Part shown: one piece after another, positions 1 to 43,326 of the stretch
Numbering within the stretch: the stretch's first letter is position 1
How the letters are laid out: each line of letters opens with the position of its first letter
IMG/VR virus record: IMGVR_UViG_3300010354_000175
Span: 1-43,326 of that record
Strand: one strand, 5' to 3'
Source of the DNA: a virus
DNA: 43,326 nucleotides
The notes under the pieces: model-generated
The model's database searches: none
What the model was told of the DNA's origin: nothing
Seen by the model: only the letters and a program-made list of their open reading frames with translations
Translations under genes and position numbers: made by a program

Positions 1-2070
1 ACTTTATCGGTTACGGGTAATGTAACCGCTAATTCATTTACGGGTTCCTTATTAGGCGCACATGTAGGTAATACGACAGGAACTGCTAGTTGGGCGACTA
101 ATGCGACTAATGCTACTAGTGCTACTAATGCTACAAATATTAATGTAAAATCTGGTCCGGGCGGTGCTAAATGGTTTATACCGTTTGTTTCTACATTGGA
201 TATAAATACTCAGCCATATGGTGTATCGTCTCTTCAATTTGACACTTCTACGGGTATTTTAACTGCTACATCATCGTATTCTATAACTTCTTCGGTAATA
301 AGTGTAATTCAAAATTCTGGTTCTAATACGTTTTTTCCTACATTCGTAGATTCCGATAATAGTACCGCTGATTTTGAACAATTATATACTACTTCTACTA
401 TTTCATTCAGGCCTGGTCTAGGCCGCATCGGATGTACGTCAGTTTCAGCAGCATCATTAACTGGGTCTTTATTAGGAACTGCTAGTAATGCATTAACAGC
501 ATCTTTTGTAACAGGTACGATATTTACTGGTAATAATTTAGTTCGGTCAGCTTCTTATGCATTGACCGCTTCTTATCTTTTAGGAGGAGGCCCGGGGTCA
601 CCGGGGGGATCTGATTCTACTATACAATATAATTCTGGCGGATCTTTTGCAGGATCGGATAATTTTAAATTTATAGATTCAATAAATAAAGTATTAATAA
701 CCGGATCAATACTTGTTTCGGGTAGTGGAGTCGGTATTATAGATTCTCAGAATTTAAATTTGAGAGATACAACCAATACGCCGTCCGTTGAATGGGGCGG
801 CAGATTTTTAAGAGATACCCTTAATAACAGATCCGTAGCATGGGAAGATCGAGAATTAAGAGATACTAATGGTTTAGCTACCGTACAATGGAATAATAAT
901 CGTTTATCAGCCGACGACGGTACTAGTACAGGTATATATACTGCGGTTGATTGGTTCAATAACGAGTTATTAGTATTAGACAATACCGTTACCCCCGTGG
1001 GATTAACGTCAGTTAATTGGCTCAATCGCACTCTATATGCAACGGACGGCAATTCACCTCAATTGCCAGTGCAGTCAGTGGATTGGGGAAATAGATATTT
1101 AATTGATTCGTCAGGAGCTAATTGGACAGTTAGTTGGGAAACGTGTCAATTAGGCTCGACCCAAGTTTCTTTAAATTGGTCGACTCGACAATTAATAGCA
1201 ACCGATGGTTCTACAACTGTATTAGATTGGACAGATACAGCTACGGCTCGTTTATATGGAACATCTTCTTATGCATTAACTGCTTCGTATGTAATTGGCG
1301 GCGGCGGCGGCACTCCGTTATCTACGTTAGTTCAAAGCACCCCATCTAATTCTTGGACATTTACTCATGGATTGGGAATTTCAAATCCTATAGTAACTGT
1401 TTATGATTCTAATAACAAAGTTATTATTCCTCAAGAAATATCAGCATCTAATTCTAATACTTTAATAATTACATTTCCGTTATCTACAACCGGAACTGCA
1501 GTAGCCGCTGGCGGAACTTATACAGGGGTTACTCCTACAAATGCAGTTACTGCATCGTATGCGTTATTAGCCAATACAGCATCGTATGCGTTATTAGCCA
1601 ATACAGCATCGTATGTATCTGGTTATGCTACATTAACTTCCAATACATTTACAGGTAATCAAACTATTAGCGGTTCTCTTACATTTTCATTACCTACATC
1701 ACCTTCATTTAATGGTGAAATAGTTAAATTCGGTGCAGGGACATTAACTGCAGGCCAATTATATTTTTTAAGTTCATCTGGTACTTGGTCTTTAGCTAAT
1801 GCTAACTCAACAAGTAGTAGTATAGGAATGTTAGGAATAGCAGTTGGATCGTCACCTACAATGAATGGATTATTGATACGCGGATTTGCCGCTACATCAT
1901 CTTACAATTTTGGAACAGGTGATATACTTTATATGGCAACGGGATCTGGGTTAATGACTAATACTTCACCTTCATCCTCAAATCATGTTGTTAGAGTGAT
2001 GGGTTATCAAACAACAGAAACTAATACAATTTATTTTGATCCTGATAAAACTTGGGTAACATTAGCATAA
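1..2070 (+). CDS. Tail fibre / adhesin, 5' end outside window
   Basis: The reading frame is open from base 1, so the gene starts upstream; the TTG at 196 is not a credible start. The product is rich in Ser, Thr, Ala and Asn, with recurring 'TASYALTASY' segments typical of phage fibre stalks. A Gly/Pro linker near 585-620 leads into a 'SDSTIQYNSGGSF' segment seen in many fibre proteins. Bases about 780-1255 encode nine imperfect repeats centred on a Val-x-Trp and an Arg-x-Leu-x-(Asp) core, probably one beta-turn each of a fibrous shaft. A 27-base tandem repeat follows, then a C-terminal domain ending in 'YFDPDKTWVTLA', a common fibre tip ending. Receptor binding is inferred from family resemblance. 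No enzymatic motif is seen. Confidence 0.85.
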   Translation, partial: TLSVTGNVTANSFTGSLLGAHVGNTTGTASWATNATNATSATNATNINVKSGPGGAKWFIPFVSTLDINTQPYGVSSLQFDTSTGILTATSSYSITSSVISVIQNSGSNTFFPTFVDSDNSTADFEQLYTTSTISFRPGLGRIGCTSVSAASLTGSLLGTASNALTASFVTGTIFTGNNLVRSASYALTASYLLGGGPGSPGGSDSTIQYNSGGSFAGSDNFKFIDSINKVLITGSILVSGSGVGIIDSQNLNLRDTTNTPSVEWGGRFLRDTLNNRSVAWEDRELRDTNGLATVQWNNNRLSADDGTSTGIYTAVDWFNNELLVLDNTVTPVGLTSVNWLNRTLYATDGNSPQLPVQSVDWGNRYLIDSSGANWTVSWETCQLGSTQVSLNWSTRQLIATDGSTTVLDWTDTATARLYGTSSYALTASYVIGGGGGTPLSTLVQSTPSNSWTFTHGLGISNPIVTVYDSNNKVIIPQEISASNSNTLIITFPLSTTGTAVAAGGTYTGVTPTNAVTASYALLANTASYALLANTASYVSGYATLTSNTFTGNQTISGSLTFSLPTSPSFNGEIVKFGAGTLTAGQLYFLSSSGTWSLANANSTSSSIGMLGIAVGSSPTMNGLLIRGFAATSSYNFGTGDILYMATGSGLMTNTSPSSSNHVVRVMGYQTTETNTIYFDPDKTWVTLA
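1552..1615 (+). repeat. 27-bp tandem repeat inside the tail-fibre gene
   Basis: Two perfect 27-base units (1552-1578 and 1579-1605) are followed by the first 10 bases of a third (1606-1615). Each unit encodes nine residues, ASYALLANT. The perfect DNA identity points to a recent slippage duplication that changes fibre length in steps of nine residues without altering the frame. Confidence 0.9.
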
Positions 2071-2071
2071 T

Positions 2072-2587
2072 ATGGGAGTTCAAATATTAAATAAAGATGT
2101 TAGTATATTATCTTCAGTTTTAAATAAACCAAAAGCTAATATTGGTAATGTGTTTGGAATTGGAGGATGGACCGGAGGTGGCGGAGGTGGGATAACGCCT
2201 AGTCCAACACCGAATTGGGCAGACGTTGGGTATTATGATGCGAGCGGTCAGTTTATTTATGCTTCTCAACAAATACAAGGCCTTTCATCTACTATAACAT
2301 TAAGCGTAACTTATGCGCCGGCGCAATTTGATATCGTTGATCTTCATTATTTAGTTACTGCATCTCCGCCTTTTAATAATGGTGAGAGTACTATTTCTGA
2401 CCCATCATCAAATGGGTTTATCGCTATAACTACCGGAGGTACTTTTTCCGTTTCAAATAATCAATATGTTTTATTCGGTGTAGGACCATGGTTATTTCCT
2501 CCTCCTCCGGGGGATACTACAGTAACAGTAAGAAATGTTACTGATTCTAATACTATATTAGATACCTTTCTAGCAACTGGTGGATAA
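2072..2587 (+). CDS. Hypothetical fibre-associated protein, 171 aa
   Basis: The start lies one base after the preceding stop (TAATATG), suggesting translational coupling to the fibre gene. Residues 1-30 form a short polar head ('MGVQILNKDVSILSS'). A run of six glycines and 'TPSPTPNW' near residues 31-48 looks like a flexible linker. The rest is predicted beta-rich, with many Thr, Ser and Val residues. No cysteine, signal peptide or known catalytic motif is visible. Position directly after a tail fibre suggests a small structural or fibre-tip/adaptor protein, but the function is inferred from context only. Confidence 0.75.
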   Translation: MGVQILNKDVSILSSVLNKPKANIGNVFGIGGWTGGGGGGITPSPTPNWADVGYYDASGQFIYASQQIQGLSSTITLSVTYAPAQFDIVDLHYLVTASPPFNNGESTISDPSSNGFIAITTGGTFSVSNNQYVLFGVGPWLFPPPPGDTTVTVRNVTDSNTILDTFLATGG

Positions 2588-2600
2588 TTAAACACTTAAA

Positions 2601-2608
2601 TATTTATA
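2601..2608 (+). promoter_or_regulatory. TATTTATA motif before gene 2613
   Basis: An exact TATTTATA (extended AATATTTATA) lies only four bases before the start codon at 2613. It matches the recurring motif seen 13-17 bases before several other starts. If it is a promoter, the mRNA would be nearly leaderless. An identical octamer at 2777-2784 inside the gene shows that chance copies occur. Confidence 0.4.
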
Positions 2609-2612
2609 ATAT

Positions 2613-2954
2613 ATGCAAATATACCAACCTACAATAACAGGATCAATAGTAGCAAACGGAAGATTATTACAACCGGAAGTTGGAACTGCTACATTGGATT
2701 TCGGATCTGTTCCAGGTACTAATATCGCAACTGCATCTATTAATACTTCAAATGTAAATAATGAATCCAATATCAATATTTATATAATGAGTACTTCGTC
2801 ACTTGATCATAGTATCGGTGATCATCAAGTACTTGCTTTATACAGTAAAGTAATACCAACAAACGTAGTAAATAATACTTCATTTGATATTACTTGTATA
2901 ACGGATTTAAGATTAACGGGACAATTCAAAGTAAAATATAACATAATAAATTAA
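2613..2954 (+). CDS. Hypothetical beta-rich structural protein, 113 aa
   Basis: Starts 'MQIYQPTITGS' and contains alternating polar/hydrophobic segments throughout, which suggests an all-beta fold. No membrane segment or catalytic motif is seen. There is no clear Shine-Dalgarno sequence; the upstream bases are almost all A/T with the motif at 2601. It sits between a fibre-associated gene and the first of two paralogous lectin-like proteins, only six bases before the latter. It is probably a small virion protein of the fibre or decoration set. The family is not recognised. Confidence 0.7.
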   Translation: MQIYQPTITGSIVANGRLLQPEVGTATLDFGSVPGTNIATASINTSNVNNESNINIYIMSTSSLDHSIGDHQVLALYSKVIPTNVVNNTSFDITCITDLRLTGQFKVKYNIIN

Positions 2955-2960
2955 GACAAT

Positions 2961-4436
2961 ATGGCAGGAATTAGAATAGAAGGTAATACTTCCGGTAACG
3001 TAGCAGAAGTTACGGGTTCAAATCAATTAAAAGTCATTACAGAAACTAATGTGGGAGCTAATCCAAATAACGTTGGTGCAACAAGAGCTTTTCATGAAAA
3101 CGATCCTGGAGATATATTAGGAACTCCGTCGTTAGTATCTCCGGAAGTAGACGACGATTACAGGACTCGCGTAGCATTAGATACTATATTAGATGTAGAA
3201 ACATTTAATTATACGGCTCAAAATACCGGTAAGCATACGTATTCAAATTCTACAATGACTGCAACCTGGAATACCAACGGATTAAAGACCAATGGTGGTG
3301 ATATCGTAACTTCTACCACTGGTATGACCGTAGGTACTTATTCGGAATTTCCTATTTTTGGAGGACAAGCATTATATTTAGAATTTAATGCTTCTTTCAC
3401 TGCTCAACCAACAACAAACTTTGTTATTGATTTTGGAATGTTTAGAAGAGGAGCGTCTACAGCATATGCACCAACAGACGGTGTACATTTTCGATTAAAT
3501 GCAAGTGGATTGCAAGGAGTACTAAACTATAATACTACAGAAACTCCAACAAGTGTTTTTGATTTTACTTACACTACTAACCAAAAATATAAATTTGTCA
3601 TTACATTTAATGAAAGAAAAGTCCAGTTCTGGATTGATGATGTATTATATGGTGAATTAGATACCCCTTCAGGTCAAGGACAGCCTTGCCAATCAGCTAC
3701 ATTACCAATATCAGTTCGTCAAGCACATACCGGTACTGCGGGAGCTGCTTTAAGTATGTTTGTAAACAATTACGTACTTCATGCCGGCGGTTATACTTAC
3801 GCTAGATCATTTGGGGAAACACAAAATGCTTTGTTAGGATCATATCAAGGGTTATCAGGCGGTACTATGGGTCAATTAGTTGCAGGTACTGTATCATCTG
3901 GTACTTTAGCCAAACCAACCGCCGCAGTACCGTCTAATACGGCATTAACGGCGAATTTACCAAATAACCTAGCAGGTAGAGCATGGGAAACATTATCTAC
4001 AGGTTTAACATATAACACGGACGGTATATTAGCGATATATACTAATCCATCCGGCACTGTATCTATCCAAGGTAAACGATTACGTGTAACGGGACTTAAA
4101 ATGAGTGCTACTATTCAGACAGTAGTGGCCGGCGGTCCTTTTATTAATGAATTTTATATAATTTTTGGAGCCACTGCAGACAGCTTACAAACGGCTGAAG
4201 CAGCTACTACAAAAGCTCCTAGAAGAATTATGTTACCTGAATTTACTCAAGTGGTAACTGTGAACCAAGCTGCTACTACATCTGTAGCACAATTTGCAAC
4301 TTACGCTGATTTTAGTTCCGCGCCTATATACGTTAATCCAGGAGAACGTATTGGTATAGCAGTTAACAGATTCGGAACGGCATCAACTTCAGGCGTTATA
4401 GCTTATACTTATCAATTTATATACTCTTGGGAATAA
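2961..4436 (+). CDS. Lectin-like virion protein, paralogue 1 (491 aa)
   Basis: A polar head ('MAGIRIEGNTSGNVAEVTG') is followed by a conserved 'FHENDPGDILGTP' stretch and a central jelly-roll-like region around residues 95-275. In this region 'FNERKVQFWIDDVLYGEL' (about residues 215-233) matches the beta-strand pattern of LamG/concanavalin A-like domains. The C-terminal third is a second beta-rich domain ending 'YQFIYSWE'. The next gene encodes a close paralogue of almost the same length, so the two arose by tandem duplication. A surface-exposed, glycan-binding decoration or tail-tip protein is the most likely role, inferred from fold pattern and location next to the fibre. Confidence 0.8.
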   Translation: MAGIRIEGNTSGNVAEVTGSNQLKVITETNVGANPNNVGATRAFHENDPGDILGTPSLVSPEVDDDYRTRVALDTILDVETFNYTAQNTGKHTYSNSTMTATWNTNGLKTNGGDIVTSTTGMTVGTYSEFPIFGGQALYLEFNASFTAQPTTNFVIDFGMFRRGASTAYAPTDGVHFRLNASGLQGVLNYNTTETPTSVFDFTYTTNQKYKFVITFNERKVQFWIDDVLYGELDTPSGQGQPCQSATLPISVRQAHTGTAGAALSMFVNNYVLHAGGYTYARSFGETQNALLGSYQGLSGGTMGQLVAGTVSSGTLAKPTAAVPSNTALTANLPNNLAGRAWETLSTGLTYNTDGILAIYTNPSGTVSIQGKRLRVTGLKMSATIQTVVAGGPFINEFYIIFGATADSLQTAEAATTKAPRRIMLPEFTQVVTVNQAATTSVAQFATYADFSSAPIYVNPGERIGIAVNRFGTASTSGVIAYTYQFIYSWE

Positions 4437-4446
4437 TTAAAAAGTT

Positions 4447-5931
4447 ATGGGTGGACTTAGATTACAAGGAAATACGGCGGGTAATTTTGTTGAAGTTACT
4501 GAATCTGATCAATTAAAAGTTATAACTGAAACAAATGTAGGAACTAATTTTGCAAATGTAGGCGCGGTACGTATATTTCATGAAAATGATCCAGGAGATA
4601 TATTGGGTACGCCTAATTTAAAATCTCCGGAAGTAGATGACGATTACAGAACTAGATTTGCTTTAGATAATATTCTTGATAGTGAGACTTTTAATTATAC
4701 CGCGCAAAATACTGGTAAATTTATTAGTAATACTTCAACAATGGCTACGGCTTTTCAAGTTAATGGGCTTCGTACTAATTCAGGAGCTATATTAACAACT
4801 AACTCAGGTATAACATTTGGTACTTACGCTGAATTTCCTATTTTTGGAGGTCAAGCATTATACATAGAATTTAATGCTTCTTTCGACGCTCAATTACCTA
4901 CCAATACTGTTATTGATTATGGTATGTTTAGACGCGGGGCATCTACACAATTTGCTCCGACTGACGGTGTTTATTTTAGAGCCAGTTCAGCCGGTTTTCT
5001 AGGAGTAGTTAATTATAATGGTCAAGAAACCTCTACGTCTGTATTTGACTTTACTCATGTTAATAATAAAAAATATAAATTTGTAATTTCTTTTAATGAA
5101 AGAAATGTACAATTTTGGATTGATGACGTACTATACGGAGAATTAAATACTCCAGCCGGTCAAGGCCAGCCATGTTTATCATCTACATTACCAATATCAA
5201 TACGCCATGCTATTCCCGCGGTATCTGCAACAGCCGGTGCTGCTATAAGTATGTATTTAAATAACTACGTATTACATAATGGAGGATATACAATTGATCG
5301 TACGATTGGCGAAAATCAAAATGCAATATTAGGATCATATCAAGGTGTATCCGGTGGTACTCAAGGGCAACTTATATTTGGAACTGTAACAACCGGTACG
5401 TTAGTAAAGCCTACTGCAGCCGTTCCCGTTACTAATGGTTTAACGGGTAACTTAGGAAATAATCTAGGCGGTAGAGTTTGGGAACAATTAACTGCAGGTT
5501 TAGCAGTTAATACAGATGGCGTGCTCGTAGCGTATTTAAATCCTGCAGGTACTGCAATTCTTCAAGGTAAACGATTACGTGTAACGGGTCTTAAAATGAG
5601 TGCTACAATACAAACTGTGATAGTCGGTGGACCCGTGACAAATGAGTTCTATTTATTATTCGGCGGTACGTCTACCAGTTTAATTGTAGCCGAAGGCGCT
5701 GCGCAAAAAGCGGCTAGAAGAATTTTTATACCGGAATTTACTCAAATAATTACTGCTGCTCAACCAGTTAATACTCCTGTCTCTCAAATCTCTCATCATG
5801 CAAATTTTAGTTCAGCACCGATTTACGTGAATCCCGGTGATGTTCTCGGATTAGCAGTTAATAGATTTGGAACTGCATTAACGGGAGGCGTTATAGCTTA
5901 TACTTATCAATTTATATATTCGTGGGAATAA
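4447..5931 (+). CDS. Lectin-like virion protein, paralogue 2 (494 aa)
   Basis: It is collinear with the product of the preceding gene from the N terminus ('GGLRLQGNTAGNFVEVTES') to the shared C terminus 'IAYTYQFIYSWE'. It has the same central LamG-like strand signature (about residues 215-235). Most divergence lies in exposed-looking loops. It carries a small insertion near residue 256 ('IPAVSATAGAA' against 'HTGTAGAA' in paralogue 1). Some blocks, such as 5564-5607, are nearly identical in DNA to 4069-4112, suggesting gene conversion or strong constraint. The pair may form a hetero-oligomer or be alternative binding heads. Role inferred. Confidence 0.8.
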   Translation: MGGLRLQGNTAGNFVEVTESDQLKVITETNVGTNFANVGAVRIFHENDPGDILGTPNLKSPEVDDDYRTRFALDNILDSETFNYTAQNTGKFISNTSTMATAFQVNGLRTNSGAILTTNSGITFGTYAEFPIFGGQALYIEFNASFDAQLPTNTVIDYGMFRRGASTQFAPTDGVYFRASSAGFLGVVNYNGQETSTSVFDFTHVNNKKYKFVISFNERNVQFWIDDVLYGELNTPAGQGQPCLSSTLPISIRHAIPAVSATAGAAISMYLNNYVLHNGGYTIDRTIGENQNAILGSYQGVSGGTQGQLIFGTVTTGTLVKPTAAVPVTNGLTGNLGNNLGGRVWEQLTAGLAVNTDGVLVAYLNPAGTAILQGKRLRVTGLKMSATIQTVIVGGPVTNEFYLLFGGTSTSLIVAEGAAQKAARRIFIPEFTQIITAAQPVNTPVSQISHHANFSSAPIYVNPGDVLGLAVNRFGTALTGGVIAYTYQFIYSWE

Positions 5932-5932
5932 T

Positions 5933-6202
5933 ATGAACTACTTTGAAATACAACCAATAGAAATTTCTATTAATAATCCATTTGATTTTAAAAATATTGT
6001 AGCCATTAAATGGACTGCAATTGATGTGCCTCGCGGTGATAATAATCCATCTACTTTCAATTGTATATTAGTAGATGAAAACCAAATAGATGTTTATAAC
6101 TGGCAAATACAAATACCTGCAACCGTTGTTAATACGTGGTTAGATGATTCTGTTATCGACAATTATATATGTTCTATAGATTCTAGATTTGTTAAAGTTT
6201 AA
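5933..6202 (+). CDS. Hypothetical protein, 89 aa
   Basis: Starts one base after the previous stop (TAATATG), so it is probably translated by reinitiation with the lectin-like paralogues. The sequence is acidic and beta-prone ('IAIKWTAIDVPRGDNN', 'YNWQIQIPATVVNTWLDD'). The latter resembles the strand-loop-strand pattern of small phage tail or adaptor proteins, but I recognise no family. There are no signal, membrane or catalytic motifs. It closes the fibre cluster; a 69-base gap follows. Confidence 0.65.
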   Translation: MNYFEIQPIEISINNPFDFKNIVAIKWTAIDVPRGDNNPSTFNCILVDENQIDVYNWQIQIPATVVNTWLDDSVIDNYICSIDSRFVKV

Positions 6203-6271
6203 AAATATTCTAATTTAAATTTTGTTTTTTCAAAGTATATACTTATTTTTAAGTTGTAAATAAAATACTAT

Positions 6272-6592
6272 ATGAAAATACAACAAAAAGTTTTAAAGAA
6301 AATTCCTAACGCTAAACTTTATTCTGCTACAAACGGTTATTTTATTGGATATGAATCTGATGAAGGTATTGTTAATTTACTAGCCGATCAATTATTACCT
6401 AATCAAGAATCAAAAGAAAAAGCTTGGGAATGTGCTTTATTATCAGTTAAAACATCACAAAATTTTAACAGAACCCATCCATTAAGAGTAGATATGTATT
6501 CTGAATTAGATAAACAAGAGCGTATCGAAAAACGTAAAAATAAGGGTAAAATTAATAAAGAAAAACTTAACGACCACAATATTTATTTTTAA
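6272..6592 (+). CDS. Hypothetical protein, 106 aa
   Basis: A small protein with a mixed alpha/beta N-terminal half ('KIPNAKLYSATNGYFIGYE') and a highly basic C-terminal third ('KQERIEKRKNKGKINKEKL'), which might contact nucleic acid. It follows a 69-base AT-rich gap and may start a new transcription unit. The last codons overlap a copy of the recurring ATATTTATT motif that sits 17 bases before the next gene. Family not recognised. Confidence 0.65.
   Translation: MKIQQKVLKKIPNAKLYSATNGYFIGYESDEGIVNLLADQLLPNQESKEKAWECALLSVKTSQNFNRTHPLRVDMYSELDKQERIEKRKNKGKINKEKLNDHNIYF
6580..6587 (+). promoter_or_regulatory. TATTTATT motif before gene 6605
   Basis: AATATTTATT lies within the last codons of the preceding gene, with 17 bases between it and the TTG start at 6605. 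This matches the spacing of the motif upstream of 25102, 25782, 27842, 34228 and 42103. It is the variant ending in T, which also occurs by chance in coding DNA. Confidence 0.35.
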
Positions 6593-6604
6593 ATAATAAA
6601 GGTT

Positions 6605-7234
6605 TTGAAAAACATATTTTCTATATTCAAAAAGAAAAAGTCCGTAAATTCAGAAGTAACTGAATCTTTTATACAAGACGAATCTATATTAGTAGGTTAT
6701 ACTAATATAAACGAACAAATTTTAACTTACGGAACTGCTTTAACATTCTTTAATCCTAATTTATCTATTTTAGATATCGGTTGTGGCCGCGGAGATTTAT
6801 TTGCTTTTATAAAAGAGCAACACGAAGATGTATTTCTAGACTCTAATTATTATGGTATTGATAGAAATGAAATTGTAATTAATGCAGGAAAGCAAAAATA
6901 TAATATTGACAATATACATTTGCAAGATTTTAATTCATTTAAATCAGACAAAAAATATAATTGGATATGTGCTTTAAACTACTTTAACGACCCTGTAGAA
7001 GATAGCTATAAAGTATTATATAAAACTATAGATCGAATGTTTAATTTAAGTTCTGACGCAATAGTATTTAATGTAATTACTAATCAAGCAGACATTCAGC
7101 AAGACCAAATAACATCATATTCTATTTATGATGCAGGACAAATACTAAATCACTTAACAAACGTTTACAAAAAAGTCATTGTAAGGGCCGATTATTTATT
7201 AGGCGATACAATGTTCTATGTATTTAAAAATTAA
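6605..7234 (+). CDS. Class I SAM-dependent methyltransferase-like protein
   Basis: A 209-residue protein. 'ILDIGCGRGDLFAFI' (about residues 56-70) is motif I of the Rossmann-fold SAM methyltransferases, and 'NYYGIDRNEIVINAG' supplies the acidic residue at the end of strand 2. The IALNYF-like segment 'WICALNYFND' sits where motif IV is expected, but it lacks the N/DPPY signature of DNA amino-methyltransferases, so a small-molecule, protein or RNA substrate is equally possible. The start is TTG: there is no in-frame ATG before the methyltransferase core, and AAAGG lies close upstream. Neighbours give no clear substrate. Confidence 0.75.
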   Translation: MKNIFSIFKKKKSVNSEVTESFIQDESILVGYTNINEQILTYGTALTFFNPNLSILDIGCGRGDLFAFIKEQHEDVFLDSNYYGIDRNEIVINAGKQKYNIDNIHLQDFNSFKSDKKYNWICALNYFNDPVEDSYKVLYKTIDRMFNLSSDAIVFNVITNQADIQQDQITSYSIYDAGQILNHLTNVYKKVIVRADYLLGDTMFYVFKN

Positions 7235-7238
7235 ATTT

Positions 7239-7538
7239 ATGGACAGTTACAACAACTCATACGTTAATCAAGCATTTGCAATCGACGATGAAAAAAAGCA
7301 GGACTTAAGAAAAGGAAAATTCTTTTGGCACATTGATTTCGAATTTACTAATTATTTAACTGAAAAAAATACGGCTTATGGTGAAAATCCTATTATAGGA
7401 AATTTAATGGTAGGCTCGCATAAAATGGCAGTTACATTATCAGAAGTAAATAAATTAATTGAAACATTACATGATGCTAAATTAACTTACGATCAAAGAA
7501 GAAAATTAAATTTATACGATTTACCAAAAAAGGCTTAA
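7239..7538 (+). CDS. Hypothetical protein, 99 aa
   Basis: The ATG at 7239 is preferred to the in-frame start at 7218, which would overlap the methyltransferase gene. The product is 'MDSYNNSYVNQAFAIDDE...', with mixed charge, an aromatic-rich central strand region ('GKFFWHIDFEFTNYL') and a C-terminal helical part ('SEVNKLIETLHDAKLTYDQRRKL'). It is soluble, with no known motif. A coupled TAATATG junction joins it to the next gene. Function unknown. Confidence 0.7.
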   Translation: MDSYNNSYVNQAFAIDDEKKQDLRKGKFFWHIDFEFTNYLTEKNTAYGENPIIGNLMVGSHKMAVTLSEVNKLIETLHDAKLTYDQRRKLNLYDLPKKA

Positions 7539-7539
7539 T

Positions 7540-7818
7540 ATGAATACGTTATTAATTACAATGGCAGCTATAGCTGCAATATCTTTAATTGCATTTGTAA
7601 TAATTTTTCTTAAATATAAAAATGCAAGTGAATATGCTCAACAAGCAGACGATCGAGTACTAGATCTAGAAGCGATGGTAGCCGTACTTCAACATGAAGT
7701 AAATGATAAAATATCTTATGATATTAAACCGATGAAAAAGAAAAAGCCATCTAAAATGAAAGCTTCTAAAGAACCGGTACCTTCCCCAAAGAAGCGCGGC
7801 CGGAAGCCGAAATCATAA
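7540..7818 (+). CDS. Small membrane protein with AT-hook-like basic tail
   Basis: A 92-residue protein in three parts. Residues about 4-25 are one strongly hydrophobic helix ('LLITMAAIAAISLIAFVII'). A short acidic helical segment follows (about 27-60). The tail, from about 65, is Lys/Pro-rich and ends 'KKRGRKPKS', whose RGRKP resembles the GRP core of AT-hook minor-groove binders. The predicted topology puts the basic tail in the cytoplasm, where it could tether AT-rich phage DNA, or simply phospholipid or protein, to the membrane. A spanin role is less likely because the tail is so basic. Function is inferred. Confidence 0.65.
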   Translation: MNTLLITMAAIAAISLIAFVIIFLKYKNASEYAQQADDRVLDLEAMVAVLQHEVNDKISYDIKPMKKKKPSKMKASKEPVPSPKKRGRKPKS

Positions 7819-7825
7819 TTAGCGT

Positions 7826-7857
7826 ATCTAGTTGTACGGCATTAAATACAACTAGGT
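7826..7857 (+). other. Intergenic stem-loop
   Basis: CTAGTTGTA (7828-7836) and TACAACTAG (7847-7855) form a perfect 9-bp inverted repeat around a 10-base loop. A G-U and an A-U pair can extend the stem to 11. No T-run follows, so it is not a classical intrinsic terminator. It could be a processing site, a 3'-end stabiliser or a protein-binding operator. It lies 8 bases past the stop of the AT-hook-like gene. Confidence 0.6.
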
Positions 7858-7892
7858 CTACGATAAAAAGAACTATAAAATTTGGAAATGTC

Positions 7893-7981
7893 AAATAAAT
7901 ATTTTAAATTTATAATTAATAATTAATTAAATTAAATAATAAATAATATTATTAATAATAATAAATAAAATATTTATATAT
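7893..7981. other. 89-base run of pure A/T
   Basis: There is no G or C in 89 consecutive bases, rich in AATTAATT and TAATAATA units, ending at the start of gene 7980. It is the most AT-biased stretch I noticed and lies in the longest intergenic gap. It might be an unwinding element, a promoter region with UP-like sequence, or a target for an AT-hook protein. The last ten bases contain the TATTTATA motif. Confidence 0.7.
7971..7978 (+). promoter_or_regulatory. TATTTATA motif before gene 7980
   Basis: AATATTTATA ends one base before the ATG at 7980 and seven bases before an alternative ATG at 7986. It is an exact copy of the recurring octamer, but in a pure A/T context chance occurrence is likely. 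Confidence 0.3.
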
Positions 7982-8432
7982 GAATATGGCATTTGATAGT
8001 TTTTATGTAGATAGCTCGGACTTTAACTTTTATCTTTCTTTACCAGAAGATGAAAGGTTATTGTTTTTGTACGATCTGATCTGTACAGATTATTATAATG
8101 AAGAAGAAATTAATGTAACTGAGCAATTCGACGTAGATAATTTTTCTGATAATATTAATAGCCATTCGTATAGAGATATTATTTCTTCAGTGCTAAATAA
8201 AGCAGTCGATCTTCAAGCGCATGTTAATGTTATTTTTATTAACGAACTTGTAGTATTTAATTCGGATTCTAAAAGAAATTTAGCATACGCTATTTTAGAT
8301 ATGGCATTCGACGGAGTATTTTTAGATAAAATCGATATTCCAGAAAATCTTGTTGAAGTATTTAAAAAACAAGATTATTGTGAGGTCTATAAAGTAATTG
8401 AAATATCAGAACCTATACTTCCTAAATCTTAA
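7980..8432 (+). CDS. Hypothetical acidic protein, 150 aa
   Basis: The start could be 7980 or 7986 ('MNMAFDSF'); both fit, and neither has a Shine-Dalgarno sequence. The protein is strongly acidic ('LPEDERLLFLYDLICTDYYNEEEINVTEQFDVDNFSDN') and likely soluble with alpha and beta elements. The acidity and small size would suit a DNA-mimic or inhibitor protein, but no family is recognised and this is only a possibility. It lies two bases upstream of another small gene and then uvdE, probably one transcription unit. Confidence 0.65.
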   Translation: MNMAFDSFYVDSSDFNFYLSLPEDERLLFLYDLICTDYYNEEEINVTEQFDVDNFSDNINSHSYRDIISSVLNKAVDLQAHVNVIFINELVVFNSDSKRNLAYAILDMAFDGVFLDKIDIPENLVEVFKKQDYCEVYKVIEISEPILPKS

Positions 8433-8434
8433 TT

Positions 8435-8623
8435 ATGTTTAAATTGGATGTTATTAACGTTAAAGATACTTTATATATCGTTAAACGTAAAATAAAAAAA
8501 TCGGATAATCCTATAGTAGAAACTTGGAAAGAGCATTTAAATTGCGATACCGTTTTTCAAAAAGATGAAGTATATTACTTTTGCCAAAAAATAGAAGAAG
8601 CTCAAATCATAGAAAATGAATAA
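8435..8623 (+). CDS. Hypothetical protein, 62 aa
   Basis: A short protein ('MFKLDVINVKDTLYIVKRK') with a basic N-terminal half and an acidic end. It looks like a small beta-rich fold. It starts two bases after the previous stop, and its 3' end overlaps the start of uvdE by eight bases, so the three genes are probably co-translated. Function unknown. Confidence 0.6.
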   Translation: MFKLDVINVKDTLYIVKRKIKKSDNPIVETWKEHLNCDTVFQKDEVYYFCQKIEEAQIIENE

Positions 8624-9527
8624 TTTAGGTTATGCTTGTATTAATATGACTTTAGGTAAAAAAGGCATATTAACAGGTCGCGCGATGCGTAAATCAACAT
8701 TAGATGCTAAAGGTCTTCCTTATGCATCTCAATTAGCATTAGAAAATGCAAAAGATCTTAAAACTATATTAGAATGGAATGTAGATCATGGAATCTACTT
8801 TTTCCGTATAGGTAGCGATTTATTTCCATGGGGAAATAAAATTGATATTACGAAGTTACCTGATTATAATGAAATAGTTAAAGTTCTTAATGATTGCGGT
8901 GATTATGCACGAGCGAATAATATTCGTTTAACAACACATCCCGGTCCTTTTAATTTATTAGCATCTGATAAAGAAGAAGTAGTTTTAAATACTATTTTAG
9001 ATTTAGAAATGCATTCTACTTTATTTGACTTACTTAAATTAGATGAAACCCCTTTTAATAAAATTAATATACATGTAGGAGCTACATATGGAAATAAAGA
9101 AGTTGCTATATATAGATGGAAACAAAATTTTAAACGTTTATCTTTATCATGTCAAAAACGTTTAACGTTAGAAAATGATGATAAGGAAAGTATGTATTCC
9201 GTAAAAGATTTATATGATAGCGTTTATCAAGATATCGGAATTCCGATAGTATTCGATATACATCATCATAATTTTAATACAGGTGGCATGGATCATAGCG
9301 AAGCAATGAAATTAGCATGTAGTACTTGGCCTAAAGGAATTAGACCCATAGTACATTATTCAGAATCAAAAGCCTTACATGAAAATAACAATAAAATAAA
9401 ATTACAAGCACATTCAGATTATATTTCGGATTTTATTCAGACACATGATAATGACGTGGATGTTATGATAGAAGCGAAAGCAAAGGAGCTAGCTCTTTTA
9501 GAATACCGAAAAAAGTATAATATCTGA
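8616..9527 (+). CDS. uvdE: UV damage endonuclease UvdE
   Basis: A 303-residue protein of normal length for the UvdE family, a TIM-barrel, metal-dependent endonuclease that nicks DNA 5' to UV photoproducts and other lesions, starting nucleotide excision-independent repair. Recognisable family blocks are: N-terminal 'GYACIN', 'FRIGSDLFPWG', 'LTTHPGPFN', 'INIHVGATYGNK', 'LTLENDD', and 'VFDIHHHNFNTGG' followed by 'IVHYSESK'. Together these supply the His, Glu and Asp metal ligands. It overlaps the preceding small gene by eight bases. It probably protects or repairs phage DNA in light-exposed habitats; the environment is inferred. Confidence 0.92.
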   Translation: MNNLGYACINMTLGKKGILTGRAMRKSTLDAKGLPYASQLALENAKDLKTILEWNVDHGIYFFRIGSDLFPWGNKIDITKLPDYNEIVKVLNDCGDYARANNIRLTTHPGPFNLLASDKEEVVLNTILDLEMHSTLFDLLKLDETPFNKINIHVGATYGNKEVAIYRWKQNFKRLSLSCQKRLTLENDDKESMYSVKDLYDSVYQDIGIPIVFDIHHHNFNTGGMDHSEAMKLACSTWPKGIRPIVHYSESKALHENNNKIKLQAHSDYISDFIQTHDNDVDVMIEAKAKELALLEYRKKYNI

Positions 9528-9535
9528 TATTTATA
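9528..9535 (+). promoter_or_regulatory. TATTTATA motif before gene 9549
   Basis: GATATTTATAAAATAAAA begins at the uvdE stop, leaving 13 bases to the ATG at 9549. It fits the spacing class of the recurring motif and may start the 9549-11215 transcription unit. Confidence 0.45.
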
Positions 9536-9548
9536 AAATAAAAACGGT

Positions 9549-9731
9549 ATGAGAAATAAAAGAAATACTATTGAAAAGTTAGAAGCTCAGACTACTAAAT
9601 TAAATACACTTAAAAAGCGTATTGAAAACTCTGACGTTAGCGGTGCAGAAGCCGTTAAAATTTTAGAATTTATTAATAAAGATTTAATGTATATAGTTGA
9701 ACGTTTAGAATTAGAGCATGACGAACGATGA
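9549..9731 (+). CDS. Small coiled-coil protein, 60 aa
   Basis: An almost wholly helical sequence ('MRNKRNTIEKLEAQTTKLNTLKKRIENSD') with leucines and isoleucines at heptad spacing, then 'AVKILEFINKDLMYIVERLELEHDER'. The stop overlaps the next start (ATGA at 9728), so it is translationally coupled to the large membrane/coiled-coil protein and may be its partner. Family not recognised. Confidence 0.65.
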   Translation: MRNKRNTIEKLEAQTTKLNTLKKRIENSDVSGAEAVKILEFINKDLMYIVERLELEHDER

Positions 9732-10774
9732 ATAAAACAACCTTAAAAATATTTTTAGGTTTATTAGCATTTTTATTAGCGGGTTGCGCGGCATTTTTTT
9801 CGATAACGGGGTTAGCAATGTTATTCGCGGGTGCTGCGCTGCCCGTTATGATCATGGCCGGTACGTTAGAATTTTCTAAATTAGTAGCGGCTTCTTTTTT
9901 ATACCAATATTGGAAAAAGATAAGTTCTATATTAAAAGTATATTTAACTTCTGCAGTTGTTATATTAGCTGTAATTACTTCCATGGGTATTTACGGTTAT
10001 TTATCTAATGCATATCAACAAACTAAGATAGAATATAATTTATCGAAAACATCTACGGATAGTTTAACAAATAAAAAATCTTCGTTTGAATTTCAAATAG
10101 CTAATCTAAATAAACAATTAAATCTTAAAAATAAACAATTAGAAGGTTTAAATTCTAATTCGAAAACAAGCGATCAAGTATTAAGTACATTAGCTACAAA
10201 TAATAGAAATATCAATTCGGTAACGAGAAGCTCCGCTCGTACACAAGCAGAAATTAGTAAGCTTAATTCTAATATCGATACTATTTTAAGTAAAATAACT
10301 ATATTACAAGATTCTGTATATACATATGATGTAGCAATTAAAAGTTCTGCATTAAACGCTTCAAAACAATCAGAATTAGGTCCATTAGAATATTTAGCGG
10401 GTATTTTAAATACTGATATGGATAAGGTAGTTAATTGGTTTATTTTATTATTTGTAATTGTATTTGATCCATTAGCAATGGCATTATTAATAGCATTTAA
10501 TTTTCTTTCGAAAAAAGACGTAGCTACGGGTAATAATACAAATGAAACTTTAATAATTAAAGACCCGGTTAATACTGTATTAACTGAACTTATACAGCCT
10601 GAGCAGCCTGAACTGTCTACTATATCTGAAAATAAAGAATCGGAGTTTATACAAAAAGAAACGCCGGAAATAAAAGAAGAATCGGTAGAAAGTATATATG
10701 AAGAATCTAATAAACCAAAAGCAGCCCGCCCAATTGTAAATCGTACGGGGTATGCCGGCGGAATTTCAAACTAA
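9728..10774 (+). CDS. Four-helix membrane protein with long coiled coil, 348 aa
   Basis: Predicted membrane segments lie at about residues 5-25, 28-50, 66-90 and 233-258. Between the third and fourth is a roughly 130-residue coiled coil ('IANLNKQLNLKNKQLEGLN'). A charged, acidic tail follows to the C terminus. The segment 'ALPVMIMAGTLEFSKLVAASFLY' is a well-conserved membrane block that I recall from other phage membrane proteins, without a known role. The start of helix 1 also contains LAGC, a lipobox-like string at 17-20. Possible roles are membrane remodelling, superinfection exclusion or lysis control. None is proven. Confidence 0.75.
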   Translation: MNKTTLKIFLGLLAFLLAGCAAFFSITGLAMLFAGAALPVMIMAGTLEFSKLVAASFLYQYWKKISSILKVYLTSAVVILAVITSMGIYGYLSNAYQQTKIEYNLSKTSTDSLTNKKSSFEFQIANLNKQLNLKNKQLEGLNSNSKTSDQVLSTLATNNRNINSVTRSSARTQAEISKLNSNIDTILSKITILQDSVYTYDVAIKSSALNASKQSELGPLEYLAGILNTDMDKVVNWFILLFVIVFDPLAMALLIAFNFLSKKDVATGNNTNETLIIKDPVNTVLTELIQPEQPELSTISENKESEFIQKETPEIKEESVESIYEESNKPKAARPIVNRTGYAGGISN

Positions 10775-10780
10775 TAATAC

Positions 10781-11215
10781 ATGGCAACATTTAAATCATT
10801 AAAGTGCGATACATGTAATCGTATCGTTGAAAAAGTAGATGTTAACGTAGCTAAAGTTAAATGCTGGAAATGCGTTAGTAAACTAGTAAAAGGGCCTGAA
10901 CTTAAATCTTCTGTAAAATCCGATAAACCACGTGGGTGGAAATTTATGAAAGAATACGTTCATACAGATGGAACGGTATATCATAAAGGAATTGAACAGC
11001 CCGAATTAAAAGGTACTTTACCCGTTACTACAATTGTAGTAAAAGAAGAAAAGAAAAAATTAACAAAGCAAGAAAAAGCTAATTTGCAAGCTAAACTAGG
11101 TACAGAAATACAAAAACTAAAAGCTGCAATGTTTAATGAAAACCGTAAAACGAAACGCGCCGAACTTCAGAGAACGTTACAAAAACTAAATAGGCAATTA
11201 AGTAAATTAAAATAA
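10781..11215 (+). CDS. Zinc-ribbon protein with helical basic tail, 144 aa
   Basis: The N terminus has two CxxC knuckles ('CDTC' at 9-12 and 'CWKC' at about 33-36), forming a probable treble-clef or zinc ribbon. A small aromatic module follows ('RGWKFMKEYVHTDGTVYHKG', about residues 56-75). The last 55 residues are Lys/Gln-rich and helical ('KLTKQEKANLQAKLGTEIQKLK'). The architecture would suit a nucleic-acid-binding or transcription-associated factor. It ends the local gene group before a 50-base gap and the clpP-like gene. Confidence 0.7.
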   Translation: MATFKSLKCDTCNRIVEKVDVNVAKVKCWKCVSKLVKGPELKSSVKSDKPRGWKFMKEYVHTDGTVYHKGIEQPELKGTLPVTTIVVKEEKKKLTKQEKANLQAKLGTEIQKLKAAMFNENRKTKRAELQRTLQKLNRQLSKLK

Positions 11216-11265
11216 ATTTTGATTTACGTAAAATATTAATTATATTAATCTAAAATAAGGAAGTT

Positions 11266-11898
11266 ATGAAACTACAAGGTATGTACGACGATGAGCCAGA
11301 AAAGGAATCATCTATTAGTATCGGTAATAAAACCGATTCACGCGATCCGGATAAATCAATTTACAAAGAAATTGATTATGGATTTAGCGTAAAAGATTCT
11401 ATTATATATATCCATGGTGATATCGTATTAGGATTATTATTTGACTTTGTTTCTAAAGTACGTACTATTTTAGATAATAGGGAAGAAACACAAAAAGATG
11501 CACCGATTACAGTATTAATCAATTCTGATGGCGGTGATGTATATGAAGCGTTAGGAATTATTGATTACATTAAAAGTTTACCTGTAAAAGTTAATATGGT
11601 AGCTCGAGGACGAGCAATGTCTGCAGCTGCATTAATGTTAGCATGTACTACAGGAACGCGCGCGGCTAGCAGAATGACTTCAATTATGGTACATGAAATT
11701 AGTACCGCTAATCAAGGTAAGGCGTCGGATATTCGTGCAAACGCAGATCATTTAGAAGAATTAGAAGACTTAACGTTTCAATTGTTGGCGCAACATTCTA
11801 AACAAGATTTAGAATTTTGGAGAAAGCAAGCACGTAAAGACTTTTATATGACCGCAGAAAAAGCAAAAGAATATGGATTAATCGATACAGTTATTTAA
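11266..11898 (+). CDS. clpP: ClpP-like serine protease (peptidase family S14)
   Basis: A 210-residue protein with the ClpP/crotonase-like fold. The catalytic triad is visible: Ser119 in 'GRAMSAAALML', His143 in 'SIMVHEIS' and Asp192 in 'RKDFYMTAEKAKEYGLID'. The oxyanion-side Gly-Gly is 'NSDGGDVYEAL' at about 87-95. AAGGA precedes the start. It is followed one base later by an HD hydrolase gene. Phage ClpP-like enzymes either mature capsids or act on host or phage proteins; with no capsid gene nearby, the target is open. It has no Clp ATPase partner in the window and might use the host ClpX/A. Confidence 0.9.
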   Translation: MKLQGMYDDEPEKESSISIGNKTDSRDPDKSIYKEIDYGFSVKDSIIYIHGDIVLGLLFDFVSKVRTILDNREETQKDAPITVLINSDGGDVYEALGIIDYIKSLPVKVNMVARGRAMSAAALMLACTTGTRAASRMTSIMVHEISTANQGKASDIRANADHLEELEDLTFQLLAQHSKQDLEFWRKQARKDFYMTAEKAKEYGLIDTVI

Positions 11899-11899
11899 T

Positions 11900-12634
11900 A
11901 TGTCAGCAGAAATAACAATCAAAAATTGGGAAACTTTACTTAAGGTTATTGAAACGTATATTTCAAGTCCTAGAAAAGAACAGTTAATTAAAATGTATGA
12001 TAAATTTTCGGAGCGTATCATGACAGCTCCGGCTAGTTCTCATGCAGATAGACATAACTGTTTTCCCGGAGGATATTTAGATCATATTTTAAGAGTATGT
12101 GATATGTCTAAAGCTCTATACGATGTATGGAGTAAAGCAAATGCGGGCACGGATCAATTTACTTTTGAAGAATTAATCTTTAGTGCTCTTAATCACGATT
12201 TAGGTAAAATAGGAACTGAAGAAGGGGAATATTATGTTCCTAACGATTCTCAATGGCATAAAGAACGTGGCCAAATTTATAAATTAAACGGTAACATAGA
12301 TTATATGAAAGTACCAGACCGTAGTTTATATTTGTTACAATTACATGGAATTCCCGTTACACAAAATGAATATTTAGCAATTAAATTACATGATGGCTTA
12401 TATTCAAAAGGTAATGAAGGATATTTTATGGCACACAACTCGGATATGGCTTTGAAAACTAATTTACCTATATTACTGCATCATGCAGATCATTTAGCTA
12501 CATTAGTTGAAGATCATAATAAAAACGAAAAAACACAAGTAGTAACAGTATCAACCAAACATAGTACGAAAAAAGTTAATAATCCTGTAGTAGATAATAA
12601 CTTAAAAAATATGTTTGACGAATTATTCAAATAA
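11900..12634 (+). CDS. HD-domain phosphohydrolase
   Basis: A 244-residue protein. HD superfamily metal ligands are visible as H62 in 'GGYLDHILRV', H99-D100 in 'ALNHDLGKIG' and a probable D197 in 'LLHHADHLATLV'. HD enzymes hydrolyse phosphomonoesters or phosphodiesters such as dNTPs, cyclic nucleotides or (p)ppGpp, but the exact substrate cannot be read here. The C-terminal 35 residues are a low-complexity Lys/Asn tail. The start is coupled to clpP (TAATATG) and its stop to the next gene in the same way. It might adjust nucleotide pools or degrade a defence second messenger. Confidence 0.82.
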   Translation: MSAEITIKNWETLLKVIETYISSPRKEQLIKMYDKFSERIMTAPASSHADRHNCFPGGYLDHILRVCDMSKALYDVWSKANAGTDQFTFEELIFSALNHDLGKIGTEEGEYYVPNDSQWHKERGQIYKLNGNIDYMKVPDRSLYLLQLHGIPVTQNEYLAIKLHDGLYSKGNEGYFMAHNSDMALKTNLPILLHHADHLATLVEDHNKNEKTQVVTVSTKHSTKKVNNPVVDNNLKNMFDELFK

Positions 12635-12635
12635 T

Positions 12636-12923
12636 ATGATTTTATCTATAATTTTACTTGCAATCCTTTTAGGAATTAGTATTTACGTTAACGTAAGTTT
12701 ATTAAAAAGAAACGAACAGTTAGAAGAAAATTATAATACGTTAGCCGACGAATATGAGGTAATGTACAATAAAATGGTTTCTTTCGAAGAAGTTATTAAT
12801 GATGCTAATCAAAAATTAAAAGAAATTGATTCAAAAGGTTCGTTTGAATCTGATGATGAAGTTGGTTTCTTTTTTAAAGAGCTAAAAGGATTGCAAGATG
12901 AAATTCGTAATTTTTTAAAATAA
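12636..12923 (+). CDS. Small single-pass membrane protein, 95 aa
   Basis: The ATG at 12636 follows the previous stop by one base (TAATATG) and begins directly with a hydrophobic helix ('MILSIILLAILLGISIYVNV'). The longer in-frame start at 12615 would lie inside the HD gene and add a polar leader. After the membrane segment comes an acidic coiled coil ('RNEQLEENYNTLADEYEVMYNKM') to the C terminus. The protein is therefore probably anchored in the inner membrane with a soluble helical domain. It sits directly upstream of the late sigma factor with a TAACATG junction. Function unknown. Confidence 0.72.
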   Translation: MILSIILLAILLGISIYVNVSLLKRNEQLEENYNTLADEYEVMYNKMVSFEEVINDANQKLKEIDSKGSFESDDEVGFFFKELKGLQDEIRNFLK

Positions 12924-12924
12924 C

Positions 12925-13656
12925 ATGGGCAAAAAGAAAAGTAAAAAGAATTATTTTACTGAAGAAACAGAAAACGCGATAGTTCAGTATAATTTAACAA
13001 CATCGTTAATGGAACGTAATAAAATTTACGATCAATTTATTAAATATCCCTTTGATAAATTAGCTGAAAATATTATTCATACATTTAAATTTTATCATTT
13101 CGATATTCCATATGAAGATGTAAAACATGAAGTAGTAGCGTTTTTAAATGAAAAAATACATAAATACACGCAAGGAAAAGGAAAAGCATTTTCGTATTTT
13201 AGTATAGTAGCAAAAAATTATTTGATTAATCATAATAATAATAACTATAATAGGTTTAAAAACACGGACGCTTTAGAAGTTGTAGATTCTCATAGAAAAG
13301 TAGTTAATGAAATAATTAGAGAAACTGATATCGAACATAAAAAAGAATTTATGGACGAATTTATAGAATATATAGATTTAAATTTGAATGTATTATTTAA
13401 AACAAAAGAAGAAATCCAAGTAGCAGATTCTATATTAGAACTTTTTAAACAACGAGAAAATATCGAAGAATATAATAAAAAAGCGTTATACATTTTAATA
13501 CGAGAGCGTACGGGAATGCGTACACAATATATAACTAAAATTGTTAATCAATTAAAAAAGATGTATTTTCTGCTTTATCAGGAATATAAAATTACAGGAA
13601 ATATTAATCCTGCAGTTTTAACCCAAAAAGAAGTTATAATGGATAATTATTTTTGA
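12925..13656 (+). CDS. 55: T4 gp55-type late-transcription sigma factor
   Basis: A 243-residue protein. 'KGKAFSYFSIVAKNYLINH' (about residues 85-103) is the conserved block that corresponds to sigma-70 region 2 in the gp55 family. It is preceded by a helical core ('DIPYEDVKHEVVAFLNEKI') that matches the RNA polymerase-clamp binding part. The family directs host RNA polymerase to late promoters with only a -10-like octamer. A match to that octamer (TATAAATA) stands before gene 26491. It is coupled to the next gene by TGATG. T4 gp55 is 185 residues, so this one is longer, with an extra C-terminal helical portion. Confidence 0.85.
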   Translation: MGKKKSKKNYFTEETENAIVQYNLTTSLMERNKIYDQFIKYPFDKLAENIIHTFKFYHFDIPYEDVKHEVVAFLNEKIHKYTQGKGKAFSYFSIVAKNYLINHNNNNYNRFKNTDALEVVDSHRKVVNEIIRETDIEHKKEFMDEFIEYIDLNLNVLFKTKEEIQVADSILELFKQRENIEEYNKKALYILIRERTGMRTQYITKIVNQLKKMYFLLYQEYKITGNINPAVLTQKEVIMDNYF

Positions 13657-14075
13657 TGACAGACTTTGATATAGAATTATTTAAAGGAAAAACATTTTCC
13701 GAATTAATGAAAGACGTTTATGACAATTCAAAAAAGAAAGAACGTCAAATTAATTTACTGATTGCAGAATTAAAACCACTCATTAAAAATGTAGGGGATG
13801 CAACATTAATAGTACCTCTTATTAAAGAATATTTAGAAGTAGGCGTTAAAAATGACGAGCATTTAGTTAAATTGGCCGCTGTCGTTCAAAGATTAATTTC
13901 TTCAAATGCTCGCGCACAAGAATCGACGGGGTCTCCGTATATGTTAAGTGAAGAAGAAAAGCAGCAATTATTAGCAGAACTAAATACAATAGAAAATTCC
14001 GATTTAGATATTAACGCTAAAATTATTGATTTAGCTATTGATCCAAAACAATTGGATACGGGAGAAGATCAATGA
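13656..14075 (+). CDS. Hypothetical helical protein next to late sigma factor, 139 aa
   Basis: The ATG at 13656 overlaps the stop of the sigma gene (TGATG). The in-frame TTG one codon earlier is less likely. Helical throughout ('FKGKTFSELMKDVYDNSKKKERQINLLIAELKPLI'), with a Glu/Asp-rich C terminus. The last bases overlap the baseplate hub start (ATGA). Position between late sigma and a baseplate gene recalls gp33, the T4 late coactivator, which is also small and helical, but no sequence motif supports it. It could also be a baseplate assembly factor. Confidence 0.68.
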   Translation: MTDFDIELFKGKTFSELMKDVYDNSKKKERQINLLIAELKPLIKNVGDATLIVPLIKEYLEVGVKNDEHLVKLAAVVQRLISSNARAQESTGSPYMLSEEEKQQLLAELNTIENSDLDINAKIIDLAIDPKQLDTGEDQ

Positions 14076-15184
14076 AAAATTTTCAATCAAACGGACAGCC
14101 ATTTCAAATAGGATTTGCGGAAGTAGTTAAAGTAGAATACGAAGATAATAATCCTAACATTTTTCAAGGAGTACGTTGTAAAGGTTTAGATCCTAGCGTC
14201 GGATCTGATTACGGTGATGCATCTTCATTTCTTGCAAAACCTTTAAGTCCATATGTTCGTAGAGTACCTTTGCAAGGAGAAATCGTAATGTTACTTGCAG
14301 GACCGTCTCCTGCAATAGCTGCAATGACTCCGAATGCTAATGTATATTATATGGATATTGTTAACGTTCAAGGATTAATTAATCATAATAGCGTGCCTAC
14401 CGCCGGCAAGGTTACAAGATCCGGGGCAAATATAGCTGCCACTGCCGCGGGTGCAAATCAAGGAGATCCACCGCCATCTCCGGATAAAAACTTTTTTGAA
14501 GATAGTAATGCATCGTTTATACAGCATTATGTCGGCGATGTAATTTTTGAAGGACGGTACGGACAATCTTTAAGATTTTCTTCGACTCAAAAAAATAAAG
14601 GAATTTTTAAAAAACCTGCTATATGGGAGCAAGGCTCGGCAGGAGATCCTATAACGGTGTTACGTAACAGTAAATTTAAAGGACCGGGTAATAAATTTTA
14701 TACAGAAGATTTGGAAAAAGATGATAGTATGATTATATTATCATCGACACAAAAACTTCCAGTAAAACCCGCATCTAATGCTAAAAAAGCTTCTGATGAA
14801 GTAGGTATTCAGGATAAATATGAAAAAAATCAAATACTTTTAAGTTCGGGTAGAATAATTTTAAATGCTCAACAGGAAGATATTTTAGCGTATGCTAAAA
14901 AAGGAGTACATATTGCCGCAGATAAAGTAGCAATAGATGCTCAATCAAAATTTACGGTAGATAGTCCTGTTATACATTTAGGTGCACAAGCAATTGAACC
15001 TCTTATTTTCGGGCAAAAATGGGCTACCTGGATGAACAATTTAATTAATGCATTAGGAGCATGTTTCGTAGCTACGGGGGTAGGCCCTTCAGGCCCATTA
15101 ACAGGAAATCCTAATTGGGCACAGGTAGCGCAATTACAAGGACAAATACAAACCTTACTTAGCCAGATATCTAAAACTAAATAA
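14072..15184 (+). CDS. 5: Baseplate hub/spike protein, gp5-like, without lysozyme domain
   Basis: A 370-residue protein. Residues about 5-110 form an OB-fold-like entry domain ('IGFAEVVKVEYEDNN', 'GVRCKGLDP'). The middle carries 'YVGDVIFEGRYGQSLRFSS', a strand pair common in T4-like hub proteins. The C-terminal third has beta-helix-like repeats ('GVHIAADKVAIDAQSKFTVDSPVIHLGA', given in full frame as about residues 287-314). T4 gp5 is 575 residues because it holds a lysozyme domain; here that segment is absent. The phage must therefore carry the peptidoglycan-cutting activity elsewhere or not in the spike. Coupled to the previous gene by ATGA. Confidence 0.72.
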   Translation: MKNFQSNGQPFQIGFAEVVKVEYEDNNPNIFQGVRCKGLDPSVGSDYGDASSFLAKPLSPYVRRVPLQGEIVMLLAGPSPAIAAMTPNANVYYMDIVNVQGLINHNSVPTAGKVTRSGANIAATAAGANQGDPPPSPDKNFFEDSNASFIQHYVGDVIFEGRYGQSLRFSSTQKNKGIFKKPAIWEQGSAGDPITVLRNSKFKGPGNKFYTEDLEKDDSMIILSSTQKLPVKPASNAKKASDEVGIQDKYEKNQILLSSGRIILNAQQEDILAYAKKGVHIAADKVAIDAQSKFTVDSPVIHLGAQAIEPLIFGQKWATWMNNLINALGACFVATGVGPSGPLTGNPNWAQVAQLQGQIQTLLSQISKTK

Positions 15185-15222
15185 TTACTTTTCAGTATAA
15201 TTATTTAAAAAGATATCTTACC

Positions 15223-15681
15223 ATGAATACTAAAGAATTTGTACAGGTATTAAGAAAAATTATTAAGGAAGAAGTTAAATCTGCAGTTAAGGAAGCATTA
15301 AGAGATGTGTCTACGGATAATTTAATTGAATCTGTAGTAGCTGCGCCTAAACCGGAGTATAACTATAAACCTAAAAAACAACCTACTCTTAAACAATTTA
15401 CTAAAGATCCTTTATTAAATAGTTTATTAAATGAGACCGCGGCATCAGGGGTGTCTATTCCCACTGAACAAAATTATAACGATTTTAATGAATGGCCTAC
15501 AATGGAAATGAATAATAAATATTCTTCTGTAATGGGGTCTCCGAAATTTGTAGATAATAAAAAAATAGATGCTACGCCAGATGGAATCAATCCAAATGCA
15601 GTACCAGAAGAAGTAAAAAGTGCTTTAACTAGAGATTATCGATCTTTAATGAAAGCTATTAATAAGAAAAAAGGTAATTAA
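15223..15681 (+). CDS. Hypothetical structural/assembly protein, 152 aa
   Basis: Starts 'MNTKEFVQVLRKIIKEEVKSAVKEAL', an amphipathic helix like those at the N termini of many virion or assembly proteins in this genome. It is followed by a Lys/Pro-rich linker and 'LLNETAASGVSIPTEQNYNDF'. The Leu-Asn-Glu is a partial match to the prohead-protease site (L/I-x-E). The bulk is low-complexity and probably disordered. It precedes gp25 by two bases (TAATAATG), so it may be a baseplate-assembly partner. No family is recognised. Confidence 0.65.
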   Translation: MNTKEFVQVLRKIIKEEVKSAVKEALRDVSTDNLIESVVAAPKPEYNYKPKKQPTLKQFTKDPLLNSLLNETAASGVSIPTEQNYNDFNEWPTMEMNNKYSSVMGSPKFVDNKKIDATPDGINPNAVPEEVKSALTRDYRSLMKAINKKKGN

Positions 15682-15683
15682 TA

Positions 15684-16142
15684 ATGCCAACTAACATACG
15701 AAAAATAAATCCAATAGATTTAGAACCGGATGTTGCCGTAGGTATAATGTTACCAATGACCGACTCCGATGGATCGTTATTTAAATTGTCGTATACTACC
15801 CAAGATCAAGCTATTAGTAATTTAAAGAATTTATTGTTAACAAGTATGGGTGAACGACCTATGCAACCGATGTTTGGCACGAATATACAAAAATCTTTAT
15901 TTGAGCAGCTTACTACGAGTTTATTAAATAGAATAGAACAAACAATAAAAAGAGCTATAGAATATTGGTTACCGTATATAATTTTAGAAGATTTAGAAGT
16001 AGAAGGATTTTATGGTACCGTAAACGGTATGGCTGAACAAGGAGTATATGTTCGTTTATTAATAAGAGTGACAGCTGAAGGAGCGAATATACCTATAACA
16101 GTATTATATACTCCATCGACAATACAAATAATTGAAGAATAA
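15684..16142 (+). CDS. 25: Baseplate wedge protein gp25
   Basis: A 152-residue protein with the gp25/W (lysozyme-like baseplate) family signature 'SMGERPMQPMFGTNIQKSLFEQL' split over about residues 52-75. The invariant Gly-Glu-Arg and Phe-Gly-Thr are present. T4 gp25 is 132 residues. In contractile injection machines gp25 joins the gp6 ring and binds the sheath, forming the baseplate core bundle. The gene is followed directly by gp6 (TAATATG), the same pairing as in related phages and type VI secretion systems (TssE/TssF). Confidence 0.9.
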   Translation: MPTNIRKINPIDLEPDVAVGIMLPMTDSDGSLFKLSYTTQDQAISNLKNLLLTSMGERPMQPMFGTNIQKSLFEQLTTSLLNRIEQTIKRAIEYWLPYIILEDLEVEGFYGTVNGMAEQGVYVRLLIRVTAEGANIPITVLYTPSTIQIIEE

Positions 16143-16143
16143 T

Positions 16144-18027
16144 ATGAACAAAAAAGAAATAAATTATTTAGGTAAAGATTTTGCACAATTTAGAGAAAAT
16201 TTAATCGATTTTACTAAAACATACTTTCCTAATACATATAACGATTTTAATGAATCGTCGCCGGGTATGATGATAATGGAAATGTCATCATATGTAGGAG
16301 ATGTATTATCATATTATACTGATTATCAATTTAAAGAATCTTTATTACAAGAATCGCGCGGAAAAGCTAATATATTATCTATCGCACGTACATTGGGATA
16401 TAAAACAAAAAATATAGTTCCTGCAGTTGTAGATTTGGATGTATATATCATAGTCCCTTCAATAGATCCAGATTTGGATGGAATATATGAACCCGATTAT
16501 CGGTTTGCATTAACAGTTAATCAAGGAATGCGCGTAGCTACGGAAAAAGGAATAGAATTTAGAACGTTAGAACCAGTTAATTTTGCATATTCTTCAAGTT
16601 TATCTCCTAGAGAAACTACAGTATATCAAATTAATAGTAGTACAAAAGATCCAGAATTTTATTTACTTAAAAAGACCGTAAAAGCAATCGCGGGTAATGT
16701 ACAAACTAAAACGTATGAATTTAGTAAAGCCCGTCGATATGATAAAATTCTTATAGAAGAAGACGCTCATAATATTATAGAAGTTTTAGATATAAAAGAT
16801 TCGGATGATAATACGTGGTACGAAGTACCGTTTTTAGCTCAAGATATTATTTTAGAGCCGGTATCGAATGTAAGAGAAAATGATCCGGATTTATATGTTT
16901 ATGCAGATACTGCACCGTATTTATTAAAAACTAAAAAAGTTCCTAGGAGATTTATTACTAAGTTTAATTCAATAGGAGATTTAGAAATACAATTTGGAAG
17001 TGGTGTTAGTGATATTTCCGATGAAGAATTAATACCTAATCCTGATAATATTGGTTCTGCATTGTTAGGTCTTCAAAAACAGTTTGATTTTCCTATAGAT
17101 CCTTCGAATTTTGTATATACAAAAACATATGGATTAGCACCTTCTAATACTACATTAACTGTACGATATACTACAGGAGGCGGATTAGAAAGTAATATAC
17201 AAGCAAATACTCTTACAGAAATAGTTCAAAGAGAATTTACATTAGACGACGAAAATTTAGATTCCGCTCTAGTATCTTACGTTAAAAATTCTTTAGCTGT
17301 AAATAATTCGAAACCGGCATCCGGAGGAAAATCTTCCGAAACCGTCGACGAAATTCGGCAGAATGCATTATCGATGTTCGCATCTCAGCAAAGAGCGGTT
17401 ACAAAAGAAGATTATTTAGTTAGAGCATATGCAATGCCTCCGAAATTCGGTGCAATTGCAAAGGCCTATATTACTAAAGATGATAACCTTAATTTAGAAA
17501 TAGGATCAAAAGATAGAGTACCTAATCCATTAGCATTAAATTTATATACTTTAGGATATACTGATACTGGAAAACTAACTGCGTTAAATCCTGCAATTAA
17601 AGAAAACTTGCAAACGTATATGAAACAGTATAGAATGTTAACGGATGCTATTAACATTAAAGATGCTTTTATAATAAACATAGGCGTGTTATTTGATATA
17701 GTTACGTTACCAGAATATAACTCTAATGAAGTAATATTTAAATGTATATCAAAACTTAAAGAAACATTTGATATAAATAAATGGAAAATAGGACAGCCAA
17801 TTATAATGTCTAAGCTATATGTGGATTTAGACAAAGTAGAAGGCGTACAAACAGTAAAAAATATTAAAATAGTAAATTTATACGAAACATTATCAGGGTA
17901 TTCTGGAAATGTATATAATATAAAAGAGGCTACTAGAGACGGGATTATTTATACGTCTTTGGATCCATCAATATTTGAAATTAGATATCCAGATTTAGAT
18001 ATCATAGGAAAAGTGGTTAATATATGA
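16144..18027 (+). CDS. 6: Baseplate wedge protein gp6 (J-like)
   Basis: 627 residues, near the 660 of T4 gp6. The start is the ATG in the TAATATG junction; an in-frame TTG at 16132 inside gp25 is rejected. The N terminus shows the family opening 'YLGKDFAQFRENLIDFTKTY', then 'SSPGMMIMEMSSYVGDVLSYY', a conserved helix of the J/gp6 family. The C-terminal half has the alternating strand-helix segments, with 'QRAVTKEDYLVRAYAMPPKFG' (about residues 417-437), typical of gp6/J proteins. It forms the inner wedge ring that holds the baseplate together. The last four bases overlap the next gene (ATGA). Confidence 0.9.
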   Translation: MNKKEINYLGKDFAQFRENLIDFTKTYFPNTYNDFNESSPGMMIMEMSSYVGDVLSYYTDYQFKESLLQESRGKANILSIARTLGYKTKNIVPAVVDLDVYIIVPSIDPDLDGIYEPDYRFALTVNQGMRVATEKGIEFRTLEPVNFAYSSSLSPRETTVYQINSSTKDPEFYLLKKTVKAIAGNVQTKTYEFSKARRYDKILIEEDAHNIIEVLDIKDSDDNTWYEVPFLAQDIILEPVSNVRENDPDLYVYADTAPYLLKTKKVPRRFITKFNSIGDLEIQFGSGVSDISDEELIPNPDNIGSALLGLQKQFDFPIDPSNFVYTKTYGLAPSNTTLTVRYTTGGGLESNIQANTLTEIVQREFTLDDENLDSALVSYVKNSLAVNNSKPASGGKSSETVDEIRQNALSMFASQQRAVTKEDYLVRAYAMPPKFGAIAKAYITKDDNLNLEIGSKDRVPNPLALNLYTLGYTDTGKLTALNPAIKENLQTYMKQYRMLTDAINIKDAFIINIGVLFDIVTLPEYNSNEVIFKCISKLKETFDINKWKIGQPIIMSKLYVDLDKVEGVQTVKNIKIVNLYETLSGYSGNVYNIKEATRDGIIYTSLDPSIFEIRYPDLDIIGKVVNI

Positions 18028-19127
18028 TACATGCATTTTTTCCTGAAAAGGATTCTACAATATATGAAATTGCTCCTAATACAAATACGGGGTTAGATGA
18101 AATATTGGAACTACAAAAACGTCCATATGCTATTAATAGTGCTTCTAGAGCATACACAAATTATTATGAATCTAGAATATTAATAAAATTTAAAACAAAT
18201 GAAATTAGTTCGTTTATTTTATCTAATAACGTTAATATAAATGATTGTAAGTTTTTATTAAATTTGTATGTAGCAGCGCAAAGCGAACTACCTTTTGATT
18301 ATACCATACAAGCATATATGGCATCCGGCTCTTGGACAAATGGTACCGGTAGACGATATGGTCAAGAAATTATGGATGGCGTAACATGGAAATCAAAAAA
18401 TGGGGCGACCGCGTCATATTGGTCTACTGCATCCGCCGACACGGGAAAATTTTGGTATAATAATAATGAAGGTGGAGGAAATTGGTATACTACTACATAT
18501 TCATCTGCATCTTTTACATATGAAGACGATGCAGATTTGCAAATCGATGTAACGGAACAAATTAAAAGTTGGTATAATGGCACGACTGTAAATGACGGAT
18601 TTATTTTAAAGTTTGAGTCTAGTTCGTATAATCAAGAATCATTTCCTAATACTAATATAAGTTATTATTCATCTAATACAAAAACAGTATTTAGTCCTCA
18701 ATTACATTTATGTTGGAATACAGGTTCATATAGTACGTCTTTAGGAGAATTTACGTTTAGAGAACAGCCTATTATATACGTTAAAAATTTTAAGTCCGAA
18801 TATAAAGAAAATCAAAAACATAGATTATATCTAGGAACTCGTCCGAAATATCCTAGACCGTCATTTACACAAACAAATGAATATGCAGTAAACAAATCAT
18901 TACCTAGTGCATCGTATTATCAATTAATTGATGGACATACTATGGATGTAATAGTTCCGTATAGCGAATATACAAAACTTAGTGCAGATGTATCGGGTAG
19001 TTATTTTGATTTTTGGACATCGCCGTTATATCCGGAAAGATGGTATAAATTCGAATTTAAAGTAATATATAGTGATAGTACTGAATATTATACATCAAAT
19101 GATTATATTTTTAAAGTTATTGACTAA
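18024..19127 (+). CDS. DNRLRE-like baseplate/tail protein, 367 aa
   Basis: Starts 'MIHAFFPEKDSTIYEI', like the 'D(A/S)TI' opening of DNRLRE-type proteins. It also shows their core elements: 'SRILIKF' as a first strand, 'GSWTNGTGRRYG' and 'DVTEQIKSWYNGTTVNDGFILKFE' (about residues 174-197). These domains are beta-sandwiches found in surface and extracellular proteins. Between gp6 and the next baseplate protein, it occupies the place of T4 gp7/gp8 but shows no clear resemblance to them. It probably forms an outer wedge or tail spike domain. Coupled at both ends (ATGA and TAATG). Confidence 0.72.
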   Translation: MIHAFFPEKDSTIYEIAPNTNTGLDEILELQKRPYAINSASRAYTNYYESRILIKFKTNEISSFILSNNVNINDCKFLLNLYVAAQSELPFDYTIQAYMASGSWTNGTGRRYGQEIMDGVTWKSKNGATASYWSTASADTGKFWYNNNEGGGNWYTTTYSSASFTYEDDADLQIDVTEQIKSWYNGTTVNDGFILKFESSSYNQESFPNTNISYYSSNTKTVFSPQLHLCWNTGSYSTSLGEFTFREQPIIYVKNFKSEYKENQKHRLYLGTRPKYPRPSFTQTNEYAVNKSLPSASYYQLIDGHTMDVIVPYSEYTKLSADVSGSYFDFWTSPLYPERWYKFEFKVIYSDSTEYYTSNDYIFKVID

Positions 19128-20926
19128 TGGAACCAAAAGAATTTCGTATAGATAAAAGTAAAATATTAACTAAAGAATATTTACTAGACCAAACTAATCC
19201 TGGTAAAGCTATTCAATATATCAGAAATTCCTATGGTACATTAATGGTAGACTCGAATAGTTCTAATATAGATACTGAACGGTTAGTTATTAATTTAGTT
19301 AATACAAGATATAAATTGTTGTCATTTAATAACGTTTTAAAAACGCAGTTTGAAGAATTTTTAGACCCAGAAATAACAGTACCAGACGAGCAGCAAACTA
19401 ATACAGTAGATCAAACAGGTACAATTATAGATTTACAAAATCAAATAGTCGTAAAAGATCAAATAATAGATAATTTAAATCAGACCCTTGATAATTTATC
19501 TACTACATTAAGTACTGTATCTTCAGGAAGTGCAGCTGCATCGATTGATGTTGCTGGTATTATTAATGACGCAATTGCAAATGCGGCATCGGCAGATAAT
19601 AAAAAACCAAGAATATTTGCAGATAATACGCTATTAAGAGATCGAGACGCCCTAGGATTCTATTATATAATGGAAAATGGAAAAAAACGATTTTTTAATT
19701 TTAATGAAGAATTACTTAATATAACAGCAAGAGCTATAGGAAAGGTTAAACCTTCAGGTACTGGTCAATTAATTCCTGATTTATTAGACGTATCCCAAGA
19801 TGTATTAGACGATATTCCATCCGGTATGCCTTTTACTAATTTTGATTTAGTTAAAAACACATTAACTCCGCCACCTCCACCAATAAATTTAAACGGTAAA
19901 CGTTTAATTGCAAAATGGCTTAATGTTCCGAATCCGTTGATTATTACTACAACAAATGCAATACCTACAGAAGAAGAATTAACAGTTCAATTACAATTAC
20001 AAATAGCATCTGCAGAAGGTATTGTAAATAGAGTTGAAGTATGGGAGGGAGAAGGAGATACATATTATCAGAATAAACCTACATTACCTATTAAAGATCC
20101 ATATGGCCCTCTTGCAAATGTTTGGGCAAGATTTAAAATTGCAGGTTCACAGCAAACAGTCGACAACTTTAAAGTAATGTTTAAACATACAAATGATCCT
20201 GCTCAAGATGCATTTACGACTACGGACTTTAATAAAACCGGTACGAATTTATTAAATGCATATAGAAAGATAGAATTATCGTTAGATAAGCCCGAGCATG
20301 TATTTAAATTGGCCGCAAAGATAGCGAATGATGTTAACGACGAATATTATCAAGCACCGGAAGATCAATTAACTGTAATTGTTCGATATATTAAAAAAAT
20401 GCCTAATGTAGTAAATTCAAAAGATACGGATGCTATTAATACTCTTACGGCTTTAGGAATACCCCGTACTAATATTTCCGTTTTAAATTTAATATTAACT
20501 AATGACGGTAATTTATTTAATAAAGTAAGAAGTTCAACACCCGCATTTGGTGACGATATAGATAAAAATTCAACCGTAACTTTATTAACATATAAAGCGG
20601 GCACACTTACAGTTCCCCAAACTATTACATTCCGAGACGGATTTACAGATATCGTACGAATATTAAAACAAACGGGATTTGAAAACATACAAGTATCGCA
20701 AATATACCGTACGGGATATACTACTCAAAATTTATCTGTGAGTCAAATCTTAAAAGCTGGAAATATAACATTAAATCCGGGCACTCAATATAAGTATGAC
20801 GATCCTATTTATTTAAAAGTTAATATTTGGAACGACGGACGATTAATTGCATTTACGAGTAATTCTACCCAACCAGATGCAATACTCATTCAGTACTTAA
20901 ATAATTTAATTCCAACAATAGTATAA
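19127..20926 (+). CDS. Baseplate protein with coiled coil and two C-terminal PASTA-like domains, 599 aa
   Basis: Residues 1-85 are a globular head. About 88-130 is a Gln/Asn-rich coiled coil. About 165-200 holds a module with 'LLRDRDALGFYYIMENGKKR', which recurs in the next gene. A Pro-rich hinge ('TPPPPPINLNGKRL') lies near 245. The end has two tandem modules resembling PASTA domains: residues about 424-492 open 'MPNVVNSKDTDAINTLTALGI' and close 'KNSTVTLLTY', and about 494-568 open 'TVPQTITF' and close 'DPIYLKVN'. PASTA domains are known for binding peptidoglycan or muropeptides, so a role in cell-wall contact of the baseplate is plausible but inferred. Confidence 0.72.
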   Translation: MEPKEFRIDKSKILTKEYLLDQTNPGKAIQYIRNSYGTLMVDSNSSNIDTERLVINLVNTRYKLLSFNNVLKTQFEEFLDPEITVPDEQQTNTVDQTGTIIDLQNQIVVKDQIIDNLNQTLDNLSTTLSTVSSGSAAASIDVAGIINDAIANAASADNKKPRIFADNTLLRDRDALGFYYIMENGKKRFFNFNEELLNITARAIGKVKPSGTGQLIPDLLDVSQDVLDDIPSGMPFTNFDLVKNTLTPPPPPINLNGKRLIAKWLNVPNPLIITTTNAIPTEEELTVQLQLQIASAEGIVNRVEVWEGEGDTYYQNKPTLPIKDPYGPLANVWARFKIAGSQQTVDNFKVMFKHTNDPAQDAFTTTDFNKTGTNLLNAYRKIELSLDKPEHVFKLAAKIANDVNDEYYQAPEDQLTVIVRYIKKMPNVVNSKDTDAINTLTALGIPRTNISVLNLILTNDGNLFNKVRSSTPAFGDDIDKNSTVTLLTYKAGTLTVPQTITFRDGFTDIVRILKQTGFENIQVSQIYRTGYTTQNLSVSQILKAGNITLNPGTQYKYDDPIYLKVNIWNDGRLIAFTSNSTQPDAILIQYLNNLIPTIV

Positions 20927-20927
20927 T

Positions 20928-23900
20928 ATGCAATATTCAAATTCACAAGATATAATTAAATCAACGTCAAATTTAAATGCTGAACGTATCGATCAAATCG
21001 ATAAAGATTTACTTCTGCAAGAAATTTTTGAAGTATCTTCCTTACGATCGGACGCTCGCGATAATTTCGAAGTGCATGTGTATACTCCCGATGGAACGTA
21101 TTTAACGGGCAATCATGCACTTGTATTTACGCCATCATCTAATATAGCAGATAATAAAAGACCGTCATATAACGTTCAAATAGACCTTAAAAATGAGCTT
21201 AATAAGCTAAATATTAAGAGGGGTCAATATAAAGTAATTATTAACTTTTTTGATACGATATTAGGAAATATAAACGAAAAAAATGTTTGGGTAAAAGAAA
21301 TTTCGCAATCTAAAACAGAAATCAAAGTTTCAATTCCTAAAGCATTTTTACCATATCTTCAACAGTTACTAGAATTACGTTATAAATTTCATAAAGAGGG
21401 AATTGCAGCGCCGATCATATTAAACTTCGGCAATAACAGAATTTATCCCGTTGTTAATTTTAAAATTGAACCAAAATATGATTTAAGCGATATTATTAGG
21501 GAATCTATACCTCAATCATATATTAACAAATATCCGGGTCTAACAGAAGATGAAATATTTTTAAAATATAATCTAGAAGGCCAGGCAATACAAAACTCAG
21601 ATGGTACATTTTATAAAAGTTGGGTTGAAGGTAGTTTATTACGGGATCGTAGTAAAAACGGAAAATTAGGGCAATATTATATAATTCAAAATAATAAAAA
21701 ACGTTCATTTAATTTAAATGATACTTTATTGTTTGAATTTGCTAAATATCTTGAAAGCTCGCGATTTGATTCTACGGGTAAAGAAATACGTAAGGCATAT
21801 CCTTATATTGAATTAGGAGGTAACGGACTTCCGCAGCCTAAATTAATAGATTCAACTACGTTAGGTCAAGGACAATACGAAAATTGGTCTTTTATAGAAA
21901 GCGGTCCGAATATTACATTATTAGATTTAATAGGAGATAGCGATTATTACAATATCGTTTTTAAATTATATAAACCGTTAGACCCAGAAATTACGGAAAA
22001 AACATCTTTATTTGTTAGTAACGAATATAGAGAACCGTATACGGATACAGTTTATTTAATTGATAAATCAGATCCAATACAATACAATCAATTACGTCCG
22101 GCAAATTTTAATGTAGATGCATATTCAAAACAAAGTATTCCTACTGAATATAAAAATTGGAATGAATTATTAGATGCAAATTTAACGACTTCGCAAAAGT
22201 TAATTGATAATTACTTTTCTGGAAGTTTACAAGGAATTCCATTAAATATTAATTTTGGAGAATTTGAAAACTTTGTACATTTTAGTTCGGCTGTCGAGCG
22301 TGTAAAAAATTTCAAATATAAATTAGAATTAATAGAATATTATTCTGACAGAATCACGACTCTGTCAGGATCATTATCTACTAATCTAACACCGTTATAT
22401 ACAAAACGTAATGCGGTAGTATCTACATTTGATAATTTTGAAAAATATTTGTTTTATGATTCGGGTAGTTTGCAGTTATATACACATGTATCATATAGTA
22501 TAGACCCATGGCCTAAACTATCTAATACAAATAATTCTTATGATCCGTATAGCCAATTCGGAATGTTATATAGAATTTCGCAAAGTATTGCTCAAGATTA
22601 TTATAATGATTTATTAGAACAGGCTACTATATACGATCATGATAATGTACATAGATTATTAAAATCAGTTCCTTTACATATTCGAATGACCGAAGGTAAT
22701 GAAGATTTTAATTTATTTGTTGATATGTTAGGTCATCATTACGATATTATTTGGACGTATATAAATCATATGTCTAAAATATTTTCTCGAGAAGAACATC
22801 CGCAAGATGGAATGTCTAATGATTTAATTTATCACGCAGCAAAATCTTTAGGATTACAGTTATATAACGGACGATCTACCTCGGAATTATGGAAATATAT
22901 TTACGGTACGGATAATTCCGGATCATTAAGTCAGGAAGGAGTTAACGGAGTTTATTCATTACCGGATAGGCAAGTTACTCAAGAATATTGGAGACGTTTA
23001 TTAAACAATTTACCTTATTTACTAAAAACAAAAGGAACGGAACGTTCTATTAAAGCATTATTATCTTGTTTCGGTATTCCAAGTACTTTATTAACTATAA
23101 AAGAATTTGGAGGACCATCTACATTTATAGAAGAATCGTCACATTATCCAGAATATATACACGATAAATTTGCATTTGCATATAAATTAAATACTGGCTT
23201 ATATAATAATTACTTACAAATAATACCTTCAAAAACTAATAATAAATTTTCAAAAAATGTAAATGCTATAGAATTTAGATTTAGAACAGATGATGAAGAA
23301 ACGTATGATATTGGCACGGAATATAATTTATTTAGCTATAATCCTACAATACCATATACAAACAATACTTCAGTTACTACCGCGCCGGCATTAGCGGTAA
23401 CGATTAAAAAAGAAAGTTCTACGGATACTGAAGGTACTTTAACGTTAAGAACGTCCGGCACCCAGTCTACAATATCAAACATTAATATATTTGATAATGA
23501 TTTTAATTTACTTTATTTAGAACAAAACGGATCAAATACCGTATTAAAATATCGCAAAGGCAAATACGGTAAAATAGTAGAATCGGGATCTGCAACAGTT
23601 AGTAGTACAGTACTGTTTGACACTACAACCGGTATTAATCAAGCATCTACAATGCCCGCTGTAAGATGGGGAAACCCAGGCAATGTAACGATTAATAGTA
23701 CATTCGTTTCTGGAAGTTTACGTGTACATATTCAAGAGATACGTTTATGGAGTGGGTCATTAAATACTGCTTCGTTAAATGAACATACATTATCGCCTAA
23801 TACATATACATATAACGTTAATAGAGGTGCATTAACAGGTAACGAAGCTCTAGAACCATATAATCGATTAGTTCAGCGGTATACTTTATCTAATAAATAC

Positions 23901-25061
23901 GTATTTGAAACTAGTTCGTTTGGTTACAATACTGCTTCATTACAATATAGTTCGCATCCAAACCAAACAGTAGATGCGTATAAATTTATATCAACGACTC
24001 CTAATTTAGGAGGAGCTATTTGGTTAGTAAATGCGTCCGGGTCAATAATAAGTGAAGTATTCGATGCATTTGAAGAAACATATTATACACCATCACCATC
24101 ATTGGGCGGAAATTCTTTATATACAAATAAAGTTCGAATTGAACAAAATTCTTTAACAGGATTTTTAAGTCCATATAAAAGAGTAGAAGCTAGTTCATTT
24201 GATAAATTTTCTATCGATTCAAGTAAAATAGGAATTTATTTTTCTCCTCAAGATTCGATTAACGAAGATATTTTTAATCAATTAGGTTATTATGAAATTG
24301 ATGACTATATAGGTAATCCTGCTGATATATATAATGAACATTATCCGGAGTTAGAAGATTTTGCGGCTGATTATTGGAAAAAATACGATAATAAAAATGA
24401 TTTCGAAGCATTTTTTAGAGCATTATCTATTTACGATACTACAATCTTTAGATATATAAAAGATATGCTTCCGTTTAGAGCTAATGTAGTTGATGGATTT
24501 TTAATCGAACCAAATGCATTAGAACGTAAACGTTTTAGAACTACAAAACCTACTATAGATGATAGTATGGCAAATGTACATGCAGAAATTGATGCACCGA
24601 TAAAATCTCAAGAAGCATTTTATATAACATATGAAGGCAATTTAGACGATCCGGCTCCGGCAATTAGTAGTAATTTTCCAATACAAACTCAGGGAATTGT
24701 AGATATTAATGAAACTTTAACGCCCGGTGGAGAAATATATCCGATTAATTCTGAAATTGATATTATAGTTAATAATAATTTAAATTTGTTAGGATCTTCT
24801 TGGTACGAGAATAGATACGTAGGCCAATATAAAGTAGGCGGTCTAGTATTCGATAAATACGGGTCATTACGTACAGGAAGTTTACAATCTAATACATACG
24901 AGCCTATACAAACTATAGTAATTACTGCTAGATATGAAATTACAGGAAGTACATATGTATTAAATACAGCGTCGGGTAGTATACCTAATTTATATGCATA
25001 TTTAGATGATTCCATCGAGGTAGTACCTGTAAATCCAGGTGGAGCGTCTTTACCAGAATAA
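20928..25061 (+). CDS. Giant baseplate/tail protein with LamG-like insert, 1377 aa
   Basis: The largest gene here, joined by TAATATG to the previous one. Residues about 1-190 contain paired beta segments. About 237-268 repeats the 'LLRDR...YYI..N.KKR' module of its neighbour. About 600-720 is a helical part with 'LLKTKGTERSIKALLSCFGIP', a pattern I associate with phage baseplate (gpI-like) proteins. About 755-960 is a concanavalin A/LamG-like beta-sandwich ('AIEFRFRTDDEETYD', 'QEIRLWSGSLNTASLNEH'). The C-terminal 280 residues, from 'FEAFFRALSIYDTTIFRYI', form a globular end. It might replace gp7/gp10 as the large outer wedge protein. Role inferred from size and place. Confidence 0.75.
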   Translation: MQYSNSQDIIKSTSNLNAERIDQIDKDLLLQEIFEVSSLRSDARDNFEVHVYTPDGTYLTGNHALVFTPSSNIADNKRPSYNVQIDLKNELNKLNIKRGQYKVIINFFDTILGNINEKNVWVKEISQSKTEIKVSIPKAFLPYLQQLLELRYKFHKEGIAAPIILNFGNNRIYPVVNFKIEPKYDLSDIIRESIPQSYINKYPGLTEDEIFLKYNLEGQAIQNSDGTFYKSWVEGSLLRDRSKNGKLGQYYIIQNNKKRSFNLNDTLLFEFAKYLESSRFDSTGKEIRKAYPYIELGGNGLPQPKLIDSTTLGQGQYENWSFIESGPNITLLDLIGDSDYYNIVFKLYKPLDPEITEKTSLFVSNEYREPYTDTVYLIDKSDPIQYNQLRPANFNVDAYSKQSIPTEYKNWNELLDANLTTSQKLIDNYFSGSLQGIPLNINFGEFENFVHFSSAVERVKNFKYKLELIEYYSDRITTLSGSLSTNLTPLYTKRNAVVSTFDNFEKYLFYDSGSLQLYTHVSYSIDPWPKLSNTNNSYDPYSQFGMLYRISQSIAQDYYNDLLEQATIYDHDNVHRLLKSVPLHIRMTEGNEDFNLFVDMLGHHYDIIWTYINHMSKIFSREEHPQDGMSNDLIYHAAKSLGLQLYNGRSTSELWKYIYGTDNSGSLSQEGVNGVYSLPDRQVTQEYWRRLLNNLPYLLKTKGTERSIKALLSCFGIPSTLLTIKEFGGPSTFIEESSHYPEYIHDKFAFAYKLNTGLYNNYLQIIPSKTNNKFSKNVNAIEFRFRTDDEETYDIGTEYNLFSYNPTIPYTNNTSVTTAPALAVTIKKESSTDTEGTLTLRTSGTQSTISNINIFDNDFNLLYLEQNGSNTVLKYRKGKYGKIVESGSATVSSTVLFDTTTGINQASTMPAVRWGNPGNVTINSTFVSGSLRVHIQEIRLWSGSLNTASLNEHTLSPNTYTYNVNRGALTGNEALEPYNRLVQRYTLSNKYVFETSSFGYNTASLQYSSHPNQTVDAYKFISTTPNLGGAIWLVNASGSIISEVFDAFEETYYTPSPSLGGNSLYTNKVRIEQNSLTGFLSPYKRVEASSFDKFSIDSSKIGIYFSPQDSINEDIFNQLGYYEIDDYIGNPADIYNEHYPELEDFAADYWKKYDNKNDFEAFFRALSIYDTTIFRYIKDMLPFRANVVDGFLIEPNALERKRFRTTKPTIDDSMANVHAEIDAPIKSQEAFYITYEGNLDDPAPAISSNFPIQTQGIVDINETLTPGGEIYPINSEIDIIVNNNLNLLGSSWYENRYVGQYKVGGLVFDKYGSLRTGSLQSNTYEPIQTIVITARYEITGSTYVLNTASGSIPNLYAYLDDSIEVVPVNPGGASLPE
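22345..22368 (+). other. Hairpin inside the giant baseplate gene
   Basis: CTGACAGA (22345-22352) and TCTGTCAG (22361-22368) form a perfect 8-bp inverted repeat with an 8-base loop. It is within coding sequence and has no T-run, so it is not a terminator. It may affect mRNA structure or be chance. Confidence 0.35.
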
Positions 25062-25078
25062 AATTTAACCGATTAAAA

Positions 25079-25086
25079 TATTTATA
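25079..25086 (+). promoter_or_regulatory. TATTTATA motif before gene 25102
   Basis: AATATTTATATAAAAAAAG lies 15 bases before the ATG at 25102, in the 40-base gap after the giant baseplate gene. Together with 27819 it is the closest match to the consensus. Confidence 0.5.
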
Positions 25087-25101
25087 TAAAAAAAGATATT
25101 T

Positions 25102-25734
25102 ATGCCATTATTACCACAACAGCAAGGCGGAGCCTTATATCAAATATTTAGACGGTATGGAGATTCTATAGAAGGTCGTCAACGGGCTACCGACACTCTT
25201 CGGTATCTTTTAAAAAAAACCTACGGGGCTGCGTATCAATTTAATTTTTACGGTACTTATGTAGTAGATGGATTAATTACGAAATCTTATGTAGATACAT
25301 ATAATACTTTAAGAAATTCATTTAGTATCGCATCTACAATGGCTCAATTGGAAGCAAATGGAGCAGTTCGAGTAGCGTTTGTAAAAACAGAAAATCCTGT
25401 ATACGAAAATCCGTGGTATGTAGAATATAGAATTGCCCCGTTTGATGTTACAGATAAGCATCAATTTATTCCATTATCGATTCAAAGATTAAAATTTAAA
25501 GGTTGTAAATTAGTAGGAACAAGTATAAATGCAAATAGTACAGAAACTACAGACGGAGGCCCAGTAGTTAAAATAACGAAAGTGAACCAAAATCAAATAG
25601 TATTTTCTAATAATACAGTTACTACCGCACGTGCTAATACAAGCGGATTACCCGTAAGACAAATAACATCTCGAGATTTTTCTTCCGGAACAGGTCGAGT
25701 ATCTGAAACAACTTCGCCAACGCCTCAAGATTAA
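25102..25734 (+). CDS. Hypothetical structural protein, 210 aa
   Basis: A globular N-terminal part ('YQIFRRYGDSIEGRQRATDTLRYL', residues about 14-37, helical) is followed by a beta-rich middle ('GTYVVDGLITKSYVDTYNTL', 'YVEYRIAPFDVTDKHQF'). The C-terminal 60 residues are low-complexity, rich in Thr, Ser and Asn. Flanked by recurring motif copies on both sides, so probably transcribed alone or with the next gene. Its place in the late tail block makes a tail or baseplate role likely. Family not recognised. Confidence 0.7.
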   Translation: MPLLPQQQGGALYQIFRRYGDSIEGRQRATDTLRYLLKKTYGAAYQFNFYGTYVVDGLITKSYVDTYNTLRNSFSIASTMAQLEANGAVRVAFVKTENPVYENPWYVEYRIAPFDVTDKHQFIPLSIQRLKFKGCKLVGTSINANSTETTDGGPVVKITKVNQNQIVFSNNTVTTARANTSGLPVRQITSRDFSSGTGRVSETTSPTPQD

Positions 25735-25756
25735 AATTAAAAATTAAACATTCGTA

Positions 25757-25764
25757 TATTTATT
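25757..25764 (+). promoter_or_regulatory. TATTTATT motif and TATAAATC before gene 25782
   Basis: TATATTTATTTAAAAGG lies with 17 bases between the octamer and the ATG at 25782. AAAAGG (25766-25771) could be a ribosome-binding site, and TATAAATC (25773-25780) is one base from the T4 late octamer but is too close to the start to serve it. An internal copy of TATTTATTTAAAAG at about 20808 in coding DNA shows that this variant is not unique. Confidence 0.4.
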
Positions 25765-25781
25765 TAAAAGGTATATAAATC

Positions 25782-26462
25782 ATGGGATATTTAGATAATA
25801 GCTCAATAACAGTTGATGCAATTTTAACTAAAAAAGGTCGCGAACTTTTAGCAAAAGGACGAGATTCATTTAATATTACACAATTTGCTTTAGCGGACGA
25901 TGAAATAGATTATAATTTATGGAATCCGGCACATCCGTTGGGAAGTTCTTATTACGGTATTATTATTGAAAATATGCCTTTAGTAGAAGCATTACCGGAT
26001 GAAAGCCAGGCGATGAAATATAAATTAGTTACATTACCTAGAAAAACTGCAAGAATTCCAGTAATTCAAGTAGGCCAATCATCGATTATATTATATGGAC
26101 CAGGCCAAAATACAGTAATTACGCCATCGACGGTTAATTACGACCAAGCAAATAATACATATGGATATACAGCGATATTAGCAGATTCGGATGTAGCTAC
26201 ATTAACAGTAACCCGCGCAGTATCAATTACGAATACGGCTCAACCTACATTACCTTCTTTCTACGGCGATACAAATCAAAGCGTTTCTGCAGTGGGATTA
26301 GAATTTAGGTTGACGGCAAAACAACAATTGGTATCAGACAAATCTACTACATTAACAATCGTAGGTAATGAAACTGGTGGAAGAGTAGTAGTTAATGTAA
26401 CGGTAAGAAAAACTACAATAGCTACGGCTATAGGAACTAATGCATTAGATTCCTCATTATAA
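25782..26462 (+). CDS. Virion structural protein, 226 aa
   Basis: The N-terminal half ('MGYLDNSSITVDAILTKKGRELLAKG') matches a group of phage structural proteins I know from uncultured tailed phages ('SSVTVDAILTKKGR' type). It has the typical 'FALADDEIDYNLWNPAHPLGSSYYG' follow-on (residues about 36-60). The rest is beta-rich with repeated Thr/Val strands. No enzyme motif. It is separated by 28 bases from the next gene and may share its late promoter context. It is probably part of a tail or neck ring, but the exact location is not known. Confidence 0.75.
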   Translation: MGYLDNSSITVDAILTKKGRELLAKGRDSFNITQFALADDEIDYNLWNPAHPLGSSYYGIIIENMPLVEALPDESQAMKYKLVTLPRKTARIPVIQVGQSSIILYGPGQNTVITPSTVNYDQANNTYGYTAILADSDVATLTVTRAVSITNTAQPTLPSFYGDTNQSVSAVGLEFRLTAKQQLVSDKSTTLTIVGNETGGRVVVNVTVRKTTIATAIGTNALDSSL

Positions 26463-26469
26463 ACAAGTA

Positions 26470-26477
26470 TATAAATA
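26470..26477 (+). promoter_or_regulatory. T4-type late promoter octamer TATAAATA
   Basis: An exact match to the T4 late promoter consensus, read on the + strand, with 13 bases to the ATG at 26491. A late sigma factor of the gp55 type is encoded at 12925. The site lies in the 28-base gap between two structural genes. Transcription would start a few bases downstream, giving a very short leader. Confidence 0.5.
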
Positions 26478-26490
26478 AAAAAGAAATAAT

Positions 26491-27753
26491 ATGGCAATAG
26501 GAGATAATCTATCTAGCGATTCGATGGCAGGAGCTGCATCCGCACTTCGTGTAGGAGCGATATCAGAAACTACTACCGCTAGCGAATTAGAAGCAGCGAT
26601 TCAAACTCGAGCGAATGCGATTGCGCAACAAATAGTTGCAAATCAAATAAATCAAACACAACTTGCAGGATCGGGAAGAATTTTTACGCCGTTTAACATG
26701 GCTACGGATGTTGTATCTAATCAAAAAACCTTAGTTACTACGGGATTATTTGCTAATAATTCTGGAAGCATATCAAGTATGTATACTTCTTCTGTACAAA
26801 GTTCAACATCGAAACAATATTATTATGCCGTATATAAAGATAATCCAGGAGCTACTAGCACAGCAGCAGCGCAATTTTCAGTTGCATACGGTCATAGATT
26901 AGGTAGTGGTAGTTATTCAGCGGGGCAATTAAACGATAGTGCTACAAAAGCAGTATATTCACAATATAAACAATTATTGCTCAATCCAGGAGATTCTGTG
27001 TTTACATTTGGTACTGCAGGAAATTCTGATTTAATTTATGTAATTAATTTTGATCGATCCAGATTACGTGATAGATTAGATCCGGGTAATTGGCAATTTA
27101 GTTTAGCTCAATTAAACGGTGATGCGGTACCTAATAACGTACATACAGGGTCAAATGTAACTCTCGCCGCTTCTCCCAAAGTATTAACATTTATAGACGA
27201 TTCAGGAGATACTGATCAAGCCGTTGGATTTGCAGCGGCCGGCCGGGTTTATAATATTATTTCAGGAACATTAACCCAGGGAGGTTATGTAGTTAATAAC
27301 GATTATGTATATTACGGATTAGCATATCCAGATATGGGAATGTTAGTATTAGACGGTAATATGCTTAATGCATCATCATCATTTAATACGGTAACCGGTT
27401 CGGGCATTGCAGGCGATAATGCATGGAAATTATATACGGCGATATCAGGTGCAATGAGTTTAAATTCTTCTACATATACATTTCAAGCTCGAAATCAAGA
27501 AGTAATTAATAGTACCCATTATTTTGTAAGGGTTAAAAATGGCGAATATAATTTTTCTAATAATCCTTCCTTTACTACAGGCTCTGTAGGAGAATTTTCT
27601 CAAGCTACATTTATTGGAGATCCTAAAGTTTATATTACTACAGTTGGAATGTATAACGACAATCAAGAATTATTAGCTGTTGCTAAATTAAGCCAGCCAA
27701 TTCAAAAATCATTTCAAAATGAAGCATTGATAAAAGTTAAATTAGATTTTTAA
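26491..27753 (+). CDS. Virion structural protein with shared C-terminal module, 420 aa
   Basis: The N terminus is Ala/Ser-rich and helical ('MAIGDNLSSDSMAGAASALR', then 'AIQTRANAIAQQIVANQINQ'). The middle (about residues 100-350) is beta-rich, with 'YYYAVYKDNPGATSTAAAQF' and 'LIYVINFDRSRLRDRLDPGN'. The last 60 residues ('FSQATFIGDPKVYITTVGMY', 'ELLAVAKLSQPIQKS') match the end of the next gene, at 27842. A terminator follows 27 bases after the stop. It is probably a tail or baseplate component assembled through that end. No enzymatic motif. Confidence 0.75.
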   Translation: MAIGDNLSSDSMAGAASALRVGAISETTTASELEAAIQTRANAIAQQIVANQINQTQLAGSGRIFTPFNMATDVVSNQKTLVTTGLFANNSGSISSMYTSSVQSSTSKQYYYAVYKDNPGATSTAAAQFSVAYGHRLGSGSYSAGQLNDSATKAVYSQYKQLLLNPGDSVFTFGTAGNSDLIYVINFDRSRLRDRLDPGNWQFSLAQLNGDAVPNNVHTGSNVTLAASPKVLTFIDDSGDTDQAVGFAAAGRVYNIISGTLTQGGYVVNNDYVYYGLAYPDMGMLVLDGNMLNASSSFNTVTGSGIAGDNAWKLYTAISGAMSLNSSTYTFQARNQEVINSTHYFVRVKNGEYNFSNNPSFTTGSVGEFSQATFIGDPKVYITTVGMYNDNQELLAVAKLSQPIQKSFQNEALIKVKLDF

Positions 27754-27779
27754 TTAATGTTTAATATCAATTGAAAAAT

Positions 27780-27808
27780 GAAAGTCCCCTGTAAAATAGG
27801 GGATTTTT
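27780..27808 (+). terminator. Intrinsic terminator after gene 26491
   Basis: TCCCCT (27785-27790) pairs with AGGGGA (27798-27803) around a 7-base loop, followed by five Ts. Weaker A-U and G-U pairs can extend the stem to about 11 bp (27780-27790 with 27798-27808). It is the clearest intrinsic terminator I found in the window. It separates the 25102-27753 group from the next unit, whose motif starts at 27819. Confidence 0.85.
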
Positions 27809-27818
27809 CATATTCGAA

Positions 27819-27826
27819 TATTTATA
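27819..27826 (+). promoter_or_regulatory. TATTTATA motif before gene 27842
   Basis: AATATTTATATAAAAG starts 10 bases after the terminator's T-run and has 15 bases to the ATG at 27842. A terminator directly before it strongly suggests that new transcription begins here, which is the best contextual support for the motif being a promoter. Confidence 0.55.
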
Positions 27827-27841
27827 TAAAAGAACTATATA

Positions 27842-29680
27842 ATGTCTGTATTTAAAACTATTCCTCCTGAAGATCAAACAATAACTACTTTTAAAGTATA
27901 TAAAAGTTGGGAGTATACCGGCACAGCTAATAAGAAGTATTCAGAATTAACATCTCAAAGTATATTTTTATTATCAGCCATTCAGCCGACCCCTTCAAAT
28001 TTTTCTGATGGATTAATGCCTATAGATTTTTTCGAAGAAACAGATTTAGATTTATCTTCAAAATTATTAAATTCTACATATAAATTTATTCCAACTGGTG
28101 TGGTATGGCATAGCATAAAACATCAATATTTTAATAACTATAACGGCCAAATTAATTTTGGAGGCCATGCTAAACCATTTATTAATAAAAGTGATAATTT
28201 AGATTTATGGTCAGGAACGACATTTAAACCAGATGTACCTAGTAATATTAAATCCTATAATAATATTGAACATGTATTAAATCCTTCGGGGTCATGTGAA
28301 TTGCAATCGCAAGCTACCGTAATATCAATTCCTCAATCTAAATTTGGAGAAGAAATAAAACCCGGATCTATGCAAATTAGTATTTCATCAGTTGATGCGG
28401 GTACATTTATATTAACGGATGATGGAAAAGGTAATTTAATAGATACTCAAGTAAACGCAGCATTTAAATTAGATAATAGAATTTTACGATTAAGTTTCGA
28501 TACTGATTCTATAACTAGCGATCCACGATACCCAACAGAAATTACAACATATAATACAATTAAATCTGCTTCGTTTATCGTAGGTGGGATATCTACTATG
28601 CCATATGGAAATAGTATTTATTTATCTCAAAGTTATGTACGAATCGATGGCACGCCTTCTTATTTTAATCCACGTACATTAGATAACTATGCTATTTCAC
28701 TTTGGTTTAAAATTGATGATATTACACCGGGGCATGGAAAAAATTCTCATTTAATATCTAAAAGAAGCCTAGCTAGAAATTATCAATTAATAAATTCATC
28801 AGGTCGACGTACTGCAGGTAATATATGGAGACCAAATAATAATATAACACCGTATGATATTTACGTAACGCAAGGAGGTACGCTATCTGCTCAAGTAGGG
28901 GACGGGTCTACATTAAAAACATTGACATATAACACACCACTAACTAACGGAGATGAATGCCATGTAGTTTTTCAAAAATCAGGTTCAGTATATCAATTAT
29001 GGGTTAATGGAAATTTAGCAGATTCGGAAACCGTTAATTTAGTGAATATTAAAAATGACGCTGATATTTTTATAGGGTGTAAAGGATTAGATATACATAA
29101 TGATAACGCTCCTTGGGCTTCTTTTGAAGGAAGAATTGATGAAGTTCAATTTTATAATACATTTTTAACGAGTACAGAAGTAGGTTATTTATACGGTAGT
29201 AGTTATAATCATACTAATTCTCCTAACGTAGGTAAAATCTTTTATAAAGAAGGAATTATTGTAATATCATCTCCCGATACAAAATATGGTAGTATATATT
29301 CGGGTAATACGGATAATTTATTTTTGCAAGCATCTTTATACGATAACTCGACTTCCGCATATGTAACTACTACAGATACAATAGATATTAATTCTATTAC
29401 ATTATCCTGGAACTCAACATTAACATTATACGAAAACGAAGTACTTTGCAGAATTAATGAAGAAGAATTTAATTTTACTTTAAATCCTTCTATAGCTCAA
29501 GATTCTGAAAATGGTCAATTACCTAAGGAATTTATATATAACGATGAATTCGGCCCGTATATAACTACAATTGGTTTATATAATGAAAATGCAGAATTAT
29601 TAGCAATAGGTAAATTAGGCGGCCCTATTAAAAAACGCAGTAATGTAGATTTAAACATAATCGTAAGATTCGATCAATAA
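27842..29680 (+). CDS. LamG-like virion protein with shared C-terminal module, 612 aa
   Basis: Residues about 1-265 form a beta-rich N-terminal region. About 270-455 is a concanavalin A/LamG-like domain, with 'YAISLWFKIDDITPGHGKNS' as the front strands and 'GRIDEVQFYNTFLTSTEVGYLY' as the characteristic back strand. The final 60 residues share a module with the preceding gene ('YITTIGLYNENAELLAIGKL', then 'GPIKKRS'). LamG-like domains bind glycans, so the protein may attach to the cell surface, with the shared end as the docking point to the virion. Coupled to the endonuclease gene by TAACATG. Confidence 0.78.
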   Translation: MSVFKTIPPEDQTITTFKVYKSWEYTGTANKKYSELTSQSIFLLSAIQPTPSNFSDGLMPIDFFEETDLDLSSKLLNSTYKFIPTGVVWHSIKHQYFNNYNGQINFGGHAKPFINKSDNLDLWSGTTFKPDVPSNIKSYNNIEHVLNPSGSCELQSQATVISIPQSKFGEEIKPGSMQISISSVDAGTFILTDDGKGNLIDTQVNAAFKLDNRILRLSFDTDSITSDPRYPTEITTYNTIKSASFIVGGISTMPYGNSIYLSQSYVRIDGTPSYFNPRTLDNYAISLWFKIDDITPGHGKNSHLISKRSLARNYQLINSSGRRTAGNIWRPNNNITPYDIYVTQGGTLSAQVGDGSTLKTLTYNTPLTNGDECHVVFQKSGSVYQLWVNGNLADSETVNLVNIKNDADIFIGCKGLDIHNDNAPWASFEGRIDEVQFYNTFLTSTEVGYLYGSSYNHTNSPNVGKIFYKEGIIVISSPDTKYGSIYSGNTDNLFLQASLYDNSTSAYVTTTDTIDINSITLSWNSTLTLYENEVLCRINEEEFNFTLNPSIAQDSENGQLPKEFIYNDEFGPYITTIGLYNENAELLAIGKLGGPIKKRSNVDLNIIVRFDQ

Positions 29681-29681
29681 C

Positions 29682-30095
29682 ATGAAAAGAAAAAAGCTAT
29701 CAAAAGAAGCAGTTGCAAAAAAATACGGTTTTAAAAGTGGTTTAGAAGAAAAAATAGCTAATGAATTAACAGATAAAAAAGTTAATTTTGGTTACGAAGA
29801 AGAAAAAATCACATATACAATTCCAGAATCGTTACATAAATATACGCCGGATTTTAAAATAAAAAAATCAGAAGATCGTATTCTATATATTGAAACAAAA
29901 GGACGTTGGGTAACTGCCGATCGAAAAAAACTTAAACTTGTAAAAGAACAGCATCCGGAATTAGACATACGAATTTTATTTCAAAATGCTAAAAATAAAA
30001 TTTCTAAAAATTCTAAAACTACTTATGGTGATTATGCTGATAAAATAGGTATTCCTTGGGCTGAGAAAACAATTCCTGATTCTTGGTTTGAATAA
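29682..30095 (+). CDS. T7 endonuclease I-like Holliday junction resolvase
   Basis: A 137-residue protein collinear with T7 gp3 (149 residues), which cuts four-way junctions and branched DNA. Catalytic residues align: E22 in 'SGLEEKI', D57 in 'YTPDFKI', E71 and K73 in 'IETKGRW'. The downstream block 'KLKLVKEQHPELDIRILFQN' and 'TYGDYADKIGIPWAEKTIP' also match the family closely. T4 itself uses endonuclease VII (gp49) for this job, so the T7-type enzyme is a replacement. The gene begins one base after a structural gene and precedes primase by 30 bases. Confidence 0.93.
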   Translation: MKRKKLSKEAVAKKYGFKSGLEEKIANELTDKKVNFGYEEEKITYTIPESLHKYTPDFKIKKSEDRILYIETKGRWVTADRKKLKLVKEQHPELDIRILFQNAKNKISKNSKTTYGDYADKIGIPWAEKTIPDSWFE

Positions 30096-30125
30096 CAATA
30101 GATTTTCTATATATTAGAATCAAAT

Positions 30126-31058
30126 ATGGAAAATACTAGGCTATTAGAATTACTTCAATCTGTTTTGGGCAAAGCAAAATCTACCAATAAAGGTAATGCA
30201 GCTTTTCATTGCCCGTTTTGTAATACACAAAAAAAGAAGTTAGAAGTACAGTTATTTACAAACGATAAATTAGAAAATCCTTGGCACTGTTGGGTATGTA
30301 ATAAAGCAGGTAAAAAGATAACTACTTTATTAAAAGCACTAAATGCAGATAAACAAAAGTTTACTGAATTATATCGTATACTTCAAATATCTCCTACAAA
30401 AGTCAATATTCAAGACACTTCAGAACAAGTTAAATTACCTGCAGAATTTCATCCTTTATATATTAAACGTCCTTCTGTAGAATATAAGAATGCTCTATTC
30501 TATCTACTTAAAAAACGAGGCTTGACAGCTCATGATATAATTAAATACAATATAGGATATTGCGAGGATGGAGAATATGCTAAAAAAATTATTATACCTT
30601 CATATGATGCTAATGGTAAATTAAATTATTTTGTATCAAGAACGTATTATGATGCAGAATCTTTTAGATACAAAAATCCTGAAGTAAGTAAGAATATAGT
30701 TGGCTTTGAAAATTTAATTAGTTGGGATTTGCCTTTAGTTTTAGTTGAAGGCGCATTCGATGCTATAGCAATTAAAAGAAATGCAATTCCGTTATTCGGT
30801 AAAACGATTAGCGAAGATTTAAAAAAGAAAATTATACAATATAACGTAAAAGAGTTATATATTTGTTTAGATAAAGATGCTCAAAAACAGGCTCTAGAGC
30901 ACGCAGAATATTTTATTAACAATGGTATTGTAGTATACTTTGTTAATTTAAATGAAAAAGATCCTTCGGATATAGGATTTATTAAAATGAAAAGTATTAT
31001 ACAAGATACAGAGCCATTTTCATTTGCAGATTTAATATCTTTAAAGTTAGCATTATGA
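30126..31058 (+). CDS. 61: DNA primase, gp61-type (zinc ribbon plus Toprim)
   Basis: 310 residues (T4 gp61 has 342). The N-terminal zinc-binding domain has Cys29, Cys32, Cys55 and Cys58 in 'HCPFC' and 'HCWVC'. The Toprim catalytic site has Glu208 in 'VLVEGAFDAI' and Asp249/Asp251 in 'YICLDKDAQ'. It synthesises RNA primers for lagging-strand replication, presumably with a helicase that is not in the window. Its stop overlaps the next start (ATGA), so translation is coupled to the Mre11-Rad50 fusion. Confidence 0.88.
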   Translation: MENTRLLELLQSVLGKAKSTNKGNAAFHCPFCNTQKKKLEVQLFTNDKLENPWHCWVCNKAGKKITTLLKALNADKQKFTELYRILQISPTKVNIQDTSEQVKLPAEFHPLYIKRPSVEYKNALFYLLKKRGLTAHDIIKYNIGYCEDGEYAKKIIIPSYDANGKLNYFVSRTYYDAESFRYKNPEVSKNIVGFENLISWDLPLVLVEGAFDAIAIKRNAIPLFGKTISEDLKKKIIQYNVKELYICLDKDAQKQALEHAEYFINNGIVVYFVNLNEKDPSDIGFIKMKSIIQDTEPFSFADLISLKLAL

Positions 31059-34000
31059 CAAAAATAGACATAGGATTAAACAATATTGATAAAATTTATC
31101 ATATTGCAGACGTACATATTAGAAATTTAAAACGACATTCTGAATATAAAGAAGTATTTACTCGTTTAAAAGAATATATTTCATCGACAAAAACTCCTAA
31201 TAGCGTAATTTATCTTGCAGGAGATATAGTACATGCTAAAACGGATATGACTCCGGAATTAATTCAAGCCGTTCAGGAATTTTTTAAAATGATGGCAGAC
31301 GAATTACCTACCATTTTAATTACTGGAAATCATGATTGTAACTTAAATAATAAAAATAGATTAGATGCTTTAAGTCCAATTGTAAATGCCCTCAAACATC
31401 CTAACTTATTTTATTTAAAAGACTCCGGCGTTTATGAGATTGCCGATAAACATTTTGCCGTAATGTCAGTATTCGATAAAGCAGTAGATTATATCAAAGC
31501 AGATTCATTTACGGCTCCTTATAAAATCGCATTACACCATGGATCTGTAGATAATGCTTTTACTGACGTAGGTTTTAGATTAGAAAATAAACATGTAAAT
31601 AACGATACGTTTTCAGGATATGATTTAGTATTGTTAGGAGATATACATAAAGTACAATATTTAGATTCTAAAAAGACAATAGCATATGCCGGCAGTTTAA
31701 TTCAACAAAACCATGCAGAAGGATTAGAACACGGAATATTAGTTTGGAACTTAAAAGATAAGTCATCACAGTTTATTCAGATACAAAATGACCATTGTTT
31801 TTATACATTAGATATAGACAATGGTAAACATACTTCGTATGATAATTTACCTAAAAATGTACATTTACGTATAAGAGTTAAAGATACTGAATCTGATGTA
31901 GTTAATTTAATACTTGCAGACTTCAAGACAAAATATAATGTTGTTGAAGTAGTAATACAAAAAACTAACGATCTTGCTCATAAACGCTCGACCTCAAAGA
32001 AAATAGATATAGGTGATATCCGCGATCCTGAAAACCAAAATAAACTAATCTATGACTATTTAAAACAAAAGTTTAACCTCGATGATACATTTTTAGATGG
32101 GGTTAGACATATAAATCGAAAGACTAATAGTAGTTTAGTTGCGGCAGATATTACACGTAATATTATTTGGTTGCCAAAGAAATTTGAATTTTCAAATATG
32201 TTTTCTTATGGAGAAAATAACGTAATTGATTTTACAAATTGTAAAGGTACGTATGGTATATTTGCTCCTAATGCAAGCGGTAAATCTACACTGTTAGAAG
32301 CTCTTTCATATTGTATATTTGATAAATGTGCTAGAGCATATAAAGCAGTTCATGTTTTAAATAATAAAAAAGATTCATTCCATTGTAAATTTAATTTTGA
32401 AATTGACGGTGTAGATTATTTTATTGAAAAGTCGGCAACGCGTACTAAATCCGGACATGTAAAAGTAGATATAGATTTTTGGTATATAAATGAAGACGGA
32501 GATTCTATTTTCTTAAATGGTCAAGAACGTAGTGATACAAATAATATTATTCGTAAGTATGTAGGTACATACGAAGATTTTATTTTAACGTCATTATCAT
32601 TACAAAATAACAATACTGCATTTATCGATATGAGCCAAAAAGATCGAAAAGATTTACTGGCGCAGTTTTTAGATATTAATGTATTTGAAAGTTTATATAA
32701 CATTGCAAATGCGGAAAGTAAAGATATATCTGTATTAATAAAAGAATATAAGAAAACTGATTATACAAGTGTTATAGCAAAACATGAAACGGAGATTCAA
32801 TTATTAACTTCTACATTAACAGGATTAGAACAAGACAAACTTAAAGTAGATAATTTAATTAATGACTTAAATGATAAAATCGTAGAACAGTCAACCTTAC
32901 TTAAACCGGTAGATAAAAATGTTGTCGATATACAAGAATCGTTAAATAAACAAAAACAGTATGAAGATAAAAGTTTAGAATGTAATACTAATTTAAATTT
33001 AATTTTAGGACAGCGAGATGATTTACAAGAAGAAATAAATCAATTAACGGGCAGTTTAGAGTCATTTAATAAAACTGAAATAGATAATCAGTTAAATGAA
33101 ATGAATAAATTATCGTCAGAAAAATCTTCATACGAAAGTCAGTTTGCTAGAATATCTACTACATATAAACATACAAAAGAAAAAGCAGATAAATTAGAAA
33201 CATTAGAATATGATCCTAATTGTAAATTTTGTATGAATAATGTATTTGTTAAAGATGCATTGGAAGCTAAGAATAAATTAAATGAAATTGAAATTCAAGT
33301 AATTGAATTACAAAATAAAATTCAAGATTACGATACTAAAATAAAATCGTATCAAATTTGGGAAGAGCAATCAAAATCATATACAGCTGTTATAGATATT
33401 ATAACAAGAAAAAATATTGCTCTTAATTCTACCAATACAAAAATTCAATCAATGAAGTCCAATTGTGATACTATTGATAAATCATTAGATCAAATTAAAA
33501 AAGATATTGAACTTTATAAACAAAATGAAGAATCTATCGCTGCAAATAAAATTGTACAAGACGTAATAGATGATTTACAATCTAAAAAGAAACAAGCTAC
33601 GGATGTTAGTAATATTCTAAATAAACAAATTATACAAACAAACGGTAGTATTCAGATCCACGAAGCAAATAAGCAAGTTGCAATAGATGCTATACAAAAG
33701 TTAGCTGATTTAGAACTTCAATACAAATATTATCAATATTATCTAGAAGCAGTAAATAGGGACGGAGTTCCATATCATTTAATAAGTTTAGCTATTCCAC
33801 AGATTGAACAAGAGATAAATAATATTCTTATTCCTATTGTAGATTTTGTAATTAAATTAGACACTGATGGAAAAAATATTAATGCATATATCGTATACGA
33901 TAACGATAGTTTTTGGCCAATAGAATTAACTTCGGGCATGGAAAGATTTTTAAGTTCATTAGCAATACGGTCTGCATTAATTAATGTATCTAGTTTACCT

Positions 34001-34204
34001 CGGCCTAACTTTTTAGCGATCGATGAGGGATTTGGAGTATTAGATTCAGATAAATTGATTAGTATTTATTCATTATTTAATTATCTTAAGACCCAATTTA
34101 CTTCGTTATTTATTATTTCTCATATAGATTCTATGAGAGATGTAGTAGATAGTTTAATTGAAATTAATAAAATTAATTCATACTCCAAGATAGACTTCCG
34201 TTGA
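31055..34204 (+). CDS. Mre11-Rad50 (gp47-gp46, SbcD-SbcC) fusion nuclease
   Basis: 1049 residues in one frame. The N-terminal Mre11/gp47 phosphoesterase shows 'IADVHIRN' (about 17-24), 'LAGDIVH', 'ITGNHDCN', 'ALHHGS' and 'LLGDIHK', all the metal-binding motifs. The Rad50/gp46 part starts near residue 370. It has Walker A 'PNASGKST' ending at about 412, long coiled coils with the zinc-hook 'CKFC' at 723-726, signature 'LTSGMERFLSSL' near 958 and Walker B 'FLAIDEGFGVLD' near 986. In T4 the two are separate proteins of 339 and 560 residues that resect DNA ends for recombination-dependent replication. Here they are covalently joined, fixing the 1:1 ratio. Confidence 0.93.
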   Translation: MTKIDIGLNNIDKIYHIADVHIRNLKRHSEYKEVFTRLKEYISSTKTPNSVIYLAGDIVHAKTDMTPELIQAVQEFFKMMADELPTILITGNHDCNLNNKNRLDALSPIVNALKHPNLFYLKDSGVYEIADKHFAVMSVFDKAVDYIKADSFTAPYKIALHHGSVDNAFTDVGFRLENKHVNNDTFSGYDLVLLGDIHKVQYLDSKKTIAYAGSLIQQNHAEGLEHGILVWNLKDKSSQFIQIQNDHCFYTLDIDNGKHTSYDNLPKNVHLRIRVKDTESDVVNLILADFKTKYNVVEVVIQKTNDLAHKRSTSKKIDIGDIRDPENQNKLIYDYLKQKFNLDDTFLDGVRHINRKTNSSLVAADITRNIIWLPKKFEFSNMFSYGENNVIDFTNCKGTYGIFAPNASGKSTLLEALSYCIFDKCARAYKAVHVLNNKKDSFHCKFNFEIDGVDYFIEKSATRTKSGHVKVDIDFWYINEDGDSIFLNGQERSDTNNIIRKYVGTYEDFILTSLSLQNNNTAFIDMSQKDRKDLLAQFLDINVFESLYNIANAESKDISVLIKEYKKTDYTSVIAKHETEIQLLTSTLTGLEQDKLKVDNLINDLNDKIVEQSTLLKPVDKNVVDIQESLNKQKQYEDKSLECNTNLNLILGQRDDLQEEINQLTGSLESFNKTEIDNQLNEMNKLSSEKSSYESQFARISTTYKHTKEKADKLETLEYDPNCKFCMNNVFVKDALEAKNKLNEIEIQVIELQNKIQDYDTKIKSYQIWEEQSKSYTAVIDIITRKNIALNSTNTKIQSMKSNCDTIDKSLDQIKKDIELYKQNEESIAANKIVQDVIDDLQSKKKQATDVSNILNKQIIQTNGSIQIHEANKQVAIDAIQKLADLELQYKYYQYYLEAVNRDGVPYHLISLAIPQIEQEINNILIPIVDFVIKLDTDGKNINAYIVYDNDSFWPIELTSGMERFLSSLAIRSALINVSSLPRPNFLAIDEGFGVLDSDKLISIYSLFNYLKTQFTSLFIISHIDSMRDVVDSLIEINKINSYSKIDFR

Positions 34205-34212
34205 TATTTATA
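34205..34212 (+). promoter_or_regulatory. TATTTATA motif and Shine-Dalgarno before gene 34228
   Basis: GATATTTATATTTAAAAGG overlaps the stop of the fusion gene, with 15 bases to the ATG. AAAGGAG at 34217-34223 is one of the strongest ribosome-binding sites in the window. It probably starts the 34228 transcription unit. Confidence 0.5.
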
Positions 34213-34227
34213 TTTAAAAGGAGTTAA

Positions 34228-37137
34228 ATGGCAATAGGTGGCGGAGGAGAACAAGCAAATCCTAGCTCACAAATTATTTCTGCATCATTGGCAGGAATTC
34301 CGGTAAGTGCAATATTGGATTCTCAAGCCTTAGATAATTCTATTAAAAAAGAAATAGTTTATAAAGAATTAGATAGAGTTCCAGTTGCAATAACGGATAC
34401 CAATCCATTATCTCCTAACTATTTAAGAGTTACGTACTTACCTGACGAATTTAAATTAGGAAAAAATTTAATTCGTATACGTCCTAATGTATTAGAATTT
34501 GTCGAAAACACGCAGTTATATATAGAAATAATTGATTATAATGGCGATCCAATTTATTATGAAACGGAAATAAATTCGGAAACGGATGATACGTTTATTA
34601 TAATCTCAGTATATATATACGAAGATACGCCACCGGGACCTTGTGCAGTATATATTTTAGGAACATTAAAAAATATACCAATTCCTGATCGAAATCAAAT
34701 ATACCCTGTAAATTATCGATGGGTTAATATTCTTAATGTAGATACTGCAGAAAAAACGGCATCTCCTATTATTTATACTACTTTACCAAAAGTTACTGTT
34801 TTATCAAATACTGCGTCATATAGTACATTAGTTTATCCCGGAGGCTCCCCGTTTACGAGTAGTATATATTATAACTTAAGTTTATCAAACGGAATATTAG
34901 ATCCTTCTATTACTGCATTAAATGTAAGCGAAATATTTAAATCTGCAATGGATAATGGAGATTTGTATGTTCGATATGAAGATATTCAATTAATTACTCC
35001 TCCGAGATTTACTTCTAACTATTTATTAGGGGCGGGAGTAACTGCTAGCATTAAATCATATGTTAATAATAAATCAATAACATTAGATAGTCCTATTGTT
35101 ATTTATCAACAAAATAGTGCTGACCAAATAGTATTACAGCGAGCGATTTTTAGAACTGCTAGTATTGCATACGAGCAAGACCCATCCGGTACATCTCAGA
35201 GTAGTTTTAAAAAACGAATATTAAATGTTAACTTTTTAGATTTAGATCCGTTTGTAGGACAAGTAAAAACTATAAAAACTACATATAGAAATACGGCATT
35301 AAAAACGACGGAATATCTATTATTAAGCGATTTTCCTGTAGAATCTACAGGCATATATGAAGGATTTAACCCCTTAACTGCATCGTTTTCTTTGCTACTA
35401 CCAGATTCGGAGTTAGATGAATATTACGATATACGATTTGAGTTCTATAATAATGAAAATATCGCTAGTAAACAAGTATTAGAAATACGTAATTTACTTG
35501 CAGAAGGTACACCGCCAGTAATAACTAATAATATAGGTATATTAATGGTTGATCCAGAAACTAGTACTCTGGATGGAAAAAATATGGTTCGTACTATTTG
35601 GGAAAATTATGACACGTATATTTTACATACATCATCTTATAGAGAGCAAACCGGTGTAGTATACGAACCATCTGGAATAATTCCATGTGAAGGCTCTTCG
35701 GAAATCGCGCAATTTACTGCATTCATTCCAGACGGAGCTCCGTATATAACTGTATACTATAATGCGGCAATGATTAATTTATCGCAAAAAACAGACCCCG
35801 CGGACATAGGAGCGTATAGTTATGATACGATATTATCGGTATATAAAATGTCGACGGCATCGTATAATAGTTTTACATTTAGCACAGATGCAATAGATAC
35901 AAAAATTATTGAATCTACTGCTAGTATTATATTATCATCAAATATGGGTGCTAATCATACGGCATTCGGATATCCGGTTAAACATAGTATACAATTACCT
36001 AGTACAAACGAATTATATCGATTCGTATTAAAACACCATATATCTGTTCCGGATTCTGGGTCAAGCAATGATATAGGATTTTATGATTTTAATACTCCCG
36101 ATTCATGGTCATTAGCACTGCCTGGTATTGTATCTATCGGTGGAGGCAGTGCTTCTTTAGAAATAAATGTAGGGGATGATGGATATTTAATGCAAACGTT
36201 AACATCGTCATTAACTTTAGGTCAACAATATAAAGTTTCTTTAGAGGTTACTGAATATAATGCATTGGGTTCGGGCGATTATATTTCATTAGGATTAGAT
36301 TTAGCACCAGTTTCGAATCCAGCATTATCATCCGTATCACAGTCAAGTCAAATAACAAATATAGGAACGTATCAATATTCATTAACGCCTAATGCAAGTA
36401 ATTTAGACCAAATATATATTTACTTTAAGGCCTCTGCAGGTAGTGGCACAACTATATTAAATGAATATACCGCCCAAAACAGCTATCAAGGCGCTATTAT
36501 AGCATCTAGTAATCAAACATCACCTATACCTATAGATTCATCTCCTAACGTCACATTCGATGAAACGATATCCACTAGTCCATTAACTGATTTAATTTCT
36601 AGTTATAAAATTAAAGCAGTAACTGCTGGAACATATATTTTTAATTACGATTTTAGCGTATCAGGATCTTTTGGGCCTATAGATATAGGAACTACGGGAA
36701 CAATACGACCGAATATTAAACATTATAATTCATCAAATGTACAACAATCTAGTACTAATTTTTCATTAATTTCATTTAGTCAAACTAATTATTTAGTATC
36801 AAAAAGCTATAGCGGTGATATTACGAGAACGATGGCTGCAAATGATTATATAACATTAGAAATATATTACACCGTTAATAACGTATCTACTACTTGCGAA
36901 GGAGAAATATATGTTAATGGTACAATTACATTGGAAGATCCTACACCGACGGGAGGTGCTTCGACATTTAGTATACGTAATATTAGTTTACAAAAAATAT
37001 CAACAACTTCCGCATCTTTTGAAACATCGTGTTCTATAAAGGATATTAATGTATTAGCATCGGGATATTTGTTTTTAAGCGGAAGTAAGCCTACATATAT
37101 AAGCGGTGCATACGACTATTATGTACCTACAGTATAA
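34228..37137 (+). CDS. Giant virion structural protein with jelly-roll domains, 969 aa
   Basis: The N terminus is a Gly-rich stretch followed by 'SSQIISASLAGIPVSAILDS'. Residues about 40-560 are a series of beta-sandwich-like segments. About 617-747 reads as the first part of a carbohydrate-binding-module-like jelly roll ('FYDFNTPDSWSLALPG' to 'IYIYFKASAGSGTTILNE'). Its last strand ('FSIRNISLQKIS') appears only at about 912-923, so a second beta domain (about 750-905, C1q-like pattern, 'YIFNYDFSVSGSF') seems inserted into it. Likely a long tail fibre or baseplate arm that binds host glycans. Role inferred. Confidence 0.72.
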   Translation: MAIGGGGEQANPSSQIISASLAGIPVSAILDSQALDNSIKKEIVYKELDRVPVAITDTNPLSPNYLRVTYLPDEFKLGKNLIRIRPNVLEFVENTQLYIEIIDYNGDPIYYETEINSETDDTFIIISVYIYEDTPPGPCAVYILGTLKNIPIPDRNQIYPVNYRWVNILNVDTAEKTASPIIYTTLPKVTVLSNTASYSTLVYPGGSPFTSSIYYNLSLSNGILDPSITALNVSEIFKSAMDNGDLYVRYEDIQLITPPRFTSNYLLGAGVTASIKSYVNNKSITLDSPIVIYQQNSADQIVLQRAIFRTASIAYEQDPSGTSQSSFKKRILNVNFLDLDPFVGQVKTIKTTYRNTALKTTEYLLLSDFPVESTGIYEGFNPLTASFSLLLPDSELDEYYDIRFEFYNNENIASKQVLEIRNLLAEGTPPVITNNIGILMVDPETSTLDGKNMVRTIWENYDTYILHTSSYREQTGVVYEPSGIIPCEGSSEIAQFTAFIPDGAPYITVYYNAAMINLSQKTDPADIGAYSYDTILSVYKMSTASYNSFTFSTDAIDTKIIESTASIILSSNMGANHTAFGYPVKHSIQLPSTNELYRFVLKHHISVPDSGSSNDIGFYDFNTPDSWSLALPGIVSIGGGSASLEINVGDDGYLMQTLTSSLTLGQQYKVSLEVTEYNALGSGDYISLGLDLAPVSNPALSSVSQSSQITNIGTYQYSLTPNASNLDQIYIYFKASAGSGTTILNEYTAQNSYQGAIIASSNQTSPIPIDSSPNVTFDETISTSPLTDLISSYKIKAVTAGTYIFNYDFSVSGSFGPIDIGTTGTIRPNIKHYNSSNVQQSSTNFSLISFSQTNYLVSKSYSGDITRTMAANDYITLEIYYTVNNVSTTCEGEIYVNGTITLEDPTPTGGASTFSIRNISLQKISTTSASFETSCSIKDINVLASGYLFLSGSKPTYISGAYDYYVPTV

Positions 37138-37145
37138 TTATTAAT

Positions 37146-38951
37146 ATGAATATAATCGCAGTTTATCCAGGAAGATTTCAGCCATTTGGCAGACATCATG
37201 CAGAAGCATTTAAATGGTTGCAAAATCAATTTGGTACTAAAAATACTTTTATAGTTACTTCTAATGTAGTAAATACACCAAAATCTCCTTTAGATTTTAA
37301 AGATAAAAAAGATATTATATCTCAATATGGATTAGGTAAACATGTAATATTAGTTAAAAATCCGTATAAGGCAGAAGAATTATTATCAAAATACGATCCT
37401 AAAACAACTGCAGTAGTTTTTATGGTAGGTCAAAAAGATATGGAAGAAGATCCGAGATTTTCAATTGGTAAATTAAAATCAGGCGGAGCTACATATTTTC
37501 AAGATTATTCTAAAAATAAAAATAAATTGCAAGGATATGATAAGCATGGATATTTAATTGTTGCTCCGCATATATCTTTGAAAGTACCTTTATACGGAGA
37601 AATGAGCGGAACTACATTACGCAAGGCAATTGCTAGTGCAAATACCGATGCAAAGCGTAAAGAATTATTTACGGCTGTATTTGGTTGGTACGATAAATCT
37701 CTTGCAGAAAAAATGTTTAAAAAATTTAATTCTGCAATGAAAGAAGGATATATGAATCCTAAACAAGCAATTGCTCATACTAATAAATTAAATAAGTTAA
37801 AAGATTTTTTAGATAAAAATCATGGACGTGAATTTGTTTATGATTTTGATATGTTTCCAAAAACAGTATATGGTGTTAAGATAGAAGAAAAATTATTTTG
37901 GGATAACTTTTTTAACTTAGTACTTGAAGGAGGAGCAGGTGGCCACATGGCACATCCATTTGATATACCATCGGTTTCTTCCGGAAATGATTTATTAAAT
38001 GTATTTAAGCAATCTGTAGATTATTTAAGTAAAAAACCCGCATCGGTAAAGATAGATGGGGTAAATGCTTCAATACGATTAGTTAAATTAAATAATAAAT
38101 TACAGTTCGTTATGGATAGAGGGTCTAATAAACCTTTAGACGTAAAGGGAATTACAAAATCAGAATTAGAAGATAGATTCGGTGCGGGTCATGGAATGAT
38201 TAAAGTGGGTGGTACTGTATTAGATATTTTTAATGATGCTTTGCCTACTATTAAAACTGAACTGAAATCTTTAGGATTATTAGATAATCCGAATATAATG
38301 TTTAATATTGAATATGTAGCTGGTTCTACAAATGTATTATCTTACGGTAAAAACTTTTTAGCAATTCATGGATTATTGGAAATACAACAAGTGACCGATA
38401 AAAAGAGGGCTTCAAAAGAAATACCGTATAATAAAAAGACAATGCAAACTTTGTTAAATAAATTAAATCCGATAGCACAGAATTTTGGTTATGAAGTAGT
38501 TGGATCTATACCTACTACATTGGAAGCACAGCCGGATTTTAATTCAGTTTTAAATGAAAAGTATACGGTAAATTACGGACCGAAAAAAGAAACTAAAACG
38601 TTAAACCAATGGTTAGCATCTGCAAAAATTCCTAAAGGTAATATTAAAACTGTAGATGGGAAAACTATTGCCGCATTATCAAAAGAAGTATTATTAAAAA
38701 TATCAGAAGGTACTCCTTTAAATAAATTCGTTGCAGATCCAAAAGATTATCAAGCTGCAATAGATGGATTTGTAATTTATATTGCAACAATGAAATTGGG
38801 AGATGCAGTATTAGAAAAATTAAATTCTCCATTAGGTCCTGTAGCAGAGCATGAGGGAATAGTAATTCGCGATCCGAAAATTTATAATAAACCGTTTAAA
38901 ATTACCGGAAAATTTATTGTTGGCGGATTAGCAACATCATTTAGAAAATAA
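37146..38951 (+). CDS. HxGH-type nucleotidyltransferase fused to ligase-like domain, 601 aa
   Basis: Residues 1-170 resemble NMN/pantetheine-type adenylyltransferases: 'PGRFQPFGRHHAEAF' (8-22) is the HxGH region and 'EMSGTTLRKAI' (about 152-162) the ISGTxxR motif. The first His of HxGH is replaced by Gly, leaving GRHH. After about 265 ('GGAGGHMAHPFDIP') a second domain begins that has ordered covalent-nucleotidyltransferase (ligase) motifs: KIDG at 302-305 with Lys302 as the adenylated residue, 'NIEYVAG' near 390 as motif III, 'HEGIVIRD' near 570 as motif IV and 'FKITGKF' as a possible motif V. NAD+ synthesis joined to an RNA or DNA ligase is one reading. Confidence 0.75.
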   Translation: MNIIAVYPGRFQPFGRHHAEAFKWLQNQFGTKNTFIVTSNVVNTPKSPLDFKDKKDIISQYGLGKHVILVKNPYKAEELLSKYDPKTTAVVFMVGQKDMEEDPRFSIGKLKSGGATYFQDYSKNKNKLQGYDKHGYLIVAPHISLKVPLYGEMSGTTLRKAIASANTDAKRKELFTAVFGWYDKSLAEKMFKKFNSAMKEGYMNPKQAIAHTNKLNKLKDFLDKNHGREFVYDFDMFPKTVYGVKIEEKLFWDNFFNLVLEGGAGGHMAHPFDIPSVSSGNDLLNVFKQSVDYLSKKPASVKIDGVNASIRLVKLNNKLQFVMDRGSNKPLDVKGITKSELEDRFGAGHGMIKVGGTVLDIFNDALPTIKTELKSLGLLDNPNIMFNIEYVAGSTNVLSYGKNFLAIHGLLEIQQVTDKKRASKEIPYNKKTMQTLLNKLNPIAQNFGYEVVGSIPTTLEAQPDFNSVLNEKYTVNYGPKKETKTLNQWLASAKIPKGNIKTVDGKTIAALSKEVLLKISEGTPLNKFVADPKDYQAAIDGFVIYIATMKLGDAVLEKLNSPLGPVAEHEGIVIRDPKIYNKPFKITGKFIVGGLATSFRK

Positions 38952-38968
38952 TTATTAATAAAAATACT

Positions 38969-39544
38969 ATGACAAAGTTACGTAATATAGATGCGGTTAA
39001 AAAAATGTTAGACGGTAATCACCGTACACAAACAAAAACTTCCGTGTCATTAAATGTTAAAGAAGCGCCTATTAAACGAGAAATAGGTGAACGTTGGACC
39101 GATGAAAATGGAAAAGAATGGGAACAGCGAGACGGTTATAAAATAAGCGTTACAAAAACATTAGATTTACTCGCACAGCATCGAATGCCTGAACATTGTC
39201 CAAATTGCAATAATGTAATGGCAAAAAAGCATTTAGATGAAAGAATGTGGAGAATACATAAAATGTGTTTTGATTGCGTAATTGATATGGAACATCAATT
39301 ACGTCTTGAAGGTAAATATGATGATTATGAAAAACAAAAAATAAAAGAAAATGCTTTAGCTTGGTTGAGAGATGCTGAAAAGGATGTAGAAGATTTAGTT
39401 AATGCTTATAAGTATGCTTCTTTTGTTAATCAAGACGGTTCTGTAGAAAAGTGGTCGGGAGGCCTGTCTCCGGAAGAATTTGAAAATAAAGTACGTGGCG
39501 AGTTTGATAAATTTAAAACAGATTTCGTTGCTAAATTAGGATGA
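38969..39544 (+). CDS. Putative zinc-binding phage protein, 191 aa
   Basis: A Cys-rich knuckle pair, 'HCPNCNN' (about residues 76-82) and 'MCFDCVID' (about 99-106), should bind one zinc ion. The N-terminal region is basic ('KMLDGNHRTQTKTSVSL'). A conserved 'GERWTDENGKEWEQRDGYK' motif lies between, and the C-terminal half is helical and acidic. The same protein type sits beside similar genes in other large phages I remember, but its role is not established. It is 17 bases after the ligase fusion and 5 bases before the HAD gene, so a functional link with these is possible. Confidence 0.7.
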   Translation: MTKLRNIDAVKKMLDGNHRTQTKTSVSLNVKEAPIKREIGERWTDENGKEWEQRDGYKISVTKTLDLLAQHRMPEHCPNCNNVMAKKHLDERMWRIHKMCFDCVIDMEHQLRLEGKYDDYEKQKIKENALAWLRDAEKDVEDLVNAYKYASFVNQDGSVEKWSGGLSPEEFENKVRGEFDKFKTDFVAKLG

Positions 39545-39549
39545 TATAA

Positions 39550-40533
39550 TTGAAACGTCAGTTAAAAATATTTGATTTCGATGATACATTGGCTAAATCC
39601 GAAACTCCGGTAATAATAAAAAAATCGGACGGTACGTCAATTAAATTAACGCCGGGTGAATTTGCTACATATAAAATGGATCCAAATGATAAAATGGATT
39701 TTACATTTTTTAACAAAATGATTAAAAAAGCCGAACCTATTCAGCATAACGTAAATTTACTTAAAAAATATTTATCTAATCCAGGAAAATATAAAGTAAC
39801 AATTTTAACTGCACGAGCATTAGCATTTCCTATACGTTATTGGTTAAAAAAGTTAACGGGGCAAGAAGTATATGTTGTTGGAGTAGCCGGATCAGATCCT
39901 AAATTAAAAGCAAATTATATAGAAAAAGAAATACAAAGAGGATATACGGATATATTCTTTATGGACGATAGTTTACCTAACGTAACTGCAATTAAAAATT
40001 TAGAAAAGAAATATCCGCATGTTACTATTGATGCAATAGTAGCCGAAGAGTATTTTTTAAATAAAATAAACACCATTACTGAAGATTTAAGAGATTGGTT
40101 TGGTAAAGGAAAAAAAGGTGGTGTAGGTGGCGGCGGTTGGGATAGATATAATTCAAAAGGAGAGCGAGTTGGTAAATGCGGTGATGCTAAAGAAGGAGAT
40201 GCATATTCTGCATGTTTATCTAAAGAAAAAGCTCGTAAGTTAGGTAAAAAAGGCCGAGCTGCTTTTGTTAATAGAAAGCGCGGGGCGCAGAAAAAAGCGG
40301 GAGACGCTAAAAAAGGCGGCGAGCGTACAAAAGGTCAAAAACCCGTTAAAGTAAAAACAGGAGCATCAGAATCTGTTATAACAGAAAAAAATGTACCTAC
40401 TAATCCTTCTAAATGGGCATATTATAAATCTCAAGCAAAAAAGAAATTTGACGTATATCCGTCTGCATACGCAAATGCTTGGGCTGCAAAAATGTATAAA
40501 AAAGCAGGTGGCGGTTGGAGAACGGAAAAATGA
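39550..40533 (+). CDS. HAD phosphatase with Lys/Gly-rich C-terminal extension, 327 aa
   Basis: The start is TTG; no ATG is available before the active site. Residues 1-175 form a HAD hydrolase: motif I 'IFDFDDTLAKS' (Asp9 nucleophile and Asp11), motif II threonine in 'VTILTARAL', and the acidic motif IV in 'IFFMDDSLPNV'. After 'INTITEDLRDWFGKG' the chain becomes Lys/Gly-rich, with 'GGGGWDRYNSKGERVGKCGD', resembling the DUF5872 family, and ends 'MYKKAGGGWRTEK'. In T4 Pnkp a HAD-type phosphatase heals RNA 3' ends. A polynucleotide substrate is inferred from the neighbouring ligase-like gene. The 3' end overlaps the next gene (ATGA). Confidence 0.78.
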   Translation: MKRQLKIFDFDDTLAKSETPVIIKKSDGTSIKLTPGEFATYKMDPNDKMDFTFFNKMIKKAEPIQHNVNLLKKYLSNPGKYKVTILTARALAFPIRYWLKKLTGQEVYVVGVAGSDPKLKANYIEKEIQRGYTDIFFMDDSLPNVTAIKNLEKKYPHVTIDAIVAEEYFLNKINTITEDLRDWFGKGKKGGVGGGGWDRYNSKGERVGKCGDAKEGDAYSACLSKEKARKLGKKGRAAFVNRKRGAQKKAGDAKKGGERTKGQKPVKVKTGASESVITEKNVPTNPSKWAYYKSQAKKKFDVYPSAYANAWAAKMYKKAGGGWRTEK

Positions 40534-41321
40534 AAAAATTAGAAACTTTACGTATGCAAAAATTAGCGGGGCTAATTACGGAAAGTACGTACAGAAAAAT
40601 TATGTCTGAAATTGAAAGCAGCAATTTTATAGAAGAAGAAGAAGATGCTGAGAAAATTTTAAAAGACACTCCGGACGATATCGAAGCTACATTAGCTAAA
40701 TTTTTAAAAATGTCTCCGGATGAATTAGAGCAACAAGTACTTAATTCTGATCCTAAGGAAGAAGTCAATGAAGCATTAGCATTAACCGTTTTATTGGCAT
40801 TGCCGATGCTTTTAGAACTAGCAGGTGCCGGTTTAAATAAAATGAAAGCGTTATCATTAACGGGAGAAGATAAAAAATTTTATGAAGAATGGAAACAGCG
40901 ACGTAAAGCTGCTAAAGATTCTAAAAATACTGCTCAATTAGATGCATTAAAAAAAGAATATCAACAACGGTTTGCTTCTAAATTCGGAGAAGGATTAATT
41001 GGCGCCGGTCATGCATTACATAAAGCATATACATGGCCTATAGTACAAGCATTACGTTTAGGAAGTTTACTACCGGGTAAATTCGGTGATTGGGCAAAAG
41101 ATCCTAAATCAAGGCAAAAAATTGCAGATATAATGTATGCAGCTGGAATGTTATTTTACGGTGGTATTCATGCCAAAGCGGGTATTGAAGGTTTATTATC
41201 ATCTCATGGTGTAGATGCTACGAACTTTACCACCTCTGTTATAGATACGATGAAATCTGGGAAAAGTTTAAAAGATGTAGTAGCAGCTGCATTGGAAATT
41301 GGCGGAGCTGCGTCGAAATAA
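40530..41321 (+). CDS. Putative internal virion protein with capsid-targeting-like N terminus, 263 aa
   Basis: The ATG at 40530 overlaps the stop of the HAD gene; the in-frame TTG at 40515 is rejected. The opening 'MKKLETLRMQKLAGLITES' ends in Ile-Thr-Glu-Ser, which fits the T4 prohead-protease consensus (L/I)-x-E with A/G/S after it. A hydrophobic segment ('ALALTVLLALPMLLELAGAGL', about residues 82-102, one residue beyond 20 when joined) may be a membrane or oligomer helix. The rest is helical with Lys-rich linkers and 'GAGHALHKAYTWPIVQALRL'. Could be packaged and ejected with the DNA. No family is assigned. Confidence 0.68.
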   Translation: MKKLETLRMQKLAGLITESTYRKIMSEIESSNFIEEEEDAEKILKDTPDDIEATLAKFLKMSPDELEQQVLNSDPKEEVNEALALTVLLALPMLLELAGAGLNKMKALSLTGEDKKFYEEWKQRRKAAKDSKNTAQLDALKKEYQQRFASKFGEGLIGAGHALHKAYTWPIVQALRLGSLLPGKFGDWAKDPKSRQKIADIMYAAGMLFYGGIHAKAGIEGLLSSHGVDATNFTTSVIDTMKSGKSLKDVVAAALEIGGAASK

Positions 41322-41329
41322 GGAAATAA

Positions 41330-42076
41330 ATGAAAAAAAATATTATTACAGAAGCTATTCAATATCATAAGGAAAATAATATTCCTTATAGCGAACCGAT
41401 TTTTAGATACGGTTCAGTTAATTTCTTTAAATATATAAATGAATTACGTAAATTAAATGAATCTAAACAAATTGAATTAGATGAAGATGCTAGATTTTTT
41501 ATTAGTACTGATTTAGGTAAAACTGCTATGTATCATGGACAAGAGGTACTTTTAGATTTTCCAATGTTAGAAGATAAGATTAGCGAAATTACGAGATTAG
41601 AAAACGTTAAACTCTGGAAATGGCTTAAAAAGGTAAAAGAAAAAGTTACTCCTAAAATGTATAAATCAGTTGCTCAAGTAGTTCAGATGTCTATTATAGA
41701 TCCATACGAAACTGCAGATTCAATTATTAAACATATTGTAGATCAATTCGGTTTAGCAGAATTTGGTATAGCAGAATCTTTAACAGAAGCAGAATATAGA
41801 GGCAAGTCAGTAGATTTAAATTCTCCAAAGCGCGGAGGTTCTAAAAAGTTTTATGTATATGTTAAATCTGATGCAGGTAACGTAAAGAAAATAGCATTTG
41901 GTGATACTACGGGATTGACATCTAAAATTAAAGATCCAAAAGCTCGTAAAGCTTTTTCTGCACGTCATCAATGCGATAAGAAAAAAGATAAAACTAAAGC
42001 AGGTTATTGGGCATGTAATTTACCTAGATATTGGGATAAATTAGGTGGCGGTTCAAAAATAAATGGATATTGGTAA
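41330..42076 (+). CDS. Putative internal virion protein with basic C-terminal domain, 248 aa
   Basis: Starts 'MKKNIITEAIQYHK', where Ile-Thr-Glu-Ala at 6-9 is a clear match to a prohead-protease site. AAGGA precedes the start. Residues about 20-150 are helical and acidic. A second Leu-Thr-Glu-Ala occurs near 150 ('ESLTEAEYRGKS'), just before a basic C-terminal domain of about 90 residues with 'SPKRGGSKKFYVYVKS', 'FSARHQCDKKKDKTKAGYW' and the ending 'KINGYW'. I know this end domain from other large phage proteins, without a known function. Two cleavage sites would release it inside the capsid. Confidence 0.7.
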   Translation: MKKNIITEAIQYHKENNIPYSEPIFRYGSVNFFKYINELRKLNESKQIELDEDARFFISTDLGKTAMYHGQEVLLDFPMLEDKISEITRLENVKLWKWLKKVKEKVTPKMYKSVAQVVQMSIIDPYETADSIIKHIVDQFGLAEFGIAESLTEAEYRGKSVDLNSPKRGGSKKFYVYVKSDAGNVKKIAFGDTTGLTSKIKDPKARKAFSARHQCDKKKDKTKAGYWACNLPRYWDKLGGGSKINGYW

Positions 42077-42078
42077 GA

Positions 42079-42086
42079 TATTTATT
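42079..42086 (+). promoter_or_regulatory. TATTTATT motif before gene 42103
   Basis: GATATTTATTATTACGTAAGG straddles the end of the previous gene, with 16 bases to the ATG at 42103. TAAGG at 42093-42097 is a fair ribosome-binding site with 5 bases to the start, which supports that start. Confidence 0.42.
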
Positions 42087-42102
42087 ATTACGTAAGGTAA
42101 CT

Positions 42103-42426
42103 ATGACACATAAAGAATTAAGAAAAATTATTAACGAAGAAATACGTAAAGCTTTATTCGAAGCAGAAGTAATACCAACAGGACCCGACGGTCAAAAAAT
42201 AACAGATCCAAAAGTTATTAAAGGATTAAATATTGCTTTGAAATCTGTCGACTCTTCAATTAGAAGTAAATTAATTCAATTAATTGAAGATCCGGGTTCA
42301 GCCAAATCTTTAAATAGTGCAGACAAGCGAGCTGCAATGATATCTGCAATTGCAATTGCATTTGGTATGTCTGAACAAGAATTTGGTCAAGTAGTTACAA
42401 AAGTTAAATCTTATTTATCTGCATAA
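42103..42426 (+). CDS. Small helical protein with capsid-targeting-like N terminus, 107 aa
   Basis: The ATG at 42103 is chosen over the in-frame TTG at 42070, because a Shine-Dalgarno-like TAAGG precedes it and the longer form would overlap the previous gene. 'MTHKELRKIINEEIRKALFE' followed by Ala matches the (L/I)-x-E consensus at Leu-Phe-Glu-Ala. The remaining 80 residues ('GLNIALKSVDSSIRSKLIQL', 'AMISAIAIAFGMSEQEFGQV') form a compact helical domain. Coupled to the next gene by TAATATG. Probably a small internal head protein; unproven. Confidence 0.65.
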   Translation: MTHKELRKIINEEIRKALFEAEVIPTGPDGQKITDPKVIKGLNIALKSVDSSIRSKLIQLIEDPGSAKSLNSADKRAAMISAIAIAFGMSEQEFGQVVTKVKSYLSA

Positions 42427-42427
42427 T

Positions 42428-42694
42428 ATGAAACCATATAGTCAAACTATTACAGGAAATAAAATACTTCGTGAATTTGCACATGATACTGATTCTCATG
42501 AATTAGTATGGCACCGAGATAAAAAGGATCGTATAGTTCGTGTAATAGAAGGTAAAGAGTGGAAATTTCAATTTGATAACATGTTACCAATAGTATTACA
42601 TGAAGGTCAAGAAATATTTATACCAAAAGAAACATTTCATAGAGTAATAAAAGGTAACGGAAACCTTAAAATAGAAATAACCGAAAAGGATTAA
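42428..42694 (+). CDS. Small cupin-fold protein, 88 aa
   Basis: The cupin pattern is seen in 'SHELVWHRDKKDRIVRVIEG' and 'PIVLHEGQEIFIPKETFHRV', where the first motif offers His and Glu and the second 'IPKETFH' the closing His of a metal site. A cupin of this size is a single beta-barrel and may bind a small ligand or metal, or be a structural clasp. Similar tiny cupins occur in other T4-like phages, from memory. It starts one base after the previous stop and lies one base before the next gene. Confidence 0.75.
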   Translation: MKPYSQTITGNKILREFAHDTDSHELVWHRDKKDRIVRVIEGKEWKFQFDNMLPIVLHEGQEIFIPKETFHRVIKGNGNLKIEITEKD

Positions 42695-42695
42695 A

Positions 42696-43326
42696 ATGGC
42701 AAATAAAAGTATAAAAGAAGAAAGTTATTATAAAAACTTTCAAAAATATCTTAATGAAGATGCTACGGATGATAAATTAAATGATTTATCTAAAGAATTT
42801 GATAGCGGTAATGTAACGGGATATGTAACAAAATTACAACAATATTTATCAGATCCGAAAGTAGCAGCAGTTATAAAAGCAGGTCAAACGGATCAAAAAG
42901 GAGCCGGTGATGAAGCATTAAAATCATCCGGGGGATCGATAGCAGCTACTTCTTTAAAACCAACCCAAAATGAAATAGGCGCAGCTGAAAGTTTATTAAA
43001 TATATGTACCGATAAATTTGGAACAGTAGACAAATTTCTTAAAGGAAATGTAGCTGCGGGTGATATCGGAGGTCCTATAGTTACATATAACGGTGAATGG
43101 GTATTAGACGGTCATCATAGGTGGTCACAAGCGTATGCTGCAAATCCTAGTTGTAAAGTACCTGTATTGGATATTAAAGGAAATTTAACACCGCAGCAAA
43201 TTTTAATGGCGGTACATACAGCCACGGCAGCTGCAGCAGGTAAAACAGATACGAAATCGGCAAATTTAAAAGCAGGAAATCTTTTAACGTTTGGTAAAGA
43301 TCAGACAATTAAATATGTTAAAGAAA
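42696..43326 (+). CDS. ParB/sulfiredoxin-like protein, 3' end outside window
   Basis: The ATG at 42696 opens a frame that stays open to the window end, giving 210 residues so far. The N terminus 'MANKSIKEESYYKNFQKYLN' continues with Glu-Asp, a partial fit to the prohead-protease motif. Residues about 125-160 carry 'GPIVTYNGEWVLDGHHRWSQ', the ParB-like/sulfiredoxin-like fold signature, with D138-G-H-H-R-W. Members use the equivalent residues for nucleotide or phosphate chemistry or DNA binding. A host-DNA-directed nuclease packaged with the genome is one possibility, but the domain alone does not prove it. Confidence 0.7.
   Translation, partial: MANKSIKEESYYKNFQKYLNEDATDDKLNDLSKEFDSGNVTGYVTKLQQYLSDPKVAAVIKAGQTDQKGAGDEALKSSGGSIAATSLKPTQNEIGAAESLLNICTDKFGTVDKFLKGNVAAGDIGGPIVTYNGEWVLDGHHRWSQAYAANPSCKVPVLDIKGNLTPQQILMAVHTATAAAAGKTDTKSANLKAGNLLTFGKDQTIKYVKE

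Follow-up and report, generated by a model that had tools for sequence, protein, structure and literature searches.

The open reading frame (ORF) considered here lies at positions 37146-38951 (+ strand, ATG start) of a window that comprises the whole 43,326-nucleotide stretch of viral DNA analysed (IMG/VR record IMGVR_UViG_3300010354_000175), and it encodes a protein of 601 amino acids. One large structural-type ORF and a series of small genes flank it. The gene immediately downstream (38969-39544) specifies a 191-residue protein with two CxxC pairs whose homologues are found at 82 of the 87 loci with enough flanking DNA, far more steadily than the other neighbours. The gene two downstream (39550-40533) is HAD phosphatase-like, matches the PNK family phrog_415 (E 2e-9), and has counterparts at no more than 2 of 87 loci, those of the closest relatives. 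In the window, 39550-40533 and 40515-41321 are separate genes; in three of the closest relatives (L001, L002 and L003; L numbers designate loci) they make up a single 424-residue ORF with ITE/S at the joint (in such motifs the slash follows the residue after which a cut would fall). At 42696-43325 lies a ParB/sulfiredoxin-like domain with the motif LDGHHRW, homologues of which are found near the gene of interest at 24 of 87 loci, a like domain being fused upstream of the nucleotidyltransferase in L056. Farther away, 31055-34204 holds SbcD- and SbcC-like halves (T4 gp47/gp46) within one 1049-residue ORF.

A preliminary description of this DNA, made from its letters, took the 601-residue protein to be a fusion of an adenylyltransferase-type and a ligase-type enzyme, the least explained in the window. 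Structural modelling bears out the fusion: the protein very probably consists of two domains with two folds, one nucleotidyltransferase and the other ligase-like, joined by a linker (Table 1). The remark about its obscurity was also fair, since no sequence match in Pfam, PHROG, NCBIfam or PDB names the C-terminal domain.

Table 1. Domains, motifs and predicted processing sites of the 601-residue protein (positions are those of the window)
Feature	Position	Strand	Basis
HxGH-superfamily nucleotidyltransferase-like domain, residues 1-199	37146..37742	+	AF2, VIA, Foldseek, phrog_395, PF01467
GRFQPFGRHH, residues 9-18, altered HxGH (G-x-H-H)	37170..37199	+	Motif scoring in relatives
SGTTLR, residues 154-159, counterpart of ISSTxxR	37605..37622	+	Motif scoring in relatives
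Glu200 in AMKE/GYM, weak candidate (Met at P3) for a first cut	37743..37745	+	Low pLDDT; EGYM/EGAM in relatives
Linker, residues 201-261, small conserved helical segment	37746..37928	+	Low pLDDT; relatives compared
Glu261 in LVLE/GG at the domain junction, predicted to be cut by a prohead protease	37926..37928	+	Linkers of relatives
Divergent ligase-fold (covalent nucleotidyltransferase) domain, residues 262-601, not in Pfam	37929..38948	+	AF2, VIA, Foldseek
HMAH, residues 267-270, upstream of motif I	37944..37955	+	H267, M268, H270 invariant
Motif I, K302-I-D-G, predicted lysyl-NMP site	38049..38060	+	Invariant
D324-R-G-S (324-327), where ligases have motif Ia	38115..38126	+	Invariant; Ia assignment inferred from order
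Motif III, N387-I-E-Y-V (387-391)	38304..38318	+	N387, E389, Y390, V391 invariant
Motif IIIa, F404-L-A-I-H (404-408)	38355..38369	+	F404, H408 invariant
Motif IV, E570-G-I-V-I-R (570-575)	38853..38870	+	E570, G571, V573, R575 invariant
Motif V-like, K585-I-T-G-K-F (585-590)	38898..38915	+	K585, T587, G588, F590 invariant

The AF2 model of the full-length protein, built with 44 relatives, has a mean pLDDT of 86.9, and a Rossmann-like HxGH fold is recognized in its N-terminal domain by both VIA and Foldseek. The best VIA match of residues 1-198 is the M. jannaschii NMNAT 1f9a (Z 11.5, 2.9 Å over 146 residues) in a list made up of NMNAT, NadD and CoaD enzymes (NMN/NaMN and phosphopantetheine adenylyltransferases); Foldseek retrieves NadM (E 1e-4). 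At the sequence level phrog_395 ('cytidyltransferase') matches this part (E 2e-6), and PF01467 (CTP_transf_like) falls just short of its 21-bit cut-off (19.8 bits, E 1e-3), which it exceeds in the relatives L043 (26.4), L056 (35.3) and L050 (22.3 bits). The GRFQPF-GRHH and SGTTLRK motifs are where they had been read. The departure of the former from classical H/T-x-G-H, which is absent from the protein, is real and family-wide: among 112 relatives scored, 106 have GxHH, three SxHH, two AxHH and one, the distant L056, the classical HRGH. With this distribution GxHH is a stable family trait and not decay. The second motif is as constant (SGTxxR in 117 and CGTxxR in three of 121 N domains). Because GxHH lacks the first His of HxGH, the substrate of the domain may be a different one.

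A fold search with the full-length model fills with NMNAT matches and barely probes the C-terminal half, so residues 262-601 were modelled and searched alone. The predicted structure is a confident one (pLDDT 91.8, pTM 0.87) and does contain a ligase fold, as had been surmised. T4 Rnl1 is the best VIA match (Z 8.4, 4.1 Å over 176 residues), nearly all among the 50 VIA matches listed are ligases, and RNA and DNA ligases head the Foldseek output (E 4e-3), although these structural scores are modest. The fold had been assigned to residues 265-601; its start is better placed at G262, and residues 200-261 form a separate linker segment. A profile search of the domain against the PDB gave nothing significant. 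Matches to HPr (E 0.4) were dismissed as chance and those to NAF, Csx19 and the like disregarded as sub-threshold; PF09414 is matched weakly by 4 of 48 C-domain members (best E 0.016).

Motifs I, III, IIIa and IV stand in ligase order, so that the reading of KIDG, EYV and EGIVIR as successive ligase elements is upheld. Lys302, the predicted nucleotide-accepting residue, is among those invariant in 44-48 aligned relatives down to 49% identity, together with D304, G305, E389, E570, G571, K585, T587 and G588, which shows that the motifs are not accidental. The proposed K-x-x-G-K at motif V stands in part: K585 and G588 are invariant, but the second Lys, K589, is not conserved (S in 38, K in 37 and R in 20 of 106 relatives). 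The conserved pattern is K-x-T-G-x-F, in which an invariant Thr (T587) takes the place of the second Lys of the K-x-K of ligases. A large insertion separates motifs IIIa and IV, the chain stops about 11 residues past motif V, and the protein has no OB-fold or other C-terminal ligase-specific domain. The H-[ML]-x-H element upstream of motif I is also present in a related family with the signature EKxDG (hhalign probability 97.5); GntR matches to that family (E 0.02) were dismissed as chance.

A domain so built might form a lysyl-nucleotide and pass it to a protein, a small molecule or a cap-like group rather than to a nucleic-acid end, and the minimal size, the K-x-T replacement, the invariant H-M-x-H and the insertion all speak for this. 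We nonetheless consider it rather unlikely: the closest structural neighbours are ligases of RNA and DNA and not other members of the superfamily, and truncated ligases can retain their action on pre-adenylated ends. That both domains have turned into non-catalytic head-structure or scaffold proteins is very improbable. The altered HxGH, the changed motif V and the location among head genes in relatives would suit that explanation, but residues of catalytic type stay invariant across the range of identity just given, and dN/dS is 0.08-0.40 in both domains (mostly <0.25), far below 1. Both domains are under purifying selection.

Relatives are abundant in uncultivated viral DNA. IMG/VR yields 350 confirmed matches to the C domain and 588 to the N domain, the best 80 of each being the relatives analysed here. 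A tblastn search of 50,697 phage genomes finds relatives in only two records, Microcystis phage Mel-JY01 and an uncultured 484-kb phage. The ligase-like domain looks phage-specific, since 84,980 cellular genomes contribute a single contig-end fragment. The closest relative (L001/L212) is 87% identical.

The linker is disordered at the junction in the AF2 model, pLDDT dropping below 50 at residues 200-204, 238-251 and 254-265. The helical segment of the linker is missing from many relatives, others have extra domains in its place (compare L001, L034 and L037 with L006 and L011), and linker length ranges from 16 to 370 residues among the examples listed; content varies and the ending is constant. 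At 59 distinct junctions P3 is Leu, Ile or Val without exception, P2 is free, P1 is Glu in 55 and Cys in four, and GG follows. Cys replaces Glu (LLxC/GG) in L071, L086/L088, L100, L140 and L170. The string [LIV]-x-E/GG ends 55 of 63 distinct linkers, as against 1.8% expected from composition. The more general pattern [LIV]xE[GASDN] occurs 2.19 times per 100 residues in the 63 linkers and about 10-20 times more rarely within the domains (0.10 in N and 0.23 in C domains). Even with the junction itself removed, the linkers hold 79 such sites, a number reached in none of 500 shuffles (mean 28).

The T4 prohead protease gp21 cleaves after L/I-X-E (PMC9026906), and its sites in T4 Alt are ITE and LTE (PMC5694885). 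Judged by this signature, the domain junction looks like a prohead-protease site. The junction of the 601-residue protein has Val at P3 (V-L-E/GG), not Leu or Ile; the propeptide boundaries of the major capsid protein in related phages read LISE/A, LVTE/A, LITE/S and LVVE/T, which, if these are the cut sites, as their location suggests, makes Val at P3 normal in these phages.

The same signature is found ahead of the domains. In many relatives the nucleotidyltransferase is preceded by a brief leader that ends in [IL]-x-E, for example MNLGNWLAKQILTE (followed by D), MKTLGHEIIEQMLSE (followed by S), MNLGEWLVEQIITE, MSLGNWLAEAILSE and MNLGKSIASAILNE; the 601-residue protein itself has none. In L117, where nucleotidyltransferase and ligase are split into adjacent genes, the ligase gene begins MNLIKILLSE/GG, and in L050, L051 and L196, where the order is reversed and the protein opens with an EKxDG ligase-like domain, the start codon immediately precedes GG. 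Neighbouring genes carry like leaders (MIKLKDLLKE/A, MKKNIITE/A); over all loci, leader-like starts are found in 139 of 660 downstream and 17 of 145 upstream ORFs, and in 48 of 660 at an internal control position. In T4 the capsid-targeting peptide comprises residues 1-10 of IPIII (PMC9026906), and the short leaders of the relatives resemble such peptides. Several proteins also share short basic tags (CWxGYKQVGMKKKGxxxVPNCVP, ARHQCDKKKDKTKAGYWACNLPRYW and KKKFDVYPSAYANAWAAKMYKKAGGGW), located in the window at 41330-42076 and 39550-40533 and in the linkers of L004, L040 and L075; these may serve in head targeting or DNA binding.

A protease that could act on such sites is encoded in the relatives. 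The window stops short of terminase and protease, and gp21 is known from the relatives' records alone, 9 of 10 of which encode a gp21-type protease (PF03420), as against 0 of 14 control genomes. By the coordinates of those records the protease gene shares its strand with the nucleotidyltransferase-ligase gene, at a distance of about 9-21 kb. In L001/L212 the order, with genes assigned from sequence and the protease by its PF03420 match, is nucleotidyltransferase-ligase, small genes, terminase, portal, protease, scaffold and major capsid protein. The portal gene of L212 (7329-10292; 987 residues) seemingly has an intein (CISPDTL...VIIHNSG).

The fusion is the commonest of several arrangements. 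The N-C order is found in 81 complete ORFs, and exceptions are of many kinds in addition to the split and reversed genes already described. The ligase-like domain stands alone in L046, L070, L074 and L076, and no HxGH pattern is found in the ORFs neighbouring it in L046, L070 and L076. An unrelated HxGH domain (TGAH) precedes the KIDG domain in L040; L056 combines a ParB-like domain with an HRGH nucleotidyltransferase and EKxDG; and in L179, L188, L193 and others a GxHH-type nucleotidyltransferase is fused to DUF6267. Some relatives, L179 for one, have between the nucleotidyltransferase and the ligase-like domain what looks by eye like a Pol-beta-like segment. A Flavobacterium phage with a 58%-identical terminase has a polyprotein in the same genome slot. 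That polyprotein, gene 183 of immuto_2-6A (L220 7132-9855), is annotated NadR and reads as a Pol-beta transferase, an HxGH transferase and two zincin peptidase modules.

This modularity bears on the suggestion, made in the preliminary description, that an adenylate or NAD+ produced by the first domain is passed to the second. Were the protein truly bifunctional, its NMNAT-like domain would supply the ligase of the same chain with NAD+ or another dinucleotide, for example by recycling the NMN that an NAD+-using ligase releases. The recurrence of the pairing in so many complete ORFs speaks for this, as do its extension to three KxDG families, its retention in L040 with a different HxGH domain, and the correlation of N- and C-domain distances (rho 0.59). 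But the junction is a likely cut site, the ligase exists alone or as a separate gene, an NAD+-type DNA ligase is found in 0 of 7 related records (the control matched in 11 genomes), and NAMPT, the NAD+ salvage partner, in only one of the seven. The hand-over is thus unsupported and the bifunctional enzyme improbable.

We favour instead a polyprotein: the gene product is probably cargo of a T4-like phage. The enrichment of sites in the linkers, the disordered junction, gp21 in relatives, the leaders, and the HxGH proteins of virions described below argue for this reading, and with fair assurance the cargo can be called cleavable and head-packaged, packaging and cleavage both being inferred. Weighing against it are the Val at P3 and the lack of a leader in the 601-residue protein, the Cys at P1 in several relatives, the end of the window short of the protease, and the possible contamination of cyanophage particles mentioned below. 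Its components would be an NMNAT-fold GxHH nucleotidyltransferase and a ligase-fold domain of minimal size, in which K302 would be expected to become a lysyl-nucleotide, with a protease-cleavable linker between them. Synthesized late, together with head genes, the polyprotein would enter the prohead core, where the gp21-type protease would cut after Glu261 and perhaps after Glu200 too. Both freed enzymes would then be carried in the head and ejected into the host along with the DNA.

Phage proteins that combine several enzymes and are packaged have precedents, as have NMNAT-like proteins of virions. The former are exemplified by the polyvalent proteins of Iyer et al. 2017 (PMC5512222), for which packaging and injection were inferred and processing by zincin peptidases was proposed. 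They too are single phage proteins composed of a number of unrelated enzyme domains, and their genes adjoin late virion genes; the protein analysed here has two unrelated enzyme domains and, in its closest relative L212, a head-gene neighbourhood. ParB-like, Pol-beta and zincin modules are likewise found in the neighbourhood or among the relatives of the nucleotidyltransferase-ligase family. One difference lies in the processing: zincins are proposed there, whereas the linkers described here bear prohead-protease signatures. In the text of that survey, as far as it was searched, ligases receive no more than a passing mention and the 'HIGH superfamily' none.

The T4 internal proteins and Alt, processed by gp21 and injected, offer the other precedent, Alt being an enzyme cleaved at both ends. 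Leaders ending in L/I-x-E, a gp21-type protease and the vicinity of head genes are common to them and to the relatives of the 601-residue protein. The cargo is unrelated, and the T4 proteins lose terminal propeptides, whereas here the sites part whole enzyme domains.

Proteomics places HxGH or 'NMNAT' proteins in the particles of cyanophages S-SCSM1, S-SZBM1 and S-CREM2 (PMC9602691, PMC9146016, PMC10665884, which also cite S-CBWM1), although the authors allow that virion enzymes may be co-purified contaminants. These proteins (S-SCSM1 ORF91, S-SZBM1_140 and S-CREM2 ORF154) share with the protein analysed here an HxGH domain and an origin in T4-like phages; the two tested, those of S-SCSM1 and S-SZBM1, match phrog_395 strongly and have leaders ending FLKE/A (KE/AAES) and FIIE/A (IIE/AVAA), respectively. 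They differ in being separate genes and in having TxGH or HxGH rather than GxHH. The ligase-like gene adjoining S-SZBM1_140 encodes DUF6267 (PF19782, with KWDG), not the KIDG domain; in the text and tables of that phage's paper, as far as these were searched, its product is not named, and a literature search by the name 'DUF6267' found no paper. DUF6267 and the KIDG family have a common order of motifs (K-W-D-G...E-G-[YF]-V) and an H-L-x-H-like start, but homology between them is not supported by profile comparison (E 0.013, probability 3.4). Related records yielded no DUF6267 match, but neither did the controls, so that this absence carries no weight. From T4 RNA ligase 1 and the polynucleotide ligases, which share the nucleotidyltransferase-domain fold and the ordered motifs I, III, IIIa and IV, the KIDG domain differs in that they lack its large insertion and possess a K-x-K motif V and a C-terminal domain. 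Three things are new here: a ligase-fold family missing from Pfam, a GxHH variant that is stable, and enzyme domains punctuated by protease signatures.

The task of the two enzymes in the host is a more tentative matter. Their likeliest task would be early repair of nucleic-acid ends, before phage gene expression, with RNA or tRNA cleaved by host anticodon nucleases as the most plausible substrate. The status of T4 Rnl1 as nearest fold counts for RNA repair, as do the PNK-like HAD gene, which supports it weakly because of its confinement to the closest relatives, and the Pol-beta-like insert of some relatives; Pol-beta transferases, phosphatases and ligases have been linked to phage tRNA repair (PMC7824862). 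Some related phages have ordinary RNA or DNA ligases elsewhere in their genomes. A role in the repair of RNA or DNA ends is accordingly put forward as a possibility, and a doubtful one.

Much the same must be said of a counter-defence in which the injected HxGH domain restores or modifies NAD+ and the ligase-like domain is a packaged effector of its own, acting on some unrelated target; a route of delivery would be all that they have in common. NMNAT is the closest fold of the N domain, NAD+ roles have been proposed for the virion NMNAT-like proteins of cyanophages (PMC9602691, PMC10665884), some phages carry out NAD+ salvage (PMC9503650), and the shuffling of domains within the family fits effectors that act apart. 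Yet the loss of the first His may signal another substrate, and the scarcity of NAMPT in related records leaves the domain without its usual salvage partner in most of them; we hold this scheme, too, to be possible without being probable.

Whatever the substrates, a general scheme for T4-like phages from freshwater and marine habitats is, by a small margin of judgement, more likely than not: freely shuffled modules set between prohead-protease sites would be cut apart in the head and injected as a mixed enzyme kit. The modules would include HxGH transferases, three KxDG ligase-like families, Pol-beta-like and ParB-like domains, a phosphatase and a peptidase, loaded either as polyproteins or by means of short targeting leaders, and the KIDG domain would stand among them as a ligase family both new and minimal. 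A disordered linker ending in [LIV]-x-E/GG in a phage with gp21, or alternatively a short leader with an ending of the same type, would then be a signature by which packaged and injected enzymes could be spotted from the genome alone. An unnamed ligase-fold family is brought to notice, and the virion 'NMNAT' of cyanophages is tied to ligase-like partners, which makes a joint role testable. Puzzling phage fusions would also become explicable, because the parts that are joined may never act together.
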